NCBI RefSeq assembly: GCF_964355755.1
Contig: NC_092671.1
Coordinates: 35,357,304 to 35,421,303, forward strand
From: Antedon mediterranea
Lineage: Eukaryota > Echinodermata > Crinoidea > Comatulida > Antedonidae
Length of the DNA stretch: 64,000 nucleotides
Reading direction: 5' to 3'
The notes beneath the pieces were generated by a model. The model saw nothing but the letters and a program-made list of their open reading frames with translations, had not been told where the DNA came from and searched no databases. The position numbers and the translations under genes are program-made. Positions 1-64,000 of the stretch are shown one piece after another; positions within the stretch are counted from its first letter, which is position 1, and each line of letters begins with the position of its first letter.

Positions 1-349
1 CTTTTGTTTTCACAGTGAAACTATAATTTGGACGAAGATCCGATGATGGTAGAGAATGCAACATAGTTACTGTAATATAATACCAGCAAAAATTGTTGTA
101 GATGTATCATATGTACGAATAGGTATAAATCAATGAAACATGCTGGGGCACATTGCTTATTGGGAAGGGTAGTCAGGCCATGGAGGAATCTTATTTTTAC
201 CTCCATGGTCAGACAGGATGATGGTATTGGTACAGTCAACCACTTCTGATCAAATCAGAGTCAAACATAATTTGCATATACCAAATAGTTAAAAACAATA
301 GGATATTTTTCCAAACTACAGGACAGCAGTTTAATTTTACGTTATGTCT

Positions 350-793
350 ATAAAGATACGGTACCGTATCCATACTTTTAAAAACTAAAGGTACGGTAAT
401 TATAGAGGGCGCTATGTAATGTGGATGTTAATCAAATAGGTTATTGCATGGGTTTTCTGCAAGCCAGCTGTGTAGCCTAGTGGGCATGTGATGAGGCTTT
501 GGCTTAAGGGGTTGGGGGTTCGATACTCTTCCTGACGTCTTTTTATTTTTTTTTTTAGTTTTTAATTTAAGAGAGATTATTTAGAGGATTAGGTTTTTAA
601 TATTTAGGAAGGAGTTTAATATTTAGGAAGGAGTTTTATATTTAGGAACGAGTTTTATATTTAGGAACGAGTTTTATATTTAGGTACGAGTTTTAGGAAT
701 GCAATTTTACCGTACTTTTAGCAAACGGAAGCGCCCTCTATAATTACCGTATCTTTAGTTTTTAAAAGCATTGATACGGTACCGTATCTTTAG
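350..793. mobile_element. Inverted-repeat element with 62-bp TIRs and internal pol III-like boxes
   Basis: The ends form a near-perfect inverted repeat of about 62 bp (350-412 and 731-793), beginning with TAAAGATACGGTACCGTATC and ending at the motif GAGGGCGC. No coding capacity is seen. The middle (about 471-526) reads like a tRNA promoter: TGTAGCCTAGTGGG resembles an A box and GGTTCGATACT a B box, followed by a T run. The TIRs fit a MITE; the boxes suggest a SINE head was captured. It lies in FAH intron 1. Confidence 0.75.
596..695. repeat. Short tandem repeat, about 19 bp x 5
   Basis: Five imperfect copies of a unit like TATTTAGGAACGAGTTTTA lie inside the 350-793 inverted-repeat element, between its tRNA-like segment and its right TIR. 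Confidence 0.8.
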
Positions 794-854
794 CAACGGA
801 GTTAATTTTATATTCTAATTAAAATATTACCGATTCTTATAATATCAGGGAACA

Positions 855-1016
855 TTTTCGCCAGTGTAGCATAGCAAAAAGCTATACAAAACAATCTTAT
901 TGCTAAATTGTGTAGCAAAAAATACAATACAAAACTATGTTTCTCGACTTAATTAAAAATCAGTTTGATTAGCAATATTGGTAAACAAAATTGTTAAATG
1001 AAATTTTTCCCTGAAT
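855..1016 (-). repeat. Dispersed repeat R5, minus-orientation copy
   Basis: This segment carries GTGTAGCATAGCAAAAAGC and CAGTTTGATTAGCAATA. The reverse complement of both blocks recurs at 17985-18125, so it is an interspersed repeat. The edges AGGGAA and TTCCCTGA look like short inverted ends, consistent with a small MITE. Confidence 0.6.
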
Positions 1017-1324
1017 ATGGTAGTAGGCCTATGACTTAAATTATAATTTGTTGGTATAGGCCTAGGCTAGGCCTACACTGAATGAATGAAATTGATATAT
1101 TTATATTCCTAATTCTTTTTGTTCATAAAAACCAAATAAAAACAGGCACACCGGCACACCTCCAATATCGACCAATCAACGTGCTCCAAACGCCGCCTCC
1201 CACACCGTTTTAAACCGTACACACTCTCTCTTATTATAGTACTAGTAGTAGTAATGGTGTAGGCCCATCAGCAGGCCTAGCTATTACTGGCCTACACATC
1301 CAGACAAAGCATGATGATACTTAC

Positions 1325-1405
1325 ATTTTCTGCAGTAGAAAATACGCCGTATGGAAGATTTTGAATCGGGAAGTGGCAATCCTTGTCGTATACAATATAT
1401 GACAT
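1325..1405 (-). CDS. FAH: Fumarylacetoacetase, first coding exon (partial gene)
   Basis: This is the first coding exon of fumarylacetoacetase, the cytosolic enzyme that splits fumarylacetoacetate into fumarate and acetoacetate at the end of tyrosine breakdown. Reading the minus strand from ATG at 1405 gives 27 codons beginning MSYIVYDKD and containing FPIQNLPYGVFST. This matches the N-terminus of animal FAH, which carries FPIHNLPYGVFST. A strong donor (GTAAGT, reading down from 1324) follows codon 27, where the human first exon, to my knowledge, also ends (81 nt). The catalytic domain lies in later exons to the left and none is seen in 1-1324, so intron 1 is longer than 1.3 kb. Family assignment is confident despite the short length; whether the gene is intact cannot be judged. 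Confidence 0.88.
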
Positions 1406-2497
1406 ATTTGGATGTCGATAAACTAAATTATTATTTTAAAATGATAGCAAATGGGTAGGCTAGAAATCTCTCAAACCCAGCTAAAAACCAACAAGATTCA
1501 AGAAACACGTTTTGTTGGAAAGAGCTGCTGCATGCTGAGGGAGTCTTTTTTTTTTTATTCCAGCGCCCTCTAGAGTTCATAAAGGATTTTGTTATTTTTC
1601 ATTACCACCAAAAAGGAAAATTAATATACCAAGTGATCAAATGAAAAAAAACCCATTATGTTTTTAATCGTTTGTACTTATTTATTTGTTCTACAGTTCT
1701 ATTAAAATTATATACAATCATATAATTCTTATCCCTACTATTCAAAAAGATTTTTATAAAATGGAATAAAATAATAGGACTGTATTCCATGCACCAATGG
1801 TACAAATTGTTATTTCTATACAATCATTGTAAATATAGTATTATTAAACTGTATTAAAAAAAAAATAGAAAATAACAAATCAAAAAGAAAAAAAATCAAT
1901 TTGATATTTTAGAACCCTCACTCTGCTGGAAACATTTCCACCCAACCCCACATATTTCCTTAACCACACCCATGTAAAATTTAAATATAAATTATATATT
2001 TTATTAATAATTATTATGAAAGCACATGTAATTTGTAAAAATACACAATTCATAATTACTTTTTTACTCATTATCCTAAATATATCACTTATTGATCAAT
2101 CAATCAATCAGTATGACATCATTATTAACTAACAACCTCAACATTTACAGTGAAATATCAGTAATGATAGAGATATAATAAATCATTATCAAATTAATAC
2201 CAAAAAAATCACAGAAAGTAGTTATGCCTACTGTATAACCTTCAGAATTGTAGTTAAGTAATAAAAAAAAACAGAATTGAGTGTGTTAAAATTATGATTG
2301 TAAATCAAATAAAATAGGCATGTATACAAATCTAAAATGTTTTTTTTTAAATAAAATTAAAAGTGAAGAGTTCTAAACACCCACACATACAAGTTTTAAA
2401 AATAACAAACTAAAATTGCATAAAGTAAATTCAATACATCCAAAAACACAAGAAACAACTCTCTCTTTAAGCAAGAAATTGGAGGATACTTATATAT
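1406..2497. other. FAH 5' flank; no gene seen
   Basis: Upstream of the FAH start (minus strand) the sequence is AT-rich with poly-A/T runs. No second FAH exon or convincing promoter motif is visible. A minus-strand acceptor-like TTTAG lies just upstream of the FAH ATG, so a separate 5' UTR exon is possible. No other gene is seen as far as 2497. Confidence 0.5.
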
Positions 2498-2930
2498 CCG
2501 TATTTATTCGAATAAACGCACCGCCCTGAAAAATGCCTCCCTCGAATATATGCCACCCCCGCCCCATAGAACAAAATTTTGAATAAACGCCCCCCCCCCC
2601 ACCCCCACCTCGAATAAACTCCTATTTATTTATGTCCTCAAATAAACGCCCTGCCATATGCATTATATACACAATATTATATACACATTTCTATTTGTAG
2701 TAGAATTCATTGATTGACATGATCTACAATTTACCAAGCATTTTCATACAATTTTTACTGTATTTTATCACTTCTCGATATTAATTGTGTTGTATTTTTT
2801 CATATCTAGGGGTATTTATTAGATAATACATGTTACCATTACACCAAAAAAACACCTCCCTGAATAAACGCTCCTCTAAAAACTCTCCTGAACAATAAAC
2901 GCCTCGGGGTGTTTAATCGAATAAATACGG
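2498..2930. mobile_element. MITE with mariner/pogo-like ends
   Basis: The left end CCGTATTTATTCGAATAAACGC and the right end (reverse complement CCGTATTTATTCGATTAAAC) form terminal inverted repeats. Sub-terminal blocks of AATAAACGCC recur several times inward from both ends. No ORF is present. Such ends are common in Tc1/mariner-type non-autonomous elements, but I could not identify a clean target duplication. A fragment of similar sequence may occur near 15535. Confidence 0.7.
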
Positions 2931-3080
2931 TTTATACTGCTCTAAATATAAATGGGTCAGCCTGTACCCACGTTTTACAATCATCAATATGGCAAATAGT
3001 ACATCAAGAATGTGTGAAATAATATAGAGAACATTTCTCCTTCGCTACATGCTATCATATGCCTAAGCCCAATACCATAC

Positions 3081-3216
3081 TAAAGCTCTGTCTACACTAC
3101 CAAACTAGTTGACAAAAAAGTGGTAGTGATATGCTTAAATATTGTGATCATCATGTCTATATGGGCACATCATATTTTTTTGCCACATAAAGTTTGATAG
3201 TGTAGACATAGCTTTA
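3081..3216. mobile_element. MITE family M1, copy 1
   Basis: This is one copy of the commonest element in the window. M1 is a 120-190 bp palindrome with ends close to TAAAGCTCTGTCTACACTATCA. It carries inner blocks GTGATGTGCCCATATATGG and ATATGGTAGTGATATG, and AT-rich arms that fold back on themselves. No coding sequence is present in any copy. This copy is nearly complete. Confidence 0.85.
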
Positions 3217-3520
3217 CATTGTCAATTCCATATTAAGTTTTCCTTTTCCCTAATATATTATAATAAAGTGTACAAATAAATTGCATCATCCCAAGAAGTA
3301 TACACAAGGATGGTAAAATATTTTAAATAGCTTTTTAGCAACAAATATTTAATAAATTAACTTATTTTACAAGTTTTCCAAGACATCTACACAACTTGCT
3401 CAAAAGCATAGCCAGAGACCCTATTTGTTTGCAATTTTTTGTTATACCAATTTTTTAACTGTGGAGAAATGCATAGCATAGAGTTACACAATTACTTTTT
3501 ATTTATTTCAATTATTCAAG

Positions 3521-3672
3521 TTAAGCTTGGTTCTCAATTGGGAAGATACAACGACATAACGCAAGTACGTAACGCTACATTAAGTGACCAATCACAAGTC
3601 GCTTGTCATTGGTCAACTCGCTTGCTTTGGGTCTACATCCTTGCGTTGCGTACTAGTGGGAACCAAGCTTAA
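3521..3672. mobile_element. MITE family M2, copy 1
   Basis: This 152-bp palindrome begins TTAAGCTTGGTT and ends AACCAAGCTTAA. Inside are repeated CTTGCGTTGCGT/ACGCAACGCAAG blocks and the inner pair CAATCACAAG / CTTGTCATTGG. The same structure recurs at 61326-61510 and, damaged, at three other sites. A 77-residue frame crossing it is an artefact. Confidence 0.8.
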
Positions 3673-4185
3673 GAACTCTAATCTCCACTAATGATATTAT
3701 ACTGTACTGTATATGTAAACAAAAATCATTGGACTAAACCCTGAGCTGAGCATATGAAATCTGGCTATTGGTCTCCTGAGCTAATTGTAGTCTGCTGCCC
3801 CCACATAGTAAATAAAAAAATAATTTAAATAGACGTATTATTAACAATGGTATTGGTCTCCAACTACAAACTTTGTTTGCACACAGAGAAATTAAGTCTA
3901 AACTAATTTCTTCATGGTTTAAACTGACAATTTGTCAAAATACTGTGCGTTTTTTTAAAAATAAATAGTCACTCATGCAAATATGGTGTATAGTACAAAA
4001 ATTAATTATCTTGTTTTTTTTTTCTATATTAGCAAAGGTAGAAAAATTGACAATTGGACGATAAAGCACCAACAATGGCTGGGGAAACAACTATGATATC
4101 ATTGGAATGATAAAAGCAACCCTATAGCAGTATAGGTTTGAAAAGAATTTTATGCAATTATTTCAAGAGAAGACGATGACAATAT

Positions 4186-4616
4186 AAAGGCTGGTGCACA
4201 CTGAATAATCACATGTGAAGCGGCACGTATCAAGCGCCAAAGCAAAGCGAGTCACGTGCAGCTTTGAAAAAGTTAGACCATCGCGAACAAAGTGTTGCGA
4301 TCTGAATATGTTCCCATTCATTGGAAGCTCAGGGTCACGCATCATTTTCGCCAGACAGTTCCGGTTCGATCTGGTGATAGAGAGAGAAGCTAATAGCTAT
4401 AGGCTAGTAGGCCTAGAGAAGCTGGGCCTAGGTATTTACAAATGTATCTCCAATACACTTTTTTTTAAATACACGCATCCACTGAAAAGTTGAAAATCAA
4501 ACGATGCCTACAAGTTTGATTTGATACACTGAAATCGTCCGTCGCTGCAAAATCACGGTCCGCCGATTTTATGTTTGCCGCTTCGCATGTGAATTGTTCA
4601 ATGAGCACCAGCCTTA
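4186..4616. mobile_element. MITE with AAGGCTGGTGC ends
   Basis: About 431 bp is bounded by inverted repeats: the left starts TAAAGGCTGGTGCACAC and runs to GTGAAGCGGC, and the right mirrors it through GCCGCTTCGCATGTGAA to GCACCAGCCTTA. The short reading frames inside it on both strands look like chance. It lies about 200 bp downstream of the PEMT stop codon. Confidence 0.78.
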
Positions 4617-4793
4617 ACATAGCTGTGGTGTGATAAAGTATATTGATAACAATGAATTTGACAATGATGATGATCATTGTTGGTGCTAATCACAATGATG
4701 ATAGCAGGGTTATAAGTAGCACGGATTGTGGTGAATGGTATTATATTAAATCTTATTAAATACTGTCAATGTTAAGTATTAAAATACTGTACT

Positions 4794-4799
4794 TTTATT
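4794..4799 (-). terminator. Candidate PEMT poly(A) signal
   Basis: On the minus strand AATAAA occurs about 38 nt after the PEMT stop codon. This would give a very short 3' UTR; AT-rich sequence downstream offers alternatives. Confidence 0.4.
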
Positions 4800-4836
4800 T
4801 TAAGCATTAAAATTCAATTTAAACTTGTCTTTCTTT

Positions 4837-7800
4837 TCAAGAGTCCTTCTTTCTGCCATTTTGTAATCTTTTTTTCCGGTAAACTTCATCTGTAAATGGT
4901 CTTTCATATGTCAGTGCTATCTGGTAAGACGTCCACACTAATACAGTGAATACAAACCCTATGGGACTTGCATGCCTGTTGAGTTCAAGAAATCAAATTA
5001 GATATTTATTTCAGAGCTCAATTTAGTGCTATTTACTACTACTACTATAGCCAATTCATCCACTTTTGTTCTATTTTATTTCAACTTATTTATAGGGTGA
5101 CTCTAAATAGCATATCCTGACAATCAAGGGGCCCTCTTGATGAGTGACAGTGTGTATACTAGCACACTGTCACCCCCTACTCGTCTCGATGTACTAGGTT
5201 CTTTAAAGTGCACATGAGCCAGATGTGTACACTGCACCTACAATTTATAGTCCTTATCCGAGAAGACTCGTTCTACCACCATGGAGCGAATGAGGCTCAA
5301 ACCCTTGCCGATGTTAATATGGCAAGTTATTATGGTTCCAGTGTCTTAACTGCTTGGCCACTCACCGCTATTTGGGCTAGAGTTCCACAATCATTATCTG
5401 GATCTAGACAATATATATGTACTTTTGAAATATAACGCACTGTACATGCTAGTATGTATTGACTATAAGTTTAATTAAATGACAGGGGCTGGTCAAGCAC
5501 ATCACAAGATGACAGTTTTATACTTTTGCTTTTCCGCTACTACCCTGTTATACTTATATGTTTGTTTTTTTGCTATGTAGAAAGATTGAAAATAAATAAT
5601 AATAAATAAATAAATGGAAAAGGTACGATTCAAAGTAAGATAAATTCATCCTTAAATTTCATTGTTGTGGTTGGGCTTTTAACTATGAGTCTCAGGAGCT
5701 TATCCCTGCACCCACACAAGTTCTCTATTTTGGACGATACTACTTACCAAATGGCTAGTCCAAGCCAGTTTAACGTTGATCCCAAATACATCGGATCATG
5801 TGGAATGTTAAATGGAAATTTTGTAACTTTTTTATCCAAAAGAATTCCAAAATAATCACCTGTAAGAAAATAACCATTTATGTCATTTATGATCAATTTA
5901 ATTTATATGAAAGATGTGTTAATTCCAAGCCATATTCTATAATGAAAGATGAATCATACACCCAGTTTTGTAAAAGTCTCGCCGGTTTCTGATTGACTGT
6001 ACCTACCATAGAAACCATATATGTAGATAAAGGAACTCCTTGGTCTTGGGAGCCTATTTCCTGTTTAAGTCAATAATGTTGATCGATAACACGCATAAAG
6101 CTCTGTTTACACTATCAAACTAGTTTAACAAAAAAAGTGTGATGCGTCCAAATATGGTAGTGATATGACATCATCATGTCTATATATGGGCACATCACAT
6201 TTTTGTTACATAAAGTTTGATAGTGTAGACAGAGCTTTAGACTGCCTTTTATAACAACTTTTGTATTATTCAAGCTCTGCTTATAAAAAATGTGATCAAC
6301 TATCGGTACCTACCAAAGAATGTCCCTGTAAATCCTAAAGTCCAAAAGCTCCAAATGACTAAAGTCATTCCAACAGCTAAGAGCACCGAGGCAGCCGTCT
6401 TTGACATGGGCATGGCTTCCAAAGTCTCCCATTTAGGCTGTGATTGTAGAGTCGTTTCATACCTGTGATGATAAACAAATGACCATGAGCCTATTGTACA
6501 TGGATGTTATCAAACAAGAGATAGGTCGGTTTTAGAATTTTCATTTTGAATGCCAGTGCCTGTCTACACTATCAAACTAGTTGATTTGATGTGGTCAAAT
6601 ATGGTAGTGATATGCTCAAATATGGTAGTGATATGACATCATCATGTCCATATATGGGTACATCACATTTTGTTTGTCACATCATGGAGGTATAACCTCC
6701 ATGGTCACATGAAGTTTGATATTGTAGACAAGGCTTAAGCTGTGTTGTCTGTGACATATTTACATAGGCGTACACAAATATACTATTATATACAGTGTTC
6801 AGCAATGGGTCTTCTGATAATAAAGCAAATAGTGCAATAATTCAGCATTGACAATGTTTGTGCATCTTTTTTTAACACTGAGAACACATTGACAATGTAA
6901 AAACTTTAAAAACTTACTGGATATCTCTAAGACATACTAAAAGCAGGATAGGGAGTGCTAGTGCTACACAACCTTTGAAGGGACTACCAAACAGAGTGCT
7001 TAACTTCTTGGTATAAAACTCCCATCGTGCAATCTGAAAGACAATAAAGTCAATGTAAATTTGACATGAGGCTCATTGAAGGTGACAGACATAGTTGCAT
7101 CATTAGAAAAGCCAGAGGTTGAAATCTTGTCAAACATTTTTTTAAATTTTTATTTTTTAAAATTTTATTTTATTCAACCAACAGCGATGAAACCGCCACT
7201 AACCGGTTGAATCTAAACATAATAAATGTAAAATGTATTCAAATAAACAGCACAAACATAAACAAAGATCACAGCATTAAAGAAATTTAACAATTTTACC
7301 CTTAAATACAATCATAAAATAAATCAATATCCAAACAAGTAACAAGTAACCTATTAAATGTGTTAGGTAACCGCTGAAAAATACCAAATTGAACTCGGTT
7401 TTTATACTGCACGGTACATCCCGCGTTATCATCAGTATTATTCAGGAGACAGTCTACTGTAAAACAAACAAAAATCTCTATTTTCCCGCAAAATGTTTAA
7501 CACTACAGACAATGCCTATGCAGAGGAGGACACTCCTATACAGAGGAGGACACCCACATTCAGAGGAGGACACCCACATTCAGAGGAGGACACCCACATT
7601 CAGAGGAGGACACTCCTATCCAGAAGAGGACACCCCATTCAGAGGACACACCTCATTAAGGCAACATTTTGTTGGGTACTAAAATGGTGTCCTATTAATA
7701 GGGGTTCTACTGTACTTAAAGACCACTAGTAAAACCAATGTTGTCAGAATAATATCAGGTATTAGTATTAGTAGAAAAACAATGCAATGCAAATTCAATA

Positions 7801-10800
7801 GTTAAAGTCATAGACTGACATTGGACATATTCTATGACTGTCAAACATTATAATAACTTTTCTATGTATCTTCAGACGGATTTTACTTTCGTTCTTGAAA
7901 CATTTGCTTGAGCGTGGCCCGACAGATATTGCTCTAGATACTTAATATAAATCTATGTAAATTTAATTATATAAAATGTCTGAGAAGAAATACACATTTG
8001 TAATTTGAAATTAATTTTGGATTAGAGAGACGATACATTTGGGAAGTGTATATGGGGAGTTTTTAATTGAGGATAACATCTATTCAAGGTTAGTTTAACT
8101 TTAGTCGGACATAACTTCTCATGCCATTCAAAACAGAGATCAAGGAAATTCTTGCAAAAATTGTTCATTTGTTGGGTAATTGTCAGATACCGGAGGGCAA
8201 ATGCAAGAACGTGTGCACATCATTTATTTTGTCTTTTAAGCATATTTTTTTTTATGCAAAACCGTATAAATAAATTGTATAAAATAATTTTGAATATTGC
8301 AGATTTCGAAACAAAGGGAATATAAAAGGCTGTAGCTTAAAGGTACGGTAAAGGTCCTATGTTCAATTCTGAACATAGGGTATTAGAAGCTCATTTTACT
8401 TAAGTTTTGGCATTATGTGGTAGGGTGTGGCCTGTTCCTTTCCACGCCGCTTTATTCTCCCTAGTATTTTCAACCAGGTACTCATTTACTGGAAGTGCTT
8501 GGAATTGAACCCAGGTCTCTCTGTATGACCGTCAAGTGTTCTAACTAATCGACTACACAACGCCAAATACAAATATTCCAAAAATGTCTTCTCAATGGCT
8601 ATGTACATCATCATAGAGATTTTTATAACTGCTAATGCTCGATTCTGACTTCGCAAAGTAACAACGTAAGGCACGATAACAGATGGTAATTGGATGATCC
8701 ATCATGTCATGATTGGTCATACTTGTGGTGTATCAACATCCTTGCGTTGCATCCAAGTGGGAACCTTAATATAGTGCACTCTCTAATGTGTGTAGTTGAC
8801 TACTTGCATTCACTGTTAACATAGTCTGTCTTGTATGTATATAGACAAATCAAATGTTTGATTCAACATTGCTAAATCATGTACATATATTTGCACTGTT
8901 TAATAGCCCCCTAATACTAGGTCTAGTTTACCTATCCGATGGGACATGCTGACAAACACACTATTAATGTTAACATTGCCTGTCTATTGCAATTGCAGAC
9001 GAATCAGATACTTAATCCAACATTGCTACATACAGTACTAGCAATGTTTATCAGTGCCCTTGTCTAGTTTATCTATCCGATGGGATTCTAACATGCAGTT
9101 TCAACTCACAGTAATAAGTATGAATGTTAACATCACTTGTCTTGTCACTGGCTGGTTAAAAAGACATCGTATGAAATATTTATTTATAAAGCATGAATTT
9201 GTACCGTTCCTAGACGAATCCTGTCTAGATACGTATCTCCAGGGAACTTAACAGTCAGAATACTAGCATTTGCCATGTAGCTGACAATTTTTTATGGGTT
9301 GTTAATAAAATGTTTACACACAGTATAATCCAATGATGATATTGAGGAAAATGCGACTTGTACTAATTTTAATAATAACGCTCATGGTGTAAAGCTTTGT
9401 CTACACTATAAAACTACAGTAGGATGTGGTAGTGATATGACATCATCATGTCCATATATGGGCATATCACATTGATAGTGTAACAGCCTCCATTATCCTG
9501 AGCTCTGATTCTGTAATGCTTGACATTAACACCTCCACCCAACCACACATTAGATAGCAAAATCATATGCCTTAGGAAATTACCTTGGGAAATCCAAAAC
9601 TTTCTGAACCTAGGTCAACCCATGTCTACACCAGTGAGTTTGACATATAACTATTTGTCTATGTACTTGTATTCAGGAAGAGAGCCATTATTTTTTTACC
9701 ACGGACAAATGATAGCATAATATTTATAGTATGTCAACTATGATATAAAAAAGTAGTTCATAATTTAATTTTAGCTGTCAAAGTGAGGAGCATGCACCCA
9801 CCCTAGCGCTACCCCTGGATGCACCCTAGCGCTACCCCTGGATGCACCCTAGCGCTACCCCTTGATGCACCCTAGCTTGATGCACCCTAGCGCTACCCCT
9901 GGATGCACCCTAGCGCTACCCCTGGATTCACCCTAGCGCTATCCCTGGATGCACCCTAGCGCTACCCCTGGATGCACCCTAGCGCTATCCCTGGATGCAC
10001 CCTAGCGCTACCCCTGGATGCACCCTAGCGCTACCCCTGGATTCACCCTAGCGCTACCCCTGGATGCACCCTAGCGCTACCCCTGGATGCACCCTAGCGC
10101 TATCCCTGGATGCACCCTAGCGCTACCCCTGGGATGCACCCTAGCGCTACCCCTGGATGCACCCTAGCGCTACCCCTGGATGCACCCTAGCGCTATCCCT
10201 GGATGCACCCTAGCGCCATCCCTGGATCCACCCTAGCGCTATCCCTGGATGCACCCTAGCGCTACCCTTGGATTCACCCTAGCGCTACCCCTGGATGCAC
10301 CCTAGCGCTATCCCTGGATGCACCCTAGCGCCATCCCTGGATCCACCCTAGCGCTATCCCTGGATGCACCCTAGCGCTACCCTTGGATTCACCCTAGCGC
10401 TATCCCTGGATCCACCCTAGCGCTACCCCTGGATGCACCCTAGCGCTACCCCTGGATGCACCCTAGCGCTATCCCTGGATGCACCCTAGCGCCATCCCTG
10501 GATCCACCCTAGCGCTATCCCTGGATGCACCCTAGCGCTACCCTTGGATTCACCCTAGCGCTACCCCTGGATGCACCATAGCGCTACCCCTGGATGCACC
10601 CTAGCGCTACCCCTGTATGCACCCTAGCGCTATCCCTGGATGCACCCTAGCGCCATCCCTGGATCCACCCTAGCGCTATCCCTGGATGCACCCTAGCGCT
10701 ACCTTTGGATTCACCCTAGCGCTACCTCTGGATCCACCCTAGCGCTACCCCTGGATGCACCCTAGCGCTACCCCTGGATGCACCCTAGCGCTATCCATGG

Positions 10801-13800
10801 ATGCACCCTAGCGCCATCCCTGGATCCACCCTAGCGCTATCCCTGGATGCACCCTAGCGCTACCCTTGGATTCACCCTAGCGCTACCCCTGGATGCACCC
10901 TAGCGCTATCCCTGGATGCACCCTAGCGCCATCCCTGGATCCACCCTAGCGCTATCCCTGGATGCACCCTAGCGCTACCCTTGGATTAACCCTAGCGCTA
11001 TCCCTGGATCCACCCCTGGTATGTGTTTCAGAGCAAACATAATTTCTATGTATCACACTAAAGTTGAATGATGGAAAGACAGAGTTTATTATCGTCGGGT
11101 CTAAATGTAACATCTCCAAAATCAACATCACACATATCAGAATCGGAAACTCTAACATCGCTCCATCATCGGTGGTCCGGAATCTGGGAATCATGCTGGA
11201 TAGTAATCTCACTATGGAAGCACAAATAACAACTGTATCCAAAGCAGCATGCATATCGATTAGGAACCTTGGTCGTATTCGCGGTAATCTTAACAAGAAA
11301 ACAGCTGAATTGATTGTACACTCATTTGTCACTTCTAAAATTGACATTGGTAATGCCTTGTTGTTTGGCATACCAAAATCTCAAATACAACGTTTGCAGC
11401 GCTTGCAAAATATGGCAGCTAGAATTGTAACTTATACAAAATCAAACGCTCACATAACTCCTGTCCTGATGGATTTGCATTGGTTGCCTGTTCAACAACG
11501 TATTAAGTACAAACTTGCGTTGTTTGTATTCAAGATCCTAAATGACAGTGCTCCTGCTTATTTATCTGACCTTGTGGATCGTTACGAATCATCCTGCAGA
11601 GGCCTACGATCATTGTCACAAAACCTTCTTCAAGAGCGTAGAGCGAAAAATCAGTGGGGTCAGAGATCTTTTTACGTTGCGGCCGCAAGTGTATGGAACA
11701 GCTTACCAGCAACAGTTAAATGCTCAACTAGTCTAAACAGTTTCAAGACCAACCTAAAGACGTCGCTATTCGCTGATGTTCTCGCACGTTGTTAATGCAC
11801 AAAGCGCCATGAGCGCCACATGGGTGGAGGATACCGGCGCTATATAAGTTTTCATTTATTATTATATTATTCAATGATACTTTGAAGTTTGAATTGAAAA
11901 GAGTCATTTGCTCCACCTTGTGTAAATAATGGAAGTAACATCTTATGACACAATTATAAATAGTCAGACACTCGGGAAAGTCCAGACACTTGCGTGACAA
12001 AATCATGTGAACTTCAGATGATGATTCTGGCTTTGTTTTATTTATCACAAAACGGAACAATGTGAACTGAAAGATAAAGCTGAACGACTAAGTGCTAAGT
12101 GCACATTGTAATCCCAATTTCACAAGCAAATCTTTAAATTAAAATAATTCAATTTTTGTAAAATGGTTAAATTAATGATTTAAATTTTAAAGATGAAAAC
12201 ATAATTTTTTTGTTGAATATGCCATTTTAATGTCACATAATAGTTATTTACTTTAAAAAAATTTTTTTATCGAAAACAAATTTATTTACCTGAAAAACTG
12301 TAATTTAAAGCAAAACATAGTCAAATTGGCTGCCAGGTTGGTTGAACTTTATTTTGTCATTTATTTTGTCATTTATTAAGAGAAAACATTATTTTTTTTT
12401 ACTGATGGAGACTTTATTAAAACTACAAAATAACCTATTCAAAGCCTGATTTAATTAATCTTCATTTTTCATGATTTTGGAGGATCGGGCATGAAATTAT
12501 CATACCATCTACATTCACATTTGTTCAGCAATATATAGTATAATTACATTGAATGTTACATACAATATTGCAAGCAGGGATCTACAGAGCAAAAGTTCAT
12601 GTAACCCTGAATGTTCATTGGTCATTCCAGATCACATGAACATTTAATAGCCTTAAGAGGGTTTTAAACATTAATCTATTGGCTAAAAGGAGTAACTGTA
12701 AAGCTATGTCTACACTATCAAACTAGTTTGACAAAAAAAGTGTTAAGTGCCAAAATATGGTAGTAATATGCCCAAATATGGTAGTGATATGCCCAAATAT
12801 GGTAGTGATATGACACCAATATGTCCATATATGGGCAAATCACATGTTTTTGTCACATAAAGTTTTATAGTGTAAACTGAGCTTAAGTTGTTTTTAGTTA
12901 TCACAGAGTCATTAATATTAATTGGACAAGCTTAATCAATAGAACTATTCAATTAACTGTCCATTGTTATACGAGTGGACTGTTTGACCATTCGGACATT
13001 ACAGTTTGGCTAACTTACCACTGGGTTTTTAAACTATCACACTGTTTAAAGTAGAAAGTTTCTGTCACTTCCCAAACATGAAATCTTCTATCATTCGGAA
13101 AAAGAAAAGTTCTTAATCTTATACTAGTTGCTACTTAAAGACGACCACAACAAATTGTAAAATCACATTTTCATTCTTTTGTTGGTTGTTAATATACAAG
13201 TTTATTTAATTTAGTCCTTATATGACAAATATGATGGCATTACCTCCATTAGAGATTTTCTACTGTTTCAGTAGGGCAGTGTTTGGACGTTGGATTACTG
13301 ATCGTGATTCGAATCCAACTCTCGCCGCATTGCTTGTATTCTTAGGCAAGATACTTTACTTACTTACTCTCTCCACCCAGGTGTATAAATGGGTACCTAG
13401 TTAGATCAAGACACAACTTTGTGCTGATTACTGGCTGCATTATGGGAGTATGTTTCCTTACATGTTGCAAAAAAAAATTATCGGGGTAATAATATGCAGC
13501 GCATTGAGAGCTTTCTAGTATACGCTATATAAGAATGAACTATTATTTTTAGTAGCCTTAATGGAAGTGGATTTTATAGAATGCAAAGTTGATTTTATGG
13601 ATATTTAAAAAAAAAGAAAGCAAGTTTTCAATTAATGTGGAAACACATAATTCTATAAGGATTTGTACAAAAGACATCATTTCCTTTCAGTGTATTAAGA
13701 CAATATTTAAGATTGTAATGCTCTCAATTAATTCATTACGTCTTCGGACGTCATAAAAATAATTCTTGAAAATTCTTTTTTTTCAAATATAAAGATATTA

Positions 13801-15749
13801 TAATTTTATTAAACTATGAAATACTTCTTGAAAACCAAATTCCAGAATTATTTCTTTTTTTTTCAAATATAAAAATCTTATATTTATATTAAACTATGCT
13901 ACACTATCCAAAATATAATCAAACTTTTTCTTTTAGTTTTATGAATTATGAAGCATACATTACTACTGTATTGAATGGAATGTATAGTTTTGGGGTTTTA
14001 ATTGGACCAACATAGCAGATGGGACTACCTTGGTTCAGGAAAAAAAATGATTGGTAAGCATTTCTTGTAAAATCTCATCTAATCTGGTTAGAGAGGCCTA
14101 CTGTACATCCAGACCAAAAGTCAATACTGGGACTATACCCGGGGACATGCCTGTTTGTGAAATCTGACATAAAGTAGGGGAGTGGGATTAGACCTGAAGT
14201 GGGATTAGACCTGAAGTGGGATTAGATCAGTAGAATAAAAATAGTATTGAAAATAAAGTACAGTACATGTTTAAGTGTTTAAATATTAAAAACCATAAAA
14301 TTCATCATTGTCAATGCCATAGGTAAACTTCAGACTCTTAACTTTAAACCACATGACCAGACGTATTTGACATTTAAAATGTTGGCAATAGTCAACTGAT
14401 TGGCAATTAAAATAATTTGTGACATCAAATGATTAGTGCATTTTCCTATGGATGGTCTGGTCAGATCATACTTTAATACACCCTCCCAATTCTTACTTAA
14501 TTTTGTTTTCTTTTTCTTTCTTTTCTTACGATTAATTATAGCTCTTCATAAAAATTCACTTGAATGCAAAATTATTGGTGCTGATATTCATTCATCCATC
14601 AATCATAAACATAGTGTTAATAAACTATTATTTTAAAAATATTTAATGATTGTTACAGATGCATTTGTGTATGTGCACATCCAAAGAGAAGAACACGCAT
14701 AAGTTGATCTGGGCCTCCATGGTTAAATGTGATTTATTTTTTGTGATTCTGATATTTTTTTTTACTCTTTAATTATTTTTAGGTCTAAAATTGTGAACAA
14801 GTTTTAAATAACTTGTAATTTTTGTATATATTGTTACTGTTTCATGTTTATCAACTTTTTAGGTTTTCATCTCTGTCAGTTGATTTAAAATAAAATAGAA
14901 TAACAATAAAAGTGAGTTGTATTCTTTTGCTGGACAAATTTGGTGAATGCATGGGTAATTCAAAATGTCAAAAGGGCAGGATATTAAACAAGTCTTGTGG
15001 CCATAACTGGAACCGCCCAATATTGTCCAATAGAAACTTGATGCAGTGATCAGGGATTACCATTACAAAAGATTAAGCAATCTTCATTTTATAAGAGGTC
15101 CTCAAACGTATTGTCCAAGCCTTCCACCAAAAACAATGGGATTTTAGGTAAGGTCAACTCAAACCCTTTTCTCACAACATGCTTAACAGAGTGCCTATAA
15201 CTAATTATAGGGATACGAGAAACAAGTCAAATTTGAGTACAAGAATTAGCTTTTAGCTAAATTTAAGTAGGAAAGATCATAGACTCTTGTATTTAGCTGT
15301 TTTCTTCAAAGAAGATAAAGTTGTATTGGCTGTACATAGGATTAAAATGATACAGACTATACTAAACATCATGTAAACATGATAATCTGTATTTAAATTT
15401 AATTTAAAATAAAGGATTAAAAAGAAGCCCCTAAAACCAAAATAAATAAAGATTCTTCCAACAAAACAGTACATAATACATAACAGTGTCTTAACATGTT
15501 ACAAATGGAATAATCCTGTCATTAACCAAGGGGTTCGAATAAACCTCCTTTTTATGAAGCGCCTTTTTCAAACTAGACGCAGCAGATATTTTTCATTTTG
15601 TCTTGAGGCACATGTGGCCAAGGATTACCAATAGTAAATTAATCACTGTCCTATCAGATAGGTAATCACCCTGATACAGTAACCCCCTACTCGTCTTGAA
15701 TGATGAACTGTGTTCTTTAAAGTGCACACAGGTTATAACTGTGTACACT

Positions 15750-15783
<34 letters not shown>

Positions 15784-18700
15784 TTGTTCCACCACCAGAA
15801 CTAGGAGCGAGTCAGCCTCGAACCCTTGCCGTTATAGTTGGCTCTTTAGGTACGGTAAATGGCTCCTGGACCATTTTGGAAAGCAGTACTGCGTTACTGA
15901 AAATGCAATCCAGTCAAAAGTAAGAATAAATAAATAAATAACGGCTCGGCCATTTGACTCACTCAGATTACTGTAGAATACTGTATACTGTATTGTATAG
16001 TGGCCTAACTAGTATAGATATGAGGATTTTTGTCAATACAGAAAAGTATCCTTTTTGTAGGGAAAAAAACTTGAACAATAAGATCCTACACAAAAATGTT
16101 GATATCATAGTATATTTTTGACATCTTTATTTCAACGTGACAATTAAATAGTGTGTCACAAACAAATTTACTCTTTCCAAAAAAATGTAGACTAGATCTG
16201 ACAGACCCAGACATCTAAGAGCTAGACAAGTGATTACCAAGAAGTTGGCCAACACAAGTTGACGGCATGGATCAAATACAAATAGAACACAAGCAGAATC
16301 TAAATATAGACATGATGTAAACAATATAAACAAAGACACATGTTGAAGATAAAATTAGCCTGTTCACAATTTTAATCTCCAGAGAGATTTAATCATGTCT
16401 ATACATGCAGTACAAAATTTACACTGAAAATTGAAAAATAGCAATGTAGTTGAGGGCGCATTTCATCTGTACTGTATTTTGCTGCCAAATTTTAAATCCA
16501 AAAAAAGGATTGGTCCATTAGACATCTGGGGTAATAAGCACAAAATAAATCAGTATGTAGTGTAATAGGAAGTACAGTATGTAAATAATAATAATAATAA
16601 TAATAATGCCTGAGTGTCCTTGAATAAATCATGGAATTTCATGAGCTATCCCAATGAATGAATGAATACTATTATATATGAGACGAGATTCCCGACGGAA
16701 TAACACTATTTAAGTAAATATTATGAGTAACCTTCTGTACAGAAGAGGAAGATGTATTATTATTCTTGGCCTAACAACCTTGTATGACAGAAGAATTCGA
16801 GGTGACCTGATTGAAGCATATAAAATTGTTAAAGGTTTCGAGGGTGTAGCCAAGGATGACTTTTTCCAAATGAGAAGTAACATTAGCAGAATTACTCGAG
16901 GGCATCACCTGAGATTTTTCAAGCCTACTTTCCATAAAGGATTGAACTGTAGAAGACATACCTTCTCGCAACGAGTAATAAACCATTGGAACAGTTTACC
17001 AGCCGACGTTGTCATTTCTGAGACCGCTAATACCTTCAAGAATCGCATCGACACAATGTAGTTGATATGGGGTTTAAAAAGGCACATCGCCTAAACTTTC
17101 CCATTATAACTAAACTAAACTAAACTAAACTATGAAAATTGTGCTTTGTTCTTTAATTCAACATTTTTGTTTAGATTTTAACCTTTTGGCTTATTTTATT
17201 TGTACCTTCATTAGGTCCAGCCAGCGATTTTTTTTTCGTACATAAGTTGGGGACCCCTTATTGGACAGATAGCCGAACTACTTTCTAAATATAACTAAAC
17301 CTAACCATCTAAATAATCTCTCTCACTCCAAAGTAAAAAGAAGTTGCTCATGGGATTTGAACCTCATACATCGACATTCCATAGTCAACTTGACCAAACA
17401 GACGGCTCAATTCTTACCTCATGGATATGACTAATTAATTTTTTTTTTTGACGTTTCATGAGGGGTCCCCAACTTATGTATGAAAAGAAATATCGCGTTC
17501 AGCCACTGATACCCAAAACATTGTAATTTTTTAGCAAAATGGCCATAGTTTGTTAAGGCTGACATGGCTATTTGTTAAAAATGTATAAAAATCTCTTTAG
17601 ACAGAAGGTGACAAGACACTAATTGAATATGACGTATTGAAAGTATATATCATATTTTCCGCTTTGCATGCTAAAAAACGGAAACACTCGAGAAAAGGTT
17701 AAACGACTGACCTCATTATCATAAACTTTTTCTCCGGACAAAATTATTTTTGAAATTTCCGGGAGTAAAAATAGTCTGGTAATTGATAGAAAGTGAAATT
17801 AAAGGAACTAAAATAAAGTTATATAATGATGGAAGTGTTTTTGTTATGTGACTTTATTCTAATTTGTAAAGAGGTCAAAATCATCTTTAAATTTTAAGCT
17901 GTTTTGGAAAGATGATTAATAAAAAGTAAATTAGTCAGGTCACCAGTAATTAATACTATCACTATTAATTAATAAACAAAGTTTAATAATAAATTAAATT
18001 TTGGCAAGAAAAAATTTTATTTTAAAATTTTGTTTAGCAATAATGCTAATCAAACTGATTTTGTTTAGCAATAAGGTTGTTTTTGTATAGCTTTTTGCTA
18101 TGCTACACTGGTGAAATTATTCCCTGTTTTTGTACAAATGTTTTTTGCTCTTAAATACAGTACATTTTATATTTTTAGGCAAGTTAAAGTTTACATTATA
18201 TTTTATAACCTTATCAATTTTTTTATATTTTTTTTTTTATTTTATTTTTAAAACCAGAAACAGCAGCAGAAACAAATCCGCCACTTACAGCTTGGTTTAA
18301 CAGATACAATACAATTACAACAACTCAGAAACACTTAAATTACGACGAAACAGATAAAGGTTGGAATTAAAAATGTCAATATGGGGATGGGCCTGCACTA
18401 AACTATTATAATATAAACTTAATCTGCTGATGTAACCATTTTTGAGAACATTGACTCTACAAAAGGGAACACAAAGGATATTGTTGTTTCTTAAATTACG
18501 GGCGGGAACACGAATACCGAAATTTGTCCTTTAATTAGACTTTGAGGGAAAATAATTAATTATTCATAGTGAGAAATAACAAAATTACCTTGGGTCCAAC
18601 TTTATTAGTACAATACATTTCTAGCTTTAATTTAACACAAAATTGATTTTCAGTATAATGATAGCAAAGGATTAGTATACAAGGACATGTAGATGAAGAT

Positions 18701-21700
18701 GGGCTAAAGACACAAATCAATATTCAAGGTTGACAATAATATTAATAGTAAATGCTATCTTATCATGTTTAATGTTTGCATGAAGCTCTGTCTACACTAT
18801 CAAACTTTATTTGAAAAAAAAAAATGTGATGTGCCCATATATGGAAATGATGATGTCATATCACTACCATATTTGGCACATCACACTTTTTTGTCAAACG
18901 ATTTTGATAGTGTAGACAGAAACTTTGAAAACAACAAGTATACACTGACATATATCTGCCACTGTCTCTTGAAATCGGTATCAGTGTTACAGTGCAATGT
19001 TCTCGACAATGTTCTAATATGAAAAATACAATCAATCAGTCTTTTGGAATAAAGCAGTATTTTTTTGTAGTATTGTCAATGCAACATTAACAAATAATAT
19101 ATACAGTGATATAGCATCAATGGTAGTTAGCCTTTTGGAATAAAGCAGTATTTTTTTGTAGTATTGTTTATGAAACATATTTGACAATGTGCTAATTAAG
19201 GATGAAACATAATTATTATCAATGGCTGTTATTTTTACCATATTATTTTCTATTCTACATAGGTTCAGTTATAATATCAGTAGGCCTACCAAAATGTTGA
19301 GAAACTCAACAGTTCTTTCAGAACTAAATATATGTGGTATACCACAAATTTTACATTAACATATCAAGCAAAACAGCAAACTTTTAAAACTAGAAATCAT
19401 TGTAAAATGCTCTACTAACAAGACGGACTAAAAAGTAAAGATTACTTTAAACCTTTCCCAGATATAAAGCTCTGTTCACACTTATCAAACTTTATATGAA
19501 AAAAAAAAATGATGTGCCTATGGATGTGATGTTATATCACTAGCGTATTTGGGTATATCACTACCATAATTGGGCACATTACAATTTTTTTTTCAAACTA
19601 GTTTGATAGTGTAGACAGATCTTAAGGCGAGTAGAGTAAAGCAGATTAACACAGTTAATGATGGACGTTACATTGGGTCAGTTAAATCAATACTTAAACA
19701 TTACAAGTAAAACCAAGTAATCCTACTGTTTTTCGGATTGTTGGATCAAAATATTATTAGAGAACTGTCCATTGAACAAGCAGATTACAACGGATAATGA
19801 TAAATGCTAGATAGTTAAACCTAATCAATATGTTACAGTTAGAGTTAGGTTGAGCGGGATATAGCATTGTAAAGTAGAGGTACAACAACAACAATAGGAT
19901 TACCTCTCAAGAATTAGTAGGTTGAAGTTAATGAGAAGTAATCCATGTTTTGTACAGTGTCTTAAGTGGTCGCCATAATATGGTATTACCTTGGTTGTGA
20001 ATTAAAGCTTTGTCCTTTTCCCTCCAAAACAAACGGAAGAGTAAGATAAAAAGTTGTTCTAGTTCTAGATGTTTTGTGGTTGTCTGGGTTTCATTTCTTA
20101 GTTTTACAATGTTACAAATAATTTAACTGTATTGTATCATGCTTGAAGTGAAACAAAATAAATATCAATATAAATTCTTCTTAAATTAAATAAGAGTAAT
20201 TCTACATTTTTTTCCAAATTATCTGGATCATGATTTCATGTATTGAGTAATGCTTGTTATCAGAACAAAATGTCTGTGGCATAATTTGACACAAGACCCC
20301 TCACTGATCATCATACATTGATATATTTTGTTAATGTTTTTATAAAAATTGTTTGTTACTTATAGTAAAATATAAATACAGATTTTGATAGATGATCTGT
20401 TGGTAAATCTAAATCTATAAAAATCAAACAAAATATAAAAAAAGAGCGAGCAATGTGCTGTTGGAATGATAATGTTATTAATGTTATTATTAATCACCTA
20501 AGGGTGGTTCCATAGACATTCTCATTTACATTTTATCATCTTTAAGTGGTATGTTCACAATTTCTAAAGGAACACAGATGGGTGTTGTTCTTTTTATCAA
20601 GTATATTTTTTAGTATTTTAGTATCTTTTAAACTATGGTATTTAATTTCTTCACACCTCTTTTAAAAATAACCTTGTTTCTTTTCAATTCATTTTGTTCA
20701 CACCTTATTGTCTTTCCTTTTGTCATATTCTAGGATGCATAATTTTACTAGAATATTGGTACTTTTAGTAAATTAGAACTATATATTAGTTTTATGCATA
20801 CTTTTTAACATTGGCCATAATATGATTTTTAAATGTATCCATTATATATTTTTTGTATTCTATTTGAAATGTAAAATATTGAAATACTGTAGATATAAAA
20901 AGATCCTAAGATATTAAATTTAAACTGAAATGTGTGCTTTAATTTATTATTTAATAATAATAATAATAATAATAATAATAGTAATAATGCTAGCATAGTA
21001 TTAAAAAGCTAATAAAATTGAATATATATAAATAAAAAAAAAAAAATGAAATTTTATTTTAAAGGTAATATGAATATGTAAAAAATGAAACTAATTTGGT
21101 AAGTTGCATTTTGTGGAAATATTTTTGTTCAATATATTTCATAAGATGAATGAAATTATTTCATAAAATGAATGAAATGCATGAAATATAATAATAAAAT
21201 ATAATATAATATAATATAATATAATAAAAAAAAATAAAAGTAATGATTTATCACAGTAGTACATACAATTTCTAACAGTGTCCTTAATTTTAAGAAATAA
21301 CATGTAAAAATATTAAAATAAAATCCATTTAAAGCCCCCTTCCCTACGTTTTTTAGATCTAATTTAAGATCACAAACTATATTTAATGTAAAAATAATAC
21401 TGTATGGTCCTATTGCGATACCTTTTTTCGTCTTTAAACGGTTAAAAATGTGAAAAATAAGTCGATTCTAATAATTATAGCGGCCCGCTATAATTCCCAA
21501 AATGCATTGTGCGCGGATTGATATTTTTGTTTTTCACCTGTAATTCACCCACTTTTCGCTCGATCGTGAGGCCAAAACAAATGGAAGACTCCTAACTTTT
21601 CAGCGAAAATACCGGGTTTTCCCCAATTTGTATCAACGGAGTCTGGCAAAAATAGAAAGACAATTAATGCAGCAACTACTGTATACAACGTCAGGCTAGG

Positions 21701-24700
21701 TATATAGCTAGCGTATGATGTTCGTACGTTACCGATGTTTACCAGCTAGGCCTACAAAACTAAGCCTAGCTAGGCTAGGCCTAAGACCGTCCACGAGAGG
21801 TCGATCGCCGCGAGCTACTTAGGTAGTGCATTGTTTCTCACTTTTTATCATAATTTACCATAAAACGTACATTTAAGACAAGGAATGACATGGTTTAATG
21901 TTTTTAAAGTGATATATATGTATTATTTTCCAAAAAACGTCCAAAATTGCAGGGAAGGGGTCTTTAAGTATTATATAAAGTACCTTGAGTGAATTTAAAC
22001 ATATCATATTACATATAATATTGCATTATTTAATATAATTTTATCATAAATGCCTATTATGCCAACATGAAAATAAAATATATTATATATATATTCTTTA
22101 AAAATCCATCAATTCAAATATATTGACCAAAAATAAGATGGAGCCATATTTAAAATGATTTAAAAGCATGGGAGGACCTAAGGTAAATATTACTTAGAGA
22201 AGTTGTGAATGGGTAAAAAGTTCACAAAAGGCATTCCATTGTACAGTGTAAAGAAAAGCCCCATGTCGGTTCACACTCAATTGTTTTCACAAATCCATTG
22301 TCATCAATTGTCAGCAGGGGAAACGAAAAGCTACCACCAGTAAAGACACAAGCCAATTTACAATAAGGTCCTTTTGTGTCACCTAGCCTTGTATCATTAA
22401 ACACACCCCTAAATTATTCATAGGGGTGTAAATATAAAGGCTGTGGGACACTTGTAGAGTCATTCAGTTCCTGTCCTGGTGGCAAGAAGGTTCTAACTCC
22501 ACAGTTGAGTTTTTTTGGTAGGAATTCTGAGAGGTGAATATCAGAGCTGAAGTTTTAACAGTGCATAGAGTAAGTACTTAGTGTTGTCTCAATTTACTTA
22601 GACTGTGTTTTTATGCTTGTACATCTTGTCAGATGTACTGTACCTTAAGTATGTATGTTGTATGTAATCTATATTGTAGTTGTTTGTACCACTCTCCAGT
22701 ATTTCTTAAGGACACTAACTAATGTATACATTGATGAATGTTTGATTACAAAACTTTAGAACATTAATTGCATGTTGTTTTAGGGTCTTTCACAGACCAT
22801 ATTTAAAGGGTTCAGTACCTCTATATAAAATTAATAGTAATTCTAAAATAGGACATCTTAATACACACTAAGCATTAAATATACTAAATTAATTCAGATT
22901 CGGCTAGACTTGATTAAAGGTACAACTATCTAATTTTTCTTAAAAATTACTAAGTAGTTATACATTGATTGAAGTTTAAATACAAAACTTTAGAACAGTA
23001 TATTGTCTGTTGTCTTTAGGGTCTTCCTCACACCATCTTTAAAAGGTACGGTACCTCCATATAAAATTGTTTTCTTAAAGTAGGATAGTTATATATTTCA
23101 TTTTATTACATGCTAAGCATTGAATATATTAAATTAATTCAGATTCGGCTAGACTTGATTAAAAGTACAAATTAAATTTGTCTACCATTTCATTACATAT
23201 AGCGAAAACACACTTAGACAAATTCAAACACATAAAACATCTATTTTAATTCTCAAATCATTTCTGTGTTGTCAAACATTAGGGAATAGATGATATTGAT
23301 AAAACCATTCTACATAATTAATATTAATTCTCTGCTTGGCTTATATTACTCTATCTAAAAGGTAAATTTAGCACGGCTGAACTTGATCCAGCCAGACAGA
23401 GCAGGAAAGAACTCTCAAAAGTCCACTAGACGAAAAAAAAAACAAAACTCGCAATTTAGAAATAGCCCAAGATTTCATCCTAACAAGTCATTTCCGAGTA
23501 CATTTTTATTTAAGTCTAGGTGACACGTTACTTTTTTTTTAACCAGACTAAAAAAATTGCAATATAAGTCTAGCTTTTTTCTTTAAAAAAATAATAATCT
23601 TACTCATATTTTGATTCAAGTTTGAGTCATTCTTTTGCAAAGTTTTTGGTAGTTATGAAAAAGTGATATGAATTGTAATGATTGGTTAGACATCTGGAAC
23701 GCAAAGGTAGTCTCAGTTGATTTAAATTGACTAAGGAACATCCTCTTTGCCCAACCCATCCACTATTATAGGAATCATCTAATTATAACACATCTCAGAC
23801 TTAACAATTATTTTATCACCTGATGACTGACAGTGACATGTACTTAATAGTTGGTTAAAACATTTATTAAATTCGTTAGGAAGTCTCAGTTCGCAAACAC
23901 CGTTTCAAAGAATTGCCAACCTGCTCCTATTCTCTAGAGGTCTCAACTTCCCGAATCATCACTGGTCATTTTGCGTATGTAGCATGTAATCCCGGGGGAA
24001 CAACACTTAATAATGTATGAATAAAAAAAACAAAAAGGACAAGATTGTCTAAGATAGTAGAGTGAATCACTGCACAGTAAGGACAGACAGATTTTAACCG
24101 CATTTAATTTGTCTTTTTTCCCTTTGACTCGCCCTCTAAACCCCGGGAGGAAACTTTGGATATTGCGCTTAATATCTGTTTTCTTATAGTTAAAGTGTTG
24201 AATTAAGCACTTGTGGCTATAAGAGCGGGTGACTTTAGACCACGGGACAAGACAATATAAATAGGCTACTACCGGGTGTCAAATGACAGAGGGGACGAAC
24301 TTTGATAGCAAAGACACGACTGAGCGTATACTGCTTGTAATATCTGGAGGATTAGAGACAATATGAATTTTCTACTAAGTATATTTGGGTAAGTTAGTTG
24401 TATACACTGGCTGGCTTTGTGTTGGGTCTGTGTACGTATGTGGGATACTTGGTATATGGTGTGTACACTTTAGTTTTTAGTACTGTTTGTTCTATTGTAT
24501 TGCATTAGAGGCACACAAGCAATGGTGGATGTGGCTAAGATATAGGCTATACAGTAGGTAAGTTGTACACTTTTGTAGCTTCCTAAGGTGTATGAGCTAC
24601 AAATATTAAGATATAAGTACTTAATTAATTATTTATTGTACCTTTAACCTATGCCCTTATAACACATTATGTGTATATATGATGTATCATGTATTATGTG

Positions 24701-27700
24701 TGTTAGACTTAGCCCCTCTAACATCTATCTATACAAAACCATATAGATAGTAGTAGTTAATTAATTATATGTATATTTATTTATTGTACCTTTAACTTAT
24801 GTCCACTATGTGTATATATGATGTATTATATGTGTTTAACCTTTAACCCCTATAATATCCATCTATAACAAACCATATGTAAGATTATATGTGATGACTT
24901 AATCAATAAACTTGATTTTATACAGGATATAGATTAAACACTAACTAGTGACTGTGGATTTAAAGAACTACGAAATGTAATTTTTCCGGTGATTCTTGGT
25001 TTTTGTAGAACAGCTCATGTAAAATCTATACCATGAGTTGTCCCACAAAGAACAAAAATCATTTAACAACAAATACTTGAGCAGTGGACAATACCTAAGG
25101 TGGAAATAACTTTTTCAGTTAGTGACTATATGGATTTAAAGAAATACTTATGTAATTTTTCCGGTGATTATTGGTTTTTGTAGAACAGCTCATGTAAAAC
25201 ACATAACGATGAGTTGTCCCACAAAGAACAAAAATCATTCCTTCGGAATAAAACGGATTTAACAACAAACCGGATACTCGAGCAATGGACAATAACTGAG
25301 ATGGCTTCAACTTTTTAATATTAATAATGATTTTTGGTTTTTGTAGAACAGCTCATGTAAAATCCATAACCATGAGTTGTCCCACAAAGAACAAAAATCA
25401 TTCCTTCAGAAATTGGATCAAGAACAACAAGACTATGCTTGCATTTAAACAGTGGATACTTAACCAAGATGACCTCAACATTTTAACAATGATTTTTGGT
25501 TTTTGTAGAACAGCTCATGTAAAATCCATGTCATGAGTTGTCCCACAAAGAACAAAAATCAATTGTTCAAGACAACATGATTCTGCTTTTCAAGACACAA
25601 TTGATATCAAGATTTATTCAAACAAGATGGCATTAATATTTTAACAATGATTTTTGGTTTTTGTAGAACAGCTCATGTAAAATCCATGTCATGAGTTGTC
25701 CCACAAAGAACAAAAATCATTTCTGCAGAAAATGGATCAAGAACAAACAACAAGACTATGCTTGCATTTAAAATGGATTTAAAAACCAACAAGCTACTCG
25801 AGCAATGGACAATACTACCAATATACTGTAACACCAACTTGTTAACAATGATTTCTGGTTTTTGTAGAACAGCTCATGTAAAAAAAATAACGATGAGTTG
25901 TCCCACAAAGAACAAAAATCATTCATTTGGTATAAAAATGGATTTAAAAACCAACAAGCTACTCGAGCAATGGATAATAACCAACATAGCATTAACTTTT
26001 TAAAAATGATTTCTGGTTTTTGTAGAACAGCTCATGTAAAATCCATACCATGAGTTGTCCCACACAGAACAAAAATCATTCCTTCAGAGAAGAAGATGGA
26101 ACTATTTTCAAAGACACTGGCAGTTAAATATTTACCAAGATTTATTCAACAAAGGTGGAATTAACTTTTTAACAATGCTTTCTGGTTTTTGTAGAACAGC
26201 TTATGTAAAATCCATGTCATGAGTTGTCCGACAAAGAACAAAAATCATTGTGAATTCATCAAGATTTTTGAAGAAGAAATGTAAAAGAATTATTGGTAAA
26301 GTGATATTCTCTCAAATGCAAAAACTAAAAGATTAAAATAATAACACTTGGTACAGTACTAATGAAAGCATATTATTCAATACTACTATTTAAAGATGTA
26401 TTTGTCCTCCAAAAACATGAAAAATAAAGAATTAAAAAAATCAGATTTTAAATAGGCCAATTTGCAGTTTTAATAATGTTATTCACTTCTGTAGACCAAA
26501 AATATAACAAAAATAATTATCTCACTTATAAAAAGAAAAAAGAAAACCAATGTCTGACAGACAATTTAGGTATTTTTTGCTTTAAATTAGTTATTTTCAG
26601 GAAAATATTTTTTGAATAACTATTATGTGTCATTAAAATAATGTTTGTAGGGGAACAAAATATCTTATATATCTATAAATCATAAAAGCAATAAATAAAA
26701 TGTTTTGTGTAATCTCTTTTATACATTAATGAGAAAACAATTCTTAAATATCCTTTAGTTAAACAAGTTTTAGTTCAACGAACAATTTCTATGACAACTC
26801 ACAACAATAACCTTTCTTCTTGGTATGCATAACAAGACATGTGTATTTCAATGCTAAATTCTTAAAACCCCGCCAAGTTTTACCATCCAATGGTGACCTC
26901 AACACACAGGCATTGAGCACTGTGAATCATCACACCCTATTGTTGAAAGGTTACACAATGGGAACATGTTTGCCTCCTAGGTTTTAGTCTGCACAATAGA
27001 CTTATAAAATAAAACCATTATAAAGGAATTGTTTGGATTAAGATATTGAATGCAAAAAAACTTGTTGCACAATCCAGCTATAATGAGCATCATTTATCAT
27101 CACCTAGGTAACTGTACATTATTATGATTACATCATAGGGTTTGTTTCTGCTGCATTGCGCCGAATAAACCGTTTTTGTTTCTAAATAGATTTAAAATGT
27201 AATTTTTATAGTGACTGCATTTCGACTAAATTTTTACTCCAAAATAACCATTTAAATGAGTGGGTGGTCGTTGACAGAAATCGTTAGCATTACCCGAAAT
27301 GCAATTGGTCCTGGCGGTTAATTCAAACGTTACTGCAGTGTAGGTGACTCGAGGTCAATCAAATAACAGTTATTTTGTGTTGTAGCTAAAAATTGCCCAG
27401 TAATAACTGATTAAATGGTTGTTCTAACTTCTAACAACAAACTGAATGTTATTTTTGCGCTGCCATTGAGTACCAGTTACCGGTACTCAAAAATTGTCCT
27501 GTTTCTGCTCCTAAGAAATTGGGGTTAATTTATTCAAACCGTTTTTTTTTATCCAGCAGAAACAGGACAATAGATAAAGTTCCAGCTGAGCTCTTACAAA
27601 ACGAAGGTTAAAAACTCATTATTCCCAAAGACAAATGTTTAGGTTGTTTACTTGGACACTACTCAAAGGTTGACCAAGCTAGCTAACTGTGCGTTTATTA

Positions 27701-30700
27701 ACTTAAGTTCAACTATTGAGGGCAGCAAACAGAAATTTATATAATTATGTACAGTCAACTATATTTTGGAATAGATAGGATGAGTGTACAGTAAAAGAAT
27801 GAAATATTGTACTAAAATATATCAGCTGTCAATTGAATGTTCTTTAGCTACTTTTTGATGTTAAATACTTTTACTTTAAAACATTGCAGAACTCACGGTG
27901 GTCAATTAGACAATCACTGGCAGCCAATGTTCATGTATACACTGAGCAAATTATTTCACAATCTTTAAATCTTTGTCTACACTATCAACTTTATGTGACC
28001 AAAAAATGTGATGTGCCCATATATGGGCATGATTATGTCATATCAGTACCATATTTGGGCATATCACTACCATATTTGGGCACATCACACTTTTTTTTGT
28101 TAAACTAGTCTGATAGTGTGGCTTAGTGTGTGACGCTGGATTAAAGATTGTGATGTCGTGGTTCGAATCAAACTCTCCCGCACATGCTTGTATTCTTATT
28201 AGGCAAGACACTTTACTTACATTTGCCTCTCTCCACCCAGGTGTATTAAATGGGTATCCAGTTAGATCAAGACACAACTTTGCACTGATTACTAGCTGTC
28301 TTATGGGAGTATGTTTCCGTAAGTGTTTGATCCAAAAAATGATCGGGGTAATAATGCTTTTAAATAAATGTGGTATTATTATGTGGTATTATTAGTTATC
28401 CGCTTAGTAGCGGATAACTCCTTGTAACTGTATGAAATCATCTTTTTTTTTTTTTTCTGTATTATTCTTTCTTTCTGTCAATTTTGTGTCTCGCGTATCT
28501 CAAAAACTTAAACAAAACATTTTATAACTTTGTCAACATGTGGGCATTCACGTGAAATTGTGCACCTCCTATTGTGAATGACGTCAGAATTGCGCAACGT
28601 GATTTACGCGCGTTTTAACGAATTTCGCGTATTTAACATAGATCGAAAACCATATAGCAATTTAAATTGAAACTTAACAAAAGTTTAATTTATATCTTGC
28701 GCTAACTGACTGTGGAAAAAAATGGCATGTTTCACACGAAGTTACGCGCGCACGGGCGTTTAAAATTTCAAAATGCGAAAAATCAATTTCTAATCAACTT
28801 TCTACGCGTTTCATGTCATTTTGAGCATGTCAAAAATTCCTACGCGCGCGCATATTTTTACTCGCACGGTGCGCACGTGGCATTGAAAATAAATTTTTTT
28901 CGCGTGATTCATGTTTTTCCAGCCTTTTCTAGTAATTTTACCAACTTTTGAACAATTTTGACCTAAAATTACGTCGTACGGGCACATCCAATTGGATAAT
29001 TTACGTGCGTTTTTGATGAAAAAGTTCAAAAATTTAATTCGTCAAAATTATGCCTTTTTTTAAACATTCATAGATTTTAAACTACGAGGTGAACTTTTTT
29101 TAAATTATATATTTTGGAAGTTGATGAGTTGTAGATATGGAATCATGCATTAATATGGGTAATCGGACATTATAACGTCATCGTATGGCCACGCGAATAT
29201 AAAATATAGGATTTTTATATCTTTCGTCATAGCGCATCACATTTAATAGAGCGCATCTCCACTTATCCGTTTTTTATTTTCACCCCGATTTTGATATTGT
29301 CTAGGTGAATGAACTATCTTTCGCATGAGTTAAAAATATTTTAATTTTTATGACGTCATCATGTCTAAAAATGTAAATAACGTGGGTCAACTATTTTCAT
29401 CTTTACAGTAACTTTCAATCTGTTATAGCTCGTCAGAATAAAATGTGATAATCATGATTAAAACGTTTTCTGGAAGCTATTGAATTGTAGATACGAATTC
29501 ATGTAAACATTTTGCCAATCGGATGTTGTGACGTCATCATATGGCCAGTTGAATAAAAAAAAGGCGTATTTTCATATTTTGCGTAATAGTTCATCACATT
29601 TAAAAGGGCGCGCATCTATATTTTACGTATTCAAATTTCTTCTACACGTTAATATGTGGTTGCTGAGATAATTTCCTTCCAAAATTACTACTGTACCTTC
29701 GCGTTTCCTTTTGAAAATTAAAATAAAATACGGGTCCCGTAATTTCACCTATTTTACACTGTTTGTGACATGTATACAGATTATACTGTGTATACTATAT
29801 GACAGAAAATATACAGCATTCAGCACTAACAACATATCATATTCTTCAGTTCAGGTCATAATGACATAATCTTTTTCGGTGTGCAATATTCCAACGTATG
29901 ACGTGCACGTGGCGTTTGTCGTGCGGATAACTAACTCGTCAAAGTGACGAGTTTCATGTCTAGTTATTATAGTGTGTTTACTGAGCTTTAGAAACAAATC
30001 AATTGACTTACCACGTTCCAGAAGACAGGAGTTAAAAAGATACATATGATAGTAACGTAAATATTGACATCTTTAAGGTCAATGAACTGTGATGTTCCCA
30101 TCAGGAATGAAACATCAACCTAATAATATATAAAAATGTACACAAAATATGAAAAACAATACAAATTTGACAAAAATATCATATTTTTCGTGGCTAATAG
30201 TAGTACCAGACCAATTGTAATCATGTTAAAGGGCCAACTGAGACAAGTTAATATTAGGTTGGTCCTCATTTTGTTGTTGAATTTAAACGTAAAACCTCCT
30301 TGCCTGTAGGGCACCTTTATTGAATGAGGTGTAAAATGAACATGGGGCAATAAATGTTGCAGTTCAGTTTCATTTCACACAACATTACATTATATATACA
30401 TTTATACTTATAAATAAATAATAAAACATTGTGTATGGAGATTACAATAAGCCATAATGGCTTTCTGAACTTCCAGATAAAACAAACAACAAATATGGTG
30501 ATATATAGGTATTTATTCATAAAAAGTACAAACAGGTGCATTGCAAAATCTACTTAATGAGTCCAGATAACCAAAAGAAACAATAAAAAAAATCAACATT
30601 TATATCTTTTACGATTTATTTACAAAGTGTGTTTACTAGAAATGTTTGCAATTTGCCAGACTTTGCCAGAAAACTCAATACGTAAATTTTGAGATGCACC

Positions 30701-30925
30701 TGTGACGTCACAGTAATTTACGGCAACGACGAGAGTGTGCGGCAATATCCTTAATTTCGCAGAGGTTCTGAAATCATATGTACATCAATAATACGTTGTT
30801 AAAATATGGTCCTCGGTCAAGTTGTCCTTTAAACGTGGAGGCCTGTATACTACCTTATCTAAATCCAGATTGCCAAATCCGTCACAGCAAGACAGAATTT
30901 TCTTCCTGTAATCAGTCTGTTGCAT
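4837..30925 (-). CDS. PEMT: Phosphatidylethanolamine N-methyltransferase, six coding exons
   Basis: PEMT is an ER-membrane enzyme that makes phosphatidylcholine from phosphatidylethanolamine by three S-adenosylmethionine-dependent methylations. Exons (minus, 5' to 3'): 30925-30854, 30119-30012, 7033-6918, 6462-6314, 5859-5748, 4975-4837. All junctions are GT-AG and the phases close, giving 696 nt (231 residues; human long form 236). Family hallmarks are PVFWNVIARWE (about 56-66), [13 protein letters not shown] (about 140-152, SAM-binding GxG region), [15 protein letters not shown] and [10 protein letters not shown] near the C-terminus. Hydrophobic stretches fit the known four-helix fold. The second acidic residue of the human catalytic EE pair (E180-E181, short-form numbering) is arginine here (E210-R211). 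The exon holding the ATG is preceded by an acceptor, so a 5' UTR exon probably lies upstream. The 22,978-bp intron between 30012 and 7033 carries the plus-strand hairpin cluster. Confidence 0.95.
5141..5370 (-). mobile_element. tRNA-like SINE family S1, copy 1
   Basis: S1 on the minus strand starts with a tRNA head of leucine/serine type: the A box reads like TGGCCGAGCGGTTAAG and the B box like GGGTTCGAGGC. A body follows with AGTCTTCTCGGATAAGGAC and a tail CGAGTAGGGGGT. This copy is degraded in the A box. It lies in the last PEMT intron (4976-5747). The match to copies at 15650 and 42712 covers most of the length. Confidence 0.7.
6096..6239. mobile_element. MITE M1, copy 2
   Basis: A nearly full palindrome between PEMT exons 4 and 5, from TAAAGCTCTGTTTACAC to GTGTAGACAGAGCTTTA. 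Confidence 0.85.
6559..6736. mobile_element. MITE M1, copy 3
   Basis: A longer copy in PEMT intron 3. The inner block AAATATGGTAGTGATATG is doubled, and a short extra segment (ATGGAGGTATAACCTCCAT, itself palindromic) is inserted near 6685. Confidence 0.8.
7147..7420 (-). mobile_element. LINE 3'-end fragment
   Basis: The minus strand resembles the LINE tail at 18225-18535: both share an ACCGGTTAGTGGCGG / CTGTAAGTGGCGG-type block followed by TTTCTGCTG-like or CATCGCTG sequence and an A-rich end. No intact frame remains. Assignment rests on this pairwise likeness only. Confidence 0.45.
7449..7714. mobile_element. Remnant DNA transposon with GTTCTACTGTA end
   Basis: The right edge reads GGTGTCCTATTAATAGGGGTTCTACTGTA and the left edge carries ACAGTCTACTGTAAA. 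CAGTAGAACCCC-type ends are typical of pogo/Tigger-like mariner elements. A similar end appears at 47455-47515. The interior is mostly the 20-bp tandem repeat. Confidence 0.5.
7521..7640. repeat. 20-bp minisatellite, 6 copies
   Basis: The unit CAGAGGAGGACACCCACATT is repeated six times in exact 20-bp register; copies 1, 5 and 6 vary. The unit resembles the sub-terminal sequence of the surrounding transposon remnant (GTGTCCTC), so the array probably grew from it. Long reading frames here are repeat artefacts. Confidence 0.9.
8440..8565 (-). mobile_element. tRNA-like SINE head
   Basis: On the minus strand GTTGTGTAGTCGATTAGTTAGA resembles an A box and GGGTTCAATTCCAAG a B box, at tRNA-like spacing. 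The segment does not form a complete tRNA with a sensible acceptor stem, so a SINE head or tRNA pseudogene is likelier than a functional tRNA gene. Confidence 0.5.
8640..8767. mobile_element. MITE M2, damaged copy
   Basis: The right half (CATCCTTGCGTTGCATCCAAGTGGGAACCTTA) matches the M2 end. The left half retains only CGCAAAGTAACAACGTAAGG. Confidence 0.6.
9390..9483. mobile_element. MITE M1, copy 4 (shortened)
   Basis: The left end and the CATCATCATGTCCATATATGGGC core are present, but the right arm is cut to ATTGATAGTGTA. Confidence 0.75.
9791..11019. repeat. 23-bp minisatellite, about 53 copies, with higher-order pattern
   Basis: A GC-rich unit (ATGCACCCTAGCGCTACCCCTGG) is repeated for 1.23 kb in an AT-rich setting. 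It contains the palindrome TAGCGCTA. Variants (TACCC/TATCC, GGATGC/GGATTC/GGATCC, and GCGCCATCC) recur in the same order. The GCGCCATCC variant appears near 10213, 10329, 10488, 10650, 10811 and 10926, so blocks of about five to seven units were duplicated together. The array abuts a LINE fragment. Confidence 0.97.
11064..11870 (+). mobile_element. Non-LTR retrotransposon, 3' end of reverse transcriptase ORF
   Basis: An open frame of 243 codons (11064-11795) encodes the C-terminal part of a CR1/L2-type LINE polyprotein. It begins at [12 protein letters not shown], a block that lies after the catalytic YxDD box. Further on are [24 protein letters not shown] and SVWNSLP, which are typical of this clade's C-terminus. 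A 3' tail with GGCGCTATATAAG and short ATT repeats follows. The 5' part, including endonuclease and catalytic RT motifs, is missing: the 23-bp minisatellite ends about 45 bp before the frame. This is a 5'-truncated, dead copy, though the remaining frame has no stops, suggesting recent insertion. Confidence 0.9.
12190..12484. mobile_element. MITE family M3, copy 1
   Basis: M3 is about 300 bp with ends AGATGTATTGTCCCCC / GGGGGACAATACATCT in good copies. Conserved inner blocks are ATGCCATTTTAATGTCACATAATAG, AAATTGGCTGCCA and AACTACAAAATAACCTATTC. This copy has worn ends but all the inner blocks. No ORF is seen. Confidence 0.75.
12699..12886. mobile_element. MITE M1, copy 5
   Basis: A long copy; the AAATATGGTAGTGATATG block is present three times in tandem. 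Confidence 0.85.
13272..13553 (+). mobile_element. tRNA-derived SINE family S2, copy 1
   Basis: S2 has a tRNA-like head (B box GATTCGAATCC) and a body with AGGCAAGATACTTTACTTAC, CTCCACCCAGGTGTATAAATGGGTACC and TAGATCAAGACACAA. The tail carries ATCGGGGTAATAAT and GCGCATTGAG. The same body is found at 28121-28390 and, inverted, at 55985-56275. Confidence 0.8.
13554..15649. other. PEMT intron, no gene seen
   Basis: This is AT-rich intronic sequence. A diverged direct repeat of about 70 bp (13757-13829 and 13845-13907) and a short triple of GTGGGATTAGACCTGAA (14180-14225) are the only structures noted. The reading frames look like chance. Confidence 0.5.
15650..15845 (-). mobile_element. tRNA-like SINE S1, copy 2 (5'-truncated)
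   Basis: The S1 body and B box (GGTTCGAGGCTGAC on the minus strand) are present. The A-box half is replaced by unrelated sequence at about 15846. Confidence 0.7.
16587..16608. repeat. (TAA)n microsatellite
   Basis: Seven to eight uninterrupted TAA units. Confidence 0.9.
16720..17137 (+). mobile_element. Second non-LTR retrotransposon, C-terminal fragment and tail
   Basis: The 112-codon frame 16723-17061 contains [30 protein letters not shown] and [17 protein letters not shown]. This block order is typical of the C-terminus of LINE reverse transcriptases in marine invertebrates. The stop is followed by a short 3' UTR and a terminal (ACTAA)n run at about 17106-17133, the simple-repeat tail left by target-primed reverse transcription. 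Everything upstream of the C-terminus is missing. It is a different family from the fragment at 11064. Confidence 0.85.
17215..17510. mobile_element. Inverted-repeat element with GGGGACCCCT arms
   Basis: The left arm has CAGCGAT, then CGTACATAAGTTGGGGACCCCT; the right arm mirrors it as AGGGGTCCCCAACTTATGTATG then ATCGCGTTCAGCCACTGATACC. The interior holds no ORF. The outer motif GTATCAGTGGCTG is also part of the 54601-54866 minisatellite unit. Confidence 0.7.
17985..18125 (+). repeat. Dispersed repeat R5, second copy
   Basis: TTTTTGTATAGCTTTTTGCTATGCTACACTGGTGAAATT is the reverse complement, with changes, of the 855-1016 segment. CTAATCAAACTGATT is shared too. Confidence 0.6.
18225..18535 (-). 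mobile_element. LINE C-terminal fragment and 3' UTR
   Basis: On the minus strand a frame from about 18530 to a stop at 18315 reads [20 protein letters not shown], then [11 protein letters not shown] and [11 protein letters not shown]. It is a worn version of the LINE C-terminal pattern (RxP...R...WNSL). A T-rich/A-rich tail follows down to 18225. It resembles the weaker copy at 7147-7420. Confidence 0.55.
18782..18927. mobile_element. MITE M1, copy 6
   Basis: Full length, in the orientation where GATGTGCCCATATATGG comes first. Confidence 0.85.
19038..19175. repeat. Local direct duplication, 90-bp period
   Basis: CTTTTGGAATAAAGCAGTATTTTTTTGTAGTATTG occurs twice, 90 bp apart, with diverged sequence between. 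Confidence 0.8.
19465..19625. mobile_element. MITE M1, copy 7
   Basis: Full length, ends TAAAGCTCTG and CAGATCTTA; the inner CCATATATGG is worn to CCTATGGATG. Confidence 0.8.
19626..21328. other. PEMT intron, no gene seen
   Basis: Very AT-rich intronic sequence with simple repeats: (TAA)n near 20951-20990 and (ATAAT)n near 21185-21225. No conserved block, exon or element end was recognised. Confidence 0.5.
21333..21963. mobile_element. TTAA-flanked non-autonomous transposon, copy 1
   Basis: A 631-bp element is flanked on both sides by TTAA (21329-21332 and 21964-21967). The ends are AGCCCCCTTCCCT and, inverted, AGACCCCTTCCCTGC. TTAA duplication is the mark of piggyBac-type transposition, but the ends do not start with the usual CCC, so the superfamily is uncertain. 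It contains the TAGGCCTA-rich stretch 21745-21785 and no ORF. A second copy lies at 60112-60733 in the opposite orientation. Confidence 0.85.
22403..22569 (+). promoter_or_regulatory. Candidate TATA promoter and first exon (upstream)
   Basis: TATAAAGG (22433-22440) is preceded directly by a perfect 9-bp inverted repeat, ACACCCCTA (22403-22411) and TAGGGGTGT (22421-22429), as in a regulated core promoter. A start would fall near 22463, and a good splice donor A|GTAAGT follows at 22569. No coding frame begins in this putative exon. It is on the plus strand, opposite PEMT, and could be an alternative start of the hairpin-cluster transcript. Confidence 0.4.
22731..23168 (+). repeat. Tandem duplication of about 200-bp segments
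   Basis: Copy 1 (22731-22922) and copy 2 (22965-23168) share ACAAAACTTTAGAACA, TTAGGGTCTT, ATATAAAATT and AATTCAGATTCGGCTAGACT. Both carry an acceptor-like TTTTAG or CTTTAG before GGTCTT, followed by a possible donor. They may be duplicated noncoding exons, or just duplicated DNA. Confidence 0.8.
24256..24263 (+). promoter_or_regulatory. TATA box, candidate promoter of the hairpin cluster
   Basis: TATAAATA lies in a less AT-rich patch (GGACAAGACAA before, GGCTACTACCGGGTGTC after), unlike the surrounding intron. A transcription start would be expected near 24287. It is the nearest promoter-like signal upstream of the eight hairpins and has the same strand. Confidence 0.5.
24287..24388 (+). 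ncRNA. Candidate first exon of the hairpin-cluster host transcript
   Basis: This begins about 25 nt after the TATA box and ends TTTGG|GTAAGT, a near-consensus 5' splice site. The only frame from its ATG (24364) is short and does not resemble a protein. I infer a capped, spliced noncoding transcript whose intron or later exon contains the hairpins. The 5' end is approximate. Confidence 0.4.
24990..25061 (+). ncRNA. miRNA-like hairpin 1 of 8
   Basis: TGATTCTTGGTTTTTGTAG... pairs with ...AACAAAAATCA in a stem of about 30 bp. In the consensus of the eight copies there are three mismatches and two G-U pairs, with a loop of about 12 nt (TAAAATCTATAC). This is the size and shape of a metazoan pri-miRNA. 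Candidate mature arms are TTTTTGTAGAACAGCTCATG (5') and ATGAGTTGTCCCACAAAGAA (3'). I do not recognise either. Confidence 0.65.
25165..25237 (+). ncRNA. miRNA-like hairpin 2 of 8
   Basis: Same arms as hairpin 1; the loop changes to TAAAACACATAACG. It begins 175 bp after hairpin 1. The spacer shares TGTAATTTTTCCGG with the spacer before hairpin 1. Confidence 0.65.
25328..25400 (+). ncRNA. miRNA-like hairpin 3 of 8
   Basis: The stem extends two extra pairs (AATGATT / AATCATT). Arms are identical to the consensus. It starts 163 bp after hairpin 2. Confidence 0.65.
25490..25561 (+). ncRNA. miRNA-like hairpin 4 of 8
   Basis: Arms match the consensus; the loop is TAAAATCCATGT. It starts 162 bp after hairpin 3. 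Confidence 0.65.
25648..25719 (+). ncRNA. miRNA-like hairpin 5 of 8
   Basis: Identical to hairpin 4 across both arms and loop, although the spacers on either side differ, so change is tolerated outside the hairpin but not in it. Confidence 0.65.
25849..25921 (+). ncRNA. miRNA-like hairpin 6 of 8
   Basis: The 5' arm base changes to TGATTTCTGG, still near the foot of the stem; the loop is TAAAAAAAATAACG. The preceding spacer is the longest (201 bp start to start). Confidence 0.65.
26007..26078 (+). ncRNA. miRNA-like hairpin 7 of 8
   Basis: The 3' arm has CACACAGAAC instead of CACAAAGAAC, one of the few changes in that arm. Loop TAAAATCCATAC. Confidence 0.63.
26176..26247 (+). ncRNA. miRNA-like hairpin 8 of 8
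   Basis: The most diverged copy: TGCTTTCTGG at the foot, AGCTTATG for AGCTCATG, and GTCCGAC for GTCCCAC. The stem still folds but is weaker, as expected for an end copy under less constraint. Confidence 0.58.
26394..26665. mobile_element. MITE M3, inverted copy
   Basis: M3 in the reverse orientation (TTTGTCCTCCAAAAACATGAAAAAT at the left), 147 bp after the last hairpin. It supplies an AATAAA at about 26424 that could end the host transcript. Confidence 0.7.
26666..27135. other. PEMT intron, no gene seen
   Basis: AT-rich intronic sequence with no repeat family or exon recognised. Confidence 0.5.
27136..27575. mobile_element. Possible inverted-repeat element
   Basis: The left side has TTTGTTTCTGCTGCATTG followed by AATAAACCGTTTTTG. 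The right side has CAAACCGTTTTTTTTATCC then AGCAGAAACAGGACAA, an imperfect mirror. A further GTCCTGTTTCTGCTCC lies inside near 27498. The repeats are imperfect and the boundaries uncertain. Confidence 0.4.
27968..28120. mobile_element. MITE M1, copy 8, interrupted by a SINE
   Basis: Its right end TGATAGTGTG runs straight into the S2 element at 28121, so the SINE probably inserted into or beside the MITE. Confidence 0.8.
28121..28390 (+). mobile_element. tRNA-derived SINE S2, copy 2
   Basis: The head is TGGCTTAGTGTGTGACGCTGG (A box) and GTGGTTCGAATC (B box), then the S2 body. It ends with a doubled GTGGTATTATTAT tail immediately before the Helitron-like element. Confidence 0.8.
28393..29963 (+). 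mobile_element. Helitron2-like non-autonomous element
   Basis: The left end begins TAGTTATCCGC and forms a hairpin (395-403 with 410-418, counting from 28000). Near the right end the inverse GCGGATAACTA (29923-29933) is followed by a 9-bp hairpin (29933-29941 with 29945-29953) and then CTAG before T. A terminal sequence inverted just inside a 3' hairpin, with a CTRR-type end and no target duplication, is the Helitron/Helitron2 plan. The interior is rich in CpG and TACGCGCGCG-like sequence. It has an internal direct repeat (about 29130-29265 and 29489-29615) and no Rep/helicase ORF. Confidence 0.5.
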
Positions 30926-30930
30926 TGATA

Positions 30931-31049
30931 ACTGAAATAAAATGAGAATTTAAAATTCTGCCAACCAGCTGGTCAAACAAATCGGTATTTAACTTTGTAT
31001 ATGAATACTGTGAGAAAATGTATTATTCATACTATTCTAGGTCATTTTA
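30931..31049. other. PEMT 5' side; upstream exon not located
   Basis: A minus-strand acceptor (TTTCAG, ending at 30932) sits just before the exon with the PEMT ATG, so transcription must start further right, in the element-rich interval before MYCBPAP. Confidence 0.5.
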
Positions 31050-32815
31050 ATTTCTTTGGTTACTAAAAATAGTTGATAAAATGTGCATATTTTGATTATT
31101 TTTATACAAAAAATGAATATTTTGTAGCGTAATTGTTATGTTTATTTATATAATATTAAATAATTTAAGTGTTTGGAAAAACTATTTGGTATCAAATGAA
31201 AGCCCACAAAATATTCTATCCATTACTAAATACTACCCAACTTGTATTAAAAATCTGTAATTATGATGCTAATTTTGTTAAAAATGTGCATATTTTATAT
31301 TTTTTTTTACTAAAATGAGTATATTAAATACCGTACTGACGCGGGTATAAGCCCATCCCCCTTGAACATGAAATCACGTCAAGTTTGGGGGGTGGGCTTA
31401 CACCCGAGGATCCAAAAATGCAGATCGTCAAAAACAGCACATTTACACTGTGTATTCCACCATGCGAGCGAGCGCCCTCACGTGTACGACGTTGCCTCTA
31501 AATACACGAGGTGTAGAGTGTCGGAAATCAATCTTATAGTTTGTGTAATTTATTGTAGAATATCTTATTTTAAACATCAATTGAACAAGAATTTATCAAG
31601 CAGAAAAGCAAGTATACAATGTTCGTTAAATAGAAATGTACCAAAGAAATTTAATAAGCTTGTTTATGGCAGCCGATACCAAATAGTGGTTTTCTGTTTT
31701 GGCGACTTGTAGCGTCGTGTGTGAAGCGATCTTCGACCGCGATGGAGTGTAAACAAAACAGGACCGCTAGGCCTCATATGGCCTAGAGTATATTAGCCTA
31801 GCTTGGTTATGATCAAAGATAGGTGTATTCGGTGCATGGACGTCGCCAAATACTGTACAAAATAATGTATTACGACACACACTGTAGATCTTCGAATTAA
31901 TGGGTGGGCTTTTACCCGAGTGCCTCATTTTTCATGAAAATTAGTCAAAAGTCGGGGGTGGGCTTATACCCGAGTATGTGCTTATACCCGCGTCAGTACG
32001 GTAGTGTAAATTTATTCTGGTTTATTTATAATATTAACTAATTCAAGTGTTCTTTTGGTATCAAATTGTTCAAAATATACATATTTATATTCGGTCTAAC
32101 ACAACTTTTAGCGAAAAAAATGACCAGAAATGCTTTTACTGACTTTTTACCCAAAAATGACAAAAAATAATACACAATATGCTACCTATTTTCCATACAA
32201 TTAACTTCATAATTAAAAATTCTCAATACAAGTTGGGTAGCATATTGTGTAACTGTATGCTTTCCTTTGATACCATACAGTTTGTTCATTTGGAATTTTA
32301 AAGAATAATTCAAAGGTCACTTGAATTATTTAATATTATAAATAAACCAAAATAAATTTACACTATTTAATATACTCATTTTAGTAAAAAAATAATAAAA
32401 TTTTAAACAAAATTAGCATCATAATTACAGATTTTTAAAACGAGTTGGGTAGCAATGGATAGAATATTTTATGGGCTTTCATTTGATACCAAATAGTTTT
32501 TCCAAACACTTATATTATATAATAAACATAACAATTACGCTACAAAATATTCATTTTTTGTATAAAAATAATCGAAATATGCACATTTTCCATACAATTA
32601 GATTCATAATTAAAAATTCTCAACACAAGTTGGGTAGCATATTGTGTATGCTTTCATTTAATACCATACAGTTTGTCCATTGGCATTTTAAAGAATAATT
32701 TAACCTGAAAATGTGTTTTTGGGTCATTTTTGGGTCAAAGGTCTGTAAAAGCATTTCCGGTCATTTTTTCGCTAAAAGTTGTGTTAGACCGAATATAAAT
32801 ATGTATATTCTGAAC
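31050..32815. repeat. Large interrupted palindrome
   Basis: Sequence at 31070-31330 plus 32002-32050 is inverted at 32320-32595; for example AAATGTGCATATTTTGATTATT mirrors AATAATCGAAATATGCACATTT. Separately, 32075-32160 (CGGTCTAACACAACTTTTAGCG) is inverted at 32715-32800. A block GTATGCTTTC-TTTGATACCATACAG is directly repeated at 32258 and 32646. The left arm is split by the 31331-32001 transposon. No ORF is present. It could be a nest of old elements or a long-hairpin locus. Confidence 0.75.
31331..32001. mobile_element. TA-inserted transposon (mariner-type MITE)
   Basis: A 671-bp element with ends CCGTACTGACGCGGGTATAAGC on both sides, inverted, and TA on each flank (31329-31330 and 32002-32003). 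The uninterrupted sequence TATTAAATAGTGTAAA survives in the mirror arm near 32360, which confirms the insertion point. Sub-terminal blocks GGGGGTGGGCTTA-ACCCGAG repeat near both ends. The 116-codon frame inside does not resemble a transposase. Confidence 0.85.
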
Positions 32816-33377
32816 AATTTGACACCAAAGGTAAATCTGTACGACAAGTGGTTGTCGAGATTAAGAACATTTTTAACCTTTGACCGCGATTTTGGGCATG
32901 TTCGTCCCGGATAGCAAATTTAGCACACATTTCATGTTGTTCGTTGGGGCCAAATTAACAGTTGAGATATTCTCTCCTAAAATAAATGCATACAAATCTG
33001 ACCCAGGTCCTAGACTATAAATAACTAACGGTTTAGCTTTAGATTTTTGGCCCGCCCTTGTTTTTTTTAAAACAAATATTTTATGAAGAAATGCGCCTGA
33101 CAATGACAAAGAAAAAAATCACTTCAAATCATGCACGGTTATCGTTACTGGTGTTTTCAAAGATCATTTGCTTGTAATAATAAGGTATTATTGTTAAAAT
33201 GCATCATGTTATATTTTGTCCTTTTTGGAGTTTTATGAATTTGGTCGTTCCGTAACCGGCGGCCGAAATGCACTGTGACCAGGCCCTCTCCCCTGCTTTA
33301 CCTTTATCTTACTAGCCTAGGCCAACCTAGAGCTCTATTTAGGCTAGCCTAGGCCTAACCAGCAGGTGGGAGGGGTA
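32816..33377. other. Intergenic, no gene seen
   Basis: Between the palindrome and the long-TIR elements. It becomes richer in CpG and TAGGCCTA-type motifs from about 33300. No exon recognised. Confidence 0.4.
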
Positions 33378-34455
33378 GGCTAGCCGATTTCGATCCAAGT
33401 CGGCCCTAAACCGTCTTGGCCAAAGTCAAGTCGGCCCCAAGTCAAGTCGGCCCCAAGTCAACTCGGCCTCAAGTCAACTCGGTCTCAAGTCAACTCGGCC
33501 AAAAAATAATCAGTCAACTCGGCCCCGTTAAAGTATGGAATGCAAAAGTTGCAAAGGAAGGGGATTGATAAAATAATTTATCTTCACATTTTTTTACCTA
33601 TGAATAATTCTGACTTTTAATGAATATTAATATTTAGACAATAATACATTAGCAAAAAAAATAAGAAGGATTTCACCAACTTTCCTTTATTTACGTTTAA
33701 TAAAATTTCAAATTGCACAAATTGTTCTGAAATTGCGCATACAAACAATTGATTAATAAGCTAGCATTCATACTATTGTTAATGATTACGATATAAACAC
33801 ATTGTAGGCCCAATAATGATGATGCACGTACGTAGGCACGTATGTTCGTTCGTGCGTCAAAATTCAATAAACATTTCCGATATGCGAGGACATTTATTAG
33901 GTGTAATAAGATTGTTTGGTTGGATTGTTTGGTTGAATCATTGAGGTATTAAATAATGTTAACTCCATGGTTGAATCACGCGTAGATTTCTTCAGTGTAT
34001 GCATTTGATTAGGCGACAACATCTGTAACCAATTCGTAACTGCGCCTCCCTGCGCCTTTGGCAGCTATTTCGATATTACAACTGCTACGTGTTTTCGCTG
34101 ACCGGGGATTCCCCTTTTTTTAAAACGCAAATCATGGACAAAAACGGTGTGTACGATCATTTTTCTATGGCCAAATAGTGGAACCATGGAGCTATAACAG
34201 CTTCATGGTGGAACGTAGGCCTACGTCTTCGATTTACTAAAATGTGGTACGGTACCTGCACGTGTTTTTGTAACACGCGAGTACTTCTATTCATATCGGC
34301 AATGTGCGTTCCATACTTAATTATGGCCGAGTTGACCGATTAGTTTTTGGCCGAGTTGACATGAGGACGAGTTGACGTGAGGCCGAGTTGACGTGGGGCC
34401 GACTTGACGTGAGGCCGAGACGGTTTGGGGCCGACTTGACCTGCACCCGGCTAGC
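33378..34455. mobile_element. Long-TIR element with tandem AGTCAACTCGG repeats
   Basis: The left terminus has about six copies of a CAAGTCAACTCGGCC-like unit (33396-33526). The right terminus carries the inverse, GGCCGAGTTGACGTGA, about six times (34324-34440). The interior of about 800 bp has no ORF. Arrays of short repeats inside TIRs are seen in foldback/Mutator-like elements. It ends at the same GGCTAGCCG motif with which the next element starts. Confidence 0.75.
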
Positions 34456-35340
34456 CGGTTTACGATGAAATCGGTCGCGATAAAATCAACTTCCGGTATT
34501 TTGTATGGCGCGCCGCTAGAGCTATACGTTTGAAATCGGTCGCGCTATTTTGTATGGAGCGAGATGCATGCTAGCGGGATTTACATTTTCTTCGTTTATA
34601 TAGTCTAGATTTAATTGATATTTTTTAGGAACCAGATTATTTATGTGGATATTTTTTATTTTGGTTAATAAATATTTATTATCAATCATTTTTTTTTTAT
34701 TTCACAGGTCTCGGAGAAGGACTGTATCTTTTCAAAATGGCCATTTCTAAACACGTTTAAATATTTTATTAGGCATATAATAATTTACCTCTATTTTATT
34801 ATGTACTGTAATTAATATATTATACTGTATAGGAAATATACGTCTGTGTCTTTTAATAATATTATGCAAACAATTACGTAAAAGAGAACAATTTACGTAT
34901 ATACGTCGGCGATACTATAGTTTTTAATTTGAATATCTTTTATTTGTTCATTTATAATAATCACTTAATGTGTCTCACATCCGTACGCCGTTCGTAAATC
35001 TAAATGTTTAAATATCAAGGTGCAAGATTACCTCTTTGAGAATCGTGCCCACCTTTTAATATCCATCCATTATTATTCTCACATCTAGGCCTATCATTGT
35101 ACAGCATACTGCATAGTCCTACTGTATAGGCCCGGTGATTTATAACGGCATATTATTTTATTAGTATTCACTATTATCCTAAAACCATGCTCACGTAAGA
35201 GTGGCGGATACCCATGCAAAATAGCGCTACCGATATCATTAAACGTATAGCTCTAGCGGCGCGCCATACAAAATACCGGAAGTTGATTTCAAACGCGACC
35301 GATTTCAGACGCGACCGATTTCATCTGACACCGGCTAGCC
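34449..35340. mobile_element. Long-TIR element with CGATTTCA and GGCGCGCC arms
   Basis: About 100-bp inverted ends share CTAGCCGGT, GATGAAATCGGTCGCG, AACTTCCGGTATTTTGTATG and GCGCGCCGCTAGAGCTATACG. It abuts the 33378-34455 element with a shared CCGGCTAGCC junction. No ORF is seen. The AT-rich core (34600-35200) contrasts with the GC-rich arms. Confidence 0.75.
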
Positions 35341-36245
35341 TAGCCTAGGCCTAGCCTAACCAGCAGGGGAGGGGGGAATAGCCTAGCTAGAGTCTAGCTA
35401 CTAATAATTAGTAATTATAGGTTATGTACCTAAATAATTAAATGCTATGTTTAATACATATTATACGTACAACTTCAACAAATACAATTCACTCTATTTT
35501 TATTAAAAAAACAATTGTTTTTGTTTTACAAAACATACCCTACATACACTTTCTTCTTTTCTGTCAGTGATGAAGCCCGCCCTCTCTTACTCTTGTTCTT
35601 CTCTTTCGTATACAGAATTGCCCACAGAACTGTTATTGATCCTGCGAAGAAGTGTATATATGCGCCGGTCAAAGGTTGAAAGTTGTTGCTACGCGAATGG
35701 AAACTTTAGATTTTTGTAAATAGAGAGGTAAACAAAGTTGGAAATGATAGTGTTTTGTCTAAATTATGTTCAGGTTGATTAACAAAAGCCATAGCTTACT
35801 TGTTCGTGTGTACAGTCATATGGTTTATTTATTAATCAGAATGTTATTAACGAATTTCTAGGCCTAAAAAGGGCCTCTCTAGGCCTAGGCCTACTACTAG
35901 CCTAGGCCCTAGGCCTACTAGCCTACTAGTACTAGCTAGGCCTAGGCTAGTAGGCCTAGTCCTAGTCAGGCCTCTAAAGTTTACAGTAAGAAGGAAGGGC
36001 CTACCTACCTAAGAGTCCAACCTAGCCTCTAGAGCCTCTAAGCCGGATTGCCCCTACCTATCCTCAGTCAGGTCTACCTAGCTAGGGCTAGGCTAGGCCT
36101 AGACTAGGCCTACTAGATAGAGTAGGCTACTACTAACTAGGCCTAGCTAGCTAGAGAGAGGCCTAACTAGGCTATTCGCTATGATGGCTAGGCCTATAGC
36201 CTAGTAGGGCCCCCTAGCCTAGTCTGAAGATAGGAGGAGGCTAGG
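35341..36245. repeat. TAGGCCTA-rich intergenic tract
   Basis: From 35861 to 36245 overlapping AGGCCTAG/TAGGCCTA/CTAGGC words make up most of the sequence. It is not a clean tandem array; the same word is scattered across the window. It lies just upstream of MYCBPAP. Confidence 0.7.
35640..35735. promoter_or_regulatory. Possible shared promoter of PEMT and MYCBPAP
   Basis: The only non-repeat, CpG-containing patch between the two genes holds TATATATGCGCCGG and, on the minus strand, TTCGCGTAGCAAC. The AGCAAC part resembles half of an RFX X-box, a motif common upstream of cilia genes such as MYCBPAP. A donor-like AGAG|GTAAAC follows at about 35732. The evidence is weak. Confidence 0.22.
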
Positions 36246-36326
36246 CTGATCCTCACTTATCATGTTGTAAATTATTATTTTTTATGCCAACAATTTGTAG
36301 TCAGCTTAACGTTATTTTTGTGATCC

Positions 36327-36463
36327 TAAGACTTGGCGAATGGGTATCAACTATCCCTAATTCCCAATTGGTTGGTTAAAAAAACACATTTCGGAGTATC
36401 CATACCAAAATTAAATTTGATACGTCGCTGCGTTGCGTTGCGTTCTACTAAGAACCACGCTTT
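36327..36463. mobile_element. MITE M2, worn copy
   Basis: Ends TAAGACTTGG and AACCACGCTTTA with CTGCGTTGCGTTGCGTTCTACTA at the right. The left half is heavily altered. It is 146 bp before the MYCBPAP start codon. Confidence 0.55.
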
Positions 36464-36609
36464 AGTACAACAATTGCTAGGCTGTCTTATTAATTACTCA
36501 CAATTTCTTTCTTAATCTTAGTAATATCACAGAAATATTGTGTGTACTTAATTACACTCTCAGTTGTTTTGTATTTTTTTTTAAAGATTTGTAAGTAAAT
36601 AGAAGAAAA

Positions 36610-39600
36610 ATGACAAGCAAACTATCTTTCAAAGCATCAAAGAAGGATCGGCCACGTTCCACAGGTAAGGAATTGCAGGGAGGAACCAGAGAGGTATAGT
36701 AACATACATGCCAACAATACCAATTTGGCTTGGAGACTCCCGTATTTCAGACTCATCTTCCGGCCTAGGCTAATATTGTGCTCACGGTTTTCCACAATTT
36801 CTCCCACATTATAAAGATAAATGAATTTTTATGTATCTGTGTGGTTTTCTGCATTAAAATATAACAAAAAGGCTAACAGTTACACACAACCAAATTTATG
36901 ATATTTAAGCCATTAAATTGTTACAACCATTTGCGGCCATAATTTTCTGATTTTGTTCTGAACAGAAAAGGGATTACCCTCAAATAACCACAATGCGATA
37001 ATGCTTGTGACGTCACACACTGCGCTCCTTACTTCACAATAATAGATAGAGGGCACTGTTGACCTAAAAAAAACACCACCTCCCTTTTATTTTTAATTTC
37101 ATGTTGGCATGTATGCAGTAATAGGTGCAGCCAGGTGCATTTAATAGGTTAAACAATTTGATCAAGTTTAGTAAAATTCAGAACCTAAATATCATGCCAA
37201 CCTGTCATTGCAGTCATTCTTTTACAAACAGTTTTGCTTTTGATGTTATCACTGAAAAGATTCAAGGTTAAAGGTTAGACTGATTTCCATTATTACACTT
37301 AAAAAACATAAAGAAGGGCTTTGTAATACTGTCACTGTCAATTGACAAAAACTACTTTTGACAAATCAAAGAACTACAATATTTTATTTCAACATTGTTT
37401 TTATCACTATAATAACATATAACTTGCTAAATTCATAGACATTTTAATAAGCTTTTTTCACAACATCAAAACACTTTTAATTTGATGAGAATATGTATAC
37501 AAAGGGCTAACAAAAAACGTGACCTTCTTGTTGCCCTATTTACACAATCCTTTACAATTTTACTTTTCAAATCATCTTCAACTGAAGTTTGTTTAGATGA
37601 GGTCAGCGCACCTAAAATAAAGAGACAATCAAACTTCCTAACAAAAGCATTCTGCTACAGGTGTTTGTTTGCAAAGCATCGCTAAATGTTTAGAAATGTC
37701 CTTATATTTTAAAAATTGTGGTAGTTGGTCAGTATTTTGTACAATATCTAACAATATGGATTCTACTGAAAGCAGTCTCTTAAGTTTTAGGACTAACAAA
37801 ACCCGTCGCAGAAGTTCTTCAGTTAAGGGCCTTGGTAAGAAATTATTCTAATAGTTTGGAAGTATTTTTCTGTGGAATGTCTTTATTTCTAAAAAAAATG
37901 TAAAAATTGCTATTTTGTGTATTGAATTAAACTTGTTTCTTTTTTGTGTAATTTTCAGGAGACCCGGGCCACATTTTTTGACAAAGCCTAATATTCAATT
38001 AGGAATAAGTAACTTAAGATATTAGATGTATTTCAATGTCTTGGAAGAGGCTGTATGAGGCACGTTACTTAGTTTAAACTAAATACTGTTTTTATTGTTA
38101 TGGTCTATTGACGTTAAACTTGTAATACACAGCTAAGCTAATACGGTAATTATTAGAGGGTTATCCATCATTTCTTAATGTAAAATCTGTCTTGAGTCCT
38201 ATATAAAGGTCTCAGCCAAAGTCAATGTTAAAAGATCCTAATATCTAGTACTTTATTTAAAATATTTTCCTCAATGTTCTATATACAAATCTGCTTACAA
38301 CTTATTCATAAATTCATAATATTAAGGTCGCACCCTCTTTTCACAGCAGAAGAATTCACCAAAGATACCATTAAAAATCTATTGTCCCCCTGAAAAAATT
38401 AATTTGTACAATCATTGTTTTTGTTGAATATCCCATTTTAATGTCACATAACATTTATCCATTTGAAGAAAATGTGAATCTAAAAAATATTATTTACCTG
38501 AAAAAACACTGTATTTTAAGGCAAATTATCCAAATTGGCTGCCAGCCAAGTTTTTGTTTGAATTTGACCATTTATTTGTCATTATATATGAGAAAACATT
38601 TTTTTTATGGAAGGGATTAACTTTATTAAAACTACAAAATAACCTATTCAAATTCTGATTTAATTAATAATTTTTCATGTTTTTTGGGAGACAATATACA
38701 GAAGGCAAACAATAAATACATTTTTAAATAATTTAGGTTAATTTTTATTAAAAATGTAGTTATAAATCAATTATTTAAATTAATTATACTTGTTATTAAA
38801 ATGTTAAAAATGATATTTTATGTAAAGCCGCCCTCAATTTTTTATCACCATAACAAGTGGCTAAATCCAAATTTACATTGCAATAGAGTGGAACAGGTTG
38901 AATAAATACTTTCAGTATATTAATGTTGCTGTTTCTTAGTTACCACATTATCAGAAAACAGACTCGTACACAGTTTAGTTTAAAGGTAAACACAAATCAA
39001 TGAATAACAACCGACATTAAATTGCGCTACTGTTGGCGTTGTTCAAACGTACGTTAAGTAGTTTGATACAGATAAAAACATGTTTTCATCTTCGTTAAAA
39101 GATATTACAGTACTTGCAACGTTACAAAATTGTCTGGTGCATAATTACCTTTCGTGATGATATTTATATATTGGTGATTTACAGCAGTTCTTTTGTTGCA
39201 AATTTTGAGAATTTGTTTTATGTACGACATGGACTTAAAGTATACAATAATAGATAGAACTCAGTCGAGATTGTCGACAACTCGCAGTAATAATAGTAGC
39301 AGTGCGTCAAGTGTAAAAACTAGAGTCCGATCAGGATCTACTAATACGTCAAAACATTCCAATCGTAAGTCAAGCCTATGAAAAGTTGTTTTATTTTATA
39401 TTTTAGATTAAACTTTACCTAGTTCAACCGTCTTGTGTTTCTTTTTCAGAGTATTTATCTTAAATTTTTAGTATGTAAATTAGTTTTTCTGGTTACAATA
39501 CAATATTTGTTAAAGTTTTAAATTGAAGTTTTGGGTATATAGTGTGATGCTTAACTACCTGTACCAGTCCTTGGTTCATTTTTAAGTCCTGCTCAAAGGC

Positions 39601-42600
39601 TTTCTCTAAAAAAAGAAATATAGAGAGTTTACTTTTTTGTTTGTTTTGTGAAGAAAAAAAACCATATAGTGATATAAATGATTAGTGATTACACTTGTTT
39701 GTAATAATTAAATTTTAAAAAGACATTCAGTACAGTATGTAAAACATTTCTTCTTTTAGTCATATGCTAAAACAATTTCCTTTTCAGATTCAATAAAATA
39801 AATGTCTACTTAATTCATTGTTGATGCAGTAATTGAAACCTATTTACTTCGAAGATTATTATTCTTTTAATAATTGAATTTTAACTAGAATAACAGTCTG
39901 TGAGCTCGATATGCAGCCGTAACCTCTTGAATACAATTTGATAAATGGCTTTACTCTAATCAGTCAATTATTTGTAGTTGAAGATCAAACAACACACACT
40001 CTTGAACGCTGATCGATCAATAGTCTCAGATTAAATTGAAAATAAGACGTAGATAAACATTTGGAAAAAAAGTAGTATCTCTGCCCTTTAACTCTCATCT
40101 TGTTTAAATATTAACATAAGTAGAATACAGTCTGTTCTTTTGAATTTCAAGTGGTCTAATGTTAGATAAATACAGTATATTAAAAATATAGTAGACTGTT
40201 GAATACTTCATTTAAACTATGGCATCAGTTATCAGCATTGAACAAAAAGTTTGTTTGGTGTGAACAGTGTTTAACTGGCTATAACTGGATATTGAATTTC
40301 TTCACGTTTTATGATTGGTGATTTTTTTAGTATTGTATGTATGCAGTCAGTTAATTCCGAATAAGACTTTTACAAAAGGTTGTAAATATTCGTCCCTACC
40401 AATGTTAAGGATGGTATTGGGACCATTGACTGTAAAGCAGTGTCTACACTATCAAAGTTCATGTGATGTGCCCATATATGGACACGATGATGTCATATCA
40501 CTACCATATTTGGGTACATCATATATTTTTGATAGTCTCGACAGAGCTTTAGAGAGAAACAATGAAAGGTTTTCTTTTTATTTAGAGACTCATTTTTATA
40601 CTCACTAAAACATGTATTTCTGCAGAAGCTGTGTTGATTTCACAGATTTCCTAAGTTTATCAAAACACTTGTTTAGGTTATTTGGTAATAAACTTATATA
40701 TTCTTTAAATTGACACAGATAAGATGAGGCGGGGCAAACGAGATGGCACACCAGACAAGATGGTGAGTCCCAACAACTCTCAATCACAGACGGAAGAGGA
40801 TCAATCTCTGCAAAGCAAGCAAGTCATCAATGGTGAAGACATCCAAGCTCTTGCCATTGACCTTTCACACTTACAAAAGGTAGTTGAACCGTCAATGTTT
40901 TCTGTCATCACGATCAAAGAAAAGAGAATTGAACTAAAACTAAAAGTGTTTTCTTTTTAAAGGTACGAGCACCTCGACCACCATCAGGTGATAAAGCCAA
41001 AACTGAGGTCACACGAAAGGTTATTGTGAAAAAGATAAAATCCAAGATGGAATTAGATGCTCTGAAAACAAAAACAATAACTGTAGCAAAGCCTGCACCG
41101 CCAGGTGTACCTCTAATGGTAGATGACTACTCAGGTAACCCTCTAACTTACTTTAAAAAAAAAACAAAAAAACCCTTTAACTTGCTGAAAACAAAAACAA
41201 TAACTGTAGCAAAGCCTGCACCGCCAGGTGTACCTCTAATGGTAGAGGACTACTCAGGTAACCCTCTAACTTACTTTAAAAAAACAAACCTCTAACTTAT
41301 TGAAAACAAAAACAATAACTGTACAGCAAAGCCTGCACCGCCAGGTGTACCTCTAATGGTAGATGACTACTCAGGTAACCCTCTAACTTACTTTAAAAAA
41401 CAAACCTCTAATTTACTGAAAACAAAAACAATAACTGTAGCAAAGCCTGCACCACCAGGTGTACCTCTAAAGTTAAAAGAAAGATAAAAACACCACGTCA
41501 GTTTTTAAACGATGCCGATATTTGTGAATACTTATACTTATTATAATTCTAGGTTGCAGTGGGCTTCGATTTGATGTCAATGGTCAGATCATACCGCACA
41601 GCATTCTTGGAACTATAGACGACTTCAAATATGAAGCAATGATTCGAGGGCATATGACGGTAAAAGAGAATTATTTTGTTTTTTGTCACACCTAAAATAA
41701 TGGGTTATATATGATTTGAACCCAAGAAATAGCGATAGAACTGGAAAGCATATGTATACATTAAGTGGCAATCTTTGTATCATTTGTTTTTTTTTTCAAA
41801 AAGTACCGGTGAATGGTAATATTGTTTTAATTTCAGTCGCCACATAATTTAGAACCACCAGACCGCCCTCAAACTCCTAAAGTTAAATTTGAAAAACCTG
41901 AGAAGGAGGTGACGCCAAGAGACGCTTTTCTGAACGAGAACAACGCCCTCAGAAATTGGCAGATGAAAATGTTGGAACGGAAAAAGACACAGGGATACAT
42001 ATCTAGTATGTTACATTTTTATATTTTAAGCCTTATAGATAATTATTAACTAATAATTATCTATAAGGCTTAAAATATAAAAATGTTGGATATCTATGCA
42101 TAATTATATAAAACTTCAGTAGAGTATGGTATGGTTTATGTGACAAAAAATTATCTATAAGGCTTAAAATATAAAAATGTTGGATATCTATGCATAATTA
42201 TATAAAACTTCAGTAGAGTATGGTATGGTTTATGTGACAAAAAAAAATGTGATGTGCCCATATATGGATATGATGTTGTCATATCACTACCATATTTGGG
42301 CACATCACACTTTTTTTGACAAATTTGATACTGTAGACAGAGCTTTTTAAATTTATATTTATCTATTTGATGAATACCGACAGAACAAACATGAATCTAA
42401 CTATATTTCAACTTTTTCCAGAACTGCTTTTGAAGCCAGCAGACACATTAGTGATGAACCAAGCCAAGGATTACCGTGAAACACAAGAGGAACGATACCG
42501 ACTTGATAGAGCTATTCCTGCAGTACAATATGGCAAAGGATGTAAGTGAACATCTATCTCTATTACATTCTAAGAAGGATTATTTCATTCTGGAAATTAC

Positions 42601-45600
42601 CTCACATACATACATTGATTAAACTACTGTATAACATGAGTTGAATTGAAATATATATTTATACTGGGTAACCTCTTCAGTCAAAGACTGGTCTCCCAGA
42701 GGGTGATCAGTGGCTGTGATGTACTAGTACACCGGGGTAACCCCCTACTCGTCTCGAAAGATGTACTAGGTTCTTTAAAGTGCACACGAGCTAGATGTGT
42801 ACACTGAACCTACGGTTTATAGTCCTTATCCGAGAAGACTCGTTCTACCACCAGAACCATGGAGTGAGTGAGCCTCGAACCCCTGCCGATGTTATGGCTA
42901 CGTAATTACGGTTCCACTGTCTTAACCGCTCGGCCACTCACTCACTCTAAAACATGTTTTGTAATAGCCATTATATTAACTTTGCAGATCGAGTTGGAAG
43001 TGAATTCTGGAAACAACAGGAAAGAGTAGGAGATGAGCTCTCAGGAATACAGTAAGTAGAAATACATTAAATAAACAGTTAGTTAAACAACATGAAAACA
43101 CCCCTGGTTTAATGGTAGAGCATCATGTCTCAGTTGTGGCAAAATCTTGTTAAATTTGAAGAAAAATACAAATATTTTTGTTTTACCTTTTTACCTAACT
43201 TTATAATTGTGCTTGATTTGCAGTATGACCTTAACTCAGACAGAGCGTGGGTATCCACCACCAGTAGAGCATATTGGACATCCGGATGTTATCAAACAAG
43301 AGATAGGTCAGTTTCAGAATTTTCATTTTAAATGCCAGTGCCTCCAAAAGATCCATTTGAATTTGAGATTTTTTAAAGTTCTAATCAAATTTTTATTTAT
43401 TTTTCACACCAAGGTGTTCAACTTGAAGGCGTTCGCTCATCTACACCCGTTAACTACCCATGGAAGAAATCAAGTTACTTTAAAGATTGGAAGAATACAC
43501 TAAGGGATGTTGATATTGATCTTGATGAGTTCAAACCGGTAGGTCACAGGTCAAAATAATTGTAGTGCTATAACATCTGATAAACAGTGACGGTGACAGA
43601 ATTGGTGGTGATACATTGAATTAAAAGTTACTTACATTTATTTGATAGGATTTGGCAAATTTACAAGTAATTGGTCGGAATAACTCTATGTTGATGGCAG
43701 AAAACGAATATCGAGAATCACTTCAAGAGAGCTCCCTTCCAGAATATATACCTGAAAATGAGGAAAATATGTGAGTGTGTTGATTTTAAAACTCTGTCTA
43801 AACTATTAAACTTTATGTGGCAAAAAAATGTGATGTGCCCATATATGGTGATGTATACATGATGATGTCATATCACTACCATATTTAAGCATATCACTAC
43901 CATATTTAAGCATATCACTACCATATTTGGGCACATCATACTTTTTTTTGTCAAACTAGTTCAATAGTGTAGACAGAGTTTTAGGATTTATATACATACA
44001 TTTGACCACTAATCGTATGAAAAATTCTTTTTCTTACTAGTGACCCATTGGCCGGACAACCAGATATTGAACAACCATTTATCGGACCATCTCTACAGTT
44101 CAACGATTTCACAGCACGCTGGGGTGGTGACAGCCATAGCATGAAGGGAAAGCTTGCTAACTCAGCGAGGGTGACGTTTGAAGCATTTGCAGGTGTTCGC
44201 AATACCTCACACCTGTATCTTGTAAATGATGGTACTACCACGATCTATTATAATTGGAAGGTATTGTTTTTGTTTATTTTATGCTTAGAATATTTGCATT
44301 TAATAAGTAACAAATTCCGAGATTTAGGTCAAACATTATTTTACAACCTCTGTACCAAGTTCAGGCCTAGTTATTTACCCAGGTAAGTTGGTTTCATAGG
44401 CCAATTATCACTAACTTGGGTGGGTAGGATAAACAAAGTATGAACAGGCCCATAAGTTAAAGGTACTTATATCTCCCACAATTCCCTTTTACCATGATCA
44501 TGTGATAGCATAGTACTAAAGAACAAGTAGACAAGTATTGTTTTCTTTCCAGAAAATTCCAAAAATAAATCCATTTGAGGGTTGTGCAACGCCAAAAACA
44601 CAGCGGTTCTACTTCAACACAAGTAGTGGCGTGCTTCTGCCCGGAGACAGCCTCAAGTTTCCATTTGTCTTCAAGTCACCAAACTCTGGCATCTTTACTG
44701 AGAAATGGCATCTGGAGACCAAACCTGTAGTCTGCAATGGTGCTGATCTGGAAGTGGTACTCCGAGGAGTTGCTCTAAAGGAGGATAAAAACAAGAAAGC
44801 TAGAAATGAACTTGAGGTAAGTCTTTATAAGGTTTATATAAAGCTCTGTCTACACTATCAAACTTTATGTGACAAAAAGGTGTGATGTGCCTAAATATGG
44901 TAGTGATATGCTTATGGTAGTGATATGACATCATCATGTCAATATATGGGAACATCACATTTTTTTGTCAGATAAAGTTTAATAGTATAGACAGAGAAGA
45001 AGTTTTATAAGGCAGGGAAATTTTGAATGACATGGGGACCTGTATAAAATACTAGGGAATAGATAAACTTTGGCCCATAGCATTTCATTTCTAAATCGAA
45101 TTACTTAATCTTGAAATCTACTTTTTAAATGTATTATTATTTAAACAGATGGAGCTACTACACAAGCAAGCCGTGGCAAATATTCGCATGATTGTTGACG
45201 AAATTATAGCAGGTGTTCGCACCCCTGACAGAGCACGGTCTCCGGTGGATGCTTACATTACTGATGAAGAAGTGTTTGAAAGACAAAACCCAGGGGTATG
45301 CACATGTGAATACACTTTATGTATTATGTTTAGTTTTGTATTTGTTTTGAATAGGCTAATATGAAAGGCATTCAACCATAGAAAGGAGACCAAAATAGGG
45401 AAATGAAATATGTGGAGACAGATGGTTAGAAAAACACTTCAGTTTTGGCCGGGAGACTCCAATACTTTAGACTTGTCTCCCACCAAATTCCAAATTTTCT
45501 CAAAGATAACTGAATTTTGATGTATATGTTTGGTTTTCTGCATTAAAATACAACAAAAAGGCTTACAAGACGCAAGCAAATTTACGATCTTTAAAGCTCA

Positions 45601-48600
45601 GGTACAGGCATAAATTTTTAATAACATTTTTGGTTAATTGTACATAAATCAAATATTTGTAACAGAAATCAAGACTAAAAAACATGAATTTCCCTTAATA
45701 TGGTCAAATACAAAATTTGGCAAAATTCTTCCATAAAAACCAGGAAGACTTTATTTCAGTAGTTAGGTAGTTAACCTAATGTAATAACATATCTGGTGAC
45801 TCCCTAGAAGGTGAAAAAAGATGGTGGATATACGGTGGATAATTTTTGCTGTAGCATGAAAATAAAAATCTGAAGTTTAATAAAAATACCAGAAATGTAA
45901 TATTCAAGTTATATTACCTATATTTATTTTTTACCACACTGTTTAGTTTTCATAGCTTTTTAAAATGCCTCTCTATTTACAAAATTTGTGTACAAAAGAA
46001 TAGAGATTTTACTGTGTAATTTAAACTATCCCCCCACTGATAAGAAAGTGCTTATTTTCAACAAGCTCGTGTAACACAAATTAAATCCCAAAAATTATGA
46101 AACATAGGGGAAACTATAGATCGATAATTATTGGAATGTATGATCAATAGAAATGTTGTGCCCGCACCTGGCCTAAAGCCATCTGCAGCCATAATTTGTT
46201 TGTTTGTTTTTCTCAATGGAAAGGGGATTTCCCCATTACTCTCAATAATAGATAAAGGCCGCTGTTGATCTGGAAAACACCACCTCTCAGTTTTTTAACT
46301 TCAGATGTTGCCATTAGAAAAGTAAATAACCAGACCTGGATTTTCATTGTACAAAGATAGTTCTGTTGTTAATTGTTATATTGACCTATATTCATTTTGT
46401 TAAGCTCTGCACAGTTTAATAAAAATATATTTACTTTGAACAACATATATATGATTACTCTTCCGATAAACCTTCCCATCATTTTATTTCCTTATAACCA
46501 CTTGTATAAATGTTCAAATGAAAAAAATCTGTTTTTTGTAGATGCATTTCTCAAATGATGTCATCAACCAGTTAAAAGAAGTATACCTGGAGCAGTTTCC
46601 TGAGGAAGAAAAAGAGGGAGTGAGTTGGGATCTTTCAGTGTCCAATATGAAGAAGGAATTAATGGCTTTAGAAGATGAAGATCTCAGAGAAGAACTACTA
46701 AATAAGATGAACATGGCTGTTTCTTCTTTGTACTTTCCTCCCTTTACTCCAGCACAATCAAAGATGTACACAGTAGGGTGAGTGCTAATTATAGACTGTT
46801 GGTATAATTTGATAATAATACTAATTAGTTATTTATATTTAATGCATAACTATTATATAATCTTTTTTGCAGATATAATGTGCTCAGTGAGGTAATGGAT
46901 AAAATGGTGACACATGCAATGATCCTTAGGAATATGTTAGGCATGCCAGAGAAAGAAGAAACCATGCCAGAGACAGACCAGAGTAAGTATTAATAATACT
47001 CCTTTGACAACACCTAGCAAAAATCTGGAATTTTACACACATCAGGGTGTCAACACAGCGTTTTGTTTGGTGTATGTAAACTCTGGTGTCTAACTATGCG
47101 ATGTGAAAGGGTATAAAAGAAGTGCCAGAAATATCAATACTGTCAATTATAAAGTGAAAAATTATTATTAAACATTGAAGTGGAGTTGTGGCTTGGTGGT
47201 TATGATGCTTGGCTACCAAACCAAGGATCCGATTCAAGTACGGTCATAATCATAATGTCAGGATTTTTTCTAATGACAAATTACAGCTACGCACACCAAA
47301 AGACTTGTAATAAGACTTTGTTTATGTAAAGCATCTTGTGTATATATGTTTGTCTTGTGAATGGGATTTGCCACCTTTAAGAAGGATAGTGAATAAATTC
47401 GCTTATGGTTATCCTTGGCAATTTGCCTAAATATATAAAAACAAAACATTTACAGTAAAACCCCTTTTTTTGGATACCAAAAGTGTTCCCTTATCAGGTT
47501 CTACTGTAAAAGTGAGGAAGTGAGGTGTAATATACATATCTCTTTATTGTCAAAATGTAATATAATAATAAATAATATTAATTAAATTGCTCAACTTTTT
47601 GACAAAAAGACCAAATAAAAAGCTTTCGCTTGTCTGGTTTTTGCCTTGTAAGTGAAATATAAAGAAATGATTTAACAGACGATAGTTATTGAATGAACCA
47701 CTTGTGAAAACCCTAGTTCCACCTCACTTTCCTTCTAACGTTTCATTGATACATTTTGATTATAATCCAATAATATCATTACAAGATAATTATGTGTGCC
47801 AAAACATACTAATTGATTATTCTCTCATGTTTCAGTTCTTGCAGCAAACGAGAATCTACGTGGCTTAGGTAAGTAAGATGAACCAACGTTATGTTATCAT
47901 GTTCCTATCGTTACAAATACATTTGACACTTGATATCTAGCATGTCGGAACTATCGGTCGACAAATAGTCTAGCGCATTAAAGTGAGTGTTCAAAAAAGT
48001 CTCTAAAAACATTAATAATTTTAATTCATTTTGATAAATGGTATTGTATTCATTAAACATGTGTACGTTAATTTAGGGAATGCGTTCATTTGCATAAATT
48101 AAAATTAAAGAAAGTGGAAAGTCAGTGTTTAATAAATTATTGAATAATTGTTAGTTTGTTAGGGTGAATTTCGAGCCGCGACTTCTACAAGCAGATCAAT
48201 AAAATGTATATACATTACATGCTATGGTGCTTCACTGCGCAAACTGACACGAGGTGTTACTTTCATTTTGATTATGTAGAAATAGCAAAAATGTTCGCAT
48301 ATGTTACTTTATATAGATTAAAGCACATGAACAATGTATGCAGTGCTGTGTGCTGTTTGCCAAGTCTCAAATAATGTTATGATGTTTATTTCATTTGCAC
48401 ATTTTATTTTCACAATTTTAAAAATCACCACTAAATCTACCAACAATGGCGCTACACATTGCTACTGACAGTGAAGGATAAGAGTAAGTTACTGATGAGG
48501 ATACAAATGATTATTTTCTAGTTCATGCCTTGCAAACATGTACCTATCATTCTAACTACCTCATGAATCTTGCCATCATTAGTATAAATATACCAGTCGC

Positions 48601-51600
48601 TCTAATTAAAAACTTACATTTAGCATTTTTCAAGTCCAGTGCGAACAAGGCTTTAGTGACTTGTTCTAACTTAAGCTCTGTCTACACTATCAAACTAGTT
48701 TGACAAAAAAAGTGTGATGTGTCAAAATATGGAAATGATATGACATCATCATGTCCATATATGGACATGTAATAGCATTTTTTTGTCACAAAAAGTTTGA
48801 TAGTGTAGACAAGGCTTTAGAGAAGCATTGTCGAAGAATCCAGTAGTAGTCAATTTTTTGCAAGCACAAATTACGATACTGTTCTTAAAAATGCATAATG
48901 ATTAGCGCCAAAAGTGAGCTGGTTTTGGTTGGTATTTTCTTTTCTTTTTTTCAAATTTATTTCCACTTTTTCTCTCTTTATCATTCATAGTCATCTTCAT
49001 AGATAAACAATTTATTTTGTTTGATGTGTTTTTTTACTTCCCAATTGAATCTTTAATTTCAAAATTACTAATTATAGAATATTGACATTCATATAGAAAT
49101 TCCTAAATTAATTAAATCTTATTTTTAATATCTCGATTGCTGTGAAATTCATTTATTAATACCTTTTTCAATTAATTTTTATTCATGATTTTTTTTATTG
49201 CCATAGTGTGGAAATTTCAGTTTAATTTTGCAATGAGAGTTTTTCATTCCCTTATTTGCCAAATTTATCTTTTTTATTATAATGTACCTTATTTCATATG
49301 TCCTTTTATTTTGTCAAATTTGTGCTTTATTTTATCAAATTCCAAAACATTAATAATTTTATTTAACTTTTAAAAATTATATACAGTACCATATTTTCAT
49401 ATTATGTGACCTTATTTGCATATGTACCCTTATTTGCATATGTTACCTTATTTGCATATACTTTACCCTTATTTTACCATATTTATTAACATAATCATGT
49501 ACCTTATTTGCATGTGTTTTACACAGTTTGCACTATACAGTTTATAATATCAGTTTGGGATTGTAAATTTATCACTATGATATCATTTCATTGCAAGCTA
49601 CAAAATTCAGTTAGAACGTGATGTTAAAGTCATTTTATTTAATATTGATTTTTAGTTCCTGACCTATAATGGATTATCATTATTATTATTGCTATTTTCT
49701 AAGCATGATAACAATATAATTATTAACTCTGCATTGGAGTTTATTGTAAATTATATCAAGAAAGTACAATGACAGTACAGCATGGCAATTTTGTTTGATG
49801 ATGACTTGCATGGCAATTTTGTTTGATGATGACTTGCATGGCAATTTTGTTTGATGATGACTTGTATGGCAATTTTGTTTGATGATGACTTGTATGGCAA
49901 TTTTGTGGTCGAAATATGATGTGCCCATATATGAACATGAGGATGTCATATCACTGTCATTGGGCATATCACTACCATATTTTGGCACATCACACTTTTT
50001 TTGTCAAACTAGATAGATAGTGTAGACAGAGCTTTAGTTCATGTTCCTCCTTTTATAAATAACAATGAATCATGTATTAAATAATATTTAATAAAAATGG
50101 TAGTCTTATAGCGCCTAATACAAAGGTTAAAGTGCTTTACACAAAAAAAATGATCCATAAATATCATAAGATACCGGTAACCAAACAAAAAGAACTAAAG
50201 CAGAGAAACCATTTACACCGCTCCGTTCTCCAGCACTTTGAAGCTCCCATATGAGAGCTCGCCGGAACAGTATTCACAGGAGCTTGAGTGAAAAAGGCAT
50301 CTGTCTATCCTATCCTACCAAAATAAGATGAAAAAAGATCAGCATTAATTATCAATAAACAGAAGATTACAAACAAATATACTCTTACATAAATATAACA
50401 AAATATATTTAATATATTGTTTAAGCTAAAAGTATAATGATTTATAATGCTCTGTTGATTGATTGCTTTTTGCTAGTAATATTGTTTCCTTTTTATTATT
50501 CATCAATTCTTATTTCTGTGAACGCTAAATTTAGTATCATAAATTGAACGACTGGAAAACATTTACATGCGAGTGCAGTAGAGAAAGTGTGAATCGCACG
50601 CTTTCAATTTGTTTACAGAGACAACTAAAAATTGCCTAATGACTTTCAGAAAGTGCATTCTTCTTATATTTCCATATAATGTGTTTTTTTATTGCTGAAC
50701 AATAATCTTAATCAGATACACGACCCAAGAGGCTGATACAGATATTGAATTAAACAGCATTGTTGAAAATGACTAGGAGCTTGCTTGTGTTTTTTATATT
50801 ACCAATTATTATGAATTGTTTGACAGACAATGTGGCTACTTATTTTTCATATAGGTTATGTCTTCTAAATTTTATTAAAACATGTAATGTCAATTGTTAA
50901 AGATGTATTGTCCCCCTGAAAAAATAATTATTGACAATTTATTGTTGAATATGCCATTTTAATGTCACATAATAGTTATCCACTTTGACCAAAAATTAAA
51001 TCGAAAACAAATTTATTTACCTGAAAAAACTTTAATTCAAAGCAAGAAATAGTCAAATTGGCTGCCATTTTGGTCTTTATTTTGTCATTTTATAAGTGAA
51101 AACGTAATTTTTTTCGTTTTTTCTCCTCTGGAAGTGATTAAATTGATTAAAACTACAAAATAACCTATTCAAAGTCTGATTTAATTAATCTTTTTTTTGT
51201 TTTTGGGGGACAATACATCTTGAAATTACATGCAAAATAATTCTACAGTAATACACAACAATCTAAATGATGTAGAAGTGTGTTGTAATATATTCATTTT
51301 GTTAAATATTTAAATTAGTGACGTCCAAAATGTTGTTAGGTTTGCACTCAATTTGATATATTTAATTGAAGTATTGTTATTCTTATCTATATATATTTTT
51401 GCCGTAAGCTATATTTGCGTTAAAAAAATCATTAAAAAGATATCGGATACATAGTGAAAGCATGTTAGAAATCCCTCGTAGTAGATCATCTTCTTACGAA
51501 TGTCGTTTCCACTTTAATTTACAGTCGTCTCTGCTTTGCCACATTAATGTTTAATTCCCAAATTGACTAAAACTCTTTCCATCGTGATTTCAAACATGAA

Positions 51601-54600
51601 AACAGGAAACCTTGTTTTGCATACTTGCTACAACTTGAGGAAAAAAAAACTGAATAAAATTCATTATTTATTTTAGAAAGTAATAACTTTTAATATTTCT
51701 TATAATTTCTATAAGTCTTCCATTAAAAGAAATAACATTGTACTTTTGATTATATTAAGTAGAATTAATATCATTTATAGTGTCCCCCTGAAATATATAT
51801 TTTTTAAAAAATGGGTGTTCAATATGTCATTATAATGTCACATAATAGTTATTCACTTTGGATTAAACACAAATTATTACCTGTAAAATGTAAGTTAAAG
51901 CAAAAAATACCAACATTTTCTGTCAATCAGTTTTTGGTTAAAATTAACCATTCTATTTTTTAGGTGAAATTTTTTTTTCTAAAGTGAATAATACCCAAAA
52001 TTATGTTCTAAAAGTCTAATTTTATTAGTCTTCATTTTTCATGTTTTTGGGGGACAATACATCTAAAGGTTTAACCATCACTTTTTTTTATGAAATTATA
52101 ATTTATTTACTTTAGGAGAAAAGAAGAAAAAGAAAGACAACAAAGAGGAGGACAAAAAAGATGGAAAGAAAGACAATAAAAAGGGAAAAGGGAAAGAAAA
52201 AGAGGTAAAAAATATCATCAATTTACTTGTTAATCTGTCATTTTTACAGAATCCATTTCATAAAATAATACATTTCATAACCTTTAATAATATTAGTAAT
52301 TTTGTTTTAATAACACTTTCATGGGCATTTAATTTTTGTGATTAACATTTTATTTGAAGATAGTACGGTTACCCCATTCAATGCTTAAGGCTAATTCAAC
52401 TAGCACGAAATAGCCAATTATTACTAACCAATAAATCATTCAATCCAATTCCAAAACACTGGAAGTTTTTTTTCTATAAAAAACGAAATACAGATTATTG
52501 ATCTCGTTGAGTTCCGACTGACTGCATTATGGGTAATGACATGCAGTCATCGCCCACAGAATACCCAATTATGTATAATGATTTTAATAGTCGCGACACA
52601 GACACGTTTTTGTGTTTAAGTGTAATTTTACTTGTCAACAGTTACCGGATCTTTGCACTGACTGCGCATTGTGAATTAATTTTAAAGTGTCTATTCCTAA
52701 AAGCCTATTATAACCTAATGACAAACATAGTAGAATGATAGAATGACCTCTGCTTTCCAATAAACCGCCGTCACATGAAGTTGGCATCTTCAGTTTAATA
52801 ACATTAGCTCATACAGTACAAGTTGTGGTCTGTCCGACAAATCGTAACAAATTTCCACGTAAACATCAGGAATTTATTACAAGGGATAACTATGAATTAA
52901 CGTACGAAAAACAAAGACAGAAAACACATCAGAAATCATAAAAATAACACATTTGTCAGCAAAAACTGTGCTAAAGTTGAAACACACCCTTATGCTTATT
53001 CTAAACCTAAACTAAGACTCAACCACCAAGACTTACAATAAATAAACCACTTGAGTAAATACACTATATTATCCACAGCCTCTGGAGCTAATTACTTTAT
53101 TTTATATCTACACTTGCATTAGTTTTATTTGCAATATGTATTGGATAATGGTAATATTCTATTCTGAATTGTATAATGAATTAGAAAACCTCTTTGTTAT
53201 ATTGTAAATACGTTTTATAGTAAATGATTCTTCACACAATGCTTCAAATATTATTCAATATCACCATTTTCAATAAGAGCAATTTTTTTTTTTGTAGTAA
53301 TTGTACTTAAACTCAACATGAATTTGAACCATAATATAGTACATTAGTAAATGATATGTCATGCAGCTGTTTATTTGTCTTTTTTTCTGTTTAGGGGTTG
53401 GTATAAGACAAGTTATTGTACTTCTCTTTCTGATCCCTGAAACAGCTCCTATTTATTGTTATTTATTGTAAATGTATGCTTGTTATTTTTTTTCTTGGAC
53501 GGTTTTAAATAAATGTGAATGAAAATTAGTTATAATACTGCATTTCACAGGATAAAGAGCGACCCAAAAGTAAGAACAAAGCGAAATCAAGAATGGCCGC
53601 AAGCCCCACTCCAACAAGAGAGAAGAAAACAACAGTCATAAAAGCACCACCGTTACCAAAAGACATGAACCCAGTCAGCTGTGGAGACCCAGTACTAGAT
53701 ACAAAGTTTAGGTCTAAGCTTTATATACAGGTATGGACAGCTCAACCCGTTATACCCTGGCTCCTCAATTTAGTTATTTAATTTAATACATTTAATTTTG
53801 ATTGAAACTTATAATGTACGTTTGAAAACAGAAATTGGAAACCGCTACATTTCATTTAAGAAGACCAAATTATTGATATTTCATATAAACAATTGCAATT
53901 CGATTCGGTCATAATATGGTTTATTATTAAAATCAAATTATGCATTGCCTCCAAGGCATTATTTTGATTTGATTTCCTATATGAATATTTTATCAACTGC
54001 AGTAAAAGCAAAATGCAAATAACAGATCCACAGAATAGTCTAGTGTATAATTAAGTACTGTATGTCAAGTTGACTAGATTTGGTAGATACACCAGAAAAA
54101 CTCTCTGAAAATCTTCTTCTTTTCTTCTCCTTCTTCCTCTGAACGTATCTAACTAATATCACATAAACTTTCTTAATAACAAGCATTCAGTTATGGAATT
54201 CACTCCCCTATTTTGTTCAAAGCTCCTCTTCATTACAATTATTTAAACAGAGATCAAAAGGTTATTTTTGTGAAATTCTTAGATTAAGAGAAATTTAATT
54301 TGCTATTTGTTTGTGTATTATGTTTAAGTAATTGTGGTTTTCCTTGTTTATTCTGTTATATTTGTTTAGGACCACAATGGAAATAAGTTTGCCGTCTCGG
54401 TACTTTTTTGTGTATTTATCCTATTGATTTTATATCAGAATAAAGAAATAAAAGATTCTTGCCTTTCAAGCTCAAATGTAGTACAGGGAAACCCCTCCTT
54501 TGGGACACCCCTATTGAGGGGGGGGGGGGGCAGTTTCCTGTGAAATAAATGGGTGAAATACAATATTAAATACTATATATAAATCCAAAGGAAAATTACG

Positions 54601-55678
54601 GAAAAAATGACAATGCTATGGGTATCAGTGGCTGGATCTGAATGGAGATACAAAATAAAATAAGCACTGAAAAAATGACAATGCTATGGGTACCAGTGGC
54701 TGGATCTCAATGGAGATAACAAATAAAATACCTGAAAATATGACGATGCTGTGGGTATCAGTGGCTTGATCTCAATGGAGATACAAAATAAAATAATCAC
54801 TGAAAGAAATTACAATGCTGTGGGTATCAGTGGCTGGATCTCAATGGAGATAACAAATAAAACAAGCAAAAAGCTGAATCAAAACGATAAAGTAAAACAG
54901 CCAGAAAATTAGCAAAGCTTTCAGGCCACTAGCCCTTCATCAGTACTATAATGTATATAAAGAAAAGGGTGTTCTTCTATGGCCGTGGTTAACATAATAC
55001 AGTATTAAATTAAAACTATGGCAAACACCTATAGCTATTCAGGGGCTAATTAAGGTGTACACTTTCTTGTGTACACTGTGTTCTCCCATAATAGTGTTCT
55101 ATTGTAGTTAGTTAAAGTTGTGATAGCCAGGAAGAATTGAAGATGATTTGGATGAGGATAATCCAGCTCCTTGTTCACACACAAGAATGTGTATTTTGAA
55201 ATAATTGTCCCCAAAAACATGAAAATGAAGATTAATAAAATCAGACTTTAAATAGGCCATTTTGCAGTTTTAATAAAGTTATTCACATTTGTATAAGATT
55301 ATTTCACATACAAAAAGACAAAAGAAACGTTTAATTTTAACAAAAAAAAAACCCCCATTTTCTGACATTTACTGTAAGTACTTTTTGCTTTAAATTACAT
55401 TTTTTCCAGGTAAATAATTTTCGATACAGTTTTTGGTCAAAGTGCATAACTACTATGTGACATTAAAATGGCGTATTCATAAGAAAAAAAAATGTTTAGG
55501 GGCCAATATATCTTTATAAAGAACTCAATCCATTCATATACAGACATTAATTATGCATGTATTGTCATAATATATTCAGGTGTATGGTCTTCTTGGTGAC
55601 ATGATGGAGAATATGGTGGGGATGTTTGAGGACATCAAAATGGAGGAAGATCAGATTATTATGAATGCATTGTCATAG
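36610..55678 (+). CDS. MYCBPAP: MYCBP-associated protein, 19 coding exons
   Basis: MYCBPAP (AMAP-1) binds MYCBP/AMY-1 and is linked to the ciliary central apparatus and sperm tail. Exons: 36610-36664, 40719-40879, 40963-41134, 41553-41659, 41837-42005, 42422-42541, 42988-43051, 43224-43306, 43414-43538, 43649-43770, 44041-44260, 44553-44816, 45149-45295, 46542-46777, 46873-46982, 47836-47868, 52116-52204, 53551-53730, 55580-55678. All junctions are GT-AG and phases close, giving 851 residues (human about 947). An ASH/MSP-like beta-sandwich region (about 430-548) reads ARVTFEAFAGV, LYLVNDGTTTIYYNW, then LLPGDSLKFPFVFKSPN and LEVVLRGVAL. The part after it is acidic/helical, and exon 17 is a lysine-rich tract (KEEDKKDGKKDNKKGKGKE). 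The start has no upstream in-frame ATG in the exon, but a 5' UTR exon is possible. Exon 3 has duplicated donors. Confidence 0.93.
36704..37114. mobile_element. MITE with ATACATGCCAAC ends, in MYCBPAP intron 1
   Basis: The left end ATACATGCCAACA and right end TGTTGGCATGTAT are inverted. Inner blocks (GTGGTTTTCTGCATTAAAATATAACAAAAAGGC, GATAGAGGGCACTGTTGACCT) recur at 45432-46316. No ORF is seen. Confidence 0.7.
37115..37732. other. MYCBPAP intron 1, no gene seen
   Basis: AT-rich intronic sequence. A 67-codon frame at 37482-37685 has no splice sites in the right phase and no recognisable content. Confidence 0.45.
37733..37834 (+). CDS. MYCBPAP: Optional MYCBPAP exon (cassette or alternative first exon)
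   Basis: The 102-nt segment between GGTCAG and CTTG|GTAAGA is open in the phase required between exons 1 and 2, and adds 34 residues if included. It also contains an ATG (37756) from which MDSTESSLLSFRTNKTRRRS runs to the donor, so it could instead be an alternative first exon. The acceptor has a weak pyrimidine tract, which favours the first-exon reading. The Ser/Arg-rich composition resembles the next optional exon. Confidence 0.5.
38377..38699. mobile_element. MITE M3, copy in MYCBPAP 5' intron
   Basis: ATCTATTGTCCCCCTGAAAAA to TTTTTGGGAGACAATATA with all inner blocks present. Confidence 0.75.
39188..39364 (+). CDS. MYCBPAP: Second optional MYCBPAP exon
   Basis: The 177-nt segment after a tandem acceptor (ACAGCAG) ends AATC|GTAAGT and is open in the same phase, adding 59 residues. 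An internal ATG (39220) starts MYDMDLKYTIIDRTQSRLS. The tail SSASSVKTRVRSGSTNTSK resembles the Ser/Arg tract of the exon at 37733-37834. Including both optional exons would give 944 residues, close to the human length. Confidence 0.5.
40432..40552. mobile_element. MITE M1, copy 9
   Basis: A short copy lacking part of the AT-rich arms; the CATATATGGACACGATGATGTC core is kept. 167 bp upstream of MYCBPAP exon 2. Confidence 0.75.
41062..41470 (+). repeat. Fourfold tandem copy of the end of MYCBPAP exon 3
   Basis: A segment of about 116-123 bp spanning the last 73 nt of exon 3, its donor (TACTCAG|GTAACC) and the start of the intron occurs at 41062, 41185, 41300 and 41416. Copies 1-3 keep the donor. 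Copy 2's donor (after 41257) is exactly 123 nt from the first and in frame with no stop between. Use of it would add 41 residues that repeat the TVAKPAPPGVPLMV motif. Copy 3 lies beyond an in-frame stop (41293-41295), and copy 4 has lost the donor. Confidence 0.93.
42013..42086. repeat. Perfect 36-bp-stem inverted repeat beside a splice donor
   Basis: Two 36-nt arms are exact reverse complements separated by 2 nt, starting 8 nt after the exon-5 donor of MYCBPAP. The right arm is also the start of a 94-bp direct repeat (42056-42241). In RNA this would fold into a hairpin next to the 5' splice site. Confidence 0.92.
42056..42241. repeat. 94-bp direct duplication
   Basis: ATTATCTATAAGGCTTAAAAT through TATGGTATGGTTTATGTGAC occurs twice in tandem, virtually unchanged, so the duplication is recent. 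The second copy runs into the M1 element. Confidence 0.92.
42229..42348. mobile_element. MITE M1, copy 10 (left end missing)
   Basis: Begins within TTTATGTGACAAAAA and ends GTAGACAGAGCTTTTTA. The missing TIR was replaced by the 94-bp duplication. Confidence 0.8.
42712..42947 (-). mobile_element. tRNA-like SINE S1, best-preserved copy
   Basis: The minus strand starts TGAGTGAGTGGCCGAGCGGTT, continuing with AAGACAGTGGAACC and GGGGTTCGAGGCTCACTC. This is a clear type-2 (Leu/Ser-like) tRNA outline with A and B boxes. The body and the GAGTAGGGGGTTACCCCGGTG tail follow. It lies in MYCBPAP intron 6. Confidence 0.82.
43789..43983. mobile_element. MITE M1, copy 11
   Basis: A long copy in MYCBPAP intron 10; ATATCACTACCATATTTAAGC is repeated. 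Its right end is 57 bp before exon 11. Confidence 0.85.
44839..44997. mobile_element. MITE M1, copy 12
   Basis: Begins 22 bp after the exon-12 donor of MYCBPAP; full length, in the inverted order relative to copy 11. Confidence 0.85.
45432..46316. mobile_element. Related, interrupted copy of the 36704 MITE
   Basis: The left part shares GGTTTTCTGCATTAAAATACAACAAAAAGGC and the right part AATAATAGATAAAGGCCGCTGTTGA with 36704-37114. About 560 bp of other AT-rich sequence separates them, so it was split by a later insertion. In MYCBPAP intron 13. Confidence 0.55.
47180..47400 (+). mobile_element. tRNA-like SINE family S3
   Basis: GTGGCTTGGTGGTTATGATGC resembles an A box and CCGATTCAAGTACGG a B box. 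A body unlike S1 and S2 follows, ending AAGGATAGTGAATAAATTCGC. In MYCBPAP intron 15. Only one copy is seen here. Confidence 0.55.
48671..48820. mobile_element. MITE M1, copy 13
   Basis: Nearly full and symmetric, from TTAAGCTCTGTC to GACAAGGCTTTAG. In the 4.2-kb MYCBPAP intron 16. Confidence 0.85.
49781..49914. repeat. 28-bp tandem repeat, about 5 copies
   Basis: CATGGCAATTTTGTTTGATGATGACTTG repeats in exact 28-bp register, with CAT changed to TAT in copies 4 and 5. It runs straight into the M1 element that follows. Confidence 0.92.
49913..50035. mobile_element. MITE M1, copy 14 (left end replaced)
   Basis: The left arm is lost at the junction with the 28-bp array; the right arm ends GTGTAGACAGAGCTTTA. 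Confidence 0.78.
50098..50330 (-). mobile_element. Possible retroelement tail
   Basis: TAGTCTTATAGCGCCTAATAC and AAGTGCTTTACACAAA on the plus strand resemble the reverse of element tails such as GGCGCTATATAAG at 11840. GC-rich sequence with CACTTTGAAGCTCCCATATGAGAGC follows. Classification is uncertain. Confidence 0.3.
50901..51220. mobile_element. MITE M3, best-preserved copy
   Basis: Both ends are intact and inverted: AGATGTATTGTCCCCCTGAA and TTGGGGGACAATACATCT. In MYCBPAP intron 16. Confidence 0.85.
51777..52064. mobile_element. MITE M3, copy just before MYCBPAP exon 17
   Basis: The left end is shortened to TAGTGTCCCCCTG, the right end intact. Its right edge is 51 bp from exon 17. Confidence 0.8.
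52205..53550. other. MYCBPAP intron 17, no element recognised
   Basis: AT-rich intronic sequence with short unsupported frames (for example 52529-52738). Confidence 0.5.
54518..54531. repeat. Poly-G run
   Basis: About 13-14 consecutive G next to CCCCTCC and CACCCC; it may be a worn GGGG/CCCC transposon end. Confidence 0.8.
54601..54866. repeat. 65/68-bp tandem repeat, 4 copies
   Basis: Units start at 54601, 54669, 54734 and 54802 and share GACAATGCTATGGGTATCAG, TGGCTGGATCTCAATGGAGA and a following ACAAATAAAATA. GTATCAGTGGCTG is also the outer end of the 17215-17510 element. In the last MYCBPAP intron. Confidence 0.9.
55195..55514. mobile_element. MITE M3, inverted copy
   Basis: Reverse orientation, TAATTGTCCCCAAAAACATG at the left and GGGGCCAATATATCTTT at the right; 65 bp before the last MYCBPAP exon. 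Confidence 0.75.
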
Positions 55679-55939
55679 CAACCAGTTCAAGATGGATAAG
55701 TCACAGAGATTCTTCATGCAGAAATGACAGTGAGGCTAGAAAATGAAGAATGTCAGGGAAGAAATGATGGAGAATGTGGAACACAAATTTAGTTTAGGAT
55801 TTAAAATTCCGTCCATTGTATATAATAAAAATAGTAAACAAAAGGTGTTTATGAGCCAAAAAAAGAAAAAAAAAGAGTGAATGCTGTTTGATGTAAGATA
55901 AACAAAAATATGAATTATTTATGGCCTTATTTTAAATTC

Positions 55940-55960
55940 AATAAATGTATTTACAATAAA
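55940..55960 (+). terminator. MYCBPAP poly(A) signals
   Basis: Two AATAAA hexamers (55940-55945 and 55955-55960) lie about 260 nt past the stop codon, followed by a GTGTCTTTGTT stretch, the usual arrangement for 3'-end cleavage. Confidence 0.65.
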
Positions 55961-55984
55961 AGCAATGTGTCTTTGTTATTAATA

Positions 55985-56275
55985 ATAATATTAATTCTTA
56001 TATAGCGCATATAAGCAAAATACCTCAATGCGCTGCACATTATTACCCCTGTCATTTTTTGGATCAAACACATGGAAACATACTCCCATAATGCAGCTAG
56101 TAATCAGCGCAAATTTGTGTCTTGTTTATAACTGGGTACCAATTTTATATACCTGGTTGGGGAGAGGCAAATGTAAGTAAAGTGCCTTGCTTAAGGATAT
56201 AAGCAATGCGACGAGAGTTGGATTTGAACCTCATGATCAGAAATCCCATGTCCAACACACTGTACCACGGCCTCA
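55985..56275 (-). mobile_element. tRNA-derived SINE S2, copy 3
   Basis: The inverted S2 body (TGCGCTGCACATTATTACCCC, TACTCCCATAATGCAGCTAG) and head (GTTGGATTTGAACCTCATGA as the inverse B-box region) are present. It begins 25 bp after the MYCBPAP poly(A) signals. Confidence 0.8.
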
Positions 56276-57287
56276 ATGATGTTATCTTTATTGCCCCAAA
56301 AATAGGCAAACATTTAAACTCTGCCAAATACTGACAATAAACAGTTTTATTTTCATGAAAAATTTACTAATAGTGTAGTAGGGAATTGTATAGCTATAAC
56401 CTTTTCCTATCTGATGTCTTTTTAATGTCATCAAAGACATAAACTGATCGGCAATATTATCTTCTTAGATAATGAAATAAGCTCATTGATTATCTAAACA
56501 AATTCTTAGAAAAATCAATCAAAATTGTTCATCGAAACATGTTTTCTGTTTACAAAACATAAAATGAAACCTTTCCAATATTCTTTTTAATCAATGGCTA
56601 TTAATGGCTATTCCTTGAAAATATTCAAACTTGTGTAATGGTAATAATTTTGACATTAAAATTTACAAAATGACGTTGAGTAATTTTACTTGGAAGCAAA
56701 TATATCCGTAATGTAATCTCACACCAGCAATTGTCAGTATTTTGAATTTTAAATTTTGAATATTTCCACGAATTACTGTATGTTGGCATATTCTCTAATT
56801 TTATTAATAATCCTTTTCGTTTTATTTAGAAATATAATTACCGACAAACCATTAAGCATCATATCCGTGATATGAATACAAACGTGTTTATTCCTTAAAA
56901 TGCAATTTTCTCAATTTTGTGTTTTTCAATTAATTTAAAGAACAAACACCCAAATGTATCATTGCAGCCTAACGTGAATTCGCAATTAAATTTCGAAGAA
57001 GCTTCATCAAATCTCTCATGACCTATAATATGCTAATTACAAATGCAAAGTATACGTACAGGCCTCGCAGCGATTAAAGTTTGCTAGTCCTTCATCATTA
57101 GATAGCAAATATGCGTAGTAGCTAGAATATATATAATAATTATTAGGTTGTAGAAATGACAACACACCCAGCAGCTGATTCTTGTACGGTACCACATCTA
57201 GCAATGTTAAACAACATAGGCCCATATCGTAGTATCTACCTCCTAATATTACCTTAACCACAACTCCCTGCCTTAACCTCTAATAAG
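56276..57287. other. Intergenic, no gene seen
   Basis: AT-rich sequence downstream of MYCBPAP. ACATCTAGCAATGTTAAACA (57193) recurs at 59218, pointing to an old local duplication. Confidence 0.45.
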
Positions 57288-57833
57288 CTCTGTCTACATT
57301 ATCAAAGTGTGATGTGTCCAAAATTCCTTATTCATCTTTTGAAAGTTAGTCTCTAACATATGGTAGACTAGTCAAGTTATAAACCAAAATAAGTCTGAAA
57401 TGGCGGCCATTTTGTTTTTCACATTTTAAGGGTGAAGATCTAAAAATTGAGCCGGGTAAACAGCAGATTTGAATTCAGCACCCCAAAATTACCCTAAAAC
57501 ACGTGTTTTTTTCGCTTTTAACACGAAATGCCTACAGCATCTTATTAAAGTGGAAATATGACTATCTGGACTAGTCTATGGCTGAAACTTCTGGTAGTGA
57601 TTTTCCAGTGTTCTTGCAGGTTTGACTTATACCCCTTTCACACCAAAAGCAAAACTCTGGAGATCAATCCAAAGTTTTAGTGTGAAACTAAGGGCTATTA
57701 AATTGGTTCACTGACTTTGACATATGCTAGTGTATGCTTAAATATGGTAATGATGTGACATCATCATGTCCATATATGGACACATCACATTTTTTTGTCA
57801 CATAAAGTTTGATAGTGTAGACCGAATTTAACA
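57288..57833. mobile_element. MITE M1, copy 15, split by an insertion
   Basis: The left end (AAGCTCTGTCTACATTATCAAAGTGTGATGTG, 57291-57322) and right half (57722-57833) of one M1 element are separated by about 390 bp. The inserted DNA has GACTAGTC-type edges (ATGGTAGACTAGTCAAG and GGACTAGTCTATGG). It contains GGCGGCCATTTTG and no ORF. Confidence 0.65.
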
Positions 57834-57871
57834 AGTGAAACCTATATGTTTTCTCATTGGGAGCTTGGCAA

Positions 57872-57950
57872 TTAAGCTCTGTCTACACTATCAAACTTTA
57901 TGTGACAAAAAAATGTGATTTGCCCATATATGGACATGATGATGTTATAT
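57872..57950. mobile_element. MITE M1, copy 16 (half)
   Basis: The left TIR and core only; the right half is gone. Confidence 0.75.
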
Positions 57951-57960
57951 ACTCTCACTA

Positions 57961-58173
57961 TGCTACAGCATCCCAAATGGGATAAAGATTGCTGTTGAAG
58001 ATATTTGCATCTCACTCATTGCATTAAGTGCTACAAGAGTTTACAAATTCAACAAGAAGCTCTCTCTGAAACTAAATATAAATGTCAAGTCAAAAAGTAA
58101 AACTTACCATTCTAATGATGAACCTACTAATCTATCTCAACCAGCACTGTACACTTCTACTGTGGAACACTGA
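57961..58173 (+). CDS. Unrecognised open frame, possible terminal exon or pseudogene
   Basis: After ATGCTACAG (possible acceptor ending at 57969) a frame runs 58081-in-register to a TGA at 58171. It reads IPNGIKIAVEDICISLIALS, then RVYKFNKKLSLKLNINV and DEPTNLSQPALYTSTVEH. The composition is protein-like, with a hydrophobic stretch followed by a basic and then polar tail, but I recognise no family and there is no in-frame ATG. Similar intron-like sequence (CACTATACTACAG) recurs at 59440 without the frame. It could be chance or a transposase remnant. Confidence 0.2.
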   Translation, partial: CYSIPNGIKIAVEDICISLIALSATRVYKFNKKLSLKLNINVKSKSKTYHSNDEPTNLSQPALYTSTVEH

Positions 58174-58615
58174 ACAATACGTCTTGCTGTTCCATGACTA
58201 TGGCTTCACTGACTTGTACAAACACACAGGGATGTTAAACAAAGGAAGCTACACCTGTATGAATATGCAAATGAGCTAAAGTTACAATCAGTAAAGAAAA
58301 AAAGTAAATAATTGAAAATACTGATAGTCAGTACTAAATAAATTAAATAATAAATTTATTTCCTTCTTTTAGGAAAAACAAAAAAATGTATGTGAAAATT
58401 AAAATATAATTTGACAGGCATCCCAGAAATTCCAAACCAATTAATTTATGAATGGCAATGAGAGATTAAGAAGATTAAAGAGATTAAAACATAAACATTT
58501 TCGCTTGATAAGCAGACATTGTGTATTTTACAGAAGATAATAACCTTATTAGTCAAAATTAGATGGTTTTAAATGTAAATTTGTTGAAACACATACAAAA
58601 ATCAAATCTGCTAAC

Positions 58616-58696
58616 CTGTGTGGGTGGAGCCATCACCACACATGCAAACAGTTCCCATGGCGATACACACTTTCAAAGACACCGATTGGCTGTGAC
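58616..58696 (-). CDS. Candidate exon of an unidentified minus-strand gene
   Basis: Between a good acceptor (GGTTACAG, ending at 58697) and a donor (ACACAG|GTTAGC) are 81 nt open in one phase. They contain an ATG in a strong context (ATCGCCATGG) that starts MGTVCMCGDGSTHT. The CpG-free, balanced composition stands out from its AT-rich surroundings. It does not read through into PEMT exon 1 in frame. It may be a 5' exon of an unknown gene or transcript; no partner exon was found. Confidence 0.25.
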
Positions 58697-59273
58697 CTGT
58701 AACCACATCAAAAATACATTGTGAATCAGCCCAACTGAATCACCCACAACTTATTAAATGTCGATTTTGAAGACATTTCCTTAATATGAGCTTTTTTTTT
58801 CGAAGGTGCCATTGAATCTTAAAAGAAAAATATAGTCTTGAAAAAATTGTTGACACGCACAACATTGCTAATATATTAAAGCATAATAACATATAACCAA
58901 GAGATTCACATTAATGTGTATTCAAATGTGCTCAAACGAGCCGCCAATAATGGCATGATTAGTTCCATCTTCTTACAATAATAACTTCCCCTAGTACACT
59001 CTTACAAATCAGAGATGATCCTGTTTGTGCATTTTCATTTTTCACGGGATCGTTTCAAGTTGCTATAACCAATTCATAATCTTCGCCATTCATTTGATGT
59101 TTCCCTAGTGGCAGAGATGCAATATTAGGAAACAACCATTCTTAAATGGGTGTACATAATTGGGTGTTTTAATAGTTATTTTGAGAACATTATTTTACCA
59201 GTTAAATTTACATTACTACATCTAGCAATGTTAAACATCCTAAACATATCTAACTTCAAATTATAACTTAACC

Positions 59274-59415
59274 TCAAGCATTATCAAACTAGTTTGTGAG
59301 TGTGATGTTTCACAAATATGGTAGTGATATGCTTAAATATGGTAGTGATATGACATCATGTCCATATATGAGCACATCACATTTTGTTGATGTCACATAA
59401 AGCTTGATAAAGCTT
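59274..59415. mobile_element. MITE M1, copy 17
   Basis: Ends worn (TTATCAAACTAGTTTGTGAGTG; AAAGCTTGATAAAGCTTAAG), with the doubled ATATGGTAGTGATATG core intact. Confidence 0.75.
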
Positions 59416-59756
59416 AAGCCTCATAATCTTTCACTATACTACAGTCCCACATTTGTTTCAACACACAATTGAGTGTTTGTAATAGTTAATTTAAGAACAT
59501 AATTTTTTTAATCCATCTTGTTTCTGCAGCCAAGAAAATAGTGATACATTAATTGATTCAATCATGCATACATACCCAGTGTTCGACACAAAAAAAACAA
59601 GTCCTATTTGTGAAAATCCAGTCAGAGAAAATCGCTCAATTGAATCCACCTGTATCTCAGGTCTGCCAGACATTCTGACTAATGCAATACCTTTTTTTTG
59701 TATATATTTTGAGTTTATCACAAGTTTATTGTTACTAACAAGTTTTCATAATATCG

Positions 59757-60107
59757 TATCGTATCATATTCATTATCACTATGCGCGAGTACAACCAACG
59801 TTGCTATGCTGACAGTGTTAAACTTCTCACTGATTTTTTTTCGTATTATATTCATTATCACGGTGCACAAGTACAACCAAAATGGGTATAGTACCGCACA
59901 GTGGTAAACTTCTCACTGATTTTTTTTGTATCCTATTTATTATCACGGTGCACAAGTACAACCAAAATGGGTATAGTACCGCACAGTGGTAAACTTCTCA
60001 CTGATTTTTTTCATATCCTATTCATTATCACGGTGCACAAGTACAACCAAAATGGGTATAGTACCGCACAGTGGTAAAATTCTCACTGATTTTTTTTCGT
60101 ATCCTTA
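59757..60107. repeat. 85-bp tandem repeat, about 4 copies
   Basis: Unit landmarks CGGTGCACAAGTACAACC occur at 59861, 59946 and 60031 (85-bp steps), with TGGGTATAGTACCGCACAGT and CTTCTCACTGATTTTTTT in each. A worn first copy begins near 59757. The array resumes at 60738-60815 after the TTAA element. Confidence 0.92.
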
Positions 60108-60111
60108 TTAA

Positions 60112-60733
60112 AGACCCCTTCCCTGCAATTTTGGACGTTTTTTGGAAAATAATACATATATATCACAAAACATTAAACCATGTCATTCCTTGTCTTTAAT
60201 GTATGTTTTATGGTAAATTATGATAAAAAGTGAGAAACAATGCACTACCTAAGTAGCTCGCGGCGATCGACCTCTCGTGGACGGTCTTAGGCCTAGCCTA
60301 GCTAGGCTTAGTTTTGTAGGCCTAGCTGGTAAACATCGGTAACGTACGAACATCGTAAGCGAGCTATATACCTAGCCTGACGTTGTATAGTTGCTGCATT
60401 AATTGTCTTTCTATTTTTGCCAGACTCCGTTGATACAAATTGGGGAACACCCGGTATTTTCGCTGAAAAGTTAGGAGTCTTCCATTTGTTTTGGCCTCAC
60501 GATCGATCGAAAAGTGGGCGAATTACAGGTGAAAAACAAAAATATCAATCCGCGCGCAATGCATTTTGGGATTTATAGCGGGCCGCTATAATGATTATAA
60601 TCGACTTATTTTTCACATTTTTAACCGTTTAAAGACGAAAAAAGTTATCGCAATAGGACCATATAGTATTATTTTTACATTAAATATAGTTTTTGATCTT
60701 AAATTAGATCTAAAAAACGTAGGGAATGGGGCT
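60112..60733. mobile_element. TTAA-flanked non-autonomous transposon, copy 2
   Basis: 622 bp, reverse orientation to copy 1, flanked by TTAA at 60108-60111 and 60734-60737. The two copies align end to end (GACGTTGTATA, CGGCGATCGACCTCTCGTGG, TAGCGGGCCGCTATAAT), with small indels. It sits inside the 85-bp array, whose unit resumes directly after it. Confidence 0.9.
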
Positions 60734-60737
60734 TTAA

Positions 60738-60815
60738 TATCACTGTACGCAAAGTACAACCAAAATGGGTATAGTAGCGCCCAGTGGTAAACTTTTAATC
60801 ATATCCTATTCATAT
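60738..60815. repeat. 85-bp repeat, final copy after the insertion
   Basis: ATCACTGTACGCAAAGTACAACC and TGGGTATAGTAGCGCCCAGT continue the array that stops at 60107. The 74-codon frame covering 60566-60790 spans two unrelated repeats and is not a gene. Confidence 0.88.
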
Positions 60816-61325
60816 ATATTGTTCTATCCTTAATTGCACTTGGAAGATTTTGAAATAAAAAACATAAATACAGTAATGTGTATCAAAGGCACACGATCAT
60901 TTATTATTCTTATTAATTACTGTTTTGTTACAATATAATTGTAGAAAAAGGCCAAGACCACTGTACTCAGCCTATATAATATTACAAGCTATACACAGAA
61001 GCATAATTACTAACAATAATGCTACAGTATTGATATTTTTTACAGCAGAAATAACATGGCAAATTGAATATGCTAAATACTATATTGCTATTTATATAGA
61101 AGTCACAGGATATGAATATCATCCAATAGTCACATTGATTCTTAATCATAGTTAATCATATCACTCCATGCCCGGAAAAATAAGAATACACAAATAAGGT
61201 CAATTTTAGGTCACCGGGTCAAACTAAGGTCATGATATACTTATTAATACACATTGCTTAACAATTTATACATTTTGTATTCTTTAATACAGAGTTGTGA
61301 TTTTAATGCACCATTTAATCTATTG
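60816..61325. other. Intergenic, no gene seen
   Basis: AT-rich sequence. The 76-codon frame at 60925-61155 has no recognisable content or splice context. Confidence 0.45.
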
Positions 61326-61510
61326 TAAAGCTTGGTTCCCACTAGAACGTAACGCAAGGACGTAAACGCAACGCAAGCGTTTTAACCAATGACAAGCAAA
61401 GTTATAGACAGTTAGCAATCACAAGCGAATAAGCCATTGCTTGTGATTGGTCAATTCACTTGCGTTGCGTTAAGTCCTTGCGTTGCGTCGCTAGTGGTAA
61501 CCACGCTTAA
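61326..61510. mobile_element. MITE M2, longest copy
   Basis: TAAAGCTTGGTTCCCACTAG and its mirror GCTAGTGGTAACCACGCTTA, with ACGTAACGCAAGGACG and CTTGCGTTGCGTTAAG blocks inside. Confidence 0.82.
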
Positions 61511-62206
61511 AGTAACAGTAAACCATAATTATATAACCAATAATATACCTAAGCTTTCCGCATCCACTCAAAGTGTTTTTGAAAAACATAATAAACAAAT
61601 TTGATGATTTACTCCTTAGCTACTCATACTATAATAAAACCCACCCTTTAACACCAAACATTCCCCACCCCCCCAACCCCAACCACCATGACATGGTACT
61701 ACCATACTCGAGAAAATTATCTCTGCAATGAATTTGTGTAAACTTTTTCAAAATGGGGCTCTTAAACTTACTTTGGAATATTGTCTAACTTTTGGCAAGA
61801 ATTATTTATATCTTAAAACCGATCTTCCACACATTATGCCATAACTATATAATTTTAATGCTCTTAATATACATATAAACGGACTAAATACTCACAGAAA
61901 TACATTAGTCGTCCTCAAAGTTACAATAGGCAATGTACTTTATTTGAGAGACTTGCTCATATAATTGGGTTTAATTTTTTTAAACTAGATGCCACTGTAC
62001 TAAAATACCAGCCACATTTCTTCAATGATACTTCAATGAAACCAGTTTAAATATGCACTCCCTCCAGATATATATAAATAATTTGAAAATATCCCTAAAA
62101 TATAAAGAATTGACTCTGGTACAATATAAGTCTATCTTAACATGAAGTTGGGTCGAATTGTGGAGATGGGACTATATTTGAGGATTGAAAAATAGTGGGT
62201 TATGGG
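61511..62206. other. Intergenic, no gene seen
   Basis: AT-rich with a C-rich patch (CCCACCCCCCCAACCCC near 61663). No exon or element end identified. Confidence 0.45.
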
Positions 62207-62344
62207 TTAAGCTTGGTTCCCACTAGGATGTAAGAACGCAACACAACATAAGTGAGTTGACCAATCACAAGCGGATTGGATTATTCATTTTGTCATTGGT
62301 CAACTCCCTTGCGTTGCGTTTACGTCATTGCGTTGCATCTTTTC
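62207..62344. mobile_element. MITE M2, right end missing
   Basis: TTAAGCTTGGTTCCCACTAGG at the left; the right arm stops at CATTGCGTTGCATC, without the CCAAGCTTAA end. Confidence 0.75.
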
Positions 62345-62868
62345 CATGATCTTATAAATATTCCAAGATGGGCAGTATAGTTAAATACTTGTATTTTAAA
62401 AAAAGAGTGAGTGAAAAATACATGAGAATATACACAAATCTTCATTTTTTATGCTGTGCAACTTATATTACAGTATATATTATTCCAACATCATCATGTT
62501 TTAATAATACTATAATAACAATTATAATAATATATTATACAAATTGTAAAAAAATAACATGAACTGTGTACAGACAATAATTCAAGAAAACATAAAGCCA
62601 CTTTATACAGAATTTTTAAAAAAGCATATTCCTTTACTAAACTAATTTTTCACAAATAAAAAAAATAAAAATGTTTAATTATTCATATAATTGTATGTAT
62701 TCATAGCATGGTTATACCAATCACACCAGTAAATGACCACAGTGGCACAATACAATATTCTAACGAATTATGAGTGAATATGTAATTTATTCTTAATAAT
62801 ATTTATCATAAGTAAGTATATCATATAACATCTTTGTGAGCACCATACTGGAAGAGTCCATTGTAATT

Positions 62869-63002
62869 ATAAAGCCTTGTCTACACTATCAAACTTTATG
62901 TGATGTGTCCATTTATGGACATGATGATGTCATATCACTACCATTTTTGGGCACTTCACACTTTTTTTGTCAAACTAGTTTGATGGTGTGGACAGAGCTT
63001 AA
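62869..63002. mobile_element. MITE M1, copy 18
   Basis: Full-length copy from TAAAGCCTTGTCTACAC to GTGGACAGAGCTTA. Confidence 0.85.
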
Positions 63003-63322
63003 GAAGATTTATAAGAACTTTGGCAGACAGGACTGCCACAAAGCATGTCATCCTCCTTCAGGTGTCAAAGGTCAATGTTGCAACTAAATAAAAAACTCTA
63101 AAATGTTATTTAAAGCTCAATTACAAACAGAAAAATATATATACATTAACCTATTAGCCAAGTTAATTAAAATGGTCTAACTATTTTTCTTTATATTAAT
63201 TATTATTGCTATTTTACTAAAAATAAAATGGTACAATAAAATAAAATAATAATATCAACATTAAGAAAATAAATTTAATATTTTCTATTTATTGAGTTAG
63301 TTGAGTATAGCATTTAAATTAA

Positions 63323-63994
63323 AGATACTATGGATATCTTGTGTGTAAACAGATACTATGGATATCTTGTGTGTAAACAGATACTATGGATATCTTGTGT
63401 GTAAACAGATACTATGGATATCTTGTGTGTAAACAGATACTATGGATATCTTGTGTGTAAACAGATACTATGGATATCTTGTGTGTAAACAGATACTATG
63501 GATATCTTGTGTGTAAACAGATACTATGGATATCTTGTGTGTAAACAGATACTATGGATATCTTGTGTGTAAACAGATACTATGGATATCTTGTGTGTAA
63601 ACAGATACTATGGATATCTTGTGTGTAAACAGATACTATGGATATCTTGTGTGTAAACAGATACTATGGATATCTTGTGTGTAAACAGATACTATGGATA
63701 TCTTGTGTGTAAACAGATACTATGGATATCTTGTGTGTAAACAGATACTATGGATATCTTGTGTGTAAACAGATACTATGGATATCTTGTGTGTAAACAG
63801 ATACTATGGATATCTTGTGTGTAAACAGATACTATGGATATCTTGTGTGTAAACAGATACTATGGATATCTTGTGTGTAAACAGATACTATGGATATCTT
63901 GTGTGTAAACAGATACTATGGATATCTTGTGTGTAAACAGATACTATGGATATCTTGTGTGTAAACAGATACTATGGATATCTTGTGTGTAAAC
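63323..63994. repeat. 28-bp satellite, 24 near-identical copies
   Basis: The unit AGATACTATGGATATCTTGT + GTGTAAAC repeats from 63323 to 63994 in unbroken 28-bp register (24 units); I saw no variant unit. The last six bases of the window (ACTGAA) leave the repeat, so the array appears to end there. Such uniformity implies recent expansion or ongoing homogenisation. 28 is not a multiple of 3, so it is not a coding repeat. Confidence 0.97.
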
Positions 63995-64000
63995 ACTGAA

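Follow-up and report, generated by a model that had tools for sequence, protein, structure and literature searches.

A tandem array of eight mir-2009 hairpins within a PEMT intron of the crinoid Antedon mediterranea

Introduction

Eight tandem hairpins are located at positions 24986-26251 on the forward strand of the window (the whole stretch of 64,000 nucleotides of Antedon mediterranea DNA that was analysed), within a 22,978-bp intron of the PEMT gene and on the strand opposite to PEMT. These hairpins are tandem copies of the miR-2009 gene, which has been described before in sea urchins and sea stars and is not known outside echinoderms. Taken as a whole, the array is very probably a tandem amplification of mir-2009, in which one forward-strand primary transcript would carry eight precursors, the 3p arm would be loaded and the dosage of the microRNA would be raised. 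miR-2009 itself is known; its eight-fold amplification may be new. Related to this, few papers name miR-2009, and the passages on it in PMC4669494 and PMC3247247 make no mention of tandem copies, those of PMC3247247 having no wording on copies, tandem arrangement or duplication.

Organisation and folding of the array

The unit anchors lie at 25004, 25179, 25342, 25504, 25662, 25863, 26021 and 26190, with 158-201 bp from one unit to the next and a length of about 1.27 kb for the whole array; an earlier note on this DNA had counted eight units at the same spacing, and the anchor positions agree with it. The copies, all of them on the forward strand, are given here with the position of the 3p sequence, the score against the Rfam family RF03590 (mir-2009) and the z-score of the fold: copy 1 at 24986-25065 (3p 25034-25055; 67.1 bits; z -5.2), copy 2 at 25165-25241 (3p 25210-25231; 53.1 bits; z -4.4), copy 3 at 25324-25404 (3p 25373-25394; 72.4 bits; z -7.7), copy 4 at 25486-25566 (3p 25534-25555; 71.4 bits; z -7.1), copy 5 at 25644-25723 (3p 25692-25713; 70.4 bits; z -7.0), copy 6 at 25845-25925 (3p 25894-25915; 63.9 bits; z -5.9), copy 7 at 26003-26082 (3p 26051-26072; 65.8 bits; z -4.7) and copy 8 at 26172-26251 (3p 26220-26241; 71.8 bits; z -3.6).

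The earlier note had proposed folding with randomised controls, and in such an analysis all eight forward-strand hairpins beat 200 of 200 shuffles, none of which equalled the native minimum free energy (MFE) in any copy (-21.3 to -29.9 kcal/mol; z -3.6 to -7.7). In the best forward-strand copies (3 and 5), 29 pairs and three single mismatches make up the stem and the loop has 12-13 nt, and two stem pairs are U-G or G-U in 8/8 copies; these folds match the stem, the loop of about 12 nt, the three mismatches and the two G-U pairs that had been described before. The copies have the stable fold and the roughly 22-nt duplex of an animal microRNA gene. Given the published 3p start and a 22-nt duplex, about 10 pairs of the predicted structure would lie below the inferred Drosha cut, which is the expectation of the usual Drosha measuring rule. 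The CNNC motif at +16 to +18 is found in only two of the eight copies.

Identity of the hairpins as mir-2009

All the hairpins match RF03590 on the forward strand with 53.1-72.4 bits (E 7e-11 to 1e-16), and in every copy the alignment is full-length and in the sense direction (model positions 1-83 of 83). The eight scores are under the gathering score of 90, which is a curator's threshold and not a biological feature; the Rfam scan of the window at gathering scores gave no match, and mir-2009 emerged only when an E-value threshold was used. The Rfam cut-offs look strict for Antedon mediterranea, because mir-2010 (54.9 bits, cut-off 66) and mir-2007 (32.4 bits, cut-off 100) also score below threshold in the same genome. 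In that genome a search restricted to exact matches places miR-2010 at a single site, miR-2007 matches one place with one mismatch, and no exact copy of miR-2012 was found. The presence of miR-2010 and miR-2007 is consistent with an echinoderm genome.

A bit score by itself is not proof of membership of mir-2009, since AT-rich inverted repeats also reach sub-threshold scores on microRNA models: one of them matches Rfam MIR4371 at 57763-57938 of the window with 57.2 bits (GA 110), and a second MIR4371 match (L015:37-218) has 56.0 bits. In view of the similar match at L015, the inverted repeat of the window, which extends over 57751-57955, probably represents a dispersed palindrome rather than a microRNA.

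As the Rfam scores are below gathering, the assignment to mir-2009 rests mainly on the mature sequence. The sea urchin spu-miR-2009 is UGAGUUGUCCCACAAAGAACACA as printed in a table of PMC4669494, and its first 21 nt are found exactly in the 3p arm of copies 1-6 and with one change each in copies 7 (A to C) and 8 (C to G), both outside the seed GAGUUGU, which is unchanged in the eight copies. Position 22 differs from the published sequence (A for C; 1/23 places), and 2/23 places of the 5p arm depart from the Rfam consensus; copy 8 has one further change in the 5p arm. The earlier note had read the array as a microRNA with seeds that it did not recognise: the microRNA identity is well supported, but the sequence is that of the published miR-2009, and the candidate 3' product proposed at that time begins 1 nt ahead of the published 5' end. 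A microRNA of unknown family is thus ruled out by the matches to RF03590 and by the published spu-miR-2009 sequence.

Conservation among the copies

Between copies, pairwise identity averages 98.9% in the 5p arm (1/23 columns variable) and 97.8% in the 3p arm (2/23 columns variable), 75.5% and 78.6% in the lower stems including their edges (5' and 3' side, respectively), and 46% and 32% in the 20-nt flanks. The seven spacers have a mean gapped identity of 56%, as compared with 51% in shuffles (highest single shuffle, 63%) and 89% in the hairpins, and the two closest spacer pairs reach 69% and 72%. It had been claimed that the arms are almost invariant while the spacers have diverged, and this holds, with arms 98-99% identical and spacers near the shuffled background. 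The gradient from the arms to the loop and the spacers fits selection on both arms, and the copies are mostly old duplicates, some of them perhaps more recent. As regards covariation, no stem pair of 29 is altered on both sides and 21 are invariant. When columns were shuffled, 95.7% of positions were paired in real and shuffled alignments alike, and the structure is inseparable from chance by this control; when the partner was slid, pairing fell to 41-51%, the reference structure being itself taken from one copy of the array.

These data bear on the possibility that activity is limited to one or a few copies, the rest being decaying duplicates, in which case copy number would say little on dosage. 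Such decay is compatible with the assignment to the mir-2009 family and competes only with the dosage part of the interpretation. It would agree with the state of copy 8, which is altered in both arms and has the weakest forward-strand fold, and of copies 2 and 6, which lack the pair nearest the loop. Nevertheless, the 3p arm is identical in copies 1-6 despite spacers that have diverged nearly to background, and therefore at least six copies seem to be kept; we consider decay of most copies improbable.

Position in the PEMT intron and choice of strand

The first coding exon of PEMT was placed at 30012-30101 on the reverse strand by an ungapped scan with the human N-terminus, in which this position scored 49 and the next place 22; the 24-residue core of the exon scored 49 as against at most 35 in five shuffles, and the GT of the intron begins at 30011. 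Human PEMT also matches four reverse-strand stretches across 4864-7033 with 37-55% identity, namely the second coding exon at 6918-7033 (human residues 32-68, 54% identity) and the remaining exon matches at 6297-6494, 5741-5899 and 4864-4977. The splice ends AACGTG/GTAAGT and TTTCAG/ATTGCACGA give an in-frame WNV-IARW where the human protein has WNVVARW. Since the exons at 30101-30012 and 7033-6918 join in frame, with GT...AG intron ends, the array lies in a PEMT intron and on the opposite strand, where the earlier note had put it. Besides, the window contains a MYCBPAP gene on the forward strand at about 44.0-44.9 kb (two of nine scanned proteins over the cut-off, and a third, weak one matching at 41.8 kb).

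Folds of the reverse strand have z-scores from -2.2 to -7.8 and are as stable as those of the forward strand in most copies (mean MFE about -27.8 on the reverse and about -25.5 on the forward strand); shuffles equalling the native value were obtained in copy 2 (1/200) and copy 8 (7/200). The strands are thus about equally stable, copy 8 excepted, and the strand is undecidable from folding energy alone. With folds of this stability, and with a PEMT intron that spans the array, the reverse-strand hairpins in the PEMT pre-mRNA could also be processed into antisense microRNAs. This is very unlikely in our opinion, as the mature miR-2009 published in PMC4669494 is the forward-strand sequence and RF03590 scores are lower on the reverse strand in 8/8 copies (29.5-47.1 bits).

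Distribution in the genome

The genome searched was a 354-Mb assembly of 18 contigs, in which runs of N and withheld stretches may hide copies. The mature 3p pattern, with N at its two variable positions, has eight matches in this genome, all on the forward strand within the array, and its reversed control has none. All of the 15 matches listed by a DNA search with the array are inside it, and an RF03590 search (56 of 70,743 candidates scored) produced 16 matches, all in the array, at eight places on both strands. When up to three mismatches were allowed, the mature pattern gave 24 matches, eight in the array and 16 outside (seven in the reversed control). The only outside match at two mismatches is on contig C7, with one mismatch inside the seed; it was the only one of the 16 to be folded, and no microRNA-like hairpin was found there in three folded stretches. 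Dispersal of the hairpins as a transposon had been named earlier as the finding that would speak against a microRNA, and no copies were found outside the array in the assembly searched. The tandem, palindromic and intronic nature of the array, in a window rich in other tandem repeats, might suggest a satellite, or an inverted repeat of transposon origin, without any function as a microRNA. This reading is hardly credible, given that the pattern and DNA searches (and, with less weight, the RF03590 search) found no copy elsewhere, that the C7 match has no such hairpin and that identity to the published miR-2009 (PMC4669494) contradicts it.

Other features of the window and of the genome

A 28-bp tandem repeat occupies 63323-63995 (24 copies, 100% match) and ends within 5 bases of the end of the window. 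Within 9799-11792 there is a minisatellite with units of 23 bp, the main part of which runs to 11015 and comprises about 49 copies; it adjoins a 243-codon ORF (11064-11795) that has the appearance of a retroelement remnant and has no Pfam match. At 6100-6245 and 6560-6735 there is a short element of MITE-like look, whose ends are inverted and whose interior has a ATATGGTAGTGATATG motif, and 21-bp tandem units related to it are found at 6587, 12748, 19533, 28039 and 43869. Elsewhere in the genome there is one neurophysin-type exon (L012; G000:C4:25455598-25455816), sought as part of a vasopressin/oxytocin precursor; the peptide exon of such a gene was not found by a pattern search of about 20 kb upstream. 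A search for COX1 yielded no match.

Proposed mechanism and dosage

The mechanism that we infer for the mir-2009 array, from transcription to targets and dosage, would start with a forward-strand primary transcript, antisense to PEMT within its 23-kb intron, carrying the eight hairpins. Each hairpin would be cut by Drosha/DGCR8 and then by Dicer, the 3p strand (UGAGUUGUCCCACAAAGAAC...) would be loaded into Argonaute, and the loaded miR-2009 3p would repress those mRNAs in which its seed GAGUUGU has sites. The predicted 3p product, of 21-23 nt, begins at UGAGUUGU. Eight near-identical precursors would raise the dosage of miR-2009, an effect that is plausible, and selection would keep both arms while the lower stems, loops and spacers drift.

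A possible, weak TATA box of the primary transcript, TATAAATAGG, is located at 24256-24265 on the forward strand and is the single match of this motif in the window; at least one match appears in 43 of 100 shuffles, and the motif is not counted as promoter evidence because it is too common by chance. For TATAWAAG, the frequency in the window is no higher than in shuffled sequence, and the region immediately upstream of the array lacks a match. Seed-match sites (ACAACTCA) occur in the window at four places outside the array, none of them within the PEMT coding exons. In a table on sea cucumber coelomocytes, the three values given for miR-2009 are all 0.0000 (PMC4669494).

Comparison with known systems

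For the sea urchin, miRBase lists one mir-2009 locus. With respect to mir-2009 and spu-miR-2009, the precursor is full-length in 8/8 hairpins of the crinoid and the mature 3p is identical over its first 21 nt in 6/8, whereas eight tandem copies are present here. A known embryonic microRNA of echinoderms is now located in an array of several copies that preserve both arms, and its copy number and dosage become comparable across this phylum. If the amplification is lineage-specific, it would allow a natural test of the reasons for which certain animals multiply a single embryonic microRNA.

The sequences of miR-430 and miR-2009 are not known to be related. In their organisation, the array and the miR-430 genes of fishes are alike, both being multiple tandem copies of one microRNA family at one locus (PMC10417697). 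However, the fish clusters of that study exceed 6 kb and the mir-2009 array has about 1.27 kb, and zebrafish miR-430 is described as consisting of variant triplets with repeated promoters (PMC10417697), whereas the mir-2009 array contains nearly one variant and no repeated promoter was evident in it. It is a tentative and rather doubtful idea that the mir-2009 of this lineage is a dosage cluster like miR-430, which would supply a burst in the early embryo, perhaps for mRNA clearance, and would have evolved independently of fishes. According to the same source, there is a hypothesis that fishes need the high copy number of miR-430 to clear maternal mRNAs, and miR-309 of flies clears maternal mRNAs with no tandem organisation (PMC10417697).
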